This document shows, piece by piece, positions 1 through 64,000 of a stretch of 64,000 nt of DNA. Numbering within the stretch: position 1 is the stretch's first letter; each line of letters opens with the position of its first letter. The notes beneath the pieces are model-generated. The model was not told where the DNA came from. It made no database searches and saw only the letters and a list, made by a program, of their open reading frames with translations. The stretch comes from Tropicimonas sediminicola (lineage in GTDB: Bacteria; Pseudomonadota; Alphaproteobacteria; Rhodobacterales; Rhodobacteraceae): positions 124,001 to 188,000 of the forward strand of contig NZ_FZOY01000003.1 of NCBI RefSeq assembly GCF_900188335.1. The letters are read 5' to 3'. A program made the translations under genes and the position numbers.

Positions 1-282
1 GGCCGGTTCGAAGTGGCGCGGGCCAAGGCTTATGGTGCGGTGATGCTGCACAAGGGCGGCCGGGCCCAGGAAGCGCTGGCCGAGGCGCGCCCGCAGGTGG
101 CCACCGCCCTGGGCGGCGCCTTCGACGGCAAGTTCTTTCCGCTGAAGGGCGGTGTTCTGGTCCGCAACGCCGCGGGTCGCGTGCTGGGCGCGGTGGGCGT
201 CACCGGAGATTCGCCGGACAATGACGAGGCCTGCGCCGTTGCCGGGGTCGAGGCCGTCGAGGGGCTGGTCGCGGAGCCCTGA
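1..282 (+). CDS. HbpS/GlcG-like heme-binding family protein (C-terminal part)
   Basis: The frame is open from the first base, so the N-terminus lies outside the window; about 93 residues remain before the TGA. The sequence (ARAKAYGAVMLHKGGR, then a Gly/Val-rich stretch ending VGVTGDSPDNDEACAVAG) looks like the end of the GlcG/HbpS family (old DUF336), small alpha/beta proteins known as heme-binding or of unknown role beside glycolate and corrinoid genes. The closing GVTGDSPDxDExxA motif is characteristic. No partner gene is visible upstream. The family call is fairly safe; the biochemical role is not known. Confidence 0.72.
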   Translation, partial: GRFEVARAKAYGAVMLHKGGRAQEALAEARPQVATALGGAFDGKFFPLKGGVLVRNAAGRVLGAVGVTGDSPDNDEACAVAGVEAVEGLVAEP

Positions 283-431
283 TCCGCGCTGCCGTCGCGC
301 CGTGCAAATGGGCGCCGGGCGTGCTTTTCCTGCACATCCGTGCATGGGAGCAGGCCGCCCGTGCGCTTATTGCGTTCCGTTCGGGGCGCGCTGTGGCTAT
401 CTTGTGAGTGAAGATCTTTTAGCGAGGCATC

Positions 432-1208
432 ATGGCGCGACCGGTCGTCGGCATTATCGGCAATCACCATCTTATCAACGACGAGTACCCTACCCATGCG
501 GGCGGTACGATGAACTCCGAAGCCATCGCCGAGGTGTCCGGCGCGCTTCCGATGGTGGTCCCGGCGGACCCGCGCCTGGTGTCGGTCGCCGACCTGATGG
601 AGGTCTGCGACGGGTTCCTGCTGACCGGTGGCCGGCCCAACGTGCATCCCGAGGAATACGGCGAGCCCGAGACCGAGGCGCATGGCGCCTTCGACCGGTC
701 GCGCGATGCGGTGACGCTGCCGCTGATCCGGGCGCTGGTGGAGCGGGGGCAGCCATTTCTGGGGATCTGCCGCGGCTTCCAGGAGGTGAACGTCGCCATG
801 GGCGGGTCGCTCTATCCAGAAATCCGGGAACTGCCGGGGCGGATGAACCACAGGATGCCGCCCGACGGCACCATCGAGGAGAAATTCGCCTTGCGGCACA
901 AGGTGACCTTTGCCGAGGGGGGACCGTTTCACCGTCTGTTCGGCAACCGGGAGGTGATGACCAACACGCTGCATGGCCAGGGGGTGAAGGTGCCCGGCAA
1001 GCGGATCGTGATCGACGGCACCGCCGCGGATGGAACGGCGGAGGCGCTCTATGTCGAGGGCGCGCCGGGGTTCACCATGTCGGTGCAATGGCACCCGGAG
1101 TACCGCGCCTCTCGCGATCCGGTGTCCCGACCGCTGTTCGAGGCTTTCGGCAAGGCGGTTGCGGATTGGGCGGCGGGCCGGCGGGAGCCGATGCTGAAGC
1201 GGGCGTAG
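432..1208 (+). CDS. Gamma-glutamyl-gamma-aminobutyrate hydrolase family protein (PuuD-like, class I amidotransferase fold)
   Basis: 258 residues, the usual length for the peptidase C26 / PuuD family, which hydrolyses gamma-glutamyl amides such as gamma-Glu-GABA in putrescine breakdown. The nucleophile elbow is FLGICRGFQE with Cys113, and the catalytic His221 and Glu223 lie in SVQWHPEY, so the triad is complete. The N-terminus has the typical PVVGIIG strand and there is no signal peptide. ATG follows AGCGAGGCATC, a weak ribosome site. No other puu gene is adjacent, so the substrate is not fixed by context; an ornithine/lysine decarboxylase at 10.4 kb is the only polyamine neighbour. Confidence 0.85.
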   Translation: MARPVVGIIGNHHLINDEYPTHAGGTMNSEAIAEVSGALPMVVPADPRLVSVADLMEVCDGFLLTGGRPNVHPEEYGEPETEAHGAFDRSRDAVTLPLIRALVERGQPFLGICRGFQEVNVAMGGSLYPEIRELPGRMNHRMPPDGTIEEKFALRHKVTFAEGGPFHRLFGNREVMTNTLHGQGVKVPGKRIVIDGTAADGTAEALYVEGAPGFTMSVQWHPEYRASRDPVSRPLFEAFGKAVADWAAGRREPMLKRA

Positions 1209-1278
1209 GTGGCGCAACAGTCCGCGAGGGCCTGAGCACTGCGACCTCGCCGTGAAGCGGTCGATGACCGGGAAGGTT

Positions 1279-1343
1279 GGCTCCCGCCCGTCGTCAGCGC
1301 ATCGCAGATGCGCCTCCTCCCGTTGGGCGTGGCCGCGCTCTCC
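1279..1343 (+). repeat. Intergenic structured repeat, family 1, copy A
   Basis: Between two convergent genes. The core reads CTCCCGCCCGTCGTC (from 1281), a perfect 7-bp hairpin GCGCATC-gca-GATGCGC (1297-1313), then CTCCTCCCGTTGGGC (to 1328), followed by a second GC-rich palindromic stretch. Copies occur at 14.5 kb (inverted) and 34.9 kb. In the third copy both stem arms differ but still pair. It may act as a bidirectional terminator or RNA-stability element; no function is shown. Confidence 0.7.
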
Positions 1344-1400
1344 GCGCGCGGTGGGTGGCGCGCAGAAGATCGCGGAGCTTCCAGCCTTCGCCGTCGCTGC

Positions 1401-1871
1401 TCAGACGACCTTCCAGGCCATCTTCCATCGTTGCAGGTTGACGCCGTTGCGCAGCACCGTTTCCTCCTCGAGGACCGTCCATCCCCGCGGCTCGAGGAAC
1501 CGTCGGGCGCAATGGCTCGCGTGCGTTGTCATGTCCGGGATGCCGCGGGCAACGGCCCAGCCGCGCATGCATTGATAGAGCGCCGGTGCCAGACCGGTGC
1601 CGCGCCAGCCGGGTCGCACGAAGAAGAGGTCGAGATGGCCCTCGGGCGTGACCGTCAGGAAGCCGATGGCGTGGCCTTCGTCCTCGGCGATCCAGGTGAC
1701 GCCCTCCTGGAGCCGTGGCGGCAGCCATTCCTCGACGTCCTCGCTCGGCGCCCAGGCGCGGGCCTCTTCCTCTGAATACAGCGGAGCGGTGCCGTTGCGG
1801 ACCGCATCGAAATAGACGTCGTGGCATGCCACGGCGTCGGCCGCGCCACCGGCGCGCAAGGACCAATTCAT
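1401..1871 (-). CDS. GNAT family N-acetyltransferase
   Basis: 156 residues from the ATG at 1871. The acetyl-CoA-binding loop is visible as FFVRPGWRGTGLAPALYQC (R-x-x-G-x-G/A), preceded by the strand GFLTVTPEGHLDLFFV and followed by the typical C-terminal strand pair GWTVLEEETVLRNG. Its ATG overlaps the kynureninase stop as ATGA, so the two are probably translated together from one message. The substrate cannot be told. Many stand-alone GNATs of this shape act on small amines or protein N-termini. A longer frame runs upstream through kynU but lacks sense as a protein, so the coupled ATG is preferred. Confidence 0.82.
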   Translation of the reverse strand: MNWSLRAGGAADAVACHDVYFDAVRNGTAPLYSEEEARAWAPSEDVEEWLPPRLQEGVTWIAEDEGHAIGFLTVTPEGHLDLFFVRPGWRGTGLAPALYQCMRGWAVARGIPDMTTHASHCARRFLEPRGWTVLEEETVLRNGVNLQRWKMAWKVV

Positions 1872-3064
1872 GTAACCATCGCTTTCACCTTGTACTCCGG
1901 GCGATCCCAAAGGCACCCGGCCATCACGTCCGCGATCGTATCGATCGCGCGGTCGATCTCCGGTTCGCCGACATAGAGCGGGCAGATGCCGAAGCGCATG
2001 ATGTCGGGGGCGCGGAAATCGCCAATAACGCCGCGGGCGATCAATGCCTGCATCGCGGCGTATCCTTCTGAAAAATGGAATGAAACCTGGCTGCCCCGGT
2101 GCTCCGGCGCGCGCGGCGAGGCGAGGCGGAGCTGCGGGCAACGCGCCTCCACGCCGGCGATGAACCGTTCGGAGAGGGCGATGGAGCGGGCGCGGACATC
2201 GGCGATGTCGACCTGCTCCCAGATGTCGAGCGCGGCCTCGAGCGCTGCAAGCTGCAGCACCGGCGGCGTGCCGACGCGCATCCGGGCAACCCTGGAGGCG
2301 GGGCGGTAGCCGAGGTCGAAGGCGAAGGGGGCCTCGTGCCCCTGCCAGCCCTGCAGCGCGGTGCCGGCGGCGCCGGCGTGCCGGGGCGCGACGTAGATGA
2401 AGGCCGGCGCGCCGGGGCCGGCGTTGATGTACTTGTAGGTGCAGCCGGCCGCGAAATCGACGCCAGCGGCTGCCAGGTCGACCGGCAGGGCGCCGAATGA
2501 ATGGGCAAGATCCCAGAGGGTTAGCGCGCCAACTTCATGTGCCTTGCGGGTCAGCGCCGCCATGTCGTGACGCCGGCCGGTGCGGTAGTCGACCTCTGTC
2601 AGCATGAGCACCGCGACCTCCTCGGTCAGGTGCGCGGCCACGTCCTCGGGGGCGACCGTGACCAGCCTTGTGCCGTTGCCGAGCGTCTCGGCCAGGCCCT
2701 CGGCCATGTAGAGATCGGAGGGGAAATTCCCGGTGTCGGACAGGATCACGCGCCGTTCCGGGCGCAGCGCGAGGGCGGCTGCAAGCGCCTGGTAGACCTT
2801 GATCGAGAGCGTGTCGCCCACCACCACGTGCCCGGGCTCCGCGCCGATCATGGCGGCGATCCGGTCGCCTTGGGTTTCGGGCATCATGTGCCAGCCGGCC
2901 TTGGTCCAGCCGCCGATCAGCAGGTTCTGCCATTCCGGTTGCATCACCCGCGCCACCCGCTCCGGCGTCGCCTTCGGCAGCGGGCCGAGCGAGTTGCCGT
3001 CAAGATAGACGATACCCTCCGGCAGCTGGAACTGCGCGCGGGTCCAGGTGAAATCGGTCGTCAT
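1868..3064 (-). CDS. kynU: Kynureninase
   Basis: 398 residues, normal for bacterial kynureninase, the PLP enzyme that splits L-kynurenine into anthranilate and alanine in tryptophan breakdown. It opens with FQLPEGIVYLDGNSLGPLP, the family's N-terminal signature. The PLP-contacting Asp185 is in WDLAHSFGA and the Schiff-base Lys211 in FAAGCTYKYINAGPG. C-terminal residues FRAPDIMRFGICPLY also fit. The ATG at 3064 is chosen because upstream codons are not conserved-looking. Other kyn genes (kynA, kynB) are not in the window; the only coupled gene is the GNAT downstream. Cytosolic. Confidence 0.93.
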   Translation of the reverse strand: MTTDFTWTRAQFQLPEGIVYLDGNSLGPLPKATPERVARVMQPEWQNLLIGGWTKAGWHMMPETQGDRIAAMIGAEPGHVVVGDTLSIKVYQALAAALALRPERRVILSDTGNFPSDLYMAEGLAETLGNGTRLVTVAPEDVAAHLTEEVAVLMLTEVDYRTGRRHDMAALTRKAHEVGALTLWDLAHSFGALPVDLAAAGVDFAAGCTYKYINAGPGAPAFIYVAPRHAGAAGTALQGWQGHEAPFAFDLGYRPASRVARMRVGTPPVLQLAALEAALDIWEQVDIADVRARSIALSERFIAGVEARCPQLRLASPRAPEHRGSQVSFHFSEGYAAMQALIARGVIGDFRAPDIMRFGICPLYVGEPEIDRAIDTIADVMAGCLWDRPEYKVKAMVT

Positions 3065-3123
3065 GGGCGCTCCGGAGCTTGATCGAGGACGATCCCCAGA
3101 AACCCTAGCACGATATCGGGCGC

Positions 3124-3148
3124 AAGGAATTTCCTTTGTCGACACAAA
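3124..3148. promoter_or_regulatory. Adjacent inverted repeats in the kynU / sulfotransferase divergent region
   Basis: AAGGAA-T-TTCCTT (3124-3136) is a perfect inverted repeat, immediately followed by the imperfect palindrome TTTGTCGACACAAA (3135-3148) with a perfect TGTCGACA centre. They sit about 60 bases before the kynU start and 110 before the sulfotransferase start, a sensible place for an operator. No regulator gene is adjacent; which protein binds is unknown. Confidence 0.35.
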
Positions 3149-3258
3149 CTGTTCGCAGCAGTTTCCGCAGCGGCGGCGTTTCGGTGGACGCGCCAGCGGA
3201 AATCTGGCACCTGTCGCCGGATACCGGCACAGAATGTGCATCCTACCGGGGCCAGACC

Positions 3259-4002
3259 ATGACACGCTTCTGCATACACGGCATCTTTCGCTCGGGGACG
3301 AACTTCACCCGCGGCGTGCTGGAGATGAACTACGTCTGCCGGGCCGAGTATGACAGTTTCGGCTGGAAGCATTCGCCGTTCCCGATCCTGAGTGCGGGAA
3401 GTCGCCTGGCGCTGCCGGACATTCCCAGCCTCTTCGTCACCCGGAACCCGTTCTACGCGCTGTCGGCGCTGTTCACCTATGCGGAGCGCAACAAGCGCAA
3501 CATCCGATCGGCGGCGGACGACGGGATGACGGCGTTCCTGAGCGCGCCGATCGTGATTTTCGATGGCGGCGCGGAGGTCAGTCCCGAGCTCTATTTCGAA
3601 ACGCCGGTGGCGCTCTGGAACGGTCTCAACTGGAACTACCTTTCGACGGTGGGCAAGCTGCCGGGGCGTGTGCACATGCGCTACGAGGACCTCGTGGCAA
3701 GGCCGGAAGAGACCGCCGCGCGGGTGGCCGAGGCGCTCGGGCTGGAGCGCAAGCCGGGGGCGTTCGAGGTGCCGCAGAACCGGATGCGCAACCTCGGTTC
3801 GAACATGCACAACGTCCGCAAGTTCCAGACCGACAAGGCCTTCGACCTGTCGAAGACGCTCTTCTCCAGCTATGGCGCGTTGTTCTCCGAGGAGGATCGG
3901 GCGCTGGTGCTGAACGGGGCGAACCGGGATCTGGTCGAACGTGCGGGCTACGCGGAGTTCATGGACCGGGTCGCGCGCGGCGACGTGCCCGAGACAGCCT
4001 GA
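3259..4002 (+). CDS. Sulfotransferase-like P-loop protein
   Basis: 247 residues from the ATG at 3259. The N-terminus FCIHGIFRSGTNFTRGVLE matches the 5'-phosphosulfate-binding loop of PAPS-dependent sulfotransferases (RSGTxx), and LFVTRNPFYALSALF matches the 3'-phosphate-binding segment (R-N-P). RVHMRYEDLVARPEETAARVAEALGL is the typical later YEDLVxxP motif. No signal peptide or membrane helix. Acceptor unknown; marine alphaproteobacteria carry many such orphan sulfotransferases acting on polysaccharide or small molecules. Divergent from kynU and not in an obvious operon. Confidence 0.72.
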   Translation: MTRFCIHGIFRSGTNFTRGVLEMNYVCRAEYDSFGWKHSPFPILSAGSRLALPDIPSLFVTRNPFYALSALFTYAERNKRNIRSAADDGMTAFLSAPIVIFDGGAEVSPELYFETPVALWNGLNWNYLSTVGKLPGRVHMRYEDLVARPEETAARVAEALGLERKPGAFEVPQNRMRNLGSNMHNVRKFQTDKAFDLSKTLFSSYGALFSEEDRALVLNGANRDLVERAGYAEFMDRVARGDVPETA

Positions 4003-4094
4003 GCGCTGGAGCGCGGGGGAAAGTCGGCCCGTGGCGGGGTAAGGACTCGACTTTATATTCCATTGGTGGAATGTGTGTGGCAGGAGGACCCTGC

Positions 4095-5054
4095 ATGACA
4101 CGAATTCCGAGCCTTGCCGCCGCACTTCTCGCGATCCCCGCCGCGACGCCGCTCGCCGCCAGCGAGGACATCGCCGACCAATACCCGCAAAGCCCGCTCT
4201 ATGCGAAGCCGGTCGAGGTGATCCCGCACGTGTGGTCGGCCATCGGCGCCACGGCGCCGCCGACCTACGAGAACACCGGACACAACAACAACCTCAGCTT
4301 CCTCGTCACCGGTGACGGGGTCGTGGTGATCAACGGCGGCGCGGCGGCGGTGCTGGCGGAGGCGCTGCACGCGGAGATCAGGGCGGTGACCGACCAGCCG
4401 GTGAAGCTGGTGATCAACGAGAACGGGCAGGGGCACGCGGTGCTGGGCAATTCCTACTGGGCCGCGCAGGGAGTGCCGATCCTGGCCCATGAGGATGCCG
4501 CCCACGAGGTCGAGCAATACGGGCACCAGTTGCTGGAGGAGATGCAGCGCTACAACCGGGACAAGGCCGAGGGCACGGTGGTGCAGGGGCCGACGCTCAC
4601 CTTTGCCGACAGCTACGACGCCTCCATGGGCGACATGCGGATCGAGGTGCTGCACCTCGGACCGGCGCACAGCCCGGGCGACATCCAGGTCTGGCTGCCC
4701 GATCTCGGGCTGGTGATCGCCGGCGACATGGCGTTCCACGAGCGTATGCTGCCAATATTCCCCGACACGATCACCAGCGAATGGATCGAGACGTGGGACA
4801 ACGGCTTCGAGGCCCTTGGCGCGACCTACGTGATCCCGGGGCACGGGCATCCCACCAACATGGACCAGGTGCGGCGCTACACGCGGGATTATCTGGCATA
4901 TCTGCGGGAGCGGATCGGCGAGCACCTCGACGCGGGCGGCGGGCTGGCAGAGGCCTATTACGTCGACCAGACGCCCTTTGCCCATCTCGATACCTACGAG
5001 GAACTGGCAACGAAGAACGCCGGTCGGGTCTTCGAGGAGATGGAGTTCGAATGA
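4095..5054 (+). CDS. Metallo-beta-lactamase-fold protein with altered first metal motif, exported
   Basis: 319 residues; the ATG at 4095 follows AGGAGG at good spacing and starts a signal peptide (MTRIPSLAAALLAIPAATPLAAS). The MBL fold is clear from LSFLVTGDGVVVING, LHLGPAHSPGDIQVWLPDLG, LVIAGDMAF and VIPGHGHPT. The first motif, normally HxHxDH before a Gly-Asn, reads INENGQGHAVLGN, so most first-site ligands are replaced; the later His (PAHS), Asp (AGDM) and His (GHGH) remain. It may bind one metal or have a changed chemistry. Likely periplasmic. Called MBL-fold with confidence; substrate unknown. Confidence 0.82.
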   Translation: MTRIPSLAAALLAIPAATPLAASEDIADQYPQSPLYAKPVEVIPHVWSAIGATAPPTYENTGHNNNLSFLVTGDGVVVINGGAAAVLAEALHAEIRAVTDQPVKLVINENGQGHAVLGNSYWAAQGVPILAHEDAAHEVEQYGHQLLEEMQRYNRDKAEGTVVQGPTLTFADSYDASMGDMRIEVLHLGPAHSPGDIQVWLPDLGLVIAGDMAFHERMLPIFPDTITSEWIETWDNGFEALGATYVIPGHGHPTNMDQVRRYTRDYLAYLRERIGEHLDAGGGLAEAYYVDQTPFAHLDTYEELATKNAGRVFEEMEFE

Positions 5055-5125
5055 AGCCCCGATCAGGGGCAAGCCGCGGGCGGCGGGGTGGCCGGCGCCC
5101 GGGGCTCAGGTCGTTGCCGGCCGGA

Positions 5126-5284
5126 TCAGCTCACGAGATGCATGATCAGCGAGCCGATGAAGAGCACGATGAAGATGAAGAACAGGATGCGGGCGATCCC
5201 GGCCGACGTCGATGCGACGCCGCCAAAGCCGAAGAAACCTGCGACGATGGCAATGATCAGGAAAATGATGATCCAGGTAAGCAT
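5126..5284 (-). CDS. DUF1328 small membrane protein (YtjA-like)
   Basis: A 52-residue frame. The translation starts [20 protein letters not shown], continues [20 protein letters not shown] and ends [12 protein letters not shown]. Two membrane helices (about residues 3-22 and 30-49) flank the [13 protein letters not shown] turn, which is the signature of DUF1328. AAGGGG stands about nine bases before the ATG. The function is unknown; in other bacteria these proteins belong to envelope or general stress sets. It is probably co-transcribed with, or near, the lipoprotein upstream on the same strand. Confidence 0.85.
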
Positions 5285-5328
5285 TGCTGTAACCCCTTTG
5301 TGATGGCTTGCGATCTGAGAACCCGCAT

Positions 5329-5350
5329 CCCGGCGAATTGTTCCGCCGGG
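5329..5350 (-). terminator. Hairpin between the small lipoprotein gene and DUF1328
   Basis: CCCGGCG (5329-5335) pairs perfectly with CGCCGGG (5344-5350) around an eight-base loop, 25 bases after the lipoprotein stop on the minus strand. There is no T-run after it, so it may be an mRNA 3' stabiliser or weak terminator instead of a true intrinsic terminator. Confidence 0.4.
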
Positions 5351-5374
5351 TCGTCTGTCGCGAAGCCCACCGGG

Positions 5375-5668
5375 TCAGAGCGCGCCTTCTGCCGCCATCG
5401 ACATGACACCGTCCGTGGTGCCGTCGCCGTAGGCGATGCATTGCCAGGGCGCCTTTTCCGGCCCGACGCCGACGCGCACCATCGTGCCGGCCTCGGAGAA
5501 TTCGGACCCCAGGAGCACGACGTCGGGATTGGCCGTCGCGGCGGTCACGTCCCGCAGGCAGGCCTGTTCGGCCGGGGTGGGCATCGCCGCGGTGGAGCCG
5601 CTGTCGGACATGCTGTCCTCGCAGGCCATAAGAGCGAGCGGTGCGGCCAGGAATGCAAGACGGTACAT
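5375..5668 (-). CDS. Small putative lipoprotein
   Basis: 97 residues. The signal MYRLAFLAAPLALMAC ends in a lipobox (ALMAC, Cys16), so it should be lipidated and kept in the envelope. The mature part is acidic, with EQACLRDVTAATANPDVVLLGSEFSEAGTMVRVGVG and a second and third Cys that could pair. GGAGG precedes the ATG well. The pattern (Cys-containing repeat ending in W-Q-C-x-A-Y-x-D-G) resembles small alphaproteobacterial lipoproteins of unknown function. No enzyme motif is seen. Confidence 0.75.
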   Translation of the reverse strand: MYRLAFLAAPLALMACEDSMSDSGSTAAMPTPAEQACLRDVTAATANPDVVLLGSEFSEAGTMVRVGVGPEKAPWQCIAYGDGTTDGVMSMAAEGAL

Positions 5669-5855
5669 TTTCTAATCCTCCAATAGCGTTAAGTGGCCCG
5701 AGGGTCGCCCGTCGCCGCATTCGGATCAAGGCGTAGTTCGCCGGTGCCGGCCGGGATGTCGCAATCGGCGGGAAATGGCTGGTCCGATTGGGGCGGGAAG
5801 GGTAGGTCATCCGGGCAATCGCGATGCCACGTGACGCATGCTCGGGGAGGGCGCC

Positions 5856-6311
5856 ATGCCGTTCTGGAAATGGATCGATCTGCCGCCGCTGTGGCTGCTG
5901 CTCTTCATCGCACTGGCGCGCGTCCAGGCGGTGCGCCTGCCCGTTGGCGTGATCGACACACCCGTAACCGACCTGCTCGCAGGGCTGCTGATCGGGGGCG
6001 GGCTCCTGCTGATGGCGGTCGCGGTCGTCCAGATGCGGCAGAACCGGACCACCTTCATGCCGCACCAGCATGCCCGCCACCTCGTCACCAACGGCGTCTT
6101 CTCGCGCAGCCGCAACCCGATCTACCTCGGGGATGCGATGGTCCTGCTGGGGCTGATCGTGCACTGGAGCGCCTGGCCGAGCCTCGTGCTGGTGCCGCTG
6201 TTCATGTGGGTGATCACCGACAGGTTCATCCTCGAGGAGGAGGCCTGGCTGCGCGACGACTTCGGCCCGCAATGGGACGAATGGGCCGCCCGAACCCGGC
6301 GCTGGCTTTGA
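5856..6311 (+). CDS. Isoprenylcysteine carboxyl methyltransferase (ICMT/PEMT) family membrane protein
   Basis: 151 residues from the ATG at 5856, which follows GGGAGGGCGCC; an in-frame ATG six codons upstream is possible. Membrane helices lie about 9-27, 37-57 and 98-120. The C-terminal half carries the family pattern: HLVTNGVFSRSRNPIYLGDAM (the R-N-P-x-Y-x-G/A motif) and RFILEEEAWLRDDFGPQWDEW (E-E-x-x-L...Y/W). These bind S-adenosylmethionine at the membrane. Bacterial members methylate unknown lipids or small molecules; it is not a true CAAX enzyme. Stands alone. Confidence 0.85.
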   Translation: MPFWKWIDLPPLWLLLFIALARVQAVRLPVGVIDTPVTDLLAGLLIGGGLLLMAVAVVQMRQNRTTFMPHQHARHLVTNGVFSRSRNPIYLGDAMVLLGLIVHWSAWPSLVLVPLFMWVITDRFILEEEAWLRDDFGPQWDEWAARTRRWL

Positions 6312-6437
6312 TATATCGACGCGGTTTCGGTCAAAGGGCTGGAAAACCCGCATCCGGAGTGCAATGAAACCCCCGGGAGAAGGCAATGACCGTGACGTGC
6401 ATTCGTGCGCGGCGACTATGAACGAGAGGAAGAACAC

Positions 6438-8012
6438 GTGAAGATAGGGTCACCAAGGGAAGTCTTCCCGGGCGAGGCGCGTGTGGCGATGACGCCTGAC
6501 AGCGCCCGCGCATTGCAGAAGCTCGGCTATGCCTGCGCGATCGAGAGCGGCGCGGGCAAGGCGGCCGGCTTTTCGGACGCGGCCTATGCCGATGCAGGGG
6601 TGGAGGTTCTGGGATCGGCCGAGGAGCTCTTTGCCGCCAGCGACATCATCGCCAAGGTGCGCCCGCCCACGGATACCGAAGTGGGCCTGCTCTCCGATGA
6701 CAAGACCCTGATCTCCTTCTTCTATCCCGCCTCGAACGAGGCGCTGATGGAAGCCGCCAAGGAGAAGGGCGCGAGCGTCATCGCGATGGACATGGTGCCG
6801 CGAATCTCCCGCGCGCAGAAGATGGACGCGCTGAGCTCGATGGCCAACATCGCGGGCTACCGTGCGGTGATCGAGGCCGGCAACAACTTCGGCCGCTTCT
6901 TCACCGGCCAGGTGACGGCGGCGGGCAAGGTGCCCCCGGCGAAGGTTCTGATCGTCGGCGCCGGCGTGGCCGGTCTTGCCGCCATCGGCACCTCGACCAG
7001 CCTCGGCGCGATCACCTACGCCTTCGACGTGCGCCCCGAAGTGGCCGAACAGATCGAGTCCATGGGCGCCGAATTCGTCTACCTCGATTTCGAGGAAGAG
7101 CAGACCGACGGCGCAGCCACCGGCGGCTATGCGGCGCCCTCCAGCCCCGAGTTCCGGCTCAAGCAGCTCGAGAAGTTCCGCGAGCTGGCGCCCGAGATGG
7201 ACATCGTCATCACCACCGCGCTGATCCCCAACCGGGATGCGCCGGTGCTCTGGACCAAGGACATGGTCGAGATGATGAAGCCGGGCTCTGTCATCGTCGA
7301 CCTCGCCGCCGAGCGTGGCGGCAACTGCGAGCTGACCGTCAAGGACGAGAAGATCGTCACCGACAATGGCGTGACCATCGTCGGCTACACCGACTTCCCG
7401 AGCCGGATGGCCGCGCAATCCTCGACCCTCTACGCCACCAACATCCGTCACATGATGACCGACCTGACGCCCGAGAAGGACGGCCAGGTCAACCACAACA
7501 TGGAAGACGACGTGATCCGCGGCGCGACGATCACCCACGAGGGGGCGATCACCTTCCCGCCGCCGCCGCCAAAGATCCAGGCGATCGCGGCGCAGAAGAA
7601 GAAGGAGCCCGCGAAGGAGCTGACCCGCGAGGAGAAGCTGGAACTCGAGAAGCAGGCGTTCAAGGCGCAGACCCGGCAGCAGGTGACGCTGCTGGTGATC
7701 GGCGCGGCGCTGATTCTGGGCGTCGGCCTCGTGGCCCCGGCCAGCTTCATGCAGCACTTCATCGTATTCGTCCTGGCGATCTTCGTCGGCTTCCAGGTGA
7801 TCTGGAACGTCTCCCACGCGCTGCACACGCCGCTGATGGCGGTGACCAACGCGATCTCGTCGATCATCATCCTCGGCGCATTGATGCAGATCGGATCGGG
7901 CAGCTTCCTGGTGATCCTGCTCGCCGCGCTGTCGGTTTTCATGGCCGGGATCAACATCTTCGGCGGCTTCCTCGTGACGCGGCGCATGCTCGCCATGTTC
8001 CAGAAATCGTAA
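6438..8012 (+). CDS. pntA: NAD(P) transhydrogenase subunit alpha
   Basis: 524 residues from a GTG at 6438 behind GAGAGGAAG. With PntB it forms the proton-translocating enzyme of the inner membrane that makes NADPH from NADH. Residues 1-380 are the NAD(H)-binding dI domain: [19 protein letters not shown] at the start, the dinucleotide fold [18 protein letters not shown] and the mobile-loop region near [15 protein letters not shown] Lys/Glu-rich linker (about 385-415) leads to three or four membrane helices. This is the E. coli-like arrangement with the dII helices fused, not the split PntAA/PntAB form. pntB follows after 13 bases. Confidence 0.96.
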
Positions 8013-8025
8013 GGAGACGGGGACA

Positions 8026-9459
8026 ATGGAATACGGATTCACAACGGCGGCCTATGTGGTCGCGGCTGTCCTCTTCATCCTGTCTCTGGGTGGTCTGAGC
8101 GGACAGGAAAGCGCCAAGCGCGCCGTATGGTACGGCATCGCCGGTATGGCGCTGGCGGTGTTTGCGACGCTGATCGGCCCGGGCTCCGGCCTCTGGCTGC
8201 TGTCGCTTCTGCTGATCGCGGGCGGTGGCGCCATCGGCGTCGTGGTCGCCAAGCGCGTCCAGATGACCGAGATGCCGCAGCTCGTGGCGGCGATGCACAG
8301 CCTCGTCGGCCTTGCGGCGGTCTTCGTCGGTTTCAACGCCCATTTCGAACTTGGCCGCGTGCTGGCCATGGACGAGACCGCGCGTGAGGCGCTCGAGGGC
8401 TTCGCGGCGGTGCTGGCGCACAAGGACGGCGTCGAGCAGTCGATCCTGCGGGTCGAGCTGTTCCTCGGCATCTTCATCGGTGCGGTCACCTTCACCGGCT
8501 CGGTCGTGGCCTTCGGCAAGCTTGCCGGCAAGGTGACGAGCGCGGCCACCAAGCTGCCGGGCGGGCACCTGCTCAACGCCGGCGCGGCGGTGCTCTCGCT
8601 TCTCTGCCTGATCTGGTACTTCAACACCGGCGGCTTCTTCCCGCTCTTCGTGATGACGCTGGCGGGCCTCTTCATCGGCTACCACCTGATCATGGGGATC
8701 GGCGGGGCGGACATGCCCGTCGTCGTCTCGATGCTCAACAGCTACTCGGGCTGGGCCGCGGCCGCGATCGGCTTCTCGCTCGGCAACGACCTGCTGATCG
8801 TGGTCGGTGCGCTTGTGGGGTCCTCGGGTGCGATCCTGAGCTACATCATGTGCAAGGCGATGAACCGCAGCTTCATCTCGGTCATCCTCGGCGGCTTCGG
8901 CGGTCCGGCGGGCGAGCAGATGGCGGTCGAGGGCGAACAGGTGGCGATCGACGCCGACGGCGTGGCCGCGACCCTGGAAGATGCCGACAGCGTCATCATC
9001 GTTCCGGGCTACGGCATGGCGGTGGCCCAGGCGCAGCAGAACGTGGCCGAGCTGACCCGCCGCCTGCGGGCCAAGGGCAAGGAGGTGCGCTTCGGCATCC
9101 ACCCCGTCGCGGGCCGTCTGCCGGGGCACATGAACGTGCTGCTGGCCGAGGCCAAGGTGCCCTACGACATCGTGCTGGAGATGGACGAGATCAACGACGA
9201 CTTCCCGGAAACGGACGTCGTGATCGTTATCGGCTCCAACGACATCGTGAACCCGGCCGCGCAGGAAGACCCGAACTCGCCCATCGCCGGCATGCCGGTG
9301 CTGGAGGTCTGGAAGGCCAAGACGGTGTTCGTCTCCAAGCGGGGGCAGGGCACCGGCTACTCGGGCATCGAGAACCCGCTCTTCTACAAGGAGAACACCC
9401 GCATGTTCTTCGGCGACGCCAAGAAGAGCCTCGACGATCTGCTGACCCGCATCAGCTGA
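8026..9459 (+). CDS. pntB: NAD(P) transhydrogenase subunit beta
   Basis: 477 residues, typical length. The N-terminal half has about eight to nine membrane helices, with the proton-channel segment [21 protein letters not shown]. The C-terminal dIII domain binds NADP(H): [36 protein letters not shown] and [19 protein letters not shown] are all diagnostic. GGAGACGGGGACA precedes the ATG. It is the second and last gene of a pntAB operon, closed by a strong terminator at 9487. Confidence 0.97.
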
Positions 9460-9486
9460 TCGCGCGCGATATCTGCACCTTCGAGA

Positions 9487-9518
9487 CCGCCCGGCATTCG
9501 CCGGGCGGTTTTGCTTTT
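9487..9518 (+). terminator. Rho-independent terminator of pntAB
   Basis: CCGCCCGG (9487-9494) and CCGGGCGG (9501-9508) form a perfect 8-bp stem with a six-base loop, followed at once by TTTTGCTTTT. It lies 28 bases after the pntB stop, an almost textbook intrinsic terminator. Confidence 0.9.
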
Positions 9519-9649
9519 GCGGACAGCCGGATGGTCGGTCATGTTGAAGTTCCAGGGGAACCCGGAGCGCCGGCAGGCGTTGTCTCTGCGAATACAGCTC
9601 CGGCCTGCGAAGGTCCGAGGCCAGGCCACCGAGACGACAGGAGTGAGAC

Positions 9650-10198
9650 ATGATCAGGAGCACGTTGATTGCGGGCGCGACCGCAGCGGCCCTTGTGGGC
9701 AGCGCGTCGCTCGCCCCCGCCGAAAGCTACCGCGATAGCGATACGCAGATGTCGGTGGTGCAGAACCTCGACATCGACCGGTACATGGGCACGTGGTACG
9801 AGATCGCGCGCTTCCCCAACCGCTTCGAGCAAGGTTGCGAGGGCGTGACCGCCGACTACGCCCGAACAGGCGACGGCGAGATCTCGGTGGTCAACACCTG
9901 CCACAAGGGCGCCCCGGATGGGCCGGTGGAGCAGGCGGAAGGCAAGGCGGAACTCGTTGCGCCGGGGCGTCTGAAGGTCTCCTTCGTGCCGTGGCTGCCG
10001 TTTGCCAGGGGGGATTACTGGGTGCTGCACGTCGACCCGGCGTATTCCGTCGCGGTCGTCGGCGAGCCGAGTGGCAAGACCGGGTGGATCCTTGCGCGCA
10101 GCCCTCAGATCTCGGCGGCAAAGCGCGCCGAAGCCGAGGCCGCGCTCGAGCGCAACGGCTATGATCCCTCGCAACTTCGAGACGTTTTGCACAGGTGA
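9650..10198 (+). CDS. Lipocalin family protein (Blc-like), exported
   Basis: 182 residues. A signal peptide (MIRSTLIAGATAAALVGSASLAPA) is followed by the lipocalin signature DRYMGTWYEIARFPNRFEQGC (G-x-W near residue 48), the central VNTCHKG strand, and GDYWVLHVDPAYSVAVVGEP, which matches bacterial lipocalin Blc. Unlike E. coli Blc there is no lipobox Cys at the signal end, so it should be soluble in the periplasm. The two cysteines (EQGC, NTC) may form a disulfide. ACAGGAGTGAGAC precedes the ATG. Probable role in binding lysophospholipid or other hydrophobic ligands. Confidence 0.9.
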   Translation: MIRSTLIAGATAAALVGSASLAPAESYRDSDTQMSVVQNLDIDRYMGTWYEIARFPNRFEQGCEGVTADYARTGDGEISVVNTCHKGAPDGPVEQAEGKAELVAPGRLKVSFVPWLPFARGDYWVLHVDPAYSVAVVGEPSGKTGWILARSPQISAAKRAEAEAALERNGYDPSQLRDVLHR

Positions 10199-10228
10199 GC
10201 CGTGTTGCGAAAATAACGCTCTGAATCC

Positions 10229-10420
10229 CGCCGCGAACTTTTTTGCGTCGGCGATGAATTGGGTCTTGAAACGAATCCCGTTCCGCCGCAAATGCGCATT
10301 CAAGACGCCAACGCACGCGCCTCTGGCCGAAAGCATCTCGCAACCGTGTTTACGTAGCGACGGTAACGTCTCCCTTGGAACTGAGCGGTCATATATGGCC
10401 GGGTCTATTGGAGATGACCA
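10229..10420 (+). promoter_or_regulatory. Structured leader of the ornithine/lysine decarboxylase gene
   Basis: The untranslated stretch holds four hairpins in series: CGCCGCG with TGCGTCGGCG (10229-10253), GTCTTGAA with TTCAAGAC (10263-10270 / 10299-10306, perfect), GACG-gtaa-CGTC (10359-10370), and GGTCAT with ATGACC (10387-10392 / 10414-10419). The last ends directly before the start codon and its loop includes the GGAG ribosome site. A speF RNA motif is known upstream of alphaproteobacterial ornithine decarboxylase genes (Rfam); this could be a member, but I cannot align it to the consensus here. A 56-codon frame from 10254 also runs to an ATGA overlap with the gene. Confidence 0.5.
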
Positions 10421-11593
10421 ATGACGATGCATTTCGGTGAGGCTCAGGCCTCGCGCGCCCTTCCTGTATCCTCGCGCCTGGAGTCCTTCCTCGCCACCAA
10501 CATGTTCGATCAGCCGACGCTGGTGATCGATACCGACATCGTCGCGCAGCAGTTCATGGCTCTCAAGGCCGGTCTCGGCGAAGCCGACATTCACTATGCC
10601 GTCAAGGCGAACCCGACCCGCGAGGTGATCTCGCGCCTGGTCGAGGTCGGCTCGCATTTCGACGCCGCTTCCCGTGGCGAGATCGAGCTCTGCCTGTCGC
10701 TGGGTGCGCGCCCCGAGACGATCTCCTTCGGCAACACCGTGAAGCGGGCCTCCGACATTGCCTTCGCCTACCGCGCGGGCATCACGCTCTTTGCCGCCGA
10801 CGCCGAGGAAGAGATCGAGAAGATCGCCCACAACGCGCCGGGCGCGCAGGTCTACATCCGCATCATCGTCGAGACCAGCGAGGCCGACTGGCCGCTCAGC
10901 CGCAAGTTCGGCTGCGACCGCGACACCGCGATCGCGCTGATGGGCCACGCCAAGATGCTCGGCCTCGACCCGGTCGGCCTGTCGTTCCACGTCGGTTCGC
11001 AGACCCGCCGCTCCGAGATGTGGGCGCCGACGCTCGACGCCATGGCGACGATCTGGCACGACGCGATCGCGCTCGGCCACGACCTGCGCCTGCTCAACAT
11101 CGGCGGCGGCTTCCCGGCCTTCTACGGCGAAGCGATCGAGGCCCCCACCGCCTATGCCGCCGGCGTGATGCGCCAGGTGCGCGAGCGCTTCGGCGATGTC
11201 GAGCGGGTGATGGCCGAGCCGGGCCGCGGCCTGGTGGCCGAGGCCGGCGTTCTGGCCTGCGAGGTCATGCTGGTGAGCCGCAAGTCGGCGCGCGACGCGC
11301 ACCGCTGGGTCTATCTCGACATCGGCAAGTTCTCCGGCCTGGCGGAGACCATCGACGAGGCGATCCGCTACCAGTTCGAAACTCCGCGCGATGGTGATCC
11401 CGAGGGTCCCTGCATCCTGGCAGGCCCCTCCTGCGACAGCGCCGACGTGCTCTACGAGAAGCGTCCCGTGCATCTGCCGATGACCCTCGCGGCCGGTGAC
11501 CGGGTGCTGATCCGCAACACCGGCGCCTACACGTCGAGCTATTCCTCGGTCGGGTTCAACGGCTTCCCGCCGCTGGCCGTGGTGGCGATCTGA
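10421..11593 (+). CDS. Type III PLP-dependent decarboxylase, probably ornithine (or ornithine/lysine) decarboxylase
   Basis: 390 residues, alanine-racemase-fold decarboxylase that makes putrescine (or cadaverine). PLP is held by Lys62 in IHYAVKANPTREV; His190 in GLSFHVGSQ, the glycine loop LLNIGGGFP (225-232) and EPGRG (266-270) bind the cofactor phosphate. The dimer-interface active-site Cys338-Asp339 lies in GPSCDSADVLYE, as in eukaryotic-type ODC. It lacks an N-terminal extension, so it is not biosynthetic arginine decarboxylase. The ATG at 10421 follows GGAG buried in a hairpin. Monocistronic, ended by a hairpin at 11623. Ornithine versus lysine preference cannot be settled from sequence alone. 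Confidence 0.9.
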   Translation: MTMHFGEAQASRALPVSSRLESFLATNMFDQPTLVIDTDIVAQQFMALKAGLGEADIHYAVKANPTREVISRLVEVGSHFDAASRGEIELCLSLGARPETISFGNTVKRASDIAFAYRAGITLFAADAEEEIEKIAHNAPGAQVYIRIIVETSEADWPLSRKFGCDRDTAIALMGHAKMLGLDPVGLSFHVGSQTRRSEMWAPTLDAMATIWHDAIALGHDLRLLNIGGGFPAFYGEAIEAPTAYAAGVMRQVRERFGDVERVMAEPGRGLVAEAGVLACEVMLVSRKSARDAHRWVYLDIGKFSGLAETIDEAIRYQFETPRDGDPEGPCILAGPSCDSADVLYEKRPVHLPMTLAAGDRVLIRNTGAYTSSYSSVGFNGFPPLAVVAI

Positions 11594-11622
11594 ACTGACG
11601 CGGAGATCCTGGGGAGGAGTGT

Positions 11623-11652
11623 CGGGTCGGGTGGCGCAAGCCATCCGGCCCG
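11623..11652 (+). terminator. Strong hairpin after the decarboxylase gene
   Basis: CGGGTCGGGTGGC (11623-11635) pairs with GCCATCCGGCCCG (11640-11652) over 13 base pairs, two of them G-T wobbles, around a GCAA tetraloop. It starts 29 bases after the stop codon. No T-run follows, so it may stabilise the 3' end or act with Rho. Confidence 0.6.
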
Positions 11653-11773
11653 ATCTGCATTCGGAGGACACGGTTCTCGGGCAAGGGTAATGCCGCGCCA
11701 GCCCGGCCGCCGTATGCCAGTGCATGCCCAGAAATCCTTTTACAGGGCTGTTTCCGCAAGGTTATCTGGCTCC

Positions 11774-13084
11774 ATGAACGAGACAGGCCACGCGCCCCTA
11801 CTGGCGGATCATCCGCGACGCTACGAGTTGGCCAACGAGCTGCATGCGCGCCCGTTCCCCGAAATGAAGGCGCCTTGCCATGCGCTGTTCCTGGCGATCA
11901 AGCGCCCGCGCGACGCGGCCAGCCGGGACAAGGCGGAGGACAGGGCGCACCTGGTGGCGCTGCTGGACCGGTTCGGTGCGCCACACCCCCCGCCGGGGGC
12001 GACCCACTGGTTCGGAGAGATCGGCCGGCACCGGCTGAAATGGGAACGCCACACCGAATTTTCCACCTACACGCTCTTCATCGACGGGCTGGAAGAGCGC
12101 GCCTTCGACGCGAGCGACTACGAGCTTCTGCCGAGGGATTGGCTGGCAACCTCGCCGGGGATGCGGATCAGCTCGGCCCTGATCCGGGTGGAGCTGCTCG
12201 AGGCGGGCGAGGCGGGAGACGCGGAGGCGCGCGACAAGGTCGACGGCTGGTTCGTGGGCGAGAGCGTCGCCATGGCCCGCCTTCTCGAGGACGCCGCGAT
12301 CGTGGCCAGCGACTTCCGGATCGATACCAGCGGACACATGCGGTTCGCGCTGTTCGTGCGTCCGTCGGTCGGGCCGTCGCGGGTCGGGCGCGTCGTGCAA
12401 CGGGTCACGGAGATCGAGATCTACAAGTCCATGTCGCTGCTGGGCCTGCCGAGGGCGCAGGATCTCAGCCACCGGATGGGCGAGATCGATCAGCAGCTCA
12501 GCGTACTGGTCGGCGACCTGCGCGGCGACCTGCAGCCGGCGGAGGAATCGCTGGAGAAACTGCTGTCGATCTCGGCCGAACTGGAGAACATGCTCGCCAG
12601 CTCGACCTTCCGGTTCGGCGCCACCGCGGCCTATGCGGCGCTGGTGCATGACCGGATCGCGGTGTTGCGCGAGGCGCGGTTCGAGGGGCGCCAGCTCTTC
12701 GGCGAGTTCATGGCCCGCCGCTTCGACCCCGCGATGCGGACGATCCGCTCGGTCGAGGCACGGCTGAAGGCGATGGCAGACCGGGCGACCCGCGCCGGCG
12801 ACCTTCTGCGCACCCGCGTCGACGTGGAGCGGCAGGCCCAGAACCAGCGGTTGCTCGAGAGCATGGACCGTCGGGCCGACCTCGCGCTGCGCCTGCAGCA
12901 GACGGTCGAAGGATTGTCGGTGGTCGCGATCAGCTATTACGCGCTGAACCTCGCCAGCTATGCCGCCTATCCCTTCCTCGAACCGCTCGGGCTCAGCAAG
13001 GGAACCGCCACCGCGCTCCTGCTGCCGATCGTGGTTCTGGCGGTGTTCCTGATGGTCCGACGGATCCGCAAGGGGATGCACTGA
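11774..13084 (+). CDS. DUF3422 family membrane-anchored protein
   Basis: 436 residues from the ATG at 11774. The N-terminus RYELANELHARPFPEMKAPCHA is the hallmark of DUF3422. The middle (about 270-380) is rich in coiled-coil-like helices, and two closing segments (about 383-400 and 412-430) are membrane helices followed by a basic tail RRIRKGMH. That arrangement suggests a cytoplasmic sensor or scaffold anchored at its C-terminus. The family is common in alpha- and betaproteobacteria; no biochemical role is established. It stands alone between two hairpin-bounded gaps. Confidence 0.88.
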   Translation: MNETGHAPLLADHPRRYELANELHARPFPEMKAPCHALFLAIKRPRDAASRDKAEDRAHLVALLDRFGAPHPPPGATHWFGEIGRHRLKWERHTEFSTYTLFIDGLEERAFDASDYELLPRDWLATSPGMRISSALIRVELLEAGEAGDAEARDKVDGWFVGESVAMARLLEDAAIVASDFRIDTSGHMRFALFVRPSVGPSRVGRVVQRVTEIEIYKSMSLLGLPRAQDLSHRMGEIDQQLSVLVGDLRGDLQPAEESLEKLLSISAELENMLASSTFRFGATAAYAALVHDRIAVLREARFEGRQLFGEFMARRFDPAMRTIRSVEARLKAMADRATRAGDLLRTRVDVERQAQNQRLLESMDRRADLALRLQQTVEGLSVVAISYYALNLASYAAYPFLEPLGLSKGTATALLLPIVVLAVFLMVRRIRKGMH

Positions 13085-13088
13085 ACAA

Positions 13089-13142
13089 CCGGGCCCACGT
13101 CGGCCCGGATGCGCACCTGAGATCGGGCAGTTCGCCGATCTC
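13089..13142 (+). terminator. Two hairpins after the DUF3422 gene
   Basis: CCGGGCC/GGCCCGG (13089-13095 with 13102-13108) and GAGATCGG/CCGATCTC (13119-13126 with 13135-13142) are perfect 7- and 8-bp stems directly behind the stop. No T-run follows. The rest of the 230-base gap up to the next start shows nothing recognisable. Confidence 0.45.
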
Positions 13143-13314
13143 GCGGGGCAGGTTCCGGCAAGTGACCTTCCCGCGGCGTCGTCTCGCGGAGGCGGGTAAC
13201 GTGACCGGTTGCCTTTCGATCCCCTCTTGCCAATGCCGTGCCCTGCCGAAAAGCTGTCGCTCCAAGCGGCCGACTCCGTTCGGCCTGACCACTTGCCCGA
13301 GGAGCGCGCCTTCC

Positions 13315-14478
13315 ATGCCCATCCGCAACCGTTTCGCCGACTGGCAGGACGAGATCACCGACTGGCGGCGGGACATCCACCGCCACCCGGAACTGCTCTT
13401 CGACACCCACCGCACCGCGGCCTTCGTGGCGGAACGGCTGCAATCTTTCGGCTGCGACGAGGTGGTGACGGGGATCGGCCGAACCGGCGTGGTGGGGGTG
13501 ATCCGCGGGCGCAGCACCGCCTCGGGGCGGGTGGTCGGGCTTCGGGCCGATATGGACGCGCTGCCGATCACCGAGGCCACCGGCGCCGCGCACGCCTCCG
13601 AGGTGCCTGGCGCAATGCACGCCTGTGGGCATGACGGGCACACCGCCATGCTTCTCGGCGCCGCCCGCTACCTGGCCGAGACCCGCAATTTCGACGGCAC
13701 GGTCGTGGTGATCTTTCAACCCGCCGAGGAGGGCGGCGGCGGCGGCCGCGAGATGTGCAACGACGGGCTGATGGAGCGCTTCGGCATCCAGGAGGTTTAC
13801 GGCATGCACAACTGGCCCGGCCAGCCGGCAGGCAGTTTCGCGATCCGGCCGGGGCCGTTCTTCGCTTCGGCCGACCATTTCGAGATCGTCCTGACCGGAC
13901 GCGGCGGCCACGCGGCCAAGCCGCACGAGACCGTGGACGCCGTGGTGATGGCCAGCCACATGGTCGTCGCCTTCCAGAGCATCGTCGCCCGCAACGTCGA
14001 CCCGGTGGCGCAACTGGTGGTCTCCGTCACTTCGGTCGAGACCTCGAGCAAGGCGTTCAACGTCATCCCGCAGGAAGTCACCCTGCGCGGGACCGCGCGC
14101 TCGCTGACCCCGGAGTTGCGCGACCTCGCCGAGCGACGGATCACCGAGATCGCCGAGGGCAATGCACAGATGTTCGGGGGCCGGGCGGAGGTGCGCTATC
14201 ACCGGAACTACCCGGTGATGGTCAACCACGACGCCGAGACGGCATTTGCCGCCGACGCCGCGCGGGCCGTGGCGGGAAGCTGCGAGGAGGCGCCGCTCAT
14301 CATGGGCGGCGAGGACTTCGCCTTCATGCTCGAGGAGCGCCCCGGCGCCTACATCCTCGTCGGCAATGGCAAGACCGCGCCGGTGCACCACCCGGAGTAT
14401 GATTTCAACGACGCCGCGATCCCGGCAGGATGCTCCTGGTGGGTGACGCTGGCCGAACAGCGGATGCCGGCCGGCTGA
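13315..14478 (+). CDS. M20 family amidohydrolase (hippurate/N-acyl-amino-acid hydrolase type)
   Basis: 387 residues from the ATG at 13315, the usual length. The family opens with DWRRDIHRHPELLFD. Metal ligands are Cys104, His106 and His109 of MHACGHDGH, Glu138-Glu139 of FQPAEEGGGG (general base and ligand), and the His of GMHNWPGQPAGSF. The C-terminal MGGEDFAFMLEERPGAYILVGNG is also diagnostic. Members (HipO, AbgA-like, IAA-amino-acid hydrolases) remove acyl groups from amino acids; the substrate here is unknown. No signal peptide, so cytosolic. Convergent with the LuxR-type gene. Confidence 0.92.
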   Translation: MPIRNRFADWQDEITDWRRDIHRHPELLFDTHRTAAFVAERLQSFGCDEVVTGIGRTGVVGVIRGRSTASGRVVGLRADMDALPITEATGAAHASEVPGAMHACGHDGHTAMLLGAARYLAETRNFDGTVVVIFQPAEEGGGGGREMCNDGLMERFGIQEVYGMHNWPGQPAGSFAIRPGPFFASADHFEIVLTGRGGHAAKPHETVDAVVMASHMVVAFQSIVARNVDPVAQLVVSVTSVETSSKAFNVIPQEVTLRGTARSLTPELRDLAERRITEIAEGNAQMFGGRAEVRYHRNYPVMVNHDAETAFAADAARAVAGSCEEAPLIMGGEDFAFMLEERPGAYILVGNGKTAPVHHPEYDFNDAAIPAGCSWWVTLAEQRMPAG

Positions 14479-14482
14479 CATT

Positions 14483-14572
14483 GGAGTCGGGCCGGCCCGC
14501 GCGCGCAGCGCGCCCGGCCCAACGGGAGGAGGCGCATCTGCGATGCGTCGACGACGGGCGGGAGGCCTCCGC
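14483..14572 (-). repeat. Intergenic structured repeat, family 1, copy B
   Basis: Inverted copy of the element at 1.28 kb, again between convergent genes. On the minus strand it reads CTCCCGCCCGTCGTC, the hairpin rACGCATC-gca-GATGCGC (14532-14548, one wobble at the base), and CTCCTCCCGTTGGGCCGGGCG, then a long GC palindrome (14489-14517). Near-identity with copy A over about 50 bases is visible by eye. Confidence 0.7.
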
Positions 14573-14587
14573 TCCCTTTCCGGGCGG

Positions 14588-15052
14588 TCAGCGCGGCGGC
14601 AGCAGTCCCCCGTCCAGCGCCTTGATCGCCGCCGTGGTCCGGTCTCCTGCTCCGAGTTTCCGGAAGATTCGTCGGTTGTGCGTGTCCACCGTGTGCGGCG
14701 AGATGCCGAGGATCTCGGCGATCACCGCGTTGCTCTTGCCGCTCGCGATCCAGCCGAGGATCTCCTGTTCGCGTGGACTGAGCGGCGGCATCTCCTCGGC
14801 CTCCTGTGCCGATCCGTTCTGGGTCTTGTCGGGGCGTTCCAGCAGGGCGACCAGCTGCTTCGATTTCTCCCGCAGCAGCAGGAGCGCCTTTCTCCGGCAC
14901 GCCTCGGTACCGTCTCCCCGAATCCGTGCGACGAGCCCGTCAATCCGCGCGCAAGCCGCCTGGAGTTCCGCCAACGCTTCGCGCGCGGGGGCACGTCCAA
15001 CCAGGCAGCCGGCATCGCCGGGCAGGGGAGTTTCGAAGGCCTGCATAGACAT
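14588..15052 (-). CDS. LuxR-type helix-turn-helix regulator without receiver domain
   Basis: 154 residues. The C-terminal 65 form a LuxR/GerE DNA-binding domain: LSPREQEILGWIASGKSNAVIAEILGISPHTVDTHNRRIFRKLG. The N-terminal ~85 residues are helical and contain AELQAACARIDGLVARIRGDGTEACRRKALLLLREKSKQL, with no phosphorylatable Asp or autoinducer-binding pocket. So input is either by dimerisation or by an unknown ligand. It is divergent from the glycosyltransferase (214 bases apart). Similar short LuxR regulators occur in Rhodobacterales; targets are unknown. Confidence 0.82.
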   Translation of the reverse strand: MSMQAFETPLPGDAGCLVGRAPAREALAELQAACARIDGLVARIRGDGTEACRRKALLLLREKSKQLVALLERPDKTQNGSAQEAEEMPPLSPREQEILGWIASGKSNAVIAEILGISPHTVDTHNRRIFRKLGAGDRTTAAIKALDGGLLPPR

Positions 15053-15266
15053 CGAGGGCGTCGCTCCTTGTCATGAAGGGTCGGTCCGCGGAACGGTCCC
15101 GCGGCAGAGCTGTGAGATGTGATTGCGTAATGATTGCATCGTGCATGTAGGTGCGCGCCATCCGTGGTGCAAGTGTTTTGGTGGCAAATTGCATTGGCCG
15201 CATGGCCGGCTTTCGCCACTGGCAGGTTCGGGGGGGACAGGCTAGAGCGGGGCAAAGGAGGTGCGC

Positions 15267-16067
15267 ATGGGCACAGCGAACGTCATCTGCATCAAATGGG
15301 GCACGCTCTTCGGTTCGGAGTACGTCAACCGGCTCTATTCCGGTGCCCGCAGGAACCTCTCGGCCGAGGTGCGCTTCTTCTGCATGACCGAGCACCGCGA
15401 CGGGCTGCACCCTTCGATCGAGGTGCTGGACCTGCCCGAGGAACCCTTCCAGGCCGAGATGGACGCGGCCCTTGCGGTGGCCAACCGGCAGGGAGCGATG
15501 CGCAAGGTCAGCCTGTTCCGCCCCGGTCTGATCCCCGATCTCGACGGGCCGCTGCTCGGCTTCGATCTCGACGTGGTCATCACCGGCCCGCTCGACGACA
15601 TCCTGCACCATGCGCCGGGCAAGGTCGCCATGCGGGCGGACTGGGTCGAGGCGCGGCGGGGCCGGGCAACCGGCCACGGCTCTGTGTTCCGCTTCGATCC
15701 CGCGCTGCATGGCTGGCTCTACGAGACCCTTGCCGCCGATCCCAGGGGCGAGGTCGAGAAGGCGCGCGGCTCGGAGCAGCGCTACACCTCGACCCTGGCG
15801 CAGGAGCGGGACGCCTTCGCCTACCTGCCCCCCGATCAGGTGGTGAGCTTCAAGCACGGCTGCCTGCGCCTGCCGCCGATGAACTACCTCGCCGAGCCAC
15901 GCCTCCCGGACAACGCCCGCGTCGTCTGCTTTCACGGCCGGCCCAAGATGAGCGAGGCGGTGGAGGGCTACCACGGCTCTGTCATCCGCCACACGCGCCC
16001 CTGTTCCTGGCTCCGCGAGCACTGGATCGAGCGCGCGCGGGACGACCTGGGCGGCGCCTGGGGCTAG
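15267..16067 (+). CDS. Glycosyltransferase-like protein (GT-A fold, DxD)
   Basis: 266 residues. ATG at 15267 lies five bases after a perfect AAAGGAGG. NVICIKWGTLFGSEYVNRLYSGARRNL opens the nucleotide-sugar fold, followed by FCMTEHRDGLHPSIEVLDLP; GPLLGFDLDVVITGPLDDIL supplies the DxD metal motif, and RVVCFHGRPKMSEAV the C-terminal substrate-side His-Gly pair. This layout fits a family of small alphaproteobacterial transferases related to GT8/GT32. No membrane helix. Sugar and acceptor are unknown; it is alone, not in a capsule cluster. Confidence 0.72.
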   Translation: MGTANVICIKWGTLFGSEYVNRLYSGARRNLSAEVRFFCMTEHRDGLHPSIEVLDLPEEPFQAEMDAALAVANRQGAMRKVSLFRPGLIPDLDGPLLGFDLDVVITGPLDDILHHAPGKVAMRADWVEARRGRATGHGSVFRFDPALHGWLYETLAADPRGEVEKARGSEQRYTSTLAQERDAFAYLPPDQVVSFKHGCLRLPPMNYLAEPRLPDNARVVCFHGRPKMSEAVEGYHGSVIRHTRPCSWLREHWIERARDDLGGAWG

Positions 16068-16144
16068 GCCGGTCACGGTGCAGGGCGCGCCCCGTTGGAA
16101 CCCGACCTTGGAAGGCGCGCAAGGAAGACCGATCAACACGCGCG

Positions 16145-16172
16145 TTGACAGGCCATTGCGCGGTGCTAGTGT
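16145..16172 (+). promoter_or_regulatory. Sigma-70-type promoter before the phytochelatin-synthase-like gene
   Basis: TTGACA (16145-16150), a 16-base spacer, and TAGTGT (16167-16172) preceded by GC. The start codon is 33 bases downstream. A consensus -35 in this GC-rich sequence stands out clearly. Confidence 0.6.
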
Positions 16173-16205
16173 CTGCCATCAAACACTTTTTCGGAATCTT
16201 CCCAA

Positions 16206-16964
16206 ATGACGAACCGCTCTCTCAAGCGCGCCGCCCTGCTCGGGGCCGGCCTGTTTCTGGCCGCTCCGATGGCGACTGCGGCCGACCAGCCCGCACCGAA
16301 GCTCGGACCGAACGCGACCCCGGTGACGGCCGACACCACTTTCCTGCGGCAGAGCGAAGCGCCGGATTACTGGGCCTTCGCCTCGTTCGTGAAACCGCAG
16401 TTCACCACCTCGGCATGTTCCATTGCTGCGGTCACCGCGGCCGTGAACGGGCTGCGCGGTCTTCCGGAGAATGCCGAGGACACGGTGATCACCCAGCCGG
16501 AGCTGCTCGAGGCGGTGGCCGATGCCACCTGGGCGGAGGTGTCTGCCGAGGGGGGCGATGGGGTGACCTTCGACCAGTTGGCGCAGTTCACCGGCAGCAC
16601 GCTGGCGGCGCTCGGGATGGAAGGCTACCGGACCGAGACCTTCAAGCCCACGGCCGCCGACGATCAGACCCTCGGCCAGCTGCGAGAGATCCTCGCCGCG
16701 AACGAGATGTCGGCCGAGGACGCGCTGCTGGTCTATTTCAACCAGGGCGTGGTGACCGGGGATTGGGATGGGCCGCACGTGTCGTTGATCGGCGCCTATG
16801 ACGCGGCCGGCGACAAGGCTCTCATCCTCGAGGTCGACCAGGAATGGTACATTCCCTACTGGACCCCGGTTCCGGTGCTGCTGGAGGCGATGCTGAAGCC
16901 GACCTCGGCCGAACATGGCGTGCTCGAGGGCGAGACGGGCGGCTTCGTGCATATCCTGCGATAG
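16206..16964 (+). CDS. Phytochelatin synthase-like cysteine peptidase, exported
   Basis: 252 residues. A signal peptide (MTNRSLKRAALLGAGLFLAAPMATA) sends it to the periplasm. The papain-like triad of the phytochelatin synthase family is complete: Cys71 in FVKPQFTTSACSIAA, His191 in WDGPHVSLIGAYD and Asp211 in LILEVDQEWYIPYW. It has only the catalytic half, as in the cyanobacterial homologue known to cleave glutathione to gamma-Glu-Cys. A role in glutathione or metal-thiolate handling in the periplasm is inferred. No metal transporter is nearby. Convergent with moaA. Confidence 0.87.
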   Translation: MTNRSLKRAALLGAGLFLAAPMATAADQPAPKLGPNATPVTADTTFLRQSEAPDYWAFASFVKPQFTTSACSIAAVTAAVNGLRGLPENAEDTVITQPELLEAVADATWAEVSAEGGDGVTFDQLAQFTGSTLAALGMEGYRTETFKPTAADDQTLGQLREILAANEMSAEDALLVYFNQGVVTGDWDGPHVSLIGAYDAAGDKALILEVDQEWYIPYWTPVPVLLEAMLKPTSAEHGVLEGETGGFVHILR

Positions 16965-17058
16965 GCCCGGCGGTGCATGGAACGTCGCGCCGCGTGCGGT
17001 CTGCATGCGGCGCATTCCCTCACTCTGGCGGGTTTGCCTGAATCCGTGTCTGCCGGGC

Positions 17059-18060
17059 TCAGCCGCCGGTGTGGCTCATGTGACGCGGCATCTGGCCGGC
17101 CACTTCCTGCCGGGAATAATCGAAATCGTGCCCCTTGGGCTTCAGCCGGATCGCGGCGCGGATCGCGTCTTCGAGCGGCGGGGCCGTGGGCTCGCGCAGC
17201 GAGGGGCGGAGGTCGGCGCGATCTTCCTGGCCGAGACACATGTAGAGCTCGCCGGTGCAGGTCAGGCGCACCCGGTTGCAGCTCTCGCAGAAATTATGCG
17301 TAAGCGGGGTGATGAAGCCGATCTTCTGCCCGGTTTCCTCCAGCCGCACATAGCGGGCGGGGCCGCCGGTGCGCTCGGCGAGGTCGGTCAGGCTGTAGCG
17401 CTCGCGCAGACGGGCGCGCAGGTCGCTCAGCGGCCAGTACTGGTCCAGCCGGTCCTCGTTGCCCAGATCGCCCATCGGCATCACCTCGATGAAGGTGAGG
17501 TCCATGTCGCGGGAGGCGCACCATTCGACCAGCGGGAACAACTCGTCCTCGTTGAAGCCCTTGAGGGCGACGGCGTTGATCTTGACCCTCAGGCCGGCCT
17601 CCTGCGCAGCGTCGATTCCCCGGAGCACCTGCGGCAGACGGCCCCAGCGGGTGATCTTGGCGAACTTGGTCTCGTCGAGCGTGTCGAGCGAGATGTTCAC
17701 CCGGCGCACCCCGATGGAGGCCAGTTCGCCGGCGAAGCGGTGCAACTGGCTGCCGTTGGTGGTCAGGGTCAACTCGTCGAGCGCGCCGCTTTCGAGGTGC
17801 CGCGCCATCCCCTGGAAATAGGTCAGGATGTTCCGGCGCACCAACGGCTCGCCCCCGGTGATCCGAAGCTTGCGGACGCCGAGAGAGATGAAGGCGGTGG
17901 AAACGGTGTCGAGCTCTTCCAGCGTCAGCAGTTCGCGCTTCGGCAGGAAGGTCATGTTTTCCGACATGCAGTAGGTGCAGCGGAAATCGCAACGGTCGGT
18001 CACGGAAACCCGCAGGTAGGTCACCGCGCGCTGGAACGGATCGATCAGAGGCGTGTTCAT
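17059..18060 (-). CDS. moaA: GTP 3',8-cyclase (molybdenum cofactor biosynthesis)
   Basis: 333 residues from the ATG at 18060. This radical-SAM enzyme starts Mo-cofactor synthesis by turning GTP into 3',8-cyclo-H2GTP. The N-terminal cluster is Cys24, Cys28 and Cys31 ([11 protein letters not shown]); the second cluster uses [11 protein letters not shown]...C near the C-terminus; the protein ends in Gly-Gly, which is required for activity. GGEPLVRRN is the SAM-binding motif. No strong ribosome site. No other moa gene is adjacent. An upstream in-frame extension crosses the divergent lipoprotein gene and is rejected. Confidence 0.96.
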
Positions 18061-18171
18061 GCGCGAAACGCTACGCTTTGCCGTGAAAACAGGCAAGAGA
18101 CGGATCGAAGGTTGCCCCCCTTGTGAACGCAGGGCAGGTTGCGGGAAATGGCCGCAGAGGGAGACGGACAG

Positions 18172-18654
18172 ATGCTGAGGCAGGTGACGATAGCGGCGCT
18201 GGTTCTGGCGGTGGCGGGGTGTTCGCAGTTCCGCGTGCCCTTCCGGAAGCCGGCGGACCCGGTTGCCGGCGCGCCGATGGAGACCGTCGCGGCCGAGCCC
18301 GCAGCGGTGGTGCCGTCCCCGACGGCGCTGACCCCCGAGCAATTCGATACCACGACAGGAGAACAGCGCGCCGCCGCTGCGGCCGCGGCCCCGGTGAGCG
18401 GCGAGACCCGGCTGGGCACGACGATCGCATCACTGGGCGATCCGGCCGATCCCGGCTTCTGGGCCGAAACCGGACTGGTGAGCGAGGTGCGGCAGGGGCG
18501 GCTGGAATACCCGGCGACCGGCAAGTCCGTCGCGGTCGAACTGCGCCCCTCGGGCGGGGCGCCGGGATCCGGCACGCGCGTCAGCCTGCCTGCGCTCCGC
18601 GTGCTGGAAGCGCCGCTGACCGATCTGCCGGAACTGGTGGTCTACGGGGGCTGA
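18172..18654 (+). CDS. Putative lipoprotein of unknown function
   Basis: 160 residues from the ATG at 18172, placed after [26 protein letters not shown] is a lipoprotein signal (lipobox VAGC, Cys17). The mature part has a Pro/Ala/Glu-rich linker to about residue 85, then a small folded region: [21 protein letters not shown]...[10 protein letters not shown]...[21 protein letters not shown]. That block looks like a D-galactarate dehydratase/YjhP-like fragment only weakly, so I leave it unnamed. Proteins of this shape are common in Rhodobacterales. Divergent from moaA, convergent with erpA. Confidence 0.72.
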
Positions 18655-18667
18655 GCGCCGGCCCGGA

Positions 18668-18991
18668 TTACATCGCGAAGCTGACGCCGCAGCCGCAAGA
18701 GGAGCTGGCGTTGGGGTTGTCCACCACGAAACGGGCGCCGATCAGCTCGTCGGAGAAGTCGATGGTGGCGTTCTCGAGGAACGGCAGCGACACCGAATCG
18801 ACCACGACCTTCTGGCCCAGGCCTTCGATCACGAGGTCGTCCTCGGCCGGATCGTCGAGCTTGATCTCGTACTGGAACCCCGAGCAGCCGCCGCCCTCGA
18901 CGGCCACGCGCAGCGCCTTCGGAGCGGCCTCGATCTCCGCCAGGCGGGCGAAGGCGCGGTCGGTCACCTTGGGGGGAAGGGTCAAGTCCAT
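18668..18991 (-). CDS. erpA: HesB/IscA-type iron-sulfur carrier protein
   Basis: 107 residues, the exact usual size. It receives a [2Fe-2S] or [4Fe-4S] cluster from the SUF/ISC machinery and hands it to apo-enzymes. The three ligand cysteines are present: Cys36 in VEGGGCSGFQY and Cys99, Cys101 in NASSSCGCGVSFAM. Sequence favours the ErpA branch. It is divergent from dgt with 78 bases between starts, a layout repeated in many alphaproteobacteria. Its cluster may serve MoaA, encoded nearby, although that is inference. Confidence 0.93.
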   Translation of the reverse strand: MDLTLPPKVTDRAFARLAEIEAAPKALRVAVEGGGCSGFQYEIKLDDPAEDDLVIEGLGQKVVVDSVSLPFLENATIDFSDELIGARFVVDNPNASSSCGCGVSFAM

Positions 18992-19069
18992 GAAAAACCT
19001 CGATTGGCGCGTCGCATTCCTGTCAGAACCAAGATATATGCGGGCAGGAACGGCTGAACAAGGATGCCC

Positions 19070-20209
19070 ATGAAACTGGCCCCCTACGCCTGCGACCCCG
19101 CCGCCAGCCGCGGCAGGCTCTACCCGGAAGCGATCAGCACCTTCCGCTCGCCCTTCCAGCGCGACCGCGACCGGATCATCCACTCCTCCGCCTTCCGGCG
19201 CCTGAAGCACAAGACGCAGGTGTTCGTGGAGCACGAGGGCGACCATTTCCGCACCCGCCTGACCCATTCGATCGAGGTCGCGCAGGTGGCGCGGACCATC
19301 GCCGGTACGCTCGGGCTGAACGGGGAACTGACCGAGGCGGTGGCGCTGGCCCATGACCTCGGGCACACGCCCTTCGGCCACACCGGCGAGGACGCGCTGC
19401 ACGCGCTCATGGCGCCCTATGGCGGGTTCGACCACAACGCGCAGGCGATCCATATCGTCACCGCGCTGGAGCGCCACTACGCCGGGTTCGACGGGCTGAA
19501 CCTGACCTGGGAGACGCTGGAAGGTATCGCCAAGCACAACGGGCCGGTCAGCGGCGAGCTGCCCTACAGGCTCGCGGAATACAACGCGGTGCACGACCTG
19601 GAGCTGCATACCCACGCCAGCGCCGAGGCGCAGGTCGCCGCCCTTTCGGACGATATCGCCTACAACAACCACGACCTGATGGACGGGCTGCGCGCGAAGC
19701 TGTTCACCGATGCGGAGATCGAGGCGCTGCCCATCGTCGGGCCGGCCTATGCAGAGGTCGACGCGACCTGGCCCGGGCTCGACCCGATGCGCCGGCGCCA
19801 TGAGGCGCTGCGCCGGGTTTTCGGGGTCATGGTGACCGACGTGATCGCCACCGCGCAAGCCACTCTGGAGGAGGCCGGGCCCGGCGATGCGCAGGCGGTG
19901 CGTGAACTCGGCCGGCCGGTGATCCGCTTTTCGCAGCGGGTCTGGCAGGAGATCGAGGTGATCCGCTCCTTCCTGTTCACGCGCATGTACCGTGCGCCGA
20001 GCGTCATGGAGGAGCGCGCCCGCGTGACCCAGGTGATCGAGGCGCTGTTCCCGCTCTACATGCGGCGTCCGGATCTTTTGCCGGTGGACTGGCAGGACGA
20101 CATCGAGCGGGCGGGGGACGAGACCGCGCTGGCGCGGATCGTGGCCGATTACATCGCCGGCATGACCGACCGCTTCGCGCTGCAGCAACATGCCCGGCTG
20201 ATCGGCTAG
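19070..20209 (+). CDS. dgt: Deoxyguanosinetriphosphate triphosphohydrolase-like protein
   Basis: 379 residues. HD-domain hydrolase that removes triphosphate from dNTPs, especially dGTP. Signature at the start: RDRDRIIHSSAFRRLKHKTQVFV. HD ligands are in HFRTRLTHSIEVAQVARTIA and ALAHDLGHTPFGHTGE; the later Asp is in ALSDDIAYNNHDL. The ATG at 19070 lies five bases after AAGGA; an ATG two codons earlier overlaps that site. It belongs to the type-2 subfamily found beside erpA. A cluster of two small hairpins follows. Confidence 0.93.
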   Translation: MKLAPYACDPAASRGRLYPEAISTFRSPFQRDRDRIIHSSAFRRLKHKTQVFVEHEGDHFRTRLTHSIEVAQVARTIAGTLGLNGELTEAVALAHDLGHTPFGHTGEDALHALMAPYGGFDHNAQAIHIVTALERHYAGFDGLNLTWETLEGIAKHNGPVSGELPYRLAEYNAVHDLELHTHASAEAQVAALSDDIAYNNHDLMDGLRAKLFTDAEIEALPIVGPAYAEVDATWPGLDPMRRRHEALRRVFGVMVTDVIATAQATLEEAGPGDAQAVRELGRPVIRFSQRVWQEIEVIRSFLFTRMYRAPSVMEERARVTQVIEALFPLYMRRPDLLPVDWQDDIERAGDETALARIVADYIAGMTDRFALQQHARLIG

Positions 20210-20228
20210 GCCCGGCCGTCAGCCATAT

Positions 20229-20266
20229 TGCGCGCCTGCGGCGCATTCTCCTTGAGCCCTTCGGGC
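20229..20266. other. Paired short hairpins after dgt
   Basis: TGCGC with GCGCA (20229-20245) and GCCC-ttc-GGGC (20256-20266) form two small stems in the 160-base gap between dgt and the antiporter gene. Read on the minus strand the sequence includes ATGCGCCGCAGGCGCGCAAT. It could be a repeat or a terminator; only one copy lies in this window. Confidence 0.35.
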
Positions 20267-20371
20267 CGACTGGGCGCGGCGAAAACCCTTGACCGTCAGG
20301 GCGAAGACTGAACGTCCTTGGGCGACAGGGACATGCCCCGGGACCGGGGCGGACAGGCGGACGGAGAGGCG

Positions 20372-22192
20372 ATGAGTGCAGGTGGTGGCGGGCTGACGCC
20401 CGAGGTGGCGATCGCGGTGATCGGCGTGCTGGGCGTCGGGGCACAATGGATCGCGTGGCGGCTGCAGATGCCGGCGATCGTGCTGATGCTGGCGGCGGGT
20501 CTTGCGGTGGGGCCGGGCCTGGAATGGCTGGTGCCGGCGCGCGATATCGGGCCCCTGGTGGAGCCGATGGTCGCGATCGCGGTGGCGATCATCCTGTTCG
20601 AGGGCGGGCTGACGCTGAACCTGCACGGCTTGCGCGACGCGGCGACCGGGGTCCGGCGGCTGGTGATCCTCGGCGCGCCGCTCGGCTGGCTCTTTTCGGC
20701 GATGGCCCTGCATTACGTGGCCGGGCTCGGCTGGGCCGCGGCCTCGGTCTTTGGCGGCATCATGATCGTCACGGGCCCCACGGTGATCGCGCCGCTGCTG
20801 CGGCAGGCGCGGCTGTCACGGCGTCCGTCGGTGCTGCTGCAATGGGAGGCTATCGTCAACGACCCGATCGGGGCGCTGGCGGCCGTGCTGGCCTTCCAGG
20901 TGGTCACGGTCTCCGCGGCGGGGGGCGAGATGTGGAGCGCGCTGGTGCCGCTCGGCCTGCGCTTTGCCGTGTCGGGCGCGATCGGATGGGCCGCGGGCTG
21001 GCTGGTGGTGCAGGCGTTCCGCCGCGCGCTGGTGCCGGAATACATGAAGGTGCCGGTGCTCTTCGTGGCGGTGCTGGCGACCTTCGTCGGCACCGACCTG
21101 ATCGCCCATGAGAGCGGGCTGCTGGCGGTGACGCTGATGGGGATCGTCGTGGCCAATTCGGACCTGCCGTCCTTCACCGAGCTGCGCCGCTTCAAGGAGC
21201 ACGCGACGATCCTGCTGGTCTCGGGGGTCTTCATCCTGCTGGCGGCCTCGATGGACCTCGGCACGCTGGAGCTGCTGGACTGGCGGGCCGCGGCATTTCT
21301 CGTCGTGGTGATCCTCGTCGTGCGGCCGGCGACGGTGCTGCTGTCGCTGCTGGGCTCGGGGCTGCCCAGGAACGAGCGGCTGCTGGTGGCGCTGACCGGG
21401 CCGCGCGGGGTCGTGCTGGTCGCGGTTGCGGGGCTTTTTGCGACCAAGCTCGTGGCGCTCGGGGTCGAGGACGGGGCGCGGGTGGTGCCGCTGGCCTTTG
21501 CGCTGGTGGCGGCGACGGTGGTGCTTCACGGGTTCACGCTGGCGCCCCTGGCGCGCGCGCTCGGCCTTGCGGGGACGGATGCGCCGGGGCTGGTTATCGT
21601 CGGCGGCTCGCGGTTTGCCACGGCGCTCGGCAGCGCCTGCAAGGACCTGGAGATCCCGGTGATGGTGACCGACCGCAACTACACGCGGCTGCGAGGCGCG
21701 CGCGAGGCCGGGCTGCCGACCTATTACGGCGACATCCTGTCGGAAGCGACGGAGCACGGCCTCGACCTCGTGCGCTATGGCGTGGTGCTCGCGGCGACGG
21801 AGAACGACGCCTACAACACGCTCGTGGCGACGGACCTCGCGCCGGAGTTCGGCCGCGAGAATGTCTTTCAGATTTCCCGGGCGCAGGAGCAGTCCCGGCG
21901 CCACGCCCTGCCGAGCACGCTTGGCGCGCAGCCGCTGGGCAAGGGCATGAGCTATCTCGAGCTGAGCCGGCTGATGACCGAGGGCTGGGAGGTGAAGGTG
22001 ACCCGCCTGACCGAGGAGTTCACCCTCGACGACTGGCGGGGCAGGAACCCCGAAGCCTTTCTTCTCGGCCGGGTCGATGGCTCGGGGCTCAGGCTTCTGG
22101 CCGATGGCGCCGAGTTCAAGGCGGTGCCGGGCGTGCGCCTTTTGGCGATGGTGCCGCCGGAGCGGGAGGCAGTGGCAGCGGGCGGCCATTGA
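20372..22192 (+). CDS. Monovalent cation:proton antiporter (CPA1/NhaP type) with C-terminal RCK domain
   Basis: 606 residues from the ATG at 20372 behind GGAGAGGCG. About 12-13 membrane helices span residues 8-400, with the antiporter ND motif in LLQWEAIVNDPIGALAAVLA and the helix AVTLMGIVVANSDLP. Residues about 405-530 form a RCK/TrkA-N nucleotide-binding domain (LVIVGGSRFATALGSAC..TDRNYTRLRGAREAGLPTYYGD). The tail (about 535-606) is TrkA-C-like. It probably exports Na+ or K+ in exchange for H+ under control of a nucleotide. No partner gene adjacent. Classed by fold; ion choice not determinable. Confidence 0.9.
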   Translation: MSAGGGGLTPEVAIAVIGVLGVGAQWIAWRLQMPAIVLMLAAGLAVGPGLEWLVPARDIGPLVEPMVAIAVAIILFEGGLTLNLHGLRDAATGVRRLVILGAPLGWLFSAMALHYVAGLGWAAASVFGGIMIVTGPTVIAPLLRQARLSRRPSVLLQWEAIVNDPIGALAAVLAFQVVTVSAAGGEMWSALVPLGLRFAVSGAIGWAAGWLVVQAFRRALVPEYMKVPVLFVAVLATFVGTDLIAHESGLLAVTLMGIVVANSDLPSFTELRRFKEHATILLVSGVFILLAASMDLGTLELLDWRAAAFLVVVILVVRPATVLLSLLGSGLPRNERLLVALTGPRGVVLVAVAGLFATKLVALGVEDGARVVPLAFALVAATVVLHGFTLAPLARALGLAGTDAPGLVIVGGSRFATALGSACKDLEIPVMVTDRNYTRLRGAREAGLPTYYGDILSEATEHGLDLVRYGVVLAATENDAYNTLVATDLAPEFGRENVFQISRAQEQSRRHALPSTLGAQPLGKGMSYLELSRLMTEGWEVKVTRLTEEFTLDDWRGRNPEAFLLGRVDGSGLRLLADGAEFKAVPGVRLLAMVPPEREAVAAGGH

Positions 22193-22245
22193 CCTCGGTC
22201 TCGCCCGTGATACACCGCGCGGCAACCCCCAGCGGAGCCTGACCG

Positions 22246-23991
22246 ATGAACATCTATGCCGATATCCGTACCCTTGTGACCGAGGCGCTGGACGCGCTGG
22301 CGGCCGAAGGTGTGCTGCCCGAAGGGCTGGACCTGTCCAACGTGGCGGTGGAACCGCCGCGCGACGCGTCGCACGGGGATATGGCGACCAACGCGGCGAT
22401 GGTGCTGGCCAAGCCGGCGAAGATGAAGCCGCGCGACATCGCCGAGGCGCTGGCGGGAAAGCTCGCGGCGGACCCGCGGATCGACACGGCCGACGTGGCG
22501 GGGCCGGGCTTCCTGAACCTGCGGCTGGCGGCGCCGGTCTGGGCCGGGGTTGTCCGCACGGTGCTGGAGGCCGGCGGCGATTTCGGCCGGTCGGCGATGG
22601 GCAAGGACCAGCGGGTGAACGTCGAATACGTCTCCGCCAACCCGACCGGGCCGCTGCATGTCGGGCACACCCGCGGCGCGGTCTTCGGCGATGCGCTGGC
22701 CTCGCTGCTGGATTTCGCAGGCTATGACGTCACGCGCGAATACTACATCAACGACGGCGGCGGGCAGGTCGATACGCTCGCCCGGTCCGTCTACCTGCGC
22801 TACCTCGAGGCGCATGGAAAGGAAGTGGCCTTTCCCGATGGAACCTACCCGGGCGACTACCTGATCGCCGTGGGTGAGGCGCTCAAGGAGAAGGTCGGCG
22901 ATGCCTTTGTCGACAAGGGAGAGCAGTTCTGGCTGGCCGAGGTGCGGGAATTCGCGACCGACGCCATGATGGAGCTGATCCGCGAGGATCTTGCGGCGCT
23001 CGGCGTGAAGATGGACCGATTTTTCTCCGAAAAATCCCTCTACGGCACCGGCCGGATCGAGGCCGCGCTCAAGGCGCTTTCGGACAAGGGGCTGATCTAC
23101 GAAGGCGTGCTGGAGCCGCCGAAGGGCAAGACGCCGGACGATTGGGAGCCGCGCGAGCAGACGCTCTTCAAGTCCACCGCCCATGGTGACGACGTGGACC
23201 GTCCGGTCAAGAAGTCGGACGGCTCCTGGACCTATTTCGCGCCCGACATCGCGTATCACTTCGACAAGGTGGAGCGCGGCTACGACGCGCTGATCGATGT
23301 GTTCGGCGCCGATCACGGCGGATACGTGAAGCGGATGAAGGCAGCCGTCTCGGCGCTCTCGGACGGCAAAGTCCCGCTCGACATCAAGCTGACGCAGCTG
23401 GTGAAGCTCTATAAGAACGGCGAGCCCTTCAAGATGTCCAAGCGGGCGGGGACCTTCGTCACGCTGCGGGACGTTGTCGACCAGGTCGGGCCGGACGTGA
23501 CCCGCTTCGTTATGCTGACCCGCAAGAACGACGCGCCGCTCGACTTCGATTTCGACAAGGTGCTGGAGCAGTCCAAGGACAACCCGGTCTTCTACGTGCA
23601 ATACGCCCATGCGCGGGTGAAATCCGTGCTGCGCAAGGCAGAAGAGGCCGGGATCGCGGTGGACGACGCCACGCTGGCGGCGGCGGATCTGTCGGGCATG
23701 ACCCACCCTGCCGAGGTCGCGCTGGCCGCCAAGGTCGCCGAATGGCCACGGCTGCTGGAAATCGCGGCGCGGACCCACGAGCCGCATCGCGTGGCCTTCT
23801 ACCTCTACGAGCTGGCCGGCGACCTGCACAGCCTGTGGAACCGGGGCAACGACGAGCCCGCCCTGCGGTTCCTGCAGGAAGCGGATCCGGCCACGTCGCA
23901 GGCGAAAATCGCCCTCGCACGCGCTGTCTCCGTTGTGATTTCCACCGGTCTTGGTATCTTGGGCGTGACCCCGGTCGAAGAAATGCGCTGA
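22246..23991 (+). CDS. argS: Arginyl-tRNA synthetase
   Basis: 581 residues. Class I synthetase charging tRNA-Arg. The N-terminal Add-1 domain covers about 1-115; the HIGH-type motif HVGH is at 138-141 in [21 protein letters not shown] at 396-400 in [11 protein letters not shown] (a full KMSK, unlike many ArgS that lack it). The C-terminal helical anticodon domain includes [18 protein letters not shown] and ends [24 protein letters not shown]. It heads a run with the SPOR gene 85 bases downstream, then nagZ, scpA and scpB. Confidence 0.97.
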
Positions 23992-24076
23992 CGAACGGCG
24001 CGCGCGGGGCATCAGGCAGGCAAGACCCCGCGCAGCGCAACTCCCATGATCGGCGGCGCCTCGTGCGGGACAGGCA

Positions 24077-25192
24077 ATGAGGCGGAGCATGTTGAACCCG
24101 GCAGCAGGTCAGGGCAGGGGGGCGCTCGAAGCACCCCACGTTCAGGAATACATTCAGTCCTTCGAGAGCGTCGACGAGTCCGGCGCCTACCAGGTCGCGG
24201 CGCCCGGAAAGGCACGGCTCTTTGTCCACGTGATCGGCGCCGCGGTCTCGCTGGCGGTGATCGGCGCCTGTGGCTGGTGGGGCTACAAGCAGATCATGCG
24301 CGACCTGCACGGCATCCCGGTGGTCCAGGCGCTGGAAGGGCCGATGCGGATCGCACCCGATGATCCGGGTGGGATGGTGGCGAGCCATTCCGGGCTCGCG
24401 GTCAACTCGGTCCAGGCCGAGGGTGTGGCGGCGGTGCCGGAATCCCAGCTGATCCTTGCGCCCCAACCGGTGCGGCTGGCCGAGGAAGACCAGACAGCGG
24501 CCGAGCTGGCCCCGGCAGAGAGCGCCGAAGCGACCGAGGATGACCAGGCCACGCTGCTGGCGCGGGTCGATCCCGACGACGCGGAACTTGCCGAGCCGGC
24601 GCCGATGGTGCCGACGGTGGCAAGCCTGACCGAGGAGGTGCCGTCAGACGATCCGCTGGAGCGCGCCCTTGCACTCGCCGATGCGGCCACAGCCGGTGCG
24701 ATCCCGCTCTCGGAAAGTGCCGAGGCCGAGGAGCCCGCGGAAACGGTCGAGTCCGCGATCGAGGCCGCGGTCCGGACGGCGGCGATCGAAGCGTCGCTGG
24801 ATGGGCTGAGCGACACCTCCGGCATGCCGGTCTCGCCGCGTCCCGCGCCGCGGCCGGGGGCGCGCGTTCTCGCCGCGCCGGAGGCGACGGAGCAACTTGC
24901 CAGCATCGCGCCGGCATCGGTCGACCCCACGTCGATCGAGGTGGGCACGCGGCTGGTGCAGCTGGGGGCCTTCGAGTCCCAGGACGAGGCCAAGCGAGCC
25001 TGGGACATTCTGGCCTCCGCCTTCGACGGCCTGCTGGACGACAAGCAGCAGGTGCTGGTCGAGGCGAATGCCGGCGGCCGGAGCTTCTGGCGGCTGCGCG
25101 CGCTCGGCTTCGCCGACCTCGCCGAGGCCCGCCGTTTCTGTGCCGCGCTGGTGGCCGAACGGGCCGAGTGCATCCCCGTGGTGGTGCGGTGA
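24077..25192 (+). CDS. SPOR domain protein, inner-membrane anchored
   Basis: 371 residues. One membrane helix (about 48-68, LFVHVIGAAVSLAVIGACGWWGY) follows a cytoplasmic N-terminus. The periplasmic part has a long acidic, Ala/Glu-rich, disordered linker (about 115-285) and a C-terminal SPOR domain (about 293-371): GTRLVQLGAFESQDEAKRAWDIL...FWRLRALGFADLAEARRFCAAL. SPOR domains bind denuded glycan strands at the septum. The next gene, nagZ, overlaps its stop by four bases, fitting a link with peptidoglycan turnover. An alternative start is the ATG at 24089. Confidence 0.88.
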   Translation: MRRSMLNPAAGQGRGALEAPHVQEYIQSFESVDESGAYQVAAPGKARLFVHVIGAAVSLAVIGACGWWGYKQIMRDLHGIPVVQALEGPMRIAPDDPGGMVASHSGLAVNSVQAEGVAAVPESQLILAPQPVRLAEEDQTAAELAPAESAEATEDDQATLLARVDPDDAELAEPAPMVPTVASLTEEVPSDDPLERALALADAATAGAIPLSESAEAEEPAETVESAIEAAVRTAAIEASLDGLSDTSGMPVSPRPAPRPGARVLAAPEATEQLASIAPASVDPTSIEVGTRLVQLGAFESQDEAKRAWDILASAFDGLLDDKQQVLVEANAGGRSFWRLRALGFADLAEARRFCAALVAERAECIPVVVR

Positions 25193-26205
25193 GCGCCCGC
25201 TCGGCGACGATCCTCGGCGTCGAGGGGCTCGCGCTGACCAGCGCGGAGCGGTCCTTTCTGGCCGAGGCCCAGCCGCTGGGCTTCATCCTCTTCGCCCGCA
25301 ACATCGAGGCGCCGGAGCAGCTGCGACGCCTGACCGGCGACCTGCGCGACACCGTCGGCCGGGATGCGCTGGTGCTGATCGACCAGGAGGGCGGCCGCGT
25401 ACAGCGGATGCGCCCGCCGCACTGGCGCCTCTGGCAGCCGCCTTTGGACCAGATGCAGCGAGCCGGCGATCTCGAGGCCGCGGCGCGGGCGATGTTCCTG
25501 CGGCACCGCCTGATCGCCCACGAGTTGCGCGAGGTCGGCATCGACACCAACTGCGCCCCCTCCGCCGACATTGCGCGGCCGGAGACCCACCCCTTCCTGC
25601 GCAACCGCTGCTTCGGCGAGGACGTGGCCGCCGTGGTGACCGGCGCCCGTGCCGCCGCCGAAGGGCTGATGGCCGGTGGCGTGCTGCCGGTGGTCAAGCA
25701 CATCCCCGGGCACGGCCGGGCGCGGCTCGACAGCCACAAGGACCTGCCGGTGGTGGAGGTGGATGCCGACGATCTGCGCGCCCTGGATTTCGCGCCATTC
25801 CAGGCGCTGGCGGACCTGCCGATGGGCATGACCGCGCACCTGAAATTCACCGCCTTCGACGCGGAGGCCCCGGCCACGCAATCGGCCCGCATGATCGGCC
25901 TGATCCGCAACGAGATCGGCTTCGACGGGCTGCTGATGACCGACGATCTGTCGATGCAGGCGCTGATCGGAGACATCGCCGCACGCGCCGCGGCCTCGAT
26001 CGCCGCCGGATGCGACGTGGTCCTGCATTGCAATGGCGAGCTGGCCGAGATGGAGCAGGCTGTGGCTTCGGCCGGGCCGCTTTCTCAGGATGCCACACGC
26101 CGGGCCGATGCGGCGCTTGCGCTGCGCCGGAAGCCGGATCCGGTTGACATTCCGGCCGTGGAAGAGGAACTTCGCACACTTCTGAACGGGGATGTCTATG
26201 GCTGA
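25189..26205 (+). CDS. nagZ: Beta-N-acetylhexosaminidase (peptidoglycan recycling)
   Basis: 338 residues from a GTG at 25189 that overlaps the SPOR stop as GTGA. GH3 enzyme that removes GlcNAc from anhydro-muropeptides in the cytosol. Motifs: ALVLIDQEGGRVQRMRPPHW, the NagZ loop KHIPGHGRARLDSHKDLP with its catalytic Asp-His pair, and the nucleophile Asp in LLMTDDLSMQAL. No signal peptide, matching a cytosolic recycling enzyme. Translation coupled to the SPOR gene before and scpA after (8-base overlap). Confidence 0.95.
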   Translation: MSARSATILGVEGLALTSAERSFLAEAQPLGFILFARNIEAPEQLRRLTGDLRDTVGRDALVLIDQEGGRVQRMRPPHWRLWQPPLDQMQRAGDLEAAARAMFLRHRLIAHELREVGIDTNCAPSADIARPETHPFLRNRCFGEDVAAVVTGARAAAEGLMAGGVLPVVKHIPGHGRARLDSHKDLPVVEVDADDLRALDFAPFQALADLPMGMTAHLKFTAFDAEAPATQSARMIGLIRNEIGFDGLLMTDDLSMQALIGDIAARAAASIAAGCDVVLHCNGELAEMEQAVASAGPLSQDATRRADAALALRRKPDPVDIPAVEEELRTLLNGDVYG

Positions 26206-27022
26206 GGACATGGCAGCGGATATGGCGAATGCCGTCGCGGGCACTGCCGGCACCGGCGATGCGGTGGCAGAGCGGCTTGCCGCCGAGGCGCTGATCGTCG
26301 ATGTGGACGGCTACGAGGGCCCGCTCGACCTTCTGCTGACGCTGTCACGGACCCAGAAGGTGGATCTTCGCAAGATCTCCGTTCTGAAGCTTGCCGAGCA
26401 ATACCTTGCCTTCATCGACCGGGCCAAGTCGCTCCGGATCGAGCTGGCGGCCGACTACCTGGTGATGGCGGCCTGGCTGGCCTTCCTCAAGTCGCGCCTG
26501 CTGCTGCCGCCCGATCCAGCCGAGGAAGGCCCCAGCGGCGACGAGCTGGCCGCGCACCTGGCCTTCCAGCTCGAACGCCTGCAGGCGATGCGCGACGTTG
26601 CCGCCAAGCTGATGGCCCGCGACCAGAAGGGCCGCGACTTCTTTGTCCGCGGCGAGATCCAGCAGGTCGAGCGCACCCGCAAGGTGACCTATTCGGCCAC
26701 CATCATGGACCTGATGCAGGCCTATGCCCGGATCCGCACCAAGGACGAGTTCCGCCCCTTCGTGATGGACCGCAAGAACCTCTACACCATGGAGGAGGCG
26801 CTGGAGCGGCTGAAGCCGCTGGTGGGCTATGCCGGCGAATGGACGGACCTGATGTCCTACCTGCCCGAGGGCTGGGAGCTGGACCCGGTGCGCCGCCGCA
26901 CGGCGACAGCCGCCACCTTCGCCGCCTCGCTGGAACTGGTGAAGGCCGGCCGCATCAGCATCCGTCAGCCCGAGACCTTCGCGCCGATCCAGATCCGCGC
27001 CGCCGAGGGTCGCAATGGCTGA
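26198..27022 (+). CDS. scpA: Segregation and condensation protein A
   Basis: 274 residues from the ATG at 26198, which overlaps nagZ; an ATG two codons earlier is less well spaced from the GGGG. ScpA is the kleisin of the bacterial SMC complex. The family opening VDGYEGPLDLLLTLSRTQKVDLRKISVLKLAEQYL (about 31-66) is clear, followed by AADYLVMAAWLAFLKSRLLLP. The C-terminal winged helix that binds SMC lies near FAASLELVKAGRISIRQPETFAPI. Overlaps scpB by eight bases. Confidence 0.95.
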   Translation: MAEDMAADMANAVAGTAGTGDAVAERLAAEALIVDVDGYEGPLDLLLTLSRTQKVDLRKISVLKLAEQYLAFIDRAKSLRIELAADYLVMAAWLAFLKSRLLLPPDPAEEGPSGDELAAHLAFQLERLQAMRDVAAKLMARDQKGRDFFVRGEIQQVERTRKVTYSATIMDLMQAYARIRTKDEFRPFVMDRKNLYTMEEALERLKPLVGYAGEWTDLMSYLPEGWELDPVRRRTATAATFAASLELVKAGRISIRQPETFAPIQIRAAEGRNG

Positions 27023-27746
27023 CAAGCAGGAGCTGCCGGAGGAGGAGAGCCTCTTCGAGGCCCCGCCCGAGGGCGAGCAGGAACGCATGGTCGAGGCGAT
27101 CCTCTTTGCCACCTCCGAGCCGGTGACGGTGGGCGAACTGAACGCCCGCATGCCCCACGGCGCCGATGCCGCTCGCGCGCTGGAGCGGCTCGCGAAACGC
27201 TACGAGGGCAGGGGGGTGAACGTCGTCCGTGTCGCCGACCGCTGGGCGATCCGCACGGCGCCGGATCTCGGTTTCCTGATGCAGAAGGAAACCGTGGAGA
27301 TGCGGAAGCTCTCCCGCGCCGCGATCGAGACGCTGGCGATCATCGCCTACCACCAGCCGGTTACCCGCGCCGAGATCGAGGAGATACGCGGCGTTTCGGT
27401 CAGCCGGGGCACGATCGACCTGCTGCTCGAGATGGAATGGATTCGCTTCGGCCGCCGTCGGATGACCCCCGGCCGGCCCGTGACCTTTGTGGTGACACCG
27501 GAGTTCCTCGACCACTTCGGCCTCGAAAGCGCCCGCGACCTCCCGGGGCTGCGCGAACTGCGCGCCGCGGGCCTGCTCGACAACCGTCCCCCGCCGGGCA
27601 CGGAGACCGAGGAAGAGGCCGGCGACGAAGGGCAGGGCGAAATGTTCGATGACGACGGCCACGCGACCGAGCCCCTCTCCGAAACCGGCGATGAGCCGGA
27701 CGAGCTGGACGACGACAGCGACCCGGACGAGGACGCTCAGATCTGA
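27015..27746 (+). CDS. scpB: Segregation and condensation protein B
   Basis: 243 residues. ScpB dimers bind ScpA in the SMC complex. Two winged-helix domains cover about 20-190: MVEAILFATSEPVTVGELNARMP and IETLAIIAYHQPVTRAEIEEIRGVSVSRGTIDLLLE, RPVTFVVTPEFLDHFGL. The last 50 residues are very acidic and disordered, common in this order. Last gene of the argS-SPOR-nagZ-scpA-scpB run, closed by a hairpin at 27754. Confidence 0.95.
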   Translation: MADKQELPEEESLFEAPPEGEQERMVEAILFATSEPVTVGELNARMPHGADAARALERLAKRYEGRGVNVVRVADRWAIRTAPDLGFLMQKETVEMRKLSRAAIETLAIIAYHQPVTRAEIEEIRGVSVSRGTIDLLLEMEWIRFGRRRMTPGRPVTFVVTPEFLDHFGLESARDLPGLRELRAAGLLDNRPPPGTETEEEAGDEGQGEMFDDDGHATEPLSETGDEPDELDDDSDPDEDAQI

Positions 27747-27753
27747 CGGATGG

Positions 27754-27781
27754 CGCACGCCCCGAGACCGGGGCCTGTGCG
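27754..27781 (+). terminator. Hairpin after scpB
   Basis: CGCAC+GCCCCG (27754-27764) pairs with CGGGGC+GTGCG (27769-27781) across an AGAC loop, with CT bulged. It starts eight bases after the stop codon. No T-run. The following 200 bases before the fasciclin gene are less GC-rich and hold one more hairpin at 27987-28005 (GCCCCGT/ACGGGGC) 33 bases before that start. Confidence 0.5.
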
Positions 27782-28037
27782 GCGGATCATCCGTTCTCGC
27801 GCGGCATTCGTTCACGTTTTTATCAGGAATCGTATGTCGCGTTTTCAGTGTGTTGGCTCCGTTTCAGGGGCTGATCCGACACTTTCAGCCGGCTGCTCCT
27901 GACTGACTGATACATCCGAATTCCCGGCCTGCGCCGTATTCCGATCATCTGCTCACGAGGGCAGTGAAGAGATGGCTTGGCGCATGGCCCCGTGAGAGAC
28001 GGGGCATGGCGCGGGTCACGGGAGACGGAGGACACTC

Positions 28038-29087
28038 ATGGACAAGACCATCACCGACATCGTGCTCGAAAGCGGAGCGCCGGGGGAATTCGACAGGAAC
28101 GGGGACGATTTCGACATCCTGCGCGATGCCGTCGTCACGGCGGGGCTGGCGGATGCGCTGGCAGATCCGGACGCGGAACTGACCGTCTTCGCACCGGTCG
28201 ACAGCGCCTTCACCGGGCTTGCGGGCGCGCTCGGCTACGAAGGGTCGTCCGAAAGGGGTGCATTCAAATACATCGTGGAATCGCTCACCCTGCTGGGCGG
28301 CGGCGATGCAATCCCGTTGCTGACGGACATCCTGACCTATCACGTCGCCGCCGGCGCGCTGGAAGCCGCCGACGTGATCGATGCCGGCGAAGTCGAGACG
28401 CTGCAGGGCGGTATCCTGACCCTCGATGCCGGCACGACGCCTCCCTCGCTGATCGACGCCGACGACGGCGTCGCCAACCCCGGTCTGATCGCCACGGACA
28501 TCATGGCTTCGAACGGCGTGATCCACGCGCTGGACGGCGTGCTCCTGCCGCTCGCCGTGTCCGACATCCTTGGCCGTGACAGCACCGACTTCATCATCGG
28601 CGGCGACGAGTCGATGATCTACGAGACGAAGGGCGGCACGGACTTCATCAGCGCCGGTGGTGGCGCCGATCTCGTACGGGCCGGGAAGGGTGACGACGTG
28701 GCGCTCGGGCGGGCCGGGTCCGATGTGCTCTTCGGCAACGGAGGCCACGACAGCCTGTTTGGGCACAAGGGCGGCGATATTCTCATGGGCAACGGGGGCG
28801 ACGACATCCTCGACGGCGGCCAGGGGCAAGACCAGCTGACCGGTGGCCGGGGCGAAGACACCTTCGTTTTCTCGGAGGGCTACGGCAAGGATACGGTCGT
28901 GGACTTCCGCAACGGCCACGACACGATCGATGTGAGCGGGCTGGGTATCACGACTTTCGACGAGATCGAAGCTGCCGTGGTGGAGAAGAACTACGGCACC
29001 GTGCTGAACTTCGGCGATGGCGACCGCCTCGTCCTGCTCGGCACGGATGAGTCGCGTCTAGACGATGGCGATTTCATCTTCGCGTAA
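28038..29087 (+). CDS. Secreted fasciclin domain protein with RTX calcium-binding repeats
   Basis: 349 residues. Residues about 4-178 form one fasciclin (FAS1) adhesion domain: TDIVLESG..., LTVFAPVDSAFTGLAGALG, ILTYHVAAGALEAADVI, and NGVIHALDGVLLP. Residues about 190-285 hold RTX nonapeptides (GGTDFISAGGGADLV, GNGGDDILDGGQGQDQLTGG). The tail DTFVFSEGYGKDTVVDFRNGHDTIDV is a typical type I secretion end. There is no N-terminal signal, so export by a type I system is inferred; none is encoded here. GGAGACGGAGGACACTC precedes the ATG. Likely a surface or matrix adhesin. Confidence 0.88.
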   Translation: MDKTITDIVLESGAPGEFDRNGDDFDILRDAVVTAGLADALADPDAELTVFAPVDSAFTGLAGALGYEGSSERGAFKYIVESLTLLGGGDAIPLLTDILTYHVAAGALEAADVIDAGEVETLQGGILTLDAGTTPPSLIDADDGVANPGLIATDIMASNGVIHALDGVLLPLAVSDILGRDSTDFIIGGDESMIYETKGGTDFISAGGGADLVRAGKGDDVALGRAGSDVLFGNGGHDSLFGHKGGDILMGNGGDDILDGGQGQDQLTGGRGEDTFVFSEGYGKDTVVDFRNGHDTIDVSGLGITTFDEIEAAVVEKNYGTVLNFGDGDRLVLLGTDESRLDDGDFIFA

Positions 29088-29097
29088 CGGCGCTCTC

Positions 29098-29124
29098 TGC
29101 CGGTCCCGTCCATCGGGGCCGGCA
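29098..29124 (+). terminator. Terminator after the fasciclin-RTX gene
   Basis: TGCCGGTCCCG (29098-29108) pairs with CGGGGCCGGCA (29114-29124), 11 base pairs with one G-T, then GTATTTC. It starts 10 bases after the stop codon. Confidence 0.7.
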
Positions 29125-29209
29125 GTATTTCATGCTGAACAGCCCCTCGCGATCGGTGGGCGGATGCGATAGGCGTCCTGCAAATTCCGACAGATGAGGA
29201 ACAGGCAAG

Positions 29210-29605
29210 ATGGTCAAGGCAATCCACAGCATGATCCGTGTTCTCGACGAGGCACGCTCGGTCGCCTTCTACGAACAGGCATTCGGACTGACGGTCGCGG
29301 ACCGGTACGATTTCGACGATTTCACCCTGGTCTACCTGCGCAACGACGCGGCGGATTTCGAACTGGAGCTGACGGTCAACAAGGGGCGCACGGAGCCCTA
29401 TGCCCTGGGCGACGGCTATGGACACATCGCGTTCTGCGTCGATGATCTGGAGGCGGAGCACGCGCGGCTCGAGGCGGCCGGGCTGTCGCCGCGCAAGATC
29501 GTCAGTTTCGAGCGCGACGGCGAACTCATGGCGCGGTTCTTTTTCGTCGCGGACCCGGATGGATACCAAGTCGAGGTCTTGCTGCGGCACGGCCGGTATC
29601 GCTGA
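29210..29605 (+). CDS. VOC family protein (glyoxalase-like)
   Basis: 131 residues. The vicinal-oxygen-chelate fold repeats twice: MVKAIHSMIRVLDEARSVAFYEQAFGL and YGHIAFCVDDLEAEHARLEAAGL. Likely metal ligands are His6, Glu near VNKGRTEPY, His of GYGHIAF and the Glu of DGYQVEVLL, matching glyoxalase I (lactoylglutathione lyase), although the usual glyoxalase I inserts are short here. ATG follows GAGGAACAGGCAAG. It may detoxify methylglyoxal; other VOC activities cannot be excluded. Monocistronic, followed by a repeat element. Confidence 0.85.
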   Translation: MVKAIHSMIRVLDEARSVAFYEQAFGLTVADRYDFDDFTLVYLRNDAADFELELTVNKGRTEPYALGDGYGHIAFCVDDLEAEHARLEAAGLSPRKIVSFERDGELMARFFFVADPDGYQVEVLLRHGRYR

Positions 29606-29628
29606 GCCAACGGCGGCGAAGCGGCCGC

Positions 29629-29676
29629 CGATCTTTCGGAAGAAAGATCGTGCCTCCGGCGGGGGTATTGGGGCCA
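29629..29676 (+). repeat. Intergenic structured repeat, family 2, copy D
   Basis: CGATCTTTC-ggaa-GAAAGATCG (29629-29650) is a perfect 9-bp hairpin followed by TGCCTCCGGCGGGGGTATT. A copy at 50.3 kb has the same flank but a changed base pair in the stem. It lies 24 bases after the VOC stop, between convergent genes. Just before it, CGGCGGC/GCCGCCG (29611-29630) makes another stem. Likely a mobile REP-like or terminator element. Confidence 0.7.
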
Positions 29677-29696
29677 AGAAGACAGAGGGTGCGCGA

Positions 29697-30773
29697 TCAG
29701 GGCGCCTTGAAGTGCTTTGACAGCTTCAGGCCCTGACCCTGGTAGTTGGAAGCGATTCCGGCGCCGTAGAGCGTCTCGGGCCGTTCGGCCATGCGTTCGT
29801 AGACGAGACGTCCGACGATCTGCCCGTGTTCCAGCGCGAACGGCGCCTCGTGGCAGCGCACTTCCAGCACGCCGCGTGCGCCGGAGCCGCCGGCCTCCGC
29901 ATGTCCGAACCCCGGGTCGAAGAAGCCCGCGTAATGCACACGGAACTCCCCGACCATGGCGAGATAGGGGGCCATCTCGGCGGCGTAATCGGGCGGGATA
30001 TGGACCGCCTCGCGGCTGACGAGGATGTAGAAGGCGCCCGGGTCGAGGATGATCCGGCCGTCTTCAGCCTCCACGCGTTCCCAGAAATCCGCCGCCCGGT
30101 AGTGGCCGATCCGGTCGAGGTCGATCACGCCCGCGTGCGGTTTGGCGCGCCACCCGGCGAGCGCGCCGTCTTGCGGGCGCAGGTCGACCGAGAAGCCGAG
30201 GCCTTCGGATATCACGGCTTCACCGGAGACGAGGCCGACCTCTTCGTGCAAGGCCCGGAGCGCTGTGTCGTCGAGCGTGGCCTTGCCGCTCCGGAACCGG
30301 ATCTGGTTGAGCCGCATCCCCGGACGGACCAGCACGGAGAAGGAGCGCGGGCAGATCTCGGCATAAAGCGGGCCGGTGTAGCCCGGCGCGATCCGGTCGA
30401 ATTCCACGCCGCCGTCGGTGATGACGCGGGTCAGCAGGTCGAGGCGGCCGGTGGAGGACTTGGCATTGGCGACGGCGTTGGTGCCTGCGGGAAGGGCCAG
30501 GCGTTCCTGCAACGGCACGACGTAGACGCAGTTCTTTTCCAGCACCGCGCCCTGGCTGAGGTCGATCGCATGCATGCCGAACTGCTTCAGCCGGTCGCCG
30601 ACGCGGTTGCCTTCGCCGGCGAGGAACGAGGCGCGCACCCGGTAGGCGGTGCGCCCCAGTCGCAGGTCGAGGCTGGCGGGCTGGACCTGCCCTTCGGCGA
30701 AGGGCTGGTCGGCGGCGATGGCACCATCCGCGATCATCCTTGCGATGCTCTGGCTCGGCAGCACGCCGGTCAT
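29697..30773 (-). CDS. dcd: 2'-deoxycytidine 5'-triphosphate deaminase, tandem-domain form
   Basis: 358 residues, about twice the 190 of E. coli Dcd, as in the alphaproteobacterial long form with two dUTPase-fold halves. Half 1: VQPASLDLRLGRTAYRVRASFLAGEG, NAKSSTGRLDLLTRVITDGGVEFDRIAPGYTGPLYAEICPRSF. Half 2: IILDPGAFYILVSREAVHIPPDYAAEMAPYLAMVGEFRVHYAGFFDPGFGH. It deaminates dCTP to dUTP, the precursor for dTMP. Convergent with the VOC gene, and upstream of nothing: tRNA-Pro lies behind it on the same strand with its own terminator. Confidence 0.9.
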   Translation of the reverse strand: MTGVLPSQSIARMIADGAIAADQPFAEGQVQPASLDLRLGRTAYRVRASFLAGEGNRVGDRLKQFGMHAIDLSQGAVLEKNCVYVVPLQERLALPAGTNAVANAKSSTGRLDLLTRVITDGGVEFDRIAPGYTGPLYAEICPRSFSVLVRPGMRLNQIRFRSGKATLDDTALRALHEEVGLVSGEAVISEGLGFSVDLRPQDGALAGWRAKPHAGVIDLDRIGHYRAADFWERVEAEDGRIILDPGAFYILVSREAVHIPPDYAAEMAPYLAMVGEFRVHYAGFFDPGFGHAEAGGSGARGVLEVRCHEAPFALEHGQIVGRLVYERMAERPETLYGAGIASNYQGQGLKLSKHFKAP

Positions 30774-30810
30774 GCGGTTCCCCCTTGCTAGGCGGCGCCC
30801 GGTGCGCCGG

Positions 30811-30845
30811 ACAACAAAACGCCCGCGTCCCGGAGGATGCGGGCG
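30811..30845 (-). terminator. Terminator of the tRNA-Pro gene
   Basis: On the minus strand CGCCCGC and GCGGGCG (30839-30845 with 30820-30826) form a stem with a partly paired interior, followed by TTTTGTTGT (30811-30819). It lies 11 bases past the tRNA 3' end, a good intrinsic terminator. Confidence 0.85.
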
Positions 30846-30855
30846 GATTGTGAAT

Positions 30856-30932
30856 TGGTCGGGCTAGCAGGACTCGAACCTGCGACCTTCCGTCCCCCAG
30901 ACGGACGCGCTACCAGGCTGCGCCATAGCCCG
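30856..30932 (-). tRNA. tRNA-Pro, anticodon GGG
   Basis: 77 nucleotides with the CCA end encoded. On the minus strand the acceptor stem is CGGGCTA/TAGCCCG; the D arm is GCGC..GCGC; the anticodon stem TCCGT/ACGGA encloses CTGGGGG, giving anticodon GGG (reads CCC and CCU). The T arm is GCAGG-TTCGAGT-CCTGC. All four stems pair perfectly. The first base C1 with G72 is normal for bacterial tRNA-Pro. Its own promoter and terminator flank it. Confidence 0.97.
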
Positions 30933-30942
30933 ACGTTCGGGC

Positions 30943-30970
30943 TTTGTAGCGATTTCTGCGGCAAGGGCAA
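30943..30970 (-). promoter_or_regulatory. Promoter of the tRNA-Pro gene
   Basis: Read on the minus strand: TTGCCC (30965-30970), 16-base spacer, TACAAA (30943-30948), 10 bases before the tRNA 5' end. The distance fits a transcript beginning a few bases before the tRNA. Confidence 0.5.
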
Positions 30971-30996
30971 GCGACAAACCGACAGGAATCTCGTGC

Positions 30997-31830
30997 TCAC
31001 TCGCGGCCGTCCATCCGTGCGCGCAGCTCGACCAGGCGGGCATGGATCGGACGCAGCAGGGCCGGATCGATCATGCCCGGCGTGAGGCTGCCGAGCACAT
31101 CCACGAGGGGGATGTCGGCAGGCGGCAGCGGCGCGATGACCGGGCCGCTCGGCGCCGACGGCCCCTCGGCCATCGCAACTGGCTCGGCTTCAATTGCGGG
31201 CTCTGCGGGGGCTGCCTCGACCTCGGCAGGCTCATCCTCGGCAGCCAAGGGCGTCGGCGACGGGGACGGGCGACTGAAGAGCGGCATGGCCTCGCTGTCC
31301 TGCTCCGCCTCCGCAGCGACCGTCGGTTCCGTTGCGTCCGGCGTTTCGGAGGCGCCTGCGTCCTCGGCGGTTTCGGGCGGCGCCGCCATTGGCGGATCCT
31401 GTGGCTCTTCGAGCGCGGTTGGCGCCGCCACGGAGGCCTCCGACTCGGTTGGAGCGGCCTCTGCAGACATCGGAGGATCGGCGGGTACGGGCGGCTCAGC
31501 TGACGCAGGGGCCGGTTCGTCGGTCTTCGCCTCGGCGCCGGCAGAGACATCGTCCAGCGGCCGCGACATGGCGCAGACAGCCCGGACGCCCTGTTCGCGC
31601 AGGACCTTCTGCACACCCTTGATGGTCATGCCATCCTCGTGCAGCAACTTCTGGATACCGCCAAGCAGTTCCATGTCGGACGGGCGATAGTAGCGCCGGC
31701 CGCCGGCGCGTTTAACCGGCTTCACCTGGGAGAACTTGCTCTCCCAGAAGCGCAGCACATGGGCGTTAACGCCCAGCCAGTCCGCAACTTCGCTGATCGT
31801 GCGGAATGCGTCGGGAGCCTTGCCGTTCAT
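30997..31830 (-). CDS. MerR family transcriptional regulator with long disordered tail
   Basis: 277 residues. The first 80 are a MerR DNA-binding domain: [48 protein letters not shown], with [15 protein letters not shown]. Residues about 100-225 are almost all Ala, Pro, Glu, Ser and Thr, a disordered spacer; the last 45 ([35 protein letters not shown]) look helical. No Cys metal-binding loop, so not a metal sensor. Lies 12 bases downstream of ihfA, a pair conserved in Rhodobacterales. Likely an operon partner; its targets are unknown. Confidence 0.88.
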
Positions 31831-31842
31831 TCCCGTGGTGCC

Positions 31843-32145
31843 TTACTTCCGGTTTCCGGCCGCGACCCGTTCCTTCATCAGATGGGACGGGCGGAAGGTC
31901 AGAACGCGGCGGGGATGGATCGGCACCTCTTCCCCGGTCTTGGGGTTGCGGCCGATTCGCGCTGCCTTGTCACGGACAGAGAAGGTGCCGAAGGAGCTGA
32001 TCTTGACCTGCTCGCCGCGCACCAGCGCGTCGGACATGTGTTGCAGCACGCTTTCGACAAGCTGGGCGGATTCGTTGCGGGACAGTCCGACCTCGCGGAA
32101 GACGGCCTCGCTCAGATCCATTCGGGTCAGTGTCTTTTCGCTCAT
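31843..32145 (-). CDS. ihfA: Integration host factor subunit alpha
   Basis: 100 residues, exactly the family size. DNA-bending protein with [31 protein letters not shown] at the start, [38 protein letters not shown] (the DNA-gripping arm with its Pro), and PSHLMKERV at the end. GGGGGGACA precedes the ATG. Lies between fabH and merR, as in relatives. Possible promoter TTGACT-17-TACGCT on the minus strand at 32200-32172. Confidence 0.96.
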
Positions 32146-32322
32146 TGTCCCCCCGGCGCTGGTTGGAGACGAGCGTATGGTAGCCGTGGAATTCAGTCAA
32201 TATCAATGACTTGGGTGGAGGCGCTAAGTCGCCGAAAGCGCGATGGCGTGGCCGTTGCGGGGTGAGCGTCGGCCCTCAACACATTGGATTCGCTCGATTA
32301 AGCATCCGTGCCTTTGGCGGCC

Positions 32323-33294
32323 TTACCAGCGTAGAACCACGGAACCCCAGGCCAGTCCGCCGCCGATCGCCTCTGTCACGACGACATCGCCGGGCTTGAT
32401 CTTGCCTTCGGCCTTGCCGACCGACAGCGCGAGGGGAATCGAGGCGGCGGAGGTGTTGCCATGGTCCTGGACGGTCAGGATGACCCGCTCCATCGGTACC
32501 TTCATCTTGGCGGCGGTTCCCTTGATGATCCGCAGGTTGGCCTGGTGGGGCACCACCCAATCGACATCGTCGCTGCCGAGGCCGGCCCGGTCGAGCGACC
32601 GGTGCGCCGTGTCGGCCAGCTTCTCGACGGCATGGCGGAACACTTCCTTGCCCTGCATCCGGAGCACACCGCTGCTGCCGGTGGAGATGCCGCCGTCGAC
32701 ATACAGCAGGTCGCGGTAGCGGCCGTCGGAGTTCAGGTCGGTGGCAAGGATACCGCGGTCCGCGGAGGTGCCGGCGGCCTCCTCAGCCTCGAGCACCAGG
32801 GCGCCGGCGCCGTCGCCAAAAAGCACGCAGGTCGCGCGGTCGGTCATGTCGAGGATCCGGCTGAATGTCTCGGCGCCGATCACCAGAACGCGCTTGGCCT
32901 GACCGGACAGGATCAGCGCATTGGCGTTGGCGAGCGCGTAGACGAAGCCGGCGCAGACCGCCTGCACGTCGAAGGCGAAGCCGCCGGTCATGCCCAGCTT
33001 GTCCTGGACCATGGTGGCGGCCGAAGGGAAGGTGAGATCGGCGGTGGAGGTCGCGACGATGATTGCGTCGATGTCCCCGGCGGAGAGGCCGGCATCCTCG
33101 AGCGCGGCGCGCGCGGCGTTGGTTGCCAGGTCGGAGGTGTTCTCGCCTTCGGCCGCGAAGTGCCGCCGCTCGATTCCGGAGCGGGAGCGGATCCACTCGT
33201 CTGACGTGTCCAGGGAGGCTTCGAACTCGGCGTTCTCGACGATTCGTTGCGGGAGGTAGTGACCCACTCCGCGGACCACGGCTCTGACCAGCAT
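32323..33294 (-). CDS. fabH: 3-oxoacyl-ACP synthase III
   Basis: 323 residues from the ATG at 33294. Starts fatty-acid elongation by joining acetyl-CoA to malonyl-ACP. The triad is Cys114 (DVQAVCAGFVYA), His250 (WVVPHQANLRI) and Asn280 (QDHGNTSAASIP). SDEWIRSRSGIERRHFA and GGGLAWGSVVLRW are family ends. A longer in-frame region upstream runs into the plsX gap and lacks similarity. plsX is 55 bases upstream on the same strand; 177 bases separate it from ihfA, with no clear feature except the ihfA promoter. Confidence 0.97.
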   Translation of the reverse strand: MLVRAVVRGVGHYLPQRIVENAEFEASLDTSDEWIRSRSGIERRHFAAEGENTSDLATNAARAALEDAGLSAGDIDAIIVATSTADLTFPSAATMVQDKLGMTGGFAFDVQAVCAGFVYALANANALILSGQAKRVLVIGAETFSRILDMTDRATCVLFGDGAGALVLEAEEAAGTSADRGILATDLNSDGRYRDLLYVDGGISTGSSGVLRMQGKEVFRHAVEKLADTAHRSLDRAGLGSDDVDWVVPHQANLRIIKGTAAKMKVPMERVILTVQDHGNTSAASIPLALSVGKAEGKIKPGDVVVTEAIGGGLAWGSVVLRW

Positions 33295-33349
33295 CTTCAC
33301 TTGCCTTTTTTGTCTCGTTGGTCCCGCCCAGTCCGGCCGGAACGTTGCG

Positions 33350-34441
33350 TCACGGCATATCCTGTCGCAAGGGCGAGGTCGAGGCCACGCGGGCCGCAAG
33401 GCGGTCGGAAAAGCCTGCCTGCGCCAATTGGAACGCAAGTTTGATCGCCGCGGAGACCCCCGTGGCGTCTGCGGAGCCGTGGGATTTCACGATGGTGCCG
33501 TTCAGGCCCAGAAACACCCCGCCATTGACCCGGCGCGGGTCGGTGCGCTTGGACAGCCGCCGCATCGAGGTGAAGGCCAGCAGCGCGGCGATGCGGGACA
33601 GGATCGTGTGCCGAAACGCTTCTTTCAGAAGGTCGCGGATCAGCGAGGCGGTGCCTTCGGCCGTCTTGAGCGCCACGTTGCCGGTGAAGCCGTCGGTGAC
33701 GATCACGTCCACCTCGCCCCGCGGAATGTCTCCGCCCTCGACGAAGCCGATGAATTCATAGTCGGAAACCGCCGCGGCCTCCGCCATCAGGCCATGCGCG
33801 GCCTTGAGCTCGGGGCGGCCCTTGTGCTCCTCGGTGCCGACGTTGAGCAACCCGACGCGGGGGCGGGCGATGTCGAGGCCGTTGCGCGCATAGGACGCGC
33901 CCATCAGCGCGTATTGCAGCAGGTCGCCTTCGTCGGCGCGGATATCGGCGCCCACGTCGAGCATCACGGCATAGCCGTGCGGACTGCGCGAGGGCCATAG
34001 GCAGGCGATGGCCGGACGGCTGACGCCGGGCAGCTTGCGGAGGCGCACCATCGAGAGCGCCATCAGCGCACCGGTGTTGCCGCAGCTCACGGCCACGGTG
34101 GCCTGGCGGTCCCGCACCGAATCGATGGCGGACCACATCGAGGTGTCCTTGCCTCGGCGCATCACGACGGAGGGCTTGGCATCCATCGTCACCACTTCGC
34201 GGGCGTCGCGGATCACGCAGCGATCGGCCAGGCCGCGCTTTGCGACCAGGGGCTCGAGTTCCTCGACGCGCCCGTGAAGGATGAAACCGATATCGGGATT
34301 CTTGCGGGCGGACATGGCGCAGCCGGCCACCACGGTGGCCGGGCCCCTGTCACCTCCCATGGCATCGACGGAGATCACGACCTTGCCCGCGAGTTCCGAA
34401 GGAATCGCGGACGGCAGATTGTCCTGCGCGTCAGTGGTCAT
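33350..34441 (-). CDS. plsX: Phosphate acyltransferase
   Basis: 363 residues. Makes acyl-phosphate from acyl-ACP for the first step of phosphatidic acid synthesis. The signature GKVVISVDAMGGDRGPATVVAG is near the start; later VSCGNTGALMALSMVRLRKLPGVSRPAIA, LLNVGTEEHKGRPELKAAH and IVTDGFTGNVALKTAEG. Peripheral membrane enzyme without helices. It sits in the classical rpmF-plsX-fabH order, 35 bases after rpmF. Confidence 0.97.
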   Translation of the reverse strand: MTTDAQDNLPSAIPSELAGKVVISVDAMGGDRGPATVVAGCAMSARKNPDIGFILHGRVEELEPLVAKRGLADRCVIRDAREVVTMDAKPSVVMRRGKDTSMWSAIDSVRDRQATVAVSCGNTGALMALSMVRLRKLPGVSRPAIACLWPSRSPHGYAVMLDVGADIRADEGDLLQYALMGASYARNGLDIARPRVGLLNVGTEEHKGRPELKAAHGLMAEAAAVSDYEFIGFVEGGDIPRGEVDVIVTDGFTGNVALKTAEGTASLIRDLLKEAFRHTILSRIAALLAFTSMRRLSKRTDPRRVNGGVFLGLNGTIVKSHGSADATGVSAAIKLAFQLAQAGFSDRLAARVASTSPLRQDMP

Positions 34442-34476
34442 GTGCGCACTGCCCGTCGAGGCCGCTGATGTCGGGT

Positions 34477-34683
34477 TCAGGCGGCGTCTTCGTCGATGTC
34501 GATTTCGTCAACCATCGCAACGATTTCACGGTCGTCGTAATGACCGCAGGCGCTGCACACGTGGTGCGGGCGCTTCAGCTCGCCGCAGTTGGAGCACTCG
34601 TTGGGATTCGATCCGCTGAGAGAGTCGTGCGACCGGCGCATGTTGCGGCGCGACTTGGTGACTTTATTCTGAGGGACAGCCAT
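34477..34683 (-). CDS. rpmF: 50S ribosomal protein L32
   Basis: 68 residues. [20 protein letters not shown] is the L32 start; a zinc ribbon follows with [20 protein letters not shown] (two CxxC pairs, so the zinc-binding form, not the zinc-independent paralog). The acidic end [10 protein letters not shown] is usual in alphaproteobacteria. GAGGTTGAGAC precedes the ATG. First gene of the rpmF-plsX-fabH cluster; DUF177 lies further upstream across a 317-base gap. Confidence 0.97.
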
Positions 34684-34888
34684 GTCTCAACCTCGGTGTT
34701 CTGGCCGGTCGGGTCTGTCCCGGCGGCAAATGTTTCGTTTGTCGGCGCCTCATACGCCGACGGCGCTTCCCGTTCAAGGGTGTGTGGAAGATGCGCGAAC
34801 ATACGCATTTTGCGCCAGGACGCAAGTGAGTCGTCTGGCATCGGCCCTGCGGTGCCCTGACGCCGGCTCTGCGCGGCCGAGAGCGGGG

Positions 34889-34960
34889 GGCTCCCGCCCG
34901 TCGTCGCGGCCTTGCGGCCGCTCCTCCGGTTGGGCCGGGCGCCTGCGGCGGGCTTGCGTC
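34889..34960 (+). repeat. Intergenic structured repeat, family 1, copy C
   Basis: CTCCCGCCCGTCGTC (34891-34905), hairpin GCGGCC-ttgc-GGCCGC (34906-34921), then CTCCTCCGGTTGGGCCGGGCG. The flanks match the copies at 1.28 and 14.5 kb, but both stem arms are different and still pair. It occupies the 317-base gap between the DUF177 stop and rpmF; the other 200 bases of that gap should hold the rpmF promoter, which I could not pinpoint. Confidence 0.65.
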
Positions 34961-35000
34961 GCGCAGGCGGTGACGGGGCCGGTCCGGCCCCGGCGGGCGT

Positions 35001-35540
35001 TCAGGATTCCAGCCGCTTCTTGAGGTCGGCGAGGCCGGCGAAGGGTTTCACGTCCTCGTCGCGCAGCGGCTGGGTGTCGGGCGCGGCAAAGACCGCCTCG
35101 CCCAGCTCGGCGCCGTCGGCGCGCGGGAAGTCGGGGAGCGCCAGCGCCAGCGCCTCGGCGAGCACCGCGTCGAGGTCCAGCACCTCGGGCAGGGGCTCGA
35201 GGGAATCGTCCTCGGGCATTTCCGCCTCGGCCTCGTCGGAGACCGAATAATCGGCGGTGTAGCGACGGACCACCGGCGCCTCGATGCGGGTGGTCACGGG
35301 GGCCAGCGTCACCGAGCAGGGTTGCACGACGGTCGCACCGAGACGCGCTTCGAGCCGCCAGTCGCGTGGTCCGTCGGGGAACATTTGCCCTTCGAGCCGG
35401 AGCTTGCGAAGATCAATCAGGTCGAGTTCGCCGGCCAGATTCGCCATCGCCTCGGCATCGGGAACGATCTTGAAGGGCGTCGGCCGGGTCGTCGGCAGGC
35501 GCGAGAGCCTGAGCTTGGAAGGGGCGTCGGTTGAAGTCAT
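35001..35540 (-). CDS. DUF177 (YceD) family protein
   Basis: 179 residues from the ATG at 35540 (GGAACGACACCCC before it). YceD-like proteins are linked to rpmF in most bacteria and are thought to act in 23S rRNA metabolism or ribosome assembly; mechanism unknown. Features: LIDLRKLRLEGQMFPDGPRDWRLEARLGATVVQPCSVTLAPVTTRIEAPVVRRY (the conserved C-x-V-T-L core), then EVLDLDAVLAEALALALPDFPR. It precedes rpmF on the same strand but a repeat lies between. Divergent from the BamE-like gene. Confidence 0.88.
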   Translation of the reverse strand: MTSTDAPSKLRLSRLPTTRPTPFKIVPDAEAMANLAGELDLIDLRKLRLEGQMFPDGPRDWRLEARLGATVVQPCSVTLAPVTTRIEAPVVRRYTADYSVSDEAEAEMPEDDSLEPLPEVLDLDAVLAEALALALPDFPRADGAELGEAVFAAPDTQPLRDEDVKPFAGLADLKKRLES

Positions 35541-35625
35541 GGGGTGTCGTTCCTTTCTTGAAGAAAAGGATGCCATCGTTATAAGCCGAAAGGCAATTCG
35601 ACGATTACGTGACATGAGGGCAGAC

Positions 35626-36093
35626 ATGGGCAGGCAGTGCCGCGCGAATTTGGGCCGGGTGGTCCGGGCACTGTGTGCCGGGACCGTGCTCTCGGTCGCG
35701 ACCGCCTGTTCTCCGATCTATCGGGACCATGGATATGCGCCGAGCGACGAGGAGCTCTCCGAGGTCGTCGTGGGCGTGGATACCCGCGACTCGGTGGCCG
35801 AAACCGTGGGCACGCCGTCCTCTGCCGGGGTGCTGAACAACTCGGGCTACTACTATGTCTCGCAGCGGATGCGCACCTTCGGCTACCAGGAGACGGAGAT
35901 CGTCGACCGGCAGATCGTCGCGATCAGCTTCGATTCGAACGGGGTCGTGACCAACGTGGAGCGCTTCGGCCTGCAGGACGGCAAGGTCGTCGCGCTGTCG
36001 CGCCGGGTGACCGACAGCAACATCCAGGGCCTCGGCTTCCTGGCGCAGCTGCTGGGCAACGTCGGCCGCTTCGACATCGGCTCCAACCTCTGA
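35626..36093 (+). CDS. BamE/SmpA-like outer-membrane lipoprotein
   Basis: 155 residues from the ATG at 35626, five bases after GAGGG; an ATG four codons upstream is possible. The lipoprotein signal ends VATAC (Cys about 26). The mature part follows BamE: GVDTRDSVAETVGTPSSAGVLNNSGYYYVSQRMRTFGYQETEIVDRQIVAISFDSNGVVTNVERFGLQDG. BamE helps the BAM machine insert outer-membrane proteins. In E. coli it is shorter; alphaproteobacterial OmlA homologues are this size. Convergent with msrB. Confidence 0.87.
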   Translation: MGRQCRANLGRVVRALCAGTVLSVATACSPIYRDHGYAPSDEELSEVVVGVDTRDSVAETVGTPSSAGVLNNSGYYYVSQRMRTFGYQETEIVDRQIVAISFDSNGVVTNVERFGLQDGKVVALSRRVTDSNIQGLGFLAQLLGNVGRFDIGSNL

Positions 36094-36095
36094 GG

Positions 36096-36133
36096 CGCCC
36101 GAGCGCCGCGCCAGGGGCCGCGGCGCTCGGGCG
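36096..36133. terminator. Bidirectional terminator between the BamE-like gene and msrB
   Basis: CGCCCGAGCGCCGCG (36096-36110) is perfectly complementary to CGCGGCGCTCGGGCG (36119-36133): a 15-bp stem with an eight-base loop. It lies two bases after one stop and six before the other. No T-run on either side. Confidence 0.75.
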
Positions 36134-36139
36134 GGCAAC

Positions 36140-36553
36140 TCAGTCGTCGTCCTTTCCGCCGGTCTCGGGATCGAAGCGCAGCGCCACGCCGTTGATGCAG
36201 TACCGCAGGCCGGTCGGCGCGGGGCCGTCCGGGAAGACGTGCCCGAGGTGGCCGTCGCAGCGGGCGCAATGCACCTCCGTCCGCCGCATCCCGTAGCGCG
36301 TGTCCTCGCTCTCGCCGACGATCTCCGAATCCACCGGCTGGGTGAAGCTCGGCCATCCGCAGCCGGCGTCGAACTTGTCGGCCTGTTCGAACAGGGGCGC
36401 ACCGCAGCCGGCACAGCGGAAGGTGCCGGGGTCGGAGGGGAAATCGTCGTGGGTGAAGGGGCGTTCGGTGCCGTGATTGCGCATGACCTCGTAGCCCAGC
36501 GGGCCGAGCTCCTCGCGCCATTCCGCATCGCTCTTGCGGGTCTTGTCCGTCAT
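36140..36553 (-). CDS. msrB: Peptide-methionine (R)-S-oxide reductase
   Basis: 137 residues from the ATG at 36553 behind GGAAGGAACCGCA. Repairs R-methionine sulfoxide in proteins. Zinc is held by Cys47, Cys50, Cys96 and Cys99 (CAGC, CARC); the catalytic Cys119 lies in [23 protein letters not shown] and [17 protein letters not shown] are family blocks. No signal peptide, so cytosolic. The usual resolving Cys (GWPSF region C65) is present. Confidence 0.96.
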
Positions 36554-36743
36554 TGCGGTTCCTTCCTGTCGCGTCGGGTGTCCATCCGGACATATGGGGC
36601 CGGATGGCGCTGTTGCCAAAGCCGGACGTCGGGGGAGGGACGGCGCTTCACGTTGCTGTCACCTCTTGCATGTATCGCCCGGCCCAACCAGATTCGTTTC
36701 GCGGCGCCGCGCACTTGCGGCGGCCCGAAGGTGGAGCGCGCAC

Positions 36744-37475
36744 ATGCTCAAGTTGCGAAAGGGCCGGTATGCCGCCCGTGTCGCCGAAACAGAGGCCGAT
36801 GTGGCGGCGTCGCTGGCGCTGCGGGCGCTGTGTTTCCGGTATGGCGCCTCCGAGGATGGCGACCGGTTCGACGAGATCTGCCGTCACGTGCTGGTCGAAG
36901 ACAGCCGCGACGGTGCGCTTGTCTGCACCTTCCGGCTGTTGCCGCTGACCGGCGGGCAGGAGATCGCGCGCAGCTATTCGGCGCAGTTCTACGAGTTGTC
37001 GGCGCTGCACGACTTCGACGGGCCGATGGTGGAGATGGGGCGCTTCTGCATCGATCCCGAACGCCGCGACGCCGATATCCTGCGGGTCGCCTGGGGGGCG
37101 ATGACTTCCTTCGTCGACGAGACCGGGGTGGAGCTGCTGTTCGGCTGCTCCTCCTTCCAGGGCGTCGAGACGGCCGAGTATCGCGATGCCTTTGCCCTGC
37201 TGAAGGAGCGTCACCTCGGCCCCAAGCGCTGGCTGCCGCGGGTCAAGGCGCCCAACGTCTTCCGCTTCGCCCAGCGGCTGCGCCGCAAGCCCGACCTCAA
37301 GCAGGCGATGCTGGGAATGCCCCCGCTCCTGCGCACCTACCTGCTGATGGGCGGCTGGGTCAGCGACCATGCGGTGGTCGACCGCGACCTCGGAACGCTC
37401 CATGTCTTCACCGGGCTGGAGATCGGGGCGATCCCGCCCGCGCGCAAGCGGCTGCTGCGGGCGGTCGCGGGCTGA
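36744..37475 (+). CDS. olsB: Ornithine-acyl-ACP N-acyltransferase (ornithine lipid synthesis, OlsB-like)
   Basis: 243 residues from the ATG at 36744. OlsB attaches a 3-hydroxy fatty acid to the alpha-amino group of ornithine, giving lyso-ornithine lipid. The acyltransferase core is visible as GRYAARVAETEADVAASLALRALCFR, DEICRHVLVEDSRDGALVCTFRLLPL, MVEMGRFCIDPERRDADILRVAWG and ELLFGCSSFQGVETAEY. OlsA, the O-acyltransferase that finishes the lipid, is not adjacent. Ornithine lipids are known in Rhodobacterales, where phosphate limitation affects them. Divergent from msrB. Confidence 0.85.
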   Translation: MLKLRKGRYAARVAETEADVAASLALRALCFRYGASEDGDRFDEICRHVLVEDSRDGALVCTFRLLPLTGGQEIARSYSAQFYELSALHDFDGPMVEMGRFCIDPERRDADILRVAWGAMTSFVDETGVELLFGCSSFQGVETAEYRDAFALLKERHLGPKRWLPRVKAPNVFRFAQRLRRKPDLKQAMLGMPPLLRTYLLMGGWVSDHAVVDRDLGTLHVFTGLEIGAIPPARKRLLRAVAG

Positions 37476-37541
37476 GCCGGCAGGCTTGCTTTTGTCCGGC
37501 GCCGCGCCATCCTTGGACCGTAGCGGCGGGAGAGGTCCGAC

Positions 37542-38420
37542 ATGACAGGTGCAATCGCGGTTTCGGTTATCGTGCCGGCCTACCGGGCGCAGGCGCAGAT
37601 CGGCCGGGCCATCGCATCGGTCGCGCGCTGCGGGCTGCCGGCGGACGCGGTCGAGATCATCATCGCCTCGGACGACGGCAGCGACTATGCCGCGATCCTG
37701 CCGGACGGTCCGGGGCTGCGCTTCGCTCCGCCGGGGCCTGTAGCGACCGGGCCGGGACCTGCGCGCAACCGGGCGCTGGCGCTGGCCCGGGGCGAATTCG
37801 TGGCCTGCCTCGATGCGGACGACACCTGGGAGGCGGGTTATCTCGCGGCGTTGCTGCCCTTGGCGCGCGCCACGGGCCTCTGTTTCAGCGAAACCAGCGT
37901 GCTGCAGGAGGGCGAGGGACTCCTCCGCCTGCCGGGGGGCGCGCGTCTCGATCTGGAGACCCTCGGTGCCTGTGGGGCGAGCTTTCACGCCGTTCTGCCG
38001 CGCAACATGGCCGGCCCCTTCGCCGCAGCGCCCTCGCAGGATGTGCTGCATGCGGTGGAGGTGCTGGCGATGACCGGCGGCTCGGCGCCGGTGGGGCCGG
38101 TCGCCTACGAGCTGCACCTCTCGGCCGAGAGCGTTACCCGGGCGCCCGGCTTTTGCGAGCGGGTGGCGGAGGCCTATGCGGTGCACGCGGCGCGTATCCG
38201 AAGTGGGCAGACACGGGTGCCCGCGGCGATGGCCGAACGGGCGGCGCAGGTTTTCGAGGCGAAACAGCTGCTCAACGCGGCCTTCGCGGCCCAGGACCGG
38301 CATGCGACCTTCTACGGCTTCGTGGCGAGCCGGATCGAGGAGCGGGGCAGGGCGGCTGTCAGCCCCTCGACCGGCACCCTGACGCCGGCCTTCCCGGCAG
38401 GACACCTGCCGGCCGGGTGA
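37542..38420 (+). CDS. Glycosyltransferase family 2 protein
   Basis: 292 residues. IAVSVIVPAYRAQAQIGRAIASVARCGLPADAVEIIIASDDGSDY is the GT2 N-terminus; ATGPGPARNRALALARGEFVACLDADDTW gives the DxD(D) metal motif (DADD, about 88-91). The end is helical without membrane helices. The catalytic layout is that of small sugar transferases acting on lipid or protein. No cluster genes nearby. It follows olsB by 66 bases and may be co-transcribed. Confidence 0.85.
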   Translation: MTGAIAVSVIVPAYRAQAQIGRAIASVARCGLPADAVEIIIASDDGSDYAAILPDGPGLRFAPPGPVATGPGPARNRALALARGEFVACLDADDTWEAGYLAALLPLARATGLCFSETSVLQEGEGLLRLPGGARLDLETLGACGASFHAVLPRNMAGPFAAAPSQDVLHAVEVLAMTGGSAPVGPVAYELHLSAESVTRAPGFCERVAEAYAVHAARIRSGQTRVPAAMAERAAQVFEAKQLLNAAFAAQDRHATFYGFVASRIEERGRAAVSPSTGTLTPAFPAGHLPAG

Positions 38421-38484
38421 CGGCAGGCGCGTCCCCTCTCGCGGTGGCTTGACGGGGCATGCGGCGCCGACTACGCCGCCGCAC

Positions 38485-40320
<1,836 letters not shown>

Positions 40321-40449
40321 GGCCGCCACATCCCGCCTGCGGGCGCCGCTTTCCGGATTGGTGTAAATCCGCCGATGCCCCCGGTTTGTGGGCCTGTCTC
40401 CGATGTTCCGTGTTAGGCTGAGTCCGAGGACCTGGAGGGAGGTGGCCGG

Positions 40450-40806
40450 ATGACCGGCAGAAAAGGCATGGCGCGGGAGCAGATGCGCTCCGGCGACGCG
40501 ATGGAGCAACCGGTGGCGGGAGCCTGCGAGAGCGGGCTCGATTACGCGAACTGGCTGGGCAACGCCTGGGTCTATTGCCTGAGCGAGATGGGAACGGAAG
40601 TGTCCCATTTCATCGCCGACCGCATCCGGGAGGATGTGCGCACCCAGCACGCGATCCTGCACTGCAAGGATCCCGCGGGCATCCAGGAGATCCAGAAGGC
40701 CTTCATCGACAAGGCGATCTCCGACTACATCGCCGAGACAGGCCGCCTCGTCGAGATCGGCAAGCAGTTCCATCACCGCGATACACCGGAACGCGCCGAG
40801 CGGTAG
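40450..40806 (+). CDS. Phasin-like protein
   Basis: 118 residues. GGAGGGAGGTGGCCGG precedes the ATG. The sequence NWLGNAWVYCLSEMGTEVSHFIADRIREDVRTQHAILHCKDPAGIQEIQKAFIDKAISDYIAETGRLVEIG is all amphipathic helix and matches the phasin_2 pattern (x-Q-x-x-L-x-C-x-D-x-x-x-x-x-x-x-Q-x-x-F...Y-x-x-x-x). Phasins coat polyhydroxyalkanoate granules. No PHA synthase is near. If it is not a phasin it is another granule- or membrane-associated helix protein. Confidence 0.7.
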   Translation: MTGRKGMAREQMRSGDAMEQPVAGACESGLDYANWLGNAWVYCLSEMGTEVSHFIADRIREDVRTQHAILHCKDPAGIQEIQKAFIDKAISDYIAETGRLVEIGKQFHHRDTPERAER

Positions 40807-40929
40807 GCCCGCCGGTCCGGTCCGCGAAACAAGGTCTCTCACAGAGTGTTGAGGGGAGAGCCCCTGCCGTTGGCAAGGCTCCGCCCGTTTCCGTGGGGTC
40901 ATGGGCGGCGTATGGCCAAGGCATTGTTT

Positions 40930-40962
40930 GCTCACGGGGAAATCGACGGGTGAGCCCCTTTT
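40930..40962 (+). terminator. Terminator-like hairpin in the gap before the outer-membrane protein gene
   Basis: GCTCAC (40930-40935) pairs with GTGAGC (40950-40955), followed by CCCTTTT. A second hairpin CCCCGG-aaaa-CCGGGG lies at 40996-41011. They occupy the 249-base gap (40807-41055), which otherwise has GGGG/CCCC stems (about 40854-40864). It could end the phasin transcript or be part of a small RNA. Confidence 0.45.
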
Positions 40963-41055
40963 GCAGCTGCGGCATCGCTCCTAGGTGGGCTGTGGCCCCG
41001 GAAAACCGGGGGAAGAACCAACACCTGAGCAGCAGACCTCTACAAGGAAAGTACC

Positions 41056-41637
41056 ATGAACACCTTTGCGAAACGCGCTCTGGGCGCGACCGTTGGCCTG
41101 TCGCTGGCAGCTCCGGCCTTTGCCGGCTCCCTCGCAGAGCCCGTCATCGAGCCGGCGCCGGCTCCCGCGCCGGTGGTCGTGACGACCCCGTCGAATGACT
41201 GGACGGGTGGCTATGCCGGTCTTCAGCTCGGCTATGGCGAACTGACCGACAACCTCGAGGGTGACGATGTCATCGGCGGCGTGCGCGCCGGTTACGACTG
41301 GGATCTCGGCAACTGGGTCGTGGGTCTCGGTGCGGAAGCGAACTTCGGCAAGATCGAGACCGACGCGGGCGACCTCGATTCGCTGTCCACCCTGCGCGTG
41401 CGCGGCGGCTACGATTTCGGCCGCACGATGGTCTATGGCGTGACCGGTGCCAGCTATGCCGCCAGCGAAGACCTGAACGACTCCTGGGGCTATTTCGGCG
41501 GTATCGGCGTGGAAACCATGGTGACCGACTCGGTGAGCCTGTCCGGCGAGATCGCTGCGCACCGCTTCGACGACTACCAGGACTTTGGCCGTGTGGACGC
41601 GACCACCGCGACGATCGGCGTGAACTACCGGTTCTGA
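41056..41637 (+). CDS. Outer-membrane beta-barrel protein (Opa/porin-like)
   Basis: 193 residues. Signal peptide MNTFAKRALGATVGLSLAAPAFA, a Pro/Ala hinge (APAPAPVVVTTPSND), then eight alternating strands with the aromatic belt: GGYAGLQLGYGEL, GVRAGYDWDLGNWVVGLGAEANFG, LRVRGGYDFGRTMVYGVTGASYA, and a final IGVNYRF that ends in Phe, the BAM recognition signal. AAGGAAAGTACC precedes the ATG. It is a small barrel (no periplasmic OmpA domain). Function unknown; structural or adhesive. Confidence 0.9.
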   Translation: MNTFAKRALGATVGLSLAAPAFAGSLAEPVIEPAPAPAPVVVTTPSNDWTGGYAGLQLGYGELTDNLEGDDVIGGVRAGYDWDLGNWVVGLGAEANFGKIETDAGDLDSLSTLRVRGGYDFGRTMVYGVTGASYAASEDLNDSWGYFGGIGVETMVTDSVSLSGEIAAHRFDDYQDFGRVDATTATIGVNYRF

Positions 41638-41648
41638 CCGGAGTCGGA

Positions 41649-41677
41649 CGGGCGCCGAGATCCCCCATCGGCGCCCG
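41649..41677 (+). terminator. Hairpin after the barrel protein gene
   Basis: CGGGCGCCGA (41649-41658) pairs with TCGGCGCCCG (41668-41677), a perfect 10-bp stem, 11 bases after the stop codon. No T-run; probably a transcript 3' end. Confidence 0.65.
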
Positions 41678-41788
41678 CCAATCTTCCGGGCCGCCCCTGC
41701 CCCTGCAGGGGCTGGTCTGGAGCCTTCACTCCGTTATCCTTGCCCTTGAGCGCGCATCGGCGCTCGGACAAGGCCGGAGTGGCATCTC

Positions 41789-42196
41789 TTGACGACATCA
41801 TTGGTCAGAAGCGCCGTCCGCGCCGCGCTGGCAGCGGTTCTGCTCGCGGGCTGTACGCCGGTCGATCCGGCACTGGAGCCGTCCCTGGCCATCGAGTTCG
41901 AGGGCAACAGCCAGGGCAATGCCGCCGGTGGGGGAACGGGGCTCTCGCAGGCGCGCGCGCTGCCCGGGGCCAATCCCGCTTGGAACTCCGCCCAGCGGAT
42001 CCCCAATACCAACCCGCGCATCGTAACCAACAACGTTTACGGGCCGGGCCAGAGCTCCGACGCCTATGGCCAGGTGGTCCACCACAACCCCGGTCTGATC
42101 ATCGAGCAGACAGCGGTGGGATCGGGGGATTACCGGGACCAGTACGGCCGGCCCGTCACCTGCTACGGAAGTGGCATGGGCACCTACTGCCGCTGA
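41789..42196 (+). CDS. Putative lipoprotein
   Basis: 135 residues from a TTG at 41789 with GGAG about nine bases ahead; no in-frame ATG would keep the signal. MTTSLVRSAVRAALAAVLLAGC is a lipoprotein signal (lipobox LAGC, Cys22). The mature part is Asn/Gly-rich (GNSQGNAAGGGTGLSQARALPGANPAW) and disordered, with two Cys near the end (VTCYGSGMGTYC), probably a disulfide. No enzyme signature. Function unknown. Confidence 0.65.
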   Translation: MTTSLVRSAVRAALAAVLLAGCTPVDPALEPSLAIEFEGNSQGNAAGGGTGLSQARALPGANPAWNSAQRIPNTNPRIVTNNVYGPGQSSDAYGQVVHHNPGLIIEQTAVGSGDYRDQYGRPVTCYGSGMGTYCR

Positions 42197-42269
42197 GCCG
42201 ACCGGGCGCGCTTGTCTCCGGAAACCTGCCGTGATTGGGTCCGGCGAGGCATCACCACAGGAGCGCCCG

Positions 42270-43244
42270 ATGATCCGCTTTTCCGCCGCCGAGCTGGAAG
42301 CCGCCGCCACGCTGGTCCATGCGCAGGTGCCGCCGACCCCGCTGCATCACTGGCCATTGCTCTCCGAGGCCGTGGGCGCGGAGCTGTTGGTGAAGCACGA
42401 GAACCACGCGCCGACCGGTGCCTTCAAGGTGCGCGGCGGGGTGACCTTCATCGATTGGCTGCGCCGTACGGACCCGCACGCCGCCGGCATCTGCACCGCA
42501 ACGCGGGGCAATCACGGCCAGAGCCAGGCCCGCGCCGCCCGAGCCGCCGGGCTGCGGGCGCTGATCTACGTGCCGGAAGGCAATTCGCAGGAAAAGAACG
42601 CGGCGATGCGGGCCTTTGGCGGCGAACTGGTGGTGCATGGCTCCGATTTCGACGCGGCGCGGGAGGAGGCGTTTCGCGTGGCCGGGGCCGAGGGGCTGAC
42701 GATCGTGCCGCCGTTCCACCGGGAACTGGTGCGCGGCGTTGCGACCTACGGCTGGGAGATGTTCCGCGCCGCGCCCGACCTGGACACCGTCTACGTGCCG
42801 ATCGGCTGTGGCTCCGGCATCTGCGGCACGATCCTCGCACGCGATGCGCTCGGGCTGTCGACCCGCGTCGTGGGCGTGGTCTCGGAGCGTGCGGCCTGCG
42901 CGCAGCTTTCGGTCGCGGCCGGGGCGCTGGTCGAGACCGACACCGCCCGCACCTTTGCCGACGGGATGGCCGTGCGGGTCCCCGTGCAGGAGGCGCTCGA
43001 CATCTATTCAGCCGGCGCCGACCGGATCGTCACCGTCAGCGAGGACGAGATCGCCGAAGCCATTCGGCTGCTGTTCCGCGCCACGCACAATGTGGCCGAG
43101 GGGGCGGGCGCGGCGGCACTTGCGGCGCTGATGCAGGAGCGCGAGTCGATGGCGGGCCGCAAGGTCGGGGTCGTTCTCTCCGGCGGCAACGTGGATATGC
43201 CGCTCTTTCGTCAGATCCTCGGCGGAACCACCCCGGCGGTCTGA
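42270..43244 (+). CDS. Threonine/serine dehydratase (PLP fold type II)
   Basis: 324 residues from the ATG at 42270 behind AGGAGCGCCCG. Lys53 in NHAPTGAFKVRGGVTF forms the PLP aldimine; TRGNHGQSQA is the Asn loop; IGCGSGICGTI the phosphate-binding glycine loop. There is no ACT domain, so not the allosteric IlvA; it is the short catabolic/serine-racemase-like form. Likely substrate L-threonine or a 3-hydroxy amino acid (hydroxyaspartate not excluded). Monocistronic or followed by the Zn-peptidase after 98 bases. Confidence 0.87.
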   Translation: MIRFSAAELEAAATLVHAQVPPTPLHHWPLLSEAVGAELLVKHENHAPTGAFKVRGGVTFIDWLRRTDPHAAGICTATRGNHGQSQARAARAAGLRALIYVPEGNSQEKNAAMRAFGGELVVHGSDFDAAREEAFRVAGAEGLTIVPPFHRELVRGVATYGWEMFRAAPDLDTVYVPIGCGSGICGTILARDALGLSTRVVGVVSERAACAQLSVAAGALVETDTARTFADGMAVRVPVQEALDIYSAGADRIVTVSEDEIAEAIRLLFRATHNVAEGAGAAALAALMQERESMAGRKVGVVLSGGNVDMPLFRQILGGTTPAV

Positions 43245-43342
43245 GCGTTCTCTGTTGCGATCCCGTTGCCGCGCGCCGCGGTCTCGGGCATCAGAATGGG
43301 GGTGCCGTGCCCGATGCGGGCCGGTCAAACGGAGTGAACGAG

Positions 43343-44323
43343 ATGCAGCTCTACACTTGCCCGGCCTGCAACGCCCGGCTCTACTTCCGCAACTCCGTCT
43401 GCGGGGCCTGCGGCACGGCGGTCAGCTATGACGACACGCAGGACGCCTTCGTGACCGGTGCCGTGCCCTGCGCGAATGTCGACCGGATCGGGTGCAACTG
43501 GGTGGGCGACCCCGAAGCCGATGGGCTTTGCCGGTCCTGCCAGATGACCGACGTCGTGCCCGACCTCTCGATCGAGCCGAACCAGGAGCTCTGGGCGGAG
43601 GGAGAAGTGGCCAAGCGTTGGGCGCTGGCCAACCTGGCCCGCTGGGGCTGGTTCGGCGCCGAAGACACGGGCCAGCTGCCGGCCTTCCACTTCAAGTCCG
43701 AGCGCACCCGCAAGGGCCGCGAGCACGTGACGATGGGCCATGCCGCCGGCGTCATCACCCTCAACGTCGCCGAGGCGGATGACGCGATCCGGGTCCGCAA
43801 CCGGGAGATGCTCGACGAGGATTACCGGACGATGCTGGGGCACCTGCGCCATGAACTTGCGCATTTCCTGTTCGAACGGCTGGCCGAGGACCCGGCCTTT
43901 CCCGAGGCCTTTCGCGCGCTCTTCGGAGACGAACGGGCCGATTACGGCGAGGCGCTCGAGCGCCATTATGCCGACGGCCCGCGCGCCGGCTGGCAGGAGA
44001 TCTTCATCACCCCCTATGCCAGCGCCCATCCGCACGAGGACTGGGCCGAGACGGTGGCCCATCTCATCCACCTGACCGACATCGTGGATACCGCGGCCGC
44101 GGTGCAGGTCGCGTGGCCGACCGCCGCGTCCGTGCCGGCCGATGCCTATGCCACGACCGATGCCGAGGCCCTGATCGTCTCGGCGGTCGATCTCGGGATG
44201 GCCCTCAACCAGGTGAACCGGGCGATGGGGCTCGCGGACCTTTATCCTTTCGTGCTGACCGACGCCGTGCGGGACAAGCTGGAATTCGCCCACGGCTGGC
44301 TCAACCGAAAGGCGCGCGGCTAG
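43343..44323 (+). CDS. Zinc-binding metallopeptidase-like protein
   Basis: 326 residues from the ATG at 43343 behind GGAGTGAACG. An N-terminal zinc ribbon holds two CxxC pairs (Cys6/9, Cys20/23), and another Cys set follows (43, 51, 63, 66). The metalloprotease motif is HELAH (170-174) in MLGHLRHELAHFLFERL; a downstream HPHEDWAETVAHLIH adds a third ligand. This matches the family PF15887 (putative zinc-binding metallopeptidase). Substrate unknown. Cytosolic. Confidence 0.85.
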   Translation: MQLYTCPACNARLYFRNSVCGACGTAVSYDDTQDAFVTGAVPCANVDRIGCNWVGDPEADGLCRSCQMTDVVPDLSIEPNQELWAEGEVAKRWALANLARWGWFGAEDTGQLPAFHFKSERTRKGREHVTMGHAAGVITLNVAEADDAIRVRNREMLDEDYRTMLGHLRHELAHFLFERLAEDPAFPEAFRALFGDERADYGEALERHYADGPRAGWQEIFITPYASAHPHEDWAETVAHLIHLTDIVDTAAAVQVAWPTAASVPADAYATTDAEALIVSAVDLGMALNQVNRAMGLADLYPFVLTDAVRDKLEFAHGWLNRKARG

Positions 44324-44332
44324 GGCGGCGGA

Positions 44333-44677
44333 TCAGGCTGGATCGAGCCCGGCCTGTACCTTCTTCGGCAGGCTGGCGCGGATGATGCCGTAGGAGGTAC
44401 GAACGCGGTGCGCGGCTTCCTCCGCATCCACCGCGTCGAACGGCACCAGCACCCAGGAGCGGTGAAAATACGGCGCCTTCTCGAAGCGCCCGGTCTCGCG
44501 CAGCATCTCGGCGGTGGGCACGTCGGCGCATTTGACCGACACTCCGCGCCCCTCGGCACCGAGCGCGGCAAAGATCTTGCCGCCGACCTTCCAGATGTCG
44601 TGCCCCGGCCCGAAGGGCTCGGATACGTCCGCGCCCGGCAGGCCGGCGCAGAGGGCGTTGATCGAGTCGCGGTCCAT
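44333..44677 (-). CDS. MmcQ/YjbR family DNA-binding protein
   Basis: 114 residues from the ATG at 44677. CyaY-like fold of the YjbR family: INALCAGLPGADVSEPFGPGHDIWKVGGKIFAALG, VSVKCADVPTAEMLRETGRFEKAPYFHRSWVLVPFDAV. E. coli YjbR and the mitomycin-cluster MmcQ are known by structure only; DNA binding is proposed. Convergent with the Zn-peptidase, and divergent from the ChaC gene with 130 bases between starts. Function remains open. Confidence 0.88.
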   Translation of the reverse strand: MDRDSINALCAGLPGADVSEPFGPGHDIWKVGGKIFAALGAEGRGVSVKCADVPTAEMLRETGRFEKAPYFHRSWVLVPFDAVDAEEAAHRVRTSYGIIRASLPKKVQAGLDPA

Positions 44678-44807
44678 GCCGCGAGTGTGCCGCTCGCCGG
44701 ACGTTGCCGCAAGCCGGGCGTTCGACGCCTGTTCGCCGGTGATCTGGCTTTTCGGCCGCGCGGCGCTATCGTTCACTGCCCATGGTTTCATCCAAACGGG
44801 ACATATC

Positions 44808-45476
44808 ATGACCGCACGGCTGCGCCTGAGCCGAGAGCTGGTGGAGCGACTTCCGTCGCGGGTGGACGAGCGCGGGCCCGTCCGGGTGCCCGACCCTCCG
44901 CCCGAGTATTACCCCGAGACCGCCACCCGTCTGATCGACGCGGTGCCTCCGGGCGAGGGGCTCTGGGTCTTTGCCGCAGGCTCGCTAATCTGGAACCCGC
45001 GTTTCGAGGAGGTCGAGCGCCGGGCCGCGATGGTGCACGGCTGGCGGCGCGCCTTCTGCTACCACGACGCGCGGATGCGGGGCAGCCCCAAGACGCCGGG
45101 GCGGATGTTGAGCCTCGACCGCGGCGGGGCCTGTGGCGGCTTCGTGATCCGCATGGCGCCGGACGGGTTGGAGGACCGCCTCGTCGCACTCCTGAAGACA
45201 GAGCCACCGGTGCCGCCGAAATGGGTCCGGGCCGAAAGCGAGGACGGGGCGGTGCGGGCCATCGCCTTCACCGCCAGCCCGGATTTCCCGCTCTACGATC
45301 CGGAGCCGCCGCTGGAGGAACTGGCCGACACCCTGGCCGCCGCGGTCGGCCACCTGGGATCGATGGCGGAGTACATCCTCAACACGGTGCTCCATCTTGA
45401 CCAGGCGGGGATCCACGATCCGCATCTGTGGCAGGTCCAGGATCTCGTGGCCGAGCGGCTGGAGCGGCTCGGCTGA
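44808..45476 (+). CDS. Glutathione-specific gamma-glutamylcyclotransferase (ChaC family)
   Basis: 222 residues from the ATG at 44808. Family blocks: LWVFAAGSLIWNPRFEEVERRAAMVHGWRRAFCYHDARMRGSPKTPGRMLSLDRGGACGGFV, with the substrate loop xGSLIW and the R-x-F-C/W region, and LGSMAEYILNTVLHLDQAGIHDPHLWQVQDLVAERL. ChaC enzymes cleave glutathione to 5-oxoproline and Cys-Gly, which supplies cysteine. That link is notable because cysS with its Cys-rich leader lies 186 bases downstream in the same direction. Confidence 0.9.
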   Translation: MTARLRLSRELVERLPSRVDERGPVRVPDPPPEYYPETATRLIDAVPPGEGLWVFAAGSLIWNPRFEEVERRAAMVHGWRRAFCYHDARMRGSPKTPGRMLSLDRGGACGGFVIRMAPDGLEDRLVALLKTEPPVPPKWVRAESEDGAVRAIAFTASPDFPLYDPEPPLEELADTLAAAVGHLGSMAEYILNTVLHLDQAGIHDPHLWQVQDLVAERLERLG

Positions 45477-45494
45477 GGCCCGGCGCGAAAAGGC

Positions 45495-45523
45495 TTGGCG
45501 CGGGCGGGGCTTGGCGGTAAGAA
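45495..45523 (+). promoter_or_regulatory. Predicted promoter of the cysS leader
   Basis: TTGGCG (45495-45500), a 17-base spacer and TAAGAA (45518-45523). The start codon of the Cys-rich leader peptide follows after seven bases, so the transcript may begin with the AUG itself. TGGCGG/CCGCCA (45512-45517 with 45526-45531) is an inverted repeat covering the -10 box and could be a repressor site. Confidence 0.5.
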
Positions 45524-45530
45524 AGCCGCC

Positions 45531-45575
45531 ATGAACCGTTGCAGCATCAACATCTGCATCTGCATTATCCGCTGA
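45531..45575 (+). CDS. Cysteine-rich leader peptide of cysS
   Basis: A 14-residue frame, MNRCSINICICIIR, with Cys at 4, 9 and 11 and five Ile. It starts with ATG at 45531, has no ribosome-binding site, and ends TGA at 45573-45575, 87 bases before cysS. The 21% Cys content upstream of the gene that charges tRNA-Cys is what a ribosome-sensing leader looks like. Leaderless leader peptides are known: the trpL transcript of Sinorhizobium meliloti starts at its AUG. Here the reading of scarce tRNA-Cys would stall the ribosome at codons 4-11. No peptide function is demonstrated. Confidence 0.6.
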   Translation: MNRCSINICICIIR

Positions 45576-45583
45576 CATCGTCA

Positions 45584-45655
45584 GGCGGGCCGGTTCCTTC
45601 ATTCCCTTTCCAGAGCGAAGTTGCTAGACCCGCCGGCGCCGCCCGGAACGAGAGG
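45584..45655 (+). promoter_or_regulatory. Possible RNA switch between leader peptide and cysS
   Basis: After the leader stop come alternative pairings: CTGAC-atc-GTCAG (45572-45584), GGCGGG (45584-45589) with CCCGCC (45629-45634), GTTCC with GGAAC (45645-45649), and CCTTTC (45605-45610) with GAGAGG (45650-45655), the cysS ribosome-binding site. The first overlaps the stop codon, so a ribosome stalled on the Cys codons would leave it free. There is no T-run, so the switch would act on translation and not as an intrinsic terminator. All pairings are by eye. Confidence 0.4.
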
Positions 45656-45662
45656 AATAGCC

Positions 45663-47051
45663 ATGGCCGAGATCAGGCTCTGGAACACCCGAACCCGCAG
45701 CAAGGAACTGCTGGTTCCGATCGACCCCGAGAACGTGCGGATGTATGTCTGCGGGCCGACGGTCTATGATCGCGCGCACATGGGCAATGCGCGGCCCGTG
45801 ATCGTCTTCGACGTGCTCTACCGGCTGCTTCGCCACGTCTACGGAGCGGATCACGTGACCTACGTGCGCAATTTCACCGACGTCGACGACAAGATCATAC
45901 GCCGCGCCGAGGAGAGCGGGCGGCCGATCGACGCGATCACCGAGGAAACCATCCGCTGGTATCACGAGGACATGGGCGCGCTTGGCGTGCTGGTGCCGAA
46001 CGAGGAGCCCCGCGCCACCGCCTATATCGGCGAGATGGTGGCGATGATCGAGGACCTGATCGCCAGGGGCTTTGCCTATGCGGCCGAGGGACATGTGCTG
46101 TTCGCTGTCGACAAGTACGACGAATACGGCGCGCTTTCCGGCCGGTCGGTCGACGACATGATCGCCGGCGCCCGGGTCGAGGTCGCGCCCTACAAGCGCA
46201 ACCCGATGGATTTCGTGCTCTGGAAGCCCTCCGACATGGACCAGCCGGGATGGGAAAGCCCCTGGGGCCGTGGCCGTCCGGGCTGGCACATCGAATGCTC
46301 GGCGATGAGCCATGCGCTGCTCGGCGAGAATTTCGACATCCACGGCGGCGGCAACGACCTGATGTTCCCTCACCACGAGAACGAGATCGCCCAGAGCCGC
46401 TGCGCCCACCCGGGCAGCGACTTCGCGAAGGTCTGGATGCACAACGAGATGCTGCAGGTCGAGGGCAAGAAGATGTCCAAGAGCCTGGGCAATTTCTTCA
46501 CCGTGCACGACGTGCTGGAACAGGGCATCCCCGGCGAGGTGATCCGCTTTGTCTATCTCTCGACGCATTACCGCAAGCCGATGGACTGGACGGCGGAAAA
46601 GGCGCGCAAGGCGGAGTCCACCTTGTTCGGTTGGGCTGCCGACATTGAGAATGTAAAGCAGAGCGCCGAGGTTCCCGAAGAACTCATTGAGTATTTGGCG
46701 GATGATCTTAACACTCCTGGCGCGATTTCGGTTCTTCACAAACTCTCGAAAGACGGGCGCCACTCGGAATTGAAATCGTCGCTCCTGCTATTGGGGCTTG
46801 ATCTGAAATTGGACCGTGGGTCAGCAAAAGCTCTCGAGATGATTGAACGCGGTTTGCAAAGCCGGCCGCTGATTGAAAAGCTCGTTGGCGAGTTGGCGCA
46901 GGCACGAAAAAATAAGGACTACGCTCGGGCTGACGCTTTGCGTGACGGCATGAACGCGGCTGGGGTCAGCCTGAGTTACGGCAAAGATGGTGACGTAACG
47001 TTCAAACTCGAAAGCGATTTCGATATGACCAAACTCGAGGCGTTATCGTGA
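45663..47051 (+). CDS. cysS: Cysteinyl-tRNA synthetase with compositionally distinct 3' third
   Basis: 462 residues from the ATG at 45663, after GAGAGGAATAGCC. Class I synthetase. Zinc Cys30 and HMGN (39-42, the HIGH motif) in [33 protein letters not shown] and [17 protein letters not shown] bind zinc and Cys; KMSKS is at 270-274. From about residue 320 (base 46620) to the stop, GC content drops from about 70% to about 45%, with rare A/T-ending codons, while the protein still reads as a normal anticodon-binding end ([26 protein letters not shown]). This suggests replacement of the 3' end by recombination. Confidence 0.94.
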
Positions 47052-47123
47052 ACCGTCGATTGAAAAGAGCAGGGGCGGCCCTGTCGGAATGGGTATTTGA
47101 ACACCAAGAAGAAGGGGCACAGC

Positions 47124-48749
47124 ATGAGCAAGGAGCGGCTCTACCTGTTCGACACCACGCTGCGCGATGGCCAGCAGACGCAGGGCGTGCAGTTCAGCCT
47201 CGAGGAGAAGCACGAGATCGCGGCGATGCTGGACGGGCTCGGGATCGACTATATCGAGGGGGGCTGGCCGGGGGCGAACCCGACCGACAGCGAGTTTTTC
47301 GATGCGCCGCCGCAACTCGGGCACGCGACCTTCCTGGCCTTCGGCATGACCAAGCGGGCCGGGCGCTCGGCGGCCAATGACGAGGTGCTGGCCGGGGTCG
47401 TCAACGCGGGCACGCCGGCGGTCTGCCTTGTCGGCAAGAGCCACGATTTCCACGTCACCACCGCGCTCGGCGTGAGCCTGGAGGAGAACCTCGCGGCGAT
47501 TGCCGACAGCGTCTCGCACCTTGTCTCGCTCGGACGCGAGGCAATCTATGACGCGGAGCATTTCTTCGACGGCTACAAGGCCAACTCGGATTACGCGCTG
47601 GCCTGCCTGCAGGCGGCGCTGGAGGCCGGCGCCCGCTGGGTCGTGCTCTGCGACACCAACGGCGGCACCTTGCCCGCCGAGATCGGCGAGATCACCCGCG
47701 CGGTGATCGCGGCCGGGGTGCCCGGCGACCGGCTGGGCATCCACACCCACAACGACACCGGCAACGCTGTGGCGGGCACGCTGGCGGCGATCGACGCGGG
47801 CGCGCGGCAGATCCAGGGCACCCTGAACGGGCTGGGCGAGCGCTGCGGCAACGCCAACCTCGTCTCGCTGATCCCGACGCTGCTGCTCAAGGAACCCTAT
47901 GCCAGCCGCTACGAAACCGCGGTGACGCCGGAGGGGCTTGCGAGCCTCACCCGCGCCAGCCGGATGATGGACGACATCCTCAACCGGGTGCCGTTCCGTG
48001 GCGCGCCCTATGTCGGGGCCTCGGCCTTCGCCCACAAGGCCGGGCTGCATGCCTCGGCGATGCTCAAGGATCCCTCGACCTACGAACATGTCGACCCGTC
48101 GCTCGTCGGCAACGAGCGCATCATCCCGATGTCGAACCAGGCGGGACAGTCGAACCTGCGCAGGCGCCTCGAAGAGGCGGGGCTGGTGGTGGAGCCGGGC
48201 GATCCGGCGCTCGGGCGGATCCTGGATCTGGTCAAGGCGCGCGAGGCGGCCGGCTATTCCTACGACACGGCTCAGGCCAGTTTCGAGCTGCTGGCGCGGC
48301 GCGAACTGGGCCAGCTTCCGCGCTTCTTCACGATCGACCGGTACCGGGTGGTGGTGGAGCGCCGCAAGAACCGCTTCGGCGAGACGATCTCGCTGTCGGA
48401 GGCCGTCGTGGTGCTGTTCATCGGCGGCGAGAAACGGCTGTCGGTCTCGGAATCTCTCGACGAGACCGGCTCGGACCGAGGCCCGGTCAACGCGCTTTCC
48501 CGGGCGCTCGCCAAGGACCTCGGGCCGCTCCAGCCTTTTGTCGAGGACATGAAGCTGGTGGACTTCAAGGTGCGGATCACCAACGGTGGCACAGAGGCCG
48601 TGACCCGTGTCATCATCGACAGCGAGGACAGCTCCGGGCGGCACTGGTCGACGGTCGGGGTCTCGGCGAACATCGTCGATGCCTCCTTCGAGGCGCTGCT
48701 CGAGGCGATCCAGTGGAAACTGCTGCGGGACGGCGCGCCCGCGTCCTGA
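47124..48749 (+). CDS. cimA: (R)-citramalate synthase
   Basis: 541 residues from the ATG at 47124, behind AAGGGG. Joins pyruvate and acetyl-CoA to citramalate, a threonine-independent route to 2-oxobutyrate for isoleucine. TIM barrel about 1-280: YLFDTTLRDGQQTQGVQFS, WVVLCDTNGGTLPAEIGEI and RLGIHTHNDTGNAVAGTLAAI (metal-binding HxH). FAHKAGLHASAMLK, and a C-terminal LeuA regulatory domain (about 400-541). Length and ETISLSEAVV block fit CimA, although DUF/2-isopropylmalate synthase-like relatives exist. 72 bases after cysS. Confidence 0.93.
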   Translation: MSKERLYLFDTTLRDGQQTQGVQFSLEEKHEIAAMLDGLGIDYIEGGWPGANPTDSEFFDAPPQLGHATFLAFGMTKRAGRSAANDEVLAGVVNAGTPAVCLVGKSHDFHVTTALGVSLEENLAAIADSVSHLVSLGREAIYDAEHFFDGYKANSDYALACLQAALEAGARWVVLCDTNGGTLPAEIGEITRAVIAAGVPGDRLGIHTHNDTGNAVAGTLAAIDAGARQIQGTLNGLGERCGNANLVSLIPTLLLKEPYASRYETAVTPEGLASLTRASRMMDDILNRVPFRGAPYVGASAFAHKAGLHASAMLKDPSTYEHVDPSLVGNERIIPMSNQAGQSNLRRRLEEAGLVVEPGDPALGRILDLVKAREAAGYSYDTAQASFELLARRELGQLPRFFTIDRYRVVVERRKNRFGETISLSEAVVVLFIGGEKRLSVSESLDETGSDRGPVNALSRALAKDLGPLQPFVEDMKLVDFKVRITNGGTEAVTRVIIDSEDSSGRHWSTVGVSANIVDASFEALLEAIQWKLLRDGAPAS

Positions 48750-48760
48750 GGAGCCGCAGG

Positions 48761-49480
48761 TTGGACAAGGAAGCCTTTTTCACCTTGCACCGGGAGCTGC
48801 CACGCGAAGGGCCGGGCTGTCCGGAGGACGTGCTCTGGGCGATCGGCGTTGCCGGCACCCATGGCGAGGCCCGCATCTGCGATGCCGGCTGCGGGCCGGG
48901 CGCCGATACCGAGGCGCTGGCCGAATACCTGCCGGAGGCCTGGATCGACGCGGTCGATCTGCACGGTCCTTTCGCCGAGGCCACGTCCGCCCGCTGCGCC
49001 CGGTTCGGGCCGCGGGTGAAGGCCTGGCAGGGCTCGATGGCCGATCTTGCGGGGCCGTACGACCTGATCTGGTGCGCCGGGGCGCTCTATTTCCTCGGCG
49101 TCACCGAAGGGCTGGAGGCGTTCCGGCCGATGCTGACGCGTGCCGGCCGGGTGGCGTTCTCGGAGCCCGTGTTGCTCGGCGGCGCGGAGCCGCGTGCAGT
49201 ACAGGATTTCTGGGCCGAGTACCCGGCCATCACCGACGAGGCCGGGATCGCCGCCCGGATCGCCGCCGCGGGTTATCGGCCGCTCGATACCCGGCTGGTG
49301 ATCGGCGCGCCGTGGGAGGCCTATTACGCCCCGATGGAGCGCCGCATCGCCGCGCTCCGCGCCGAGGGCGTCTCCGACGCGGTCGAGGCGGTCCTGCGTG
49401 AAGGCGAGACCGAGATCGCGCAATGGCGCACCGCGCCGGAGCGCATCGCCTACCTGCTCTGCGTGGTGGAGCCGGAATGA
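48761..49480 (+). CDS. Class I SAM-dependent methyltransferase
   Basis: 239 residues from a TTG at 48761, eight bases after GAGGAG and 11 bases after the cimA stop. Motif I is ARICDAGCGPGADTEALAEYLP, followed by IDAVDLHGPFAEATSARCARFG and the acceptor-side DLIWCAGALYFLGVTEGLEAF (motif IV/post). No signal peptide. The substrate is unknown. It is coupled downstream (ATGA overlap) to an NDUFAF6-like gene, so it may belong to complex I or quinone biogenesis; mitochondrial complex I assembly also uses methyltransferases (inference). Confidence 0.85.
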   Translation: MDKEAFFTLHRELPREGPGCPEDVLWAIGVAGTHGEARICDAGCGPGADTEALAEYLPEAWIDAVDLHGPFAEATSARCARFGPRVKAWQGSMADLAGPYDLIWCAGALYFLGVTEGLEAFRPMLTRAGRVAFSEPVLLGGAEPRAVQDFWAEYPAITDEAGIAARIAAAGYRPLDTRLVIGAPWEAYYAPMERRIAALRAEGVSDAVEAVLREGETEIAQWRTAPERIAYLLCVVEPE

Positions 49481-50247
49481 GCCTCGACGCATGCGCCGTG
49501 ATCGTCGCGCGGGGCGACCCGGACCGGTTCCTGGCCACGATGGCGGCACCGGTGGCGGCGCGCGAATTGCTGCTGCCGCTTTATGCCTTCAACGTGGAGG
49601 TCGCCCGTCTGCCCTGGGTCTCGCCGGAGCCGATGATCTGCGAGATGCGCCTGCAATGGTGGCGCGACCTGCTGACCCGGATTGCCGCCGGCACCGTGCC
49701 CGACACCCACGAAATCGCTGCTCCGCTGGCCGGTGTCATCGGGCATAACGGGGCAGTGGCGGAGGTGCTCGACCGGCTGATCGTTGCGCGACAGTGGGAC
49801 ATCTACCGCGATCCCTTCGAGGACGATGCGGCGCTTCACGCCTATATCGATGCGACGGCTGCCGGGCTGACCTGGGCTGCCGCGAATGTACTCGGCGCGC
49901 CGGAGGCCAGTGAGCCCGCGATCCGAGACGCGGGATGGGCTGCGGGTCTCGCGAACTACCTCCGCGCCGTTCCGGAACTGGAGACGCACGGCCGCCGTCC
50001 GCTCGTGGACGGACGGCCCGCAGCCGTCTCCGCCCTTGCGCAAGCCGGGCTCGACCGCCTCGCGCGGGCTCGCAAGGCGACGATCCCGGCCGAGGCTTAT
50101 CCGGCGCTCCTGGCGGGCTGGCGGGCGAAAGCGACGCTGGAAAGAGCGGCGAAGGAACCCGCGCGGGTTGCGGACGGGGCGCTCCACGAAAGCGAGTTTG
50201 CCCGCCGTGGCGGCCTCTTTCTCCGGTCGCTCCGCGGCACGTGGTAG
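49477..50247 (+). CDS. Squalene/phytoene synthase-fold protein, NDUFAF6-like, catalytic Asp motif missing
   Basis: 256 residues from the ATG at 49477, overlapping the methyltransferase as ATGA. The fold is recognisable: LLLPLYAFNVEVARLPWVSPEPMICEMRLQWWRDLLTRIAAG and YIDATAAGLTWAAANVLGAPE...DAGWAAGLANYLRAVPELETHGRRPL. But the first Asp-rich motif (DxxxD) that binds the diphosphates reads VEVARL, so prenyl condensation is unlikely. Such members are known as NDUFAF6 in complex I assembly. Probably the same role here. Convergent with the MFS gene across the family-2 repeat. Confidence 0.83.
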   Translation: MSLDACAVIVARGDPDRFLATMAAPVAARELLLPLYAFNVEVARLPWVSPEPMICEMRLQWWRDLLTRIAAGTVPDTHEIAAPLAGVIGHNGAVAEVLDRLIVARQWDIYRDPFEDDAALHAYIDATAAGLTWAAANVLGAPEASEPAIRDAGWAAGLANYLRAVPELETHGRRPLVDGRPAAVSALAQAGLDRLARARKATIPAEAYPALLAGWRAKATLERAAKEPARVADGALHESEFARRGGLFLRSLRGTW

Positions 50248-50274
50248 CGCCCGGATCCGGTTCTTTTGTCCTGA

Positions 50275-50315
50275 ACTATCCCCGCCGGAGGCACGATTTT
50301 TCCTACGAAAAATCG
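50275..50315 (-). repeat. Intergenic structured repeat, family 2, copy E
   Basis: On the minus strand CGATTTTTC-gtag-GAAAAATCG (50315-50294) is a perfect 9-bp hairpin followed by TGCCTCCGGCGGGGATAG. Compared with copy D at 29.6 kb one stem pair changed C-G to T-A with compensation, and the flank is conserved. It lies 12 bases after the MFS stop, between convergent genes. Confidence 0.7.
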
Positions 50316-50326
50316 TTGCCCCGCTG

Positions 50327-51544
50327 TCAGTCTTCGGGCCGCAGGGCGAGCCAGATCAGCGCGCCGCCGGCCAGCGCGAGGAACGGTGCCATCGCCAGGT
50401 TGACCGACATCCAGCCCTGCTGCGCATCGCCACCCGTGCAGTTCATCAACCCGCCCGAGACCAGCGACGCAAGGGCGACGCAGCCGAAGACCAGCGTGTC
50501 GTTCATCCCCTGAACCCGTCCGCGCTCTTCCGGGGCATGGGCCTGCGAGAGCATCGTGGTCGCGCCGATGAAGCCGAAGTTCCAGCCGAGCCCGAGCAGG
50601 ATGAGCGCGAGGAAGAATTGCTCGAGTTCGACTCCGCTCAGGGCGACCACCCCGCCGCCGGCAAGGATCACCAGGCCGGCCGAGATCACGGTCCGCACGC
50701 CGAAGCGCGAGATGAGATGCCCGGTGAAGAACGACGGAATGAACATGGCGAGGACATGCGCGGTGACGACGTATCCGGCTGTCTCGGTCTCGAAGCCGCA
50801 GCCGACGACGGCAAGTGGCGTCGACGTCATCACCAGGTTCATCAGCGCATAGGTGGTCATGCCGCAGATCATCGCCACCAGCACCGTCGGGTCGCGCAGC
50901 AGCTCGAGCCGGCTGCGACCGCGGGGAGCGCCGGCTTCCGGGCGGGGAGGTTTCGGAATGTCGAGCAGGAAGAACAGCGACATGCCGACGATGTTGATGG
51001 CAATCGCGCCAAGATAGGTCCCTAGAAACGGCACGACATAGGCGTCGGCCAGGCTCGTCCCCAGCGTCGGCCCGATCATCGCCGAGACCAGTCCGCCGGC
51101 CATGACGTAGGAAATCGCCTTGGGGCGGAAGTCGTCGGAGGCCGTGTCGGCGGCCGCGAACCGGTAGAAGCCCTGGGCGGAGACGTAGATCCCGGTGAGG
51201 TAGGACCCCAGCAGGAACAGCGGGAAGCTGCCCACCCAGAGCCCGCGGGCCGAGACCGCGGCCCCGAGGATGCCGCCGAAGACGCCGATGAAGAACCCGG
51301 CGCGCCGCCCAAGCATCTGCATCGCGGAGGACAGCCAGGGCGCGGTGGTCATCGAGCCGATGACGATCATCGAGACCGGCAGGGTTGCGAGGCAGACATT
51401 GGGCGCCAGCATGCTCCCGGCCAGCCCGGCGATGGTGTAGATCATCGGCAGTTGCGAGCCGAGGATGGCCTGGGCTGCGACGAGGATCCACACGTTGCGG
51501 CGGGCGCGGGAATCGGGCTGGATGGATTGGGCGGCGTCGGTCAT
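50327..51544 (-). CDS. Major facilitator superfamily transporter
   Basis: 405 residues with 12 predicted membrane helices. The A-loop motif is FLIGVFGG near helix 3 (after MQMLGRRAGFF), and the conserved Gly-rich helices are LVSAMIGPTLGTSLADAYVVPF and LVFGCVALASLVSGG; the C-terminal helix 11 has GWMSVNLAMAPFLALAGGALIWL. Members of this small subfamily export drugs or metabolites. A gate motif QGFYRFAAADTASDDFRPKAISYVMAGGLVSA is typical of alphaproteobacterial MFS. Substrate unknown. Confidence 0.85.
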   Translation of the reverse strand: MTDAAQSIQPDSRARRNVWILVAAQAILGSQLPMIYTIAGLAGSMLAPNVCLATLPVSMIVIGSMTTAPWLSSAMQMLGRRAGFFIGVFGGILGAAVSARGLWVGSFPLFLLGSYLTGIYVSAQGFYRFAAADTASDDFRPKAISYVMAGGLVSAMIGPTLGTSLADAYVVPFLGTYLGAIAINIVGMSLFFLLDIPKPPRPEAGAPRGRSRLELLRDPTVLVAMICGMTTYALMNLVMTSTPLAVVGCGFETETAGYVVTAHVLAMFIPSFFTGHLISRFGVRTVISAGLVILAGGGVVALSGVELEQFFLALILLGLGWNFGFIGATTMLSQAHAPEERGRVQGMNDTLVFGCVALASLVSGGLMNCTGGDAQQGWMSVNLAMAPFLALAGGALIWLALRPED

Positions 51545-51719
51545 GGATCGCCATTGCCCGCGTTTTCGCCAAAGAGCAAGGGGCGGGCTCCTGGCTTTGC
51601 GCAGGTTTCGGGTTGGCGTCGGATGACCTGCCCTTTAGGTGCCCGGTTCCGGTGTCTTCCTGCGGCCGGCGTGGCGATATGGCAGGCAAAACAGAATCTT
51701 GCCGTGGAAAGGTGAAACG

Positions 51720-52355
51720 ATGTCTCGGGTCGGGCGGATCATTCAAACCCCGGATTGCGTGGCCGAAGGGGCCGACTGGCTGGCCCGGACGGAGCCACGT
51801 TTTGCCGCGGCCCTGATCCGGACCGGCCCGCTGCCGCTGCGACGGCGCAAGGACGGTTACGAGGCGCTGCTGGCCGCGATCGTCAGCCAGCAGGTCTCGG
51901 TGGCCTCGGCGGACGCGATCTGGGGGCGGCTCAAGGCGGCGCGGCTGACCGGTCCGCGCAAGGTGGGCTGGGCGTCCGACGAAGAGCTGCGCGCCTGCGG
52001 CCTCAGCCGGCAGAAGATCCGCTATGCCAAGGCGCTGGCCGAGGCGCGTATCGACTACGCCGCGCTGCGGGATGCGCCGGCGGAAGAGGTGATCGCAACG
52101 CTCGTGGAGGTGCCGGGGATAGGCCGCTGGACGGCCGAGATCTATGCCATGTTCTCCCTCGGACGGGCAGATGTCTTTGCGCCGGGCGACCTGGCCCTGC
52201 AGGAGGCCGCGCGGATGATCTTTGAACTGGAAGCCCGCCCGACCGAGAAGGCGCTGCGGCAGATGGCCGAGGACTGGAGCCCCTGGCGGGGCGTCGCAGC
52301 GCGGCTGCTCTGGGCCTATTTCCGCGTCTCCAAGAGCCGCGAAGGCATCCGCTAG
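51720..52355 (+). CDS. DNA-3-methyladenine glycosylase (AlkA-type HhH-GPD)
   Basis: 211 residues from the ATG at 51720 behind GGAAAGG. Removes alkylated purines. Helix-hairpin-helix LVEVPGIGRWTAEIYAMFSLG (about 129-148) and catalytic Asp157 in FAPGDLALQEAAR. The N-terminal ~40 residues are short; the AlkA N-terminal domain is missing, so it is the AlkA catalytic core of about 200 residues, as in many alphaproteobacteria. DNA-binding region IVSQQVSVASADAIWGRL. No Fe-S Cys. Divergent from the MFS gene. Confidence 0.9.
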   Translation: MSRVGRIIQTPDCVAEGADWLARTEPRFAAALIRTGPLPLRRRKDGYEALLAAIVSQQVSVASADAIWGRLKAARLTGPRKVGWASDEELRACGLSRQKIRYAKALAEARIDYAALRDAPAEEVIATLVEVPGIGRWTAEIYAMFSLGRADVFAPGDLALQEAARMIFELEARPTEKALRQMAEDWSPWRGVAARLLWAYFRVSKSREGIR

Positions 52356-52373
52356 GATGCCGCCGCGGCCGCT

Positions 52374-54749
52374 TCAGCCCGCGGGCACCAGCATGAAGAG
52401 CTCGCTTTCGTCGCCGAGGTAGGCACGCAGCCCGAGCTTGCCCTCCGCCACCGAGAGCATGTTGCCGCTGTCACGGTTGCGCAGCCGTACGCCGTCGGGG
52501 CTGGTGATCAGGTGGAACTGCTGCACGCGGGTGACATTGCCGTCGATGGGGGCGGCCAGTGCCGGGGGCGCGTCGCTGTGGCGGTCGAGCGAGGTGACAA
52601 CGCGGTCCGGGGTGGCGAGGGTCAGGTGACCTTCCTTCCAGGTCAGGCGCCACCGGCTGGGGGCCTGCACCAGCGCAAGCGCCGCGTCGGGCGCGGCCGA
52701 GGAAAGCCCGACCCAGGCATCGGGAAGGGATACCGACTGCAGCGTGTAGAGCCCGTCGGGAAAGGGCGTGGCGTCCCAGATCTCCGACCAGAGCGGTCCG
52801 CGGTAGGTGCAGGGCAGCTGCTGCGAGGCGATGGTGCTGCCGTAGGTCGGACCGATGAAACGGACGCCGTTCTCGGTGACGGTCGCATTGCCCTGCAACT
52901 CGGCGGTGTTGGCGCGGGAGGTGTCATCGGCGGTCGGCGCGGCCGCGTCGAAATCCCACCAGCCGATCACGCCGGCATCCTCGGGGCCCGTGACGTCCAG
53001 ATCGGCTGGGCCGATCGCCCGGTCGAAGACGGCGAAGCGGTGGATCGTGCCGCGCATGTCGAACCGGTTCCGAATCCCCTGGCCGAGGATGAACGGGCTC
53101 GAATTGGCCGTCACATCGCCGTTGCCCCTCGATGTCCCGACGTTCTGGCCGTCGAGCCAGAGCGTCACGCCTTCCGGGGCGAAGGTCACGATGGCCTCGT
53201 GGCGCTCGCCTTCCTGCACCGACCGTGGCTTGCTGCTGACGCGGCGCTTGCGCCCTTTCACCGAATGGATCACCTGGATCACGCCGTTGCGTTCGATGCT
53301 GAGCCGGAAATCGCCATCAGTCTCGTTGTTGCGCGATTTCGCCAGAACGTCGCCCTTGAGCTCCTCGGCGGTGAATTGCACGGCGAATGAAAGGGTGCGG
53401 GCGGCATAGGCGGGAAGGTGCGGGATCACGACGCGGTCTTCGAGCTGGCCGTACTGGATGTCCCGGATCCCGTCGAGCTGTTCAGGGCGCAGCGGCACCG
53501 GCAGCGCGCCCACGGTCTCGCCGGACGAGAACAGGTAATCGGTGATCCGGGCCACCGACGGCATCCAGATGCCGCCCGAACAGGCCCCCGAGATCGAGCC
53601 GCGGGTGTGGATCGGGTTGTGCGGATAGAGCTCCCAGTTCGTCATGTCGTCGCGTCGCGAGCGCAGCAGGCCCGCGGCTTCAGGATAGTCGAACTGCGGC
53701 GTGTCCGGACCGTCGAAGCCGTTGCCGCCGGTGTAGATCAGGTAGACCCAGTCCGGGTCCTGCGGGTCCTCGAAGAAGACCAGCCCGATGATATGGCCCT
53801 GGTCGAACCAGTCGTCGCCGACCGTCGGCTCGTAGATCTTGATCGGTGCGCCCCAGGCCACGCCATCCTTGCTGAACCGCACCGAGATGATGTTGTCCTC
53901 GCCGGTGTTGTCGGCCATCACCCAGTCGCCCGGAGCCCGCTCGAGGATCGCCGATTGCCCGAACCGGCCGGGGCGTCCGTTCTCGTCGGTGTAGTGGCCA
54001 CCGTAGGTCCAGGTGTTGCCGCCGTCGTCCGAATAGACGTAGTGGCGGAAGGCCTTGAGATTGTAGGTCAGCGACAGGCGCGCGCCGCGGGGCAGGGGCT
54101 TGCCGTTCAGCGGATACTCGATCTGCAGCGGCGCATCCGTCCCGACATTGCGCAAGGCGTAATCCTGGTTGCGCGCGAGCTTCTCGCCGCGTCCCTTCTT
54201 GCGCCCCTTGCCCTCTGCGGCCTTCCCGCGGCGGATCAGGGACAGGCTGACGCTCTGGGCAAAGCCGACGGGGTAGGGCGCTTCGAAGACCGTCGTCGCG
54301 CCGTCGCCCTCTAACACCACGTCCGACGGCCCGTTCCGCTCCTTGAACTTGTAGGACAGGATGATCCGTCCACTCGACATGCAGACCGGCACGTGGCCGG
54401 ACATGAACCCATCGACATGGCTGAAGCGCGCCGGCATCTGATCGGGCTGGAACAGCGGAACATCGGGGCTGCGCACGGTCCAGCCGGTGGCCTTCCACCC
54501 CTCGAAATCGACGATCGGTGCATCGAAGATGTTGAGGCCCTGGTCGTATTCCTTGCCGTCGATCCCGCCGCGCAGGAAGAGCATCATCGACTCGCTCTTG
54601 AGAATGCATTTCGAGGTGCTCGGCAGGAGCTTGGAATTCAGCCGCGAGCCGGACATCCAGCTGTTGTCGAGCGCGGCATTGCCGGTCTTGACCGAGGCGT
54701 GCGGGACGTGCGGGATCTCGGTGACCGGGACGAGGCGGATCAGGGTCAT
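52374..54749 (-). CDS. Large Asp-box (sialidase-like) protein with LamG-like and beta-rich C-terminal domains
   Basis: 791 residues, no signal peptide, GC as its neighbours. Residues about 30-430 look like a beta-propeller with Asp boxes: SDDGGNTW (240-247) and SKDGVAW (293-299), plus repeated W/Y-rich strands (DWVMADNTGEDNIISVRFSKDG, DWVYLIYTGGNGFDG). Residues 440-585 are LamG/concanavalin-like (YAARTLSFAVQF, EGVTLWLDGQNVGTS, MRGTIHRFAVFDRAIG). The end (about 640-791) is beta-rich, possibly a trefoil. It may be a glycan-binding or -cleaving protein released by an unknown route. Conserved catalytic Arg triad of sialidases not verified. Confidence 0.7.
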   Translation of the reverse strand: MTLIRLVPVTEIPHVPHASVKTGNAALDNSWMSGSRLNSKLLPSTSKCILKSESMMLFLRGGIDGKEYDQGLNIFDAPIVDFEGWKATGWTVRSPDVPLFQPDQMPARFSHVDGFMSGHVPVCMSSGRIILSYKFKERNGPSDVVLEGDGATTVFEAPYPVGFAQSVSLSLIRRGKAAEGKGRKKGRGEKLARNQDYALRNVGTDAPLQIEYPLNGKPLPRGARLSLTYNLKAFRHYVYSDDGGNTWTYGGHYTDENGRPGRFGQSAILERAPGDWVMADNTGEDNIISVRFSKDGVAWGAPIKIYEPTVGDDWFDQGHIIGLVFFEDPQDPDWVYLIYTGGNGFDGPDTPQFDYPEAAGLLRSRRDDMTNWELYPHNPIHTRGSISGACSGGIWMPSVARITDYLFSSGETVGALPVPLRPEQLDGIRDIQYGQLEDRVVIPHLPAYAARTLSFAVQFTAEELKGDVLAKSRNNETDGDFRLSIERNGVIQVIHSVKGRKRRVSSKPRSVQEGERHEAIVTFAPEGVTLWLDGQNVGTSRGNGDVTANSSPFILGQGIRNRFDMRGTIHRFAVFDRAIGPADLDVTGPEDAGVIGWWDFDAAAPTADDTSRANTAELQGNATVTENGVRFIGPTYGSTIASQQLPCTYRGPLWSEIWDATPFPDGLYTLQSVSLPDAWVGLSSAAPDAALALVQAPSRWRLTWKEGHLTLATPDRVVTSLDRHSDAPPALAAPIDGNVTRVQQFHLITSPDGVRLRNRDSGNMLSVAEGKLGLRAYLGDESELFMLVPAG

Positions 54750-54947
54750 GGTTCTGGTGCCCGAAGCTGGAAAAGGTTCACGACACGCTCACCGATTGGG
54801 GGCGGAAACGTCAACTCCGGAGTCGGCCTCGATCCGCACAACCGCGCGATGGGCCCAGGGCGGGGACGAGGGGCGCGGGCTGGCAAAGGCCGTCTCGAAC
54901 GGGTAGGACCGGGCGACGGCAGGTACATTCAGCAGGGACGCGCAAGC

Positions 54948-55619
54948 ATGGCACGAGAACTGAAATCCGGGCGCAAGGGCGCCGCCAGGGGCACGGCGAA
55001 ACAGGTGGTGATCTTCGTCCACGGCTATGGCGCCGACGGCAACGACCTGCTCGGCCTAGCCGATCCGCTGATGCCGCATCTGCCCGACACCGCCTTCTAC
55101 GCGCCCGACGCGCCGGAGCGCTGCGTGGGCAATCCCTTCGGCTACCAATGGTTCCCGATCCCCTGGCTCGACGGCTCGTCGGAAGAGGCGGCCAAGACCT
55201 CCATGGCAACGTCTGTGGAGGACCTGAACGCCTTTATCGACAAGGTGCTGGCCGACGAGGGGCTGACGCCGGACCGCCTGGTCCTGCTCGGCTTCAGCCA
55301 GGGCACGATGATGAGCCTGCACGTGGCACCGCGCCGCGATGCCCCGATCGCCGCGCTGGTCGGTTTCTCCGGCCGGCTGCTGGAGCCGGAGCGGCTACAG
55401 GCCGAGACGAAGGTCCGGATGCCGGTGCTCTTGCTGCATGGCGACCAGGACGACATGGTGCCGTTCCCTTCGCTGAAAGAGGCCGCCGACGCGCTGGTTG
55501 CCGCCGAGTTCGAGACCTATGCCTTCGTGATGAAAGGCATGGGCCACGGCATCGCGCCGGACGGGCTGGGCCAGGCGGTGGGCTTCATTCGCAACAAGCT
55601 GGGGCTGGACGCGGACTGA
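54948..55619 (+). CDS. Alpha/beta hydrolase, carboxylesterase/phospholipase family
   Basis: 223 residues from the ATG at 54948. Triad: Ser117 in LVLLGFSQGTMMSLH (GxSxG), Asp in LLLHGDQDDMVPF (about 166-169), His200 in FVMKGMGHGIAP. VVIFVHGYGADGNDLLGLADPLMP gives the oxyanion HG. The family (AB hydrolase superfamily, acyl-protein thioesterase/carboxylesterase type) cleaves medium-chain esters. Cytosolic. Its promoter region with the large divergent gene (52374) lies between 54750 and 54947. Confidence 0.9.
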   Translation: MARELKSGRKGAARGTAKQVVIFVHGYGADGNDLLGLADPLMPHLPDTAFYAPDAPERCVGNPFGYQWFPIPWLDGSSEEAAKTSMATSVEDLNAFIDKVLADEGLTPDRLVLLGFSQGTMMSLHVAPRRDAPIAALVGFSGRLLEPERLQAETKVRMPVLLLHGDQDDMVPFPSLKEAADALVAAEFETYAFVMKGMGHGIAPDGLGQAVGFIRNKLGLDAD

Positions 55620-55625
55620 TCCGCC

Positions 55626-55655
55626 GCCTTGACAGGCCGGGGCCGGCGATGGGAT
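55626..55655 (+). promoter_or_regulatory. Possible promoter of the second ABC-F gene
   Basis: TTGACA (55626-55631), 18-base spacer, GATAGA (55650-55655), between the esterase stop and the ABC-F start. The consensus -35 is the best evidence; a GC stem CGCCTGC/GCAGGCG follows (about 55670-55710). Confidence 0.4.
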
Positions 55656-55785
55656 AGAGCCGTCGTCGGAACCGCCTGCCGAAAGGGTAGGGAGGCAGAG
55701 CCGCAGGCGCACACGGAGGACAGAGCAGTGGACATCAAGGCAGCGACCGCATTCGCCCGTCCCGCTCTCCCAATCCGCGTTGCCG

Positions 55786-57369
55786 ATGCCCCTTCTGACC
55801 TTCGATTCCCTCACCCTTTCCCGTCCTGATTCCACACCCCTTGTCACCGGGCTCACCTGCAGCCTGACCTCCGGCCTGATTGGCCTGGTGGGCGCGAACG
55901 GGTCCGGCAAATCCACGCTCCTGCGGGTCGTGGCCGGAGATGTGCCCGCCCGCGCCGGGCATGTGATCTGCGCCGGCACGACAGCCCGTCTGCGCCAGAG
56001 TTTCGACCCCGAGGACAGTGTCGCGTGCCTGTTCGGCAAGGCAGGTACGCTGGACCTGCTCGACCGCGCCGCTTCCGGGCGGGCGACGGCGGAGGACCTG
56101 GCCGAGGCCGACTGGATGCTCGAATCCCGGCTCGAGACGGCCCTGGCCCGCGTCGGGCTCGGCGCCGTCGATCCGCGCGCGTCGCTTGGGCGACTCAGTG
56201 GCGGCCAGCAACGGCGCGCGGCGCTGGCGGCGCTGTTCTTCGACTGCCCGGAAATTGTGCTGCTCGACGAGCCGACCAACGATCTCGACGCGGAGGGGCG
56301 GCAGATTGTCCGCTCCCTTCTGAACGAGCATCGCGGGCGGGGGCTGGCGCTGGTGGCCAGCCACGACCGGGCGCTGCTCGACGGGATGGACAGGATCCTC
56401 GCGCTGGAGGCCGGATCGGCTCAGCTCCACACCGGCGGCTGGTCCAGCTACGAGGCGGCCCGGGCTGCTGCGCGCGCCCGCGCCGAGGCGCGGCTGGAGC
56501 GGGCCGACAGGGCGGTCGCGGCGGTCGAGTCGGCGATTGGCGAAAGCGCTCGCAAGAGCGCTGGCCGGGCGCGGCAGGGACGCGCTCTCCGGGTCTCCGG
56601 CAGCCAGGGCAAGATGCTGACCGACGCCATGCGCGACCGCGCCGAAAGCCGTGGTGCCGGCGCCGCGCGGCTGGCTGAACGCAAGCGGAGCGAGGCGCGC
56701 GTGGAACTGGAAGAGGCGCGCGCCGCCCTGCCGCCAACCCGGCCGCGCCGGCTCGATGCCGCGCCGGATGCGCGACGCCACGGGAAAGTGCTGGATCTGC
56801 GCGAAGTGAGCTTCAGATTCGGTGAGCAAGCACCTGTTGTGCAGAGCTTTTCCATGGATGTGCAGGCGGGCGAAAGGGTTGCGCTGGTGGGGCCGAACGG
56901 CTCCGGAAAGTCCACGCTCCTCCGCCTGTGCGCGGGGCTTCTGGAGGCCGACGCGGGCGAGATCTCGCGCGGGAGCCTCGCCTTTCTGGACCAGCAGACA
57001 GCCTTGCTCGGGGAGGCCGGCACCCTCGCCAACGCCTTCGCTCGCCACCACCCCGGGCTCGGCCGGAACGCCATCCATGCGGCACTCGCGCGGATGGGAT
57101 TTCGCGGTGCGGCTGGGAACGCGGAGGTTGCCGGTCTGAGCGGTGGCGAGCGGATGCAGGCCGCCCTCGCGCTGGTGCTTGCGGGGGCCTCTCCGCCCGA
57201 TCTCTTGGTGCTCGACGAGCCGACCAACCACCTCGACATCCCCGCGCTCGAAGCCGTGGAGGCCGGATTGTCCGGCCATGCCGGCGCGATGCTGGTGGTC
57301 AGCCACGACGCCGCCTTCCTCGACCGGCTGGCGCCGATCCGGCGGGTGACGCTCCCCGGCTGTGGATAA
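55786..57369 (+). CDS. ABC-F family ATP-binding protein
   Basis: 527 residues from the ATG at 55786 (a TTG two codons earlier is possible). Two ABC cassettes: Walker A LVGANGSGKSTLLRV and LVGPNGSGKSTLLRL, signatures LSGGQQRRAAL and LSGGERMQAAL, Walker B IVLLDEPTNDLD and LLVLDEPTNHLD. The first cassette is about 1-200, the basic coiled linker 210-320 (RARAEARLERADRAVAAVE), second cassette 330-527. Lacks the C-terminal coil of Uup, so it differs from the ABC-F at 38.5 kb. Ribosome-associated, role unspecified. No membrane segments. Confidence 0.9.
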   Translation: MPLLTFDSLTLSRPDSTPLVTGLTCSLTSGLIGLVGANGSGKSTLLRVVAGDVPARAGHVICAGTTARLRQSFDPEDSVACLFGKAGTLDLLDRAASGRATAEDLAEADWMLESRLETALARVGLGAVDPRASLGRLSGGQQRRAALAALFFDCPEIVLLDEPTNDLDAEGRQIVRSLLNEHRGRGLALVASHDRALLDGMDRILALEAGSAQLHTGGWSSYEAARAAARARAEARLERADRAVAAVESAIGESARKSAGRARQGRALRVSGSQGKMLTDAMRDRAESRGAGAARLAERKRSEARVELEEARAALPPTRPRRLDAAPDARRHGKVLDLREVSFRFGEQAPVVQSFSMDVQAGERVALVGPNGSGKSTLLRLCAGLLEADAGEISRGSLAFLDQQTALLGEAGTLANAFARHHPGLGRNAIHAALARMGFRGAAGNAEVAGLSGGERMQAALALVLAGASPPDLLVLDEPTNHLDIPALEAVEAGLSGHAGAMLVVSHDAAFLDRLAPIRRVTLPGCG

Positions 57370-57430
57370 TTGTCACATCGATGTCACCGAGCCGCGATAC
57401 CCAATGGCCAAATCCACCGTATCACGAGGG

Positions 57431-57458
57431 TTGTCAGGCGGAAAACGCCACATATAGT
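57431..57458 (+). promoter_or_regulatory. Promoter and 5'-leader hairpin of the HNH nuclease gene
   Basis: TTGTCA (57431-57436), 16-base spacer, TATAGT (57453-57458). A perfect stem GGGCGGG-gtgt-CCCGCCC (57471-57488) lies 47 bases before the start codon. Confidence 0.6.
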
Positions 57459-57534
57459 TGTCTTCAGCTGGGGCGGGGTGTCCCGCCCTGAGCCACGGAG
57501 CAGGCAGGCAGGGCAGGGGCGGAGTCACAGGACC

Positions 57535-58119
57535 ATGGACGGCGATTTCAGAAAACACTTCGTGCGGGAACCGAACAATCTGCGGCACCATCCGGCGCTG
57601 GTGCTGAACGCGGATTACCGGCCGCTGTCCTATTACCCGCTGTCACTCTGGCCCTGGCAGGAGGCGATCAAGGCGGCCTGGCTCGACAGGGTGGATATCG
57701 TGGCCGAGTACGACGAGGTCGTCAGAAGCCCCTCCACCACGATCCGAATACCCTCGGTGGTCGTCCTGAAAGATTTCGTCAAACCCCAGAAGCGCGTGGC
57801 CTTCACGCGCTTCAATTTGTTTCTGAGGGACCAGTTCTGCTGCCAGTATTGCGGCGCCAAGGGCGATCTTACCTTCGATCACGTCGTGCCGCGCGCCCGC
57901 GGAGGCATCACCAGCTGGGAGAACGTGGTCGCCGCCTGTTCGAGCTGCAACCTGAAGAAGGGCTCCAAGTCGCTGCGCCAGGCCGGGATGAGCCTGCTCA
58001 AGTCGCCGCGTCGCCCGGGTGCGGAAGAGTTGCGCAACGTCGGTCGCAAGTTCCCGCCCAATCACCTGCACAAGAGCTGGCTGGATTTCCTCTACTGGGA
58101 TGCCGAGCTGGAAGCCTGA
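57535..58119 (+). CDS. HNH endonuclease
   Basis: 194 residues from the ATG at 57535. The zinc-bound HNH fold: Cys103-Cys106 (FCCQYCGAKGDLTFD), Asp115-His116 (the catalytic pair DHVVP), Asn130 (SWENVVAAC), Cys135-Cys138 (ACSSCN). The N-terminus ALVLNADYRPLSYYPLSLWPWQEAIKAAWLDRVDIVAEYDE is the conserved RRXRR/HNH-associated block seen in stand-alone HNH proteins of many bacteria (often called McrA-like). No restriction partner is adjacent. Role in DNA repair or defence is not known. Ends 18 bases before the SMR stop, convergent. Confidence 0.9.
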   Translation: MDGDFRKHFVREPNNLRHHPALVLNADYRPLSYYPLSLWPWQEAIKAAWLDRVDIVAEYDEVVRSPSTTIRIPSVVVLKDFVKPQKRVAFTRFNLFLRDQFCCQYCGAKGDLTFDHVVPRARGGITSWENVVAACSSCNLKKGSKSLRQAGMSLLKSPRRPGAEELRNVGRKFPPNHLHKSWLDFLYWDAELEA

Positions 58120-58137
58120 ACCGGCCGCAGGCGCCTG

Positions 58138-58473
58138 TCAGTGACTGCCGGCGCTCGAGAAAAGCTGGATCACCACCACGCCGGTCACGATCAGTGCGAG
58201 GCCGATCATCGCCGCCGCGTCGAGCTTCTGCCCGAAGACCTTGAAGCCGATCAGCGTGATCAGCACCATCCCCAACCCCGACCAGATCGCATAGGCGACT
58301 CCGACGGGGATCGCCTTCATCGCCAGCGACAGCAGGTAGATCGAGACCGCATAAGCCAGCGCCATCACCAGTGTTGGCCCGAGCCGCGTCATCTGCTGGC
58401 TGGAATGCAGCGCCGTCGTGCCGACGACCTCGGTCAGAATGGCGCCGATCAGCGCGACGACATGGGTCGGCAT
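58138..58473 (-). CDS. Small multidrug resistance (SMR) family transporter
   Basis: 111 residues, four membrane helices. The essential Glu is in AILTEVVGTTALHSS (residue 15), and YAIWSGLGMVLITLIGFKVFGQKLD is the conserved helix 3 with the GG-type dimer motif. It resembles EmrE/QacE (quaternary ammonium or other cation efflux) more than Gdx (guanidinium), but the split cannot be made by eye. Coupled to the upstream YitT gene: seven bases apart, with GAGG before its ATG inside the YitT end. Confidence 0.88.
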   Translation of the reverse strand: MPTHVVALIGAILTEVVGTTALHSSQQMTRLGPTLVMALAYAVSIYLLSLAMKAIPVGVAYAIWSGLGMVLITLIGFKVFGQKLDAAAMIGLALIVTGVVVIQLFSSAGSH

Positions 58474-58480
58474 GGAAACC

Positions 58481-59098
58481 TCACGTTGCGATGTAGCGGT
58501 CGCGCCGGTGATTGACGGCGATCACGCCGTTCAGCACCACCGCGCCCAGCAAGGAATAGGCGACGACATGGCCCGGGAACAGGAAAAAGGCGACGGCGAA
58601 GAGCACGATGTCGACCGCGAGCTGCACATAGCCCGCCCGGATCCCGAGCCGGTCCTGCGCCAGCAGCGCCAGCACGCCCAGCCCGCCGAGGCTGCCGCGG
58701 TGACGAAAGATCGCCAGCAGCCCCAGCCCGGTCAGCACGCCGAAGACCACCGTGCCGAGCAGCGGCGTCAGCCGCTCGAAGGCCAGCCAGTGCGGCAGCA
58801 GGTCCACCAGAAGCGACAGCGCGAAGACGCAGCCCAGCGACTTCAACGTGAACTCCAGCCCCATGCGCCGCCATGCAAGCCAGTAGAACGGCAGGTTGAT
58901 GACGGCAAAGACCAGCCCGAAGGACCATCCCGTGAGATAGGAGATGATCAGCGCCACCCCGGCCGTCTGGCCCGTCAGGAAGCCGAGATGGGCAAGGAAG
59001 GTGAGGCCGAGGGCGCAGATGAACACGCCGATGGCGAGGCCCTGGGCATCGTCGACCGGGGTGTGGCGCACCGCGTCGGCATCGGGCGGCGAAAGCAT
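58481..59098 (-). CDS. YitT family membrane protein
   Basis: 205 residues from the ATG at 59098, chosen because it is the nearest before GLAIGVFICALGLTFLAHLG; ATGs at 59143 and 59170 are in frame and a ribosome site is not clear. Five or six membrane helices. Motifs TGQTAGVALIISYLTGWSFGLVFAVINLPFYWLAWRRMGLEFTLKSLG and GVLTGLGLLAIFRHRGSLGGLGVLALL are diagnostic of YitT/DUF161. Function unknown. Lacks the C-terminal DUF2179 cytosolic domain found in Bacillus YitT. Confidence 0.87.
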   Translation of the reverse strand: MLSPPDADAVRHTPVDDAQGLAIGVFICALGLTFLAHLGFLTGQTAGVALIISYLTGWSFGLVFAVINLPFYWLAWRRMGLEFTLKSLGCVFALSLLVDLLPHWLAFERLTPLLGTVVFGVLTGLGLLAIFRHRGSLGGLGVLALLAQDRLGIRAGYVQLAVDIVLFAVAFFLFPGHVVAYSLLGAVVLNGVIAVNHRRDRYIAT

Positions 59099-59272
59099 CG
59101 GGGAGGGCAAGGCGCGGGCTCCATGTATCTTGCATGCCGCCATGGGCCGGGCCGGCTGCGACCGGCCCACGGTGGTTCGGGGACGGGCGTACCATGCTGC
59201 GTGCCGAGGGTTGAGGCTTACCTAGCGGAGGCCGTACCCCTGCGCCCTCCGATGCCCGAAAAGGACGCAGCG

Positions 59273-59302
59273 CCGGGCGGGGTGCGCCTGCACGCCGCCC
59301 GG
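59273..59302 (-). terminator. Hairpin after icd
   Basis: CCGGGCGG (59273-59280) and CCGCCCGG (59295-59302) enclose GTGC-gcct-GCAC, a strong stem 20 bases past the icd stop on the minus strand. On that strand it is followed by GGCGCTGCGTCCTTTTCGG. The 223-base gap (59099-59321) also holds GGGCCGG/CCGGCCC (59149-59168). Confidence 0.7.
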
Positions 59303-59321
59303 TCCGCGTCTGGCGCTCCGC

Positions 59322-60536
59322 CTAGCCGGCGAGCGCGCGGTTGAGGTTCTCGTCGATCTTCTCGAGGAAGCCCATCGTGGTGAGCCAGCCCTGGTCCGGG
59401 CCGACGAGCAGCGCGAGATCCTTGGTCATGAAGCCGTCCTCGACGGTCTCCACGATCACCTTCTCCAGCGTCGTGGCAAAGGACATCAGGGCGATGTTCT
59501 CGTCGAGCTTCGCGCGGTGCTTCAGCCCGCCGGTCCAGGCAAAGATCGAGGCGATGGAGTTGGTCGAGGTCTGCTGGCCGGCCTGGTGCTGGCGATAGTG
59601 GCGGGTGACCGTGCCGTGGGCGGCCTCGGCCTCGACGATCTTGCCATCCGGCGTCATCAGCTGCGAGGTCATCAGGCCGAGCGAGCCGAAGCCCTGCGCC
59701 ACGGTGTCGGACTGCACGTCGCCATCGTAGTTCTTGGTGGCCCAGACGAAACCGCCGTTCCACTTCATGCAGCAGGCGACCATGTCGTCGATCAGGCGAT
59801 GTTCGTACCAGATGCCCTTTTCCTTGAACTTCTCCTCGAACTCTTCCTCGAAGACCTGCTGGAACAGCTCAAGGAACCGCCCGTCATATTGCTTGAGGAT
59901 CGTGTTCTTGGTCGACAGGTACACCGGCCAGCCGAGGTTCAGGCCGTAGTTGAACGAGGCCCGGGCGAAATCGCGGATCGAATCGTCGAGGTTGTACATG
60001 CCCATGAAGACGCCGGAGGAGGGGGCCTGGTAGACCTCCTCCTCGATCACCGTGCCGTCGTCGCCGACGAATTTCATGGAGAGCTTGCCCGATCCGGGGA
60101 ACTTGAAGTCGGTGGCGCGGTACTGGTCGCCGAAGGCGTGGCGGCCGATCACGATGGGCCGGGTCCAGCCCGGCACGAGGCGCGGCACGTTGCGGCAGAT
60201 GATCGGCTGGCGGAACACCACGCCGCCGAGGATGTTGCGGATCGTGCCGTTGGGCGAGCGCCACATCTTCTTGAGCCCGAATTCCTCGACCCGCGCTTCA
60301 TCGGGCGTGATGGTGGCGCATTTCACCGCGACCCCCACTTCCTTGGTCTTCTCGGCCGCGTCGATGGTGATCTGGTCTTCGGTACGGTCCCGCTCCTCGA
60401 TCCCGAGGTCGTAGTAGAGCAGGTCGAGGTCCAGGTAGGGCAGGATCAGCTTCTGTTTGATGAAGTCCCAGATGATCCGGGTCATCTCGTCGCCGTCCAT
60501 CTCGACGATGGGGTTGTCCACCTTGATCTTGGTCAT
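59322..60536 (-). CDS. icd: NADP-dependent isocitrate dehydrogenase
   Basis: 404 residues from the ATG at 60536. TCA-cycle enzyme of the eukaryotic-type (IDH2-like) subfamily, not the E. coli type. [23 protein letters not shown] at the start; substrate-binding [30 protein letters not shown], and [20 protein letters not shown]; Mg-binding Asp in IDDMVAC and [13 protein letters not shown] site [13 protein letters not shown]. Stop is TAG. Divergent from the HlyD/DUF2955 pair with a 232-base gap carrying a palindrome. Confidence 0.96.
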
Positions 60537-60613
60537 GGGGTCTCTCTTGCAATGGGCTGGATTGAGTCGGAACCTGCCCGCGTCATAGCGCAATCCGATC
60601 GGCACGGGAATAT

Positions 60614-60631
60614 GGTATGCAAATGTATACC
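60614..60631. promoter_or_regulatory. Palindrome in the icd / efflux divergent region
   Basis: GGTATGCAAATGTATACC: GGTAT..ATACC with partial inner symmetry. It is 78 bases before the icd start and 138 before the HlyD start. AT-rich in a GC-rich gap. A GntR-type operator often has a TNGTNNNACNA core, which is similar (TGGTATGCAAATG..). Regulator unknown. Confidence 0.35.
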
Positions 60632-60768
60632 GTTTTGCCGCGGCGCTGCCATCTCAGCGAGCATCGGGCCGCGGAACCGGTGATTTCCGAGGCGGGCTTT
60701 GTGTCCGGGTGACAGAGCTGGAATCCTGTGCTGGGGTGTGCCGGGGGTGCGGGACTGAGGAGAAACGC

Positions 60769-61833
60769 ATGAAGACGCTCATCCGACTGGTTCTGTTGAT
60801 CGGGGTGCTGGTGTTCGCCTGGTATCTGGCGGCCGACCGGCTGACGCCCTTCACCTCCAACGCGCGGGTCAAGGCGGTGGTGACGCCGATCGTGCCGCAG
60901 GTGTCCGGGTCGCTGGTCGATGTGGCGGTCTCCAACGGCCAGCTGGTGGAGGCCGGAGAGGTTCTGGCGCGTATCGACGCGCGGGCCTACCGGAACCGGC
61001 TGGACCGGGCGCGGGCAGAGCTGGACGCGGCGATCCTGTCGATCGGGGAGAGCTCGGCGGGCGTGGCTGCGGCACAGGCCGCGCTGAGCCAGGCGGAGGC
61101 TGCGCTGGAGAACGTCCGGCTGCAGACCTCGCGGGTCTTCGAGCTGGAGACCCGGGGGTTGATCGCCGCCGCGCGTGGCGATGCGGCGCGGGCCGCGCTG
61201 GCCGATGCGGAGGGCGCGCAGGCCCGGGCGGAGGCCGATCTGTGGCGGGCGCAGCAGCAGCTCGGCCCCGAGGGCGCGGACAACCCCGCGATCCGGCGGG
61301 CGCTCGCCGAGGTTGCGCAGGCCGAGCTGGAACTTGGCTGGACCGAACTGACCGCACCCACGGCGGGCGGGCTGAGCAATCTCGACGTCGCGGCCGGCGC
61401 CTATGCCAAGGCCGGGACGCCGCTGATGACCTTCGTGGATACCGAGTTCGTCTGGATCGACGCCTTCCTCACCGAAAACAACCTCGGCGAGGTCAGCGTG
61501 GGCGACCCCGTCGAGGTGACGCTGGACATCCAGCCGGGCCGGGTGCTGGAGGGCCGGGTCGAGAGTTTCTCCGGCGCGGTCGCCATCGGTACCGAGAACC
61601 AGCCCGGCACGCTCGCCGCCGCGCCCCGCAGCTCCGGCTGGATGCGGGCGCCGCAGCGATTCCCCGTACGGATCGTCCTGCCGGGCTACGAGGCCGGTGA
61701 CCCGGACGACGACGTGCTGTACCAGATCAACGGGCAGGCCGACGTGATCGTCTACACGACCGACAACCCGGTCCTGAACGCGCTCGGGCGTGCCTATATC
61801 CGCGCGCTGTCCTGGCTTTCCTATGCCTATTGA
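60769..61833 (+). CDS. HlyD family efflux adaptor (membrane-fusion protein)
   Basis: 354 residues from the ATG at 60769 behind GAGGAGAAACGC. One N-terminal membrane helix (about 3-21, LIRLVLLIGVLVFAWYLA), then a lipoyl-like half motif (VTPIVPQVSGSLVDVAVSNGQLVEAGEVLARIDARAYRNRLDRA), a long alpha hairpin (about 80-195), and the second half (GWTELTAPTAGGLSNLDVAAGAYAKAGTPLMTFVDTEFVWIDAFLTE). It connects the inner-membrane pump to the outer side. Its partner DUF2955 overlaps its last codons. This pairing resembles the AaeA-AaeB aromatic acid efflux pump. Confidence 0.9.
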   Translation: MKTLIRLVLLIGVLVFAWYLAADRLTPFTSNARVKAVVTPIVPQVSGSLVDVAVSNGQLVEAGEVLARIDARAYRNRLDRARAELDAAILSIGESSAGVAAAQAALSQAEAALENVRLQTSRVFELETRGLIAAARGDAARAALADAEGAQARAEADLWRAQQQLGPEGADNPAIRRALAEVAQAELELGWTELTAPTAGGLSNLDVAAGAYAKAGTPLMTFVDTEFVWIDAFLTENNLGEVSVGDPVEVTLDIQPGRVLEGRVESFSGAVAIGTENQPGTLAAAPRSSGWMRAPQRFPVRIVLPGYEAGDPDDDVLYQINGQADVIVYTTDNPVLNALGRAYIRALSWLSYAY

Positions 61834-62899
61834 GGACGCCCGCCGCGGCATGCGGCTGGCGCTCGGGCCGGCGGTGCTCTTCATCCTCGGCGTCGCGTTC
61901 GACTGGCCGATGGCCTTTGTCGGGGCGGTCTTTGCCGCGCTCTTCCTGCAGGCGCCGGCGCCGCCGTCACTGGCGGGCGGAACGAAGCTGGTGCTGACCG
62001 CTCTGGGCCTGCTGATGCTGGCGGCAGCGGTGTTCAGCCTGCTGCAGCCTTATCCGGTGCATTACCTGATCGGGGTCTGCCTCGCCGTCCTCTGGGCATT
62101 CGGACTTTCCGTGAGGGGGCGCTCTCCCTTGCTCGTCGTGCTGGCATTGCTCGCGGCGCTGCTGGTGCCGCTGCTGGCGCGGGGCTCGGTCGAACTGGCG
62201 GTCGGCGTCGTGTTCTGGCTGTCGGCCAACATGGTCTTCGCGCTGCTGACCACATGGGCGGCCTTCGTGCTGCTGCCGGTCCCGGAGCAGGCGCATGTGC
62301 AGCAGGAAGCGCCGCAGGGAGGCGAGCCGGAATTCGACCCGGAGCGCCGCCTGGTGCGCATGGCGCTGGTGACGGTGCCCTTCGCGCTGGCGTTCTTCCT
62401 GGTGGATGGCGGCGCGCCGCTGACGCTGCTCTTCGTGGCGATCCTCGCCCAGCAGCTGGCCGCCAGCACCGAGGACGGGCCGGCCGTGGCGGGCGCGATG
62501 CTGGCGGCGAACCTGATCGGCGGCCTCGCGGCGGTGACTGCCCATGAGCTCGTCGTGGCGGCGACGTTCTTTCCGTTCCTGGCGCTGGTGGTGCTGGCGG
62601 TCTGCCTAGGTTTTGGCTGGTGGCACGCCTCCGAACGCCCGGATTCGGCGTTGGCGGGCTCGGCCATGACGACCTTCCTGATCCTCTTCGGTGGCGCGAT
62701 CGCGCCGCTTTCCGACAGCGCCGAGGTGGCGATGCTGAGCCGGCTCGGTCAGATCGGGCTTGCTCTGGCCTGGGTGCTCACGGCTTTCGTGGTTCTGGAT
62801 GCGCTGCTTCCGGAGCGGGCACCGAGGCTGCCTGACTGGCGAAAAACCCAGCCACGCGGGCACGCACATGGTGCCAAAGCGCCGGGGCCCCACGCATGA
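61823..62899 (+). CDS. DUF2955 / FUSC-like membrane protein
   Basis: 358 residues from the ATG at 61823, overlapping the HlyD end by 11 bases. About ten membrane helices in two groups of five (about 20-155 and 180-340), separated by a short cytosolic loop (EQAHVQQEAPQGGEPEFDPERRLVR). DUF2955 belongs to the FUSC/aromatic acid exporter family; paired with an HlyD adaptor it probably exports organic acids. The last 40 residues are antisense to the HD gene. Confidence 0.83.
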   Translation: MPIEDARRGMRLALGPAVLFILGVAFDWPMAFVGAVFAALFLQAPAPPSLAGGTKLVLTALGLLMLAAAVFSLLQPYPVHYLIGVCLAVLWAFGLSVRGRSPLLVVLALLAALLVPLLARGSVELAVGVVFWLSANMVFALLTTWAAFVLLPVPEQAHVQQEAPQGGEPEFDPERRLVRMALVTVPFALAFFLVDGGAPLTLLFVAILAQQLAASTEDGPAVAGAMLAANLIGGLAAVTAHELVVAATFFPFLALVVLAVCLGFGWWHASERPDSALAGSAMTTFLILFGGAIAPLSDSAEVAMLSRLGQIGLALAWVLTAFVVLDALLPERAPRLPDWRKTQPRGHAHGAKAPGPHA

Positions 62900-63407
62900 C
62901 CTTTTCCCCGACGCGGTCGTCGATCTGGTCGAGCGTCACGTCGTAGTCGATCCAGCTGCCGCCGCCATTGGCGAGGTTCAGAAGCAGAGGCTGCACGCGG
63001 TCGATGGTTTTCGCGAAGATCGCATCGGCGGTCTCCGCGGCCTCGAACTCGTCCCAGAGAGCGCGGAACTCGGTGGCCTGCGCCGCAGGCAGCAGGCCGA
63101 ACAGACGGTCCGCGGCGGCGCGCTCCTTGGCGGCATGGGCCTCGGCATCGTGGACCTCGTGGATCGGCATGTCGCCGGCGTCGATTTCCACGATGTCGTG
63201 CAGCAGGAGCATCCGGATCACCCGGTCGATCCGCACCTCCGGCCCGGCCTCGTCTGCCAGGACCAGCGCGTACATCGCGATATGCCAGGAATGCTCGGCC
63301 GAGTTCTCGCGGCGCGAATTGTCGGCGATGGGCGTTGCCCGGAGCACACCCTTCAGGCGGTCGATTTCCTGCAGAAAGGCGATCTGGTCGGCGAGTTTAT
63401 CGGTCAT
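62778..63407 (-). CDS. HD domain phosphohydrolase (YfbR-like)
   Basis: 209 residues from the ATG at 63407. HD metal ligands: His39 in ENSAEHSWHIAMYALVLADE, and His70-Asp71 in MLLLHDIVEIDAGDM. It matches the HD_3 group (5'-nucleotidase YfbR and human HDDC2), which removes phosphate from deoxynucleoside monophosphates. The residues after about 175 (VAGFFASQAASVPAPEAAHPEP) are disordered and are encoded antisense to the end of the DUF2955 gene (122-base overlap). Length is normal. Confidence 0.9.
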   Translation of the reverse strand: MTDKLADQIAFLQEIDRLKGVLRATPIADNSRRENSAEHSWHIAMYALVLADEAGPEVRIDRVIRMLLLHDIVEIDAGDMPIHEVHDAEAHAAKERAAADRLFGLLPAAQATEFRALWDEFEAAETADAIFAKTIDRVQPLLLNLANGGGSWIDYDVTLDQIDDRVGEKVMRGAPALWHHVRARVAGFFASQAASVPAPEAAHPEPRKP

Positions 63408-63471
63408 GCCCCGCCTTTAGGCGCTTCGTCGGGCAACGACAAGCGTTGCCCGTGCGCGCCCTTGCCCCGAG

Positions 63472-63699
63472 TCAGCCGCTCTTCGCGTCGGCCTGCTTGA
63501 CCTGTGTCGTCAGGAACTCCCGCGCCCGGCGTTCGGCCAGGCGCATCCGGATCGAGGTCAGGTAGGCTTCCTCCATCGTCGTGGAGGTCGCGCCGAGCTG
63601 CTTTGCGACGTCGGTGATCAGGCTCTCCCGGCCAATCCGGAAGGCCTCCTCGATCGTGTCCTTCGCCAGGCTGTCGGCGAGATCCTCCAGGACGCTCAT
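63472..63699 (-). CDS. Small conserved-looking helical protein of unknown function
   Basis: 75 residues, all predicted helix. MSVLEDLADSLAKDTIEEAFRIGRESLITDVAKQLGATSTTMEEAYLTSIRMRLAERRAREFLTTQVKQA is acidic-basic amphipathic, with no Cys, signal or known motif. ATG at 63699 (GGCCCGCC before it gives only a weak ribosome site). It lies eight bases after the hydrolase stop on the same strand, so the two are probably co-transcribed. I do not recognise the family. Confidence 0.65.
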   Translation of the reverse strand: MSVLEDLADSLAKDTIEEAFRIGRESLITDVAKQLGATSTTMEEAYLTSIRMRLAERRAREFLTTQVKQADAKSG

Positions 63700-63707
63700 G
63701 GCGGGCC

Positions 63708-64000
63708 TCAGCGCGTGGTTTCGGTCAGCCGGCGGCGCACGTAGGTCTCCACGTGATCGAGCATCGGCTGCATGTAGGGCTCCTCGAAGAAGTGGCCTGC
63801 GCCTTCCATCTCTTCGTGGGTGACGGTGATGCCCTTCTGCTCGTGAAGCTTTGCAACCAGCGCCTGGGTGTCCTTGGGCGGGGCCACGCGGTCGGCTGCA
63901 CCGTTGATGATCAGGCCCGAGGACGGGCAGGGCGCGAGGAACGAGAAGTCGTACATGTTGGCCGGCGGCGAGACCGAGACGAAGCCGGTGATCTCGGGGC
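63708..64000 (-). CDS. Alpha/beta hydrolase (C-terminal part)
   Basis: The frame is open to the window edge, so the 5' end is missing. The last ~97 residues read PEITGFVSVSPPANMYDFSFLAPCPSSGLIINGAADRVAPPKDTQALVAKLHEQKGITVTHEEMEGAGHFF. The strand GLIINGAADRVAPP carries the catalytic Asp, and GAGHFF the catalytic His of an alpha/beta hydrolase. This pattern fits the YpfH/PhaZ-neighbour hydrolases (COG2945) that occur singly in Rhodobacterales. The Ser nucleophile is outside the window. Confidence 0.8.
   Translation of the reverse strand, partial: PEITGFVSVSPPANMYDFSFLAPCPSSGLIINGAADRVAPPKDTQALVAKLHEQKGITVTHEEMEGAGHFFEEPYMQPMLDHVETYVRRRLTETTR

Follow-up and report, generated by a model that had tools for sequence, protein, structure and literature searches.

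A candidate leaderless attenuator, rich in Cys and Ile codons, ahead of the cysS-cimA operon of Rhodobacteraceae

Introduction

Attenuation by short leader peptides is a classical way of adjusting amino acid metabolism. In Escherichia coli, the trpL leader has 14 residues and carries its control codons (WW) at positions -5 and -4 (codons are numbered here backwards from the stop). The trp terminator is formed by segments 3:4, and stalling acts through the 2:3 antiterminator. A leader for two amino acids, Thr and Ile, is thrL of the same organism. Leaderless short ORFs of the polycysteine type, reportedly described in mycobacteria by Canestrari et al. 2020, are said to release a ribosome site translationally when the ribosome stalls on them; we know of no Ile codons in these ORFs.

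Among Alphaproteobacteria, trpL of Sinorhizobium meliloti is an attenuator leader peptide, and a function in trans has also been reported for its peptide (PMC7298713). Cys leader peptides have been described in Actinobacteria (PMC1262725). The closest system is uORFC-8-2 (RNA Biol 2021, PMC8632094), which the main text of that paper presents as an attenuator based on Cys codons that occurs exclusively upstream of cysS in Rhodobacterales, with 145 unique examples. Its authors proposed ribosome-mediated attenuation with an intrinsic terminator and a U run at the 3′ end (PMC8632094).

The leader element considered here, from Tropicimonas sediminicola, is the uORFC-8-2 motif described in the main text of PMC8632094. 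A preliminary description of this DNA had suggested that the element may be new, an idea superseded by its publication in 2021 (PMC8632094). In the following, its conservation, codon composition, synteny, promoter geometry and predicted hairpins are described as they are read from the DNA.

The Leader and Its Surroundings in the Window

The window, i.e., the whole stretch of 64,000 nucleotides analysed, is part of a 5.17-Mb draft genome. Its features around cysS are listed below.

45495-45523, forward strand: leader promoter P_A, TTGGCG-17-TAAGAA, with the -35 box at 45495-45500, the -10 box at 45518-45523 and 7 nt from there to the AUG
45531-45575, forward strand: leader ORF MNRCSINICICIIR, 14 codons, rich in Cys and Ile codons, leaderless by geometry
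45568-45589, forward strand: proposed terminator hairpin T, UCCGCUGAC-AUC-GUCA-G-GCGGG, its 5′ arm made of codons -2 and -1, the stop and the next base, its 3′ arm common to P1
45584-45634, forward strand: stem P1, GGCGGGC (45584-45590) with G45627 and CCCGCC (45629-45634), an alternative partner for the 3′ arm of T
45590-45609, forward strand: pyrimidine- and U-rich tract after T, the presumed termination zone, T-rich across 123 loci
45602-45630, forward strand: putative internal cysS promoter P_B, TTCCCT-17-TAGACC, its GC-rich discriminator overlapping the 3′ arm of P1
45650-45656, forward strand: cysS ribosome site GAGAGGA
45663-47051, forward strand: cysS, cysteinyl-tRNA synthetase (TIGR00435, 461 bits; PF01406)
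47124-48749, forward strand: cimA, citramalate synthase, threonine-independent route to isoleucine (TIGR00977, 592 bits), 72 nt after cysS

A script check of the window letters gave MNRCSINICICIIR as the translation of 45531-45575, from ATG to TGA. The same check found all coordinates of the preliminary description correct (the ORF, TTGGCG, TAAGAA, CCTTTC at 45605-45610, GAGAGG at 45650-45655 and the cysS ATG at 45663), together with the 87 nt between the leader stop and the cysS ATG and the overlap of CTGAC/GTCAG with the stop. That description overlooked the Ile codons of the leader and the presence of cimA downstream of cysS. The last Cys codons of the window's leader form C-I-C at codons -6, -5, and -4 and are not in tandem.

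Both strands of the window hold 168 ATG-started ORFs of 10-20 codons; two contain at least three Cys, and the leader ORF alone combines at least three Cys with at least three Ile. Windows simulated by a first-order Markov model (30 in all) contained on average 1.17 ORFs with at least three Cys and none with at least three Cys plus at least three Ile. An ORF with three Cys is therefore expected about once per 64 kb, and three Cys alone are near chance, as would suit an accidental Cys-rich frame in an intergenic stretch. What exceeds chance is the combination of Cys with Ile and, more than anything else, the conservation: the element is kept in hundreds of genomes, and the fetched loci preserve its start and stop codons, its codon content, and its geometry. 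An accidental frame is refuted by this conservation, and its probability is negligible.

The gene upstream of the leader is ChaC-like (PF04752), and it had been considered a part of the system as a further supplier of cysteine. Of the 60 cysS loci fetched, the only one with a homologue (E<=1e-8) is that of the window itself; the link to ChaC is not conserved, and ChaC was discarded as a component. A MmcQ/YjbR-like gene at 44333-44677 on the minus strand has a homologue in 22 of the 60 fetched cysS loci. Over the last third of cysS (46450-47050), G+C is 0.53-0.56 versus 0.62-0.72 around it; recombination or relaxed constraint is possible there.

Conservation and Distribution

The cysS gene was present in 58 of 60 relatives searched, and in 25 of the 30 loci fetched through it a short ORF rich in Cys and Ile was detected upstream by script. 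Twenty leaders, out of these 25 picked at cysS loci for their Cys/Ile content, were used to build a covariance model, R1, so the loci found by R1 lean toward Cys/Ile-rich leaders. The genome searches with R1 were run under strict filters, and weak matches were lost.

The expectation that relatives carry a Cys-rich leader peptide at cysS was borne out, as R1 had matches in 231 of the 295 Rhodobacteraceae genomes sampled and Cys makes up 23% of the leader codons. In a sample of the order, 131 of 149 genomes were matched, all from the same family among the matches listed. A sample of the class gave 5 matches in 240 genomes, namely, three family members and two further genomes with E values of 0.004 and 0.009; the latter two, near threshold among the 237 genomes other than the three, are about what chance would give. 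Rfam had no family at gathering score at the locus, and two matches at relaxed E-value, both far below gathering score, were set aside.

Loci were fetched from 110 of the 231 matching genomes. With the 30 fetched by cysS itself, 140 loci were checked, and cysS was found in all of them. In a separate contig scan of 118 stretches among the matches listed, cysS lay just downstream in 110, seven were too short, and one (L157) was without it. The leader ORF was then chosen by a stem rule that considers the position of the stop beside a GCGG...CCGC stem and ignores composition; it returned an ORF in 131 of the 140 loci. Removal of eight loci whose genome was already represented and of nine without an ORF by this rule left the set of 123 loci used below. 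Four of the nine (L061, L063, L085, and L127) carry leaders that the rule missed. Another pattern, fixing codon -3 and parts of the neighbouring codons, yielded peptides that served as context only. When 31 unmatched genomes were re-examined through cysS, the gene was found in 29; several of these loci have diverged leaders, such as MARICIICIPLAR and MTTKVFTIYICIIG, and others have none.

Leader Promoter and Proposed Leaderless Start

When the 123 loci are aligned at the ATG of the leader, 97 show a TTG...TA promoter, and none was recognised in the other 26. The spacer is 17 nt in 81 of the 97, and the distance from the end of the -10 box to the ATG is 6-7 nt in 90 of them. Position -1 is C in 84% of the 123 loci. 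This spacing would place +1 on the A of the AUG, and the leader transcript may thus be leaderless, starting on its own AUG. The proposal of a leaderless start, made from the window only, agrees with the geometry across the family. The absence of a ribosome site for the leader was also confirmed: the anti-SD duplex energy upstream of the 123 leaders (median -2.5 kcal/mol) is no better than in shuffles (-3.1 kcal/mol), while cysS reaches a median of -5.9 kcal/mol.

Composition of the Leader Peptide

In the 123 leaders, which come from distinct genomes, Ile accounts for 31.3% and Cys for 23.0% of the post-start codons; the corresponding values in cysS are 4.8% and 1.2%. Among 1544 leader codons, 484 are for Ile, whereas Val, Leu, and Phe together reach 54, which indicates that the leader is not merely hydrophobic or AT-rich. 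Cys occurs in 122 of the 123 leaders, with 341 TGC and 14 TGT codons. L030 has the leader MNAPNRIIGIIIGG, with Ile and without Cys, and no U-rich tract follows its hairpin; with the U tract lost as well, it is probably a decaying attenuator and was not retained as an Ile-only leader.

The two residues differ in their distribution. Cys is concentrated at codons -5 and -4 (89 of 123 each), while Ile is spread along the peptide. Codons -5 to -3 read CCI in 60 leaders (the CC at about residues 9-11), CII in 27, and ICI in 22, so that the order shifts and the content is constant. These three codons are purely Cys/Ile in 112 of the 123 leaders (mean 18 in permuted peptides), and both residues are present among them in 116 (mean 44 in permuted peptides).

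Codon -3, at 45564-45566 in the window, is Ile in 121 of the 123 leaders and ATT in 118, whereas the cysS genes use ATC 1653 times and ATT 365 times. This preference against cysS usage hints at a constraint at the nucleotide level, and none of the predicted structures accounts for it. The last codon mostly keeps GC while the residue varies (TGC 60, CGC 29, and GGC 15), a constraint attributable to the 5′ arm of hairpin T, which covers codons -2 and -1.

Proposed Terminator Hairpin and Stem P1

In the window, hairpin T folds at -10.3 kcal/mol, with a z of only -0.89 for the 40-nt stretch; over the 123 loci, the mean z is -2.76, and 97.6% lie below -1. A stop-codon hairpin UGAC...GUCA of at least 4 bp is present in 73 of the 123 loci versus 5.1 in shuffles, its fourth pair being C-G in 66, G-C in 6, and A-T in 1. 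With codons -2 and -1 on one side and GCGGG on the other, this short stem is extended into T. The 12 nt that follow T contain 52% T, against 13% further on and 18% upstream, and pyrimidines occupy on average 9.1 of these positions. A hairpin with such a U-rich tract behind it is consistent with the intrinsic terminator that PMC8632094 proposed. A simple consensus terminator scan of the window called none at hairpin T, where the U tract is interrupted.

The effect of a ribosome on T was calculated position by position, and the amino acid content was not an input in this definition of the effective codons. The mean probability of T is 0.76 without a ribosome and 0.83-0.88 with the A site at -11 to -6; it is 0.42 at -5, 0.02 at -4 and -3, and 0 from -2 to the stop. 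A stall at codon -6 or earlier would leave T free, and the early Ile codons consequently need another explanation, e.g., timing. No antiterminator for such early stalls appeared in the scan.

The 3′ arm of T has a second potential partner, as GCGGGC is followed some 40 nt downstream by GCCCGC, with which it is predicted to form P1. The basal pair of P1 is kept in 91 of 122 loci, whereas shuffles gave 52.6 (maximum 67 in 2000). At three loci (L063, L127, and L285) the arms are changed, yet T and P1 both still fold. In a first alignment of 20 sequences, mostly close relatives, two-sided change was seen in 1 of 10 predicted pairs, and the consensus fold of this alignment had no stem over the Cys codons. 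P1 was rejected as a terminator, since no U run lies behind it. It was likewise rejected as a classical antiterminator, because its 3′ arm would appear only after the U tract has been transcribed; for the same reason, a later role seems more plausible.

The cysS Ribosome Site and a Putative Internal Promoter

According to the preliminary description, CCTTTC pairs with GAGAGG and thereby occludes the cysS ribosome site. The folding data give this little weight: pairing of the site with the pyrimidine tract exceeds 0.25 in 23 of 122 loci with P1 free and in 31 of 122 with the P1 arm masked, and sequestration by the tract was abandoned as an effect that is small and inconsistent across loci. The pyrimidine tract appears better explained as the U-rich tail of the terminator and, further on, as the -35 region of the internal promoter. 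When the 5′ arm of P1 is masked, the ribosome site becomes less accessible (mean 0.34 instead of 0.44; p 1e-10), with a decrease in 78% of the 122 loci. The accessibility is 0.42 for a ribosome at the stop codon and 0.44 for one stalled at -5 (p 0.08). By eye, a further small hairpin abuts the ribosome site in many loci (e.g., 45633-45648 in the window, L010, L056, and L075), and its 5′ arm overlaps the 3′ arm of P1 by a few bases.

The putative promoter P_B consists of GTTTCC-like and TTGCTAAG-like boxes situated in the loop and 3′ arm of P1 and spaced 14 nt apart in 80 of 107 scored loci. Its strict pattern occurs in 80 of the 135 loci with a leader (0.16 in shuffles) and, without a leader, in 7 of 12 loci with cimA (0.0 in shuffles) and 2 of 10 loci without cimA. 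P_B is likely an independent second promoter for cysS and is perhaps under stringent control. Boxes resembling P_B are kept in the leader-free loci L014, L259, L262, L263, L265, L272, L277, L261, and L274.

Linkage to cimA

On the same strand and within 760 nt downstream of cysS, cimA was found in 108 of the 110 loci with enough DNA; 30 more were too short. The two loci without it (L019 and L029) have no leader either. In the contig scan of the 118 stretches among the matches listed, cimA followed cysS in 76 of the 76 with enough DNA. Automatic scoring, with a false-positive rate for leaders of 8 in 3220 shuffles, assigned 112 loci to leader plus cimA, 1 to leader only, 16 to cimA only, and 10 to neither (Fisher p 1e-7, kinship ignored). 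The lone leader without cimA, MTCAPIACRA at L273, is an unconvincing match. In 12 loci, counted by the automatic rule less four loci set by hand, cysS-cimA occurs without a leader.

On the cysS tree, cimA linkage changed 5 times and the leader 15-18 times. The five independent contrasts had the leader moving in the same direction 3.2 times with automatic labels or 3.6 times with hand-set labels, and in the opposite direction 0.1 or 0.0 times; in the curated run, labels were assigned manually to L018, L030, L113, and L283 (leader) and to L273 (none). Once ancestry is taken into account through these five contrasts, the association of the leader with cimA falls short of significance (median p 0.25 automatic, 0.125 curated).

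Where cimA stands apart from cysS, in genomes G076 (L292) and G103 (L289), no leader was present in the 420 nt before cimA, and an Ile-only leader at a separate cimA was dismissed for these two. In G103 (L287, L289), the only cysS match is distant, with 41% identity, and lies away from cimA; in G087 (L279, L288), an additional and more distant copy of cysS (52%) has no leader. Whole-genome searches at E<=1e-60 gave no match to citramalate synthase in seven family genomes that lack the cysS-cimA linkage (G333, G349, G355, G399, G018, G078, and G181). These presumably obtain Ile in another way, and none of the seven has a convincing leader at cysS. In Roseobacter denitrificans grown on pyruvate, about 80% of isoleucine has been reported to arise via citramalate (PMC2749216).

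Proposed Mechanism and Alternatives

A ribosome-mediated transcription attenuator of the cysS-cimA operon, with a leaderless leader peptide that senses Cys-tRNA and probably Ile-tRNA, is the probable explanation of these observations. From sequence evidence, we infer the start site, termination, tRNA sensing, and the roles of Ile and P1. RNA polymerase would start on the A of the leader AUG, as the promoter geometry suggests. When charged tRNA is plentiful, the ribosome would complete the 14 codons and depart; codons -2 and -1 with the stop could then pair with GUCAgGCGGG to form hairpin T, and at the U-rich tract behind it the polymerase would terminate, with a transcript of presumably about 75-80 nt as the product. 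If charged tRNA for Cys or Ile runs short, the ribosome would be held on the Cys or Ile codons directly before the stop, its front edge would mask the 5′ arm of T, no terminator would form, and cysS and cimA would be transcribed. In the read-through RNA, the freed GCGGGCC arm could pair with the downstream GGCCCGC to give P1, which would block the terminator from re-forming and slightly expose the cysS ribosome site. The Cys codons would correspond to cysS and the Ile codons to cimA, while the second promoter between the attenuator and cysS would provide baseline expression. The balance tips slightly in favour of the wider statement that one leaderless 14-codon ORF reads both tRNAs and couples the Cys synthetase to the Ile-committing enzyme across Rhodobacteraceae.

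The main competitor is an attenuator for Cys alone, as put forward for uORFC-8-2 (PMC8632094), in which tandem Cys codons sense Cys-tRNA, Ile is filler, and cimA merely shares the operon. The Cys peak at -5/-4, where stalling weakens or abolishes T, the dispersed Ile, and the apparent nucleotide-level constraint on ATT at -3 are all in its favour. It is nevertheless considered a minor possibility, for Ile outnumbers Cys and represents nearly all the hydrophobic residues of the leader (484 versus 54 Val, Leu, and Phe), Ile stands at -3, inside the effective stalling range, in 121 of 123 leaders, cimA, behind cysS, encodes the entry enzyme of Ile synthesis, and among the loci scored no convincing leader occurs without cimA. 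Both this reading and the two-tRNA attenuator retain stalling on Cys codons as the switch, the part of the preliminary description that stood and that matches the published proposal (PMC8632094).

The other part, in which the stall frees the cysS ribosome site from the pyrimidine tract with no termination of transcription, fared less well. Such a translational switch would find a parallel in the mycobacterial polycysteine ORFs, which a passage citing them presents as a case of translation attenuation, and the fall in accessibility upon masking of the P1 arm also points that way. The size of that effect is small, however, pairing with the tract surpasses 0.25 in no more than 23-31 of the 122 loci, other functions of the tract are evident, and ribosomes at the stop and at -5 leave the site nearly equally accessible; a purely translational switch is thus unlikely. 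Still less probable, and hardly to be expected, is Rho-dependent attenuation, whereby the C/U-rich loop of P1 would load Rho when unshielded by the ribosome. This has been proposed for actinobacterial Cys leader peptides lacking a conserved terminator hairpin (PMC1262725), and the pyrimidine-rich stretch after the hairpin would suit it. Here, in contrast, a conserved hairpin directly precedes the tract, and the C-rich stretch, enclosed by stems, is short.

Significance and Comparison with Known Systems

In E. coli, excess cysteine causes isoleucine starvation by inhibiting enzymes of the threonine route, which would supply a physiological reason for coupling Cys to Ile. If the Ile half of the two-tRNA attenuator is true, the published Cys-tRNA sensor becomes a family-wide sensor that joins two amino acids through one short ORF. 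It would also mean that cimA, the main Ile gate in the one Roseobacter measured (PMC2749216), sits behind a tRNA synthetase, and it would suggest why cysS and cimA remain together.

The main text of PMC8632094 makes no mention of isoleucine, cimA, citramalate, or leaderless. In the literature searched, with most subscription papers outside it, the name uORFC-8-2 was not found beyond PMC8632094; a search on the Cys/Ile and cysS-cimA idea, covering mostly titles and abstract beginnings with subscription papers largely outside, found nothing else alike. Within this literature, the isoleucine input, the tie to cimA, the leaderless start, P1, and the internal promoter seem to be additions.

The element and uORFC-8-2, as given in the main text of PMC8632094, have in common a conserved AUG uORF upstream of cysS with UGC-dominated Cys codons. 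Tandem Cys is usually at peptide positions 14-15 in uORFC-8-2 and at about 9-11 here; two stems are described there, the first holding the Cys codons, whereas T and P1 are proposed here, and the figure of that paper may show P1 (PMC8632094). The mycobacterial polycysteine ORFs, going by the passage that cites them, share a leaderless Cys-rich short ORF before Cys-related genes and stalling as the sensor; they belong to another phylum and precede genes of Cys metabolism instead of the cysS-cimA pair. Unlike the trp system of E. coli, the 5′ arm of T lies within the last codons and would be covered directly by the ribosome, and the leader is leaderless by its geometry. The trpL leader of Sinorhizobium meliloti, leaderless according to the preliminary description, is devoted to Trp, and the present one to Cys and Ile.
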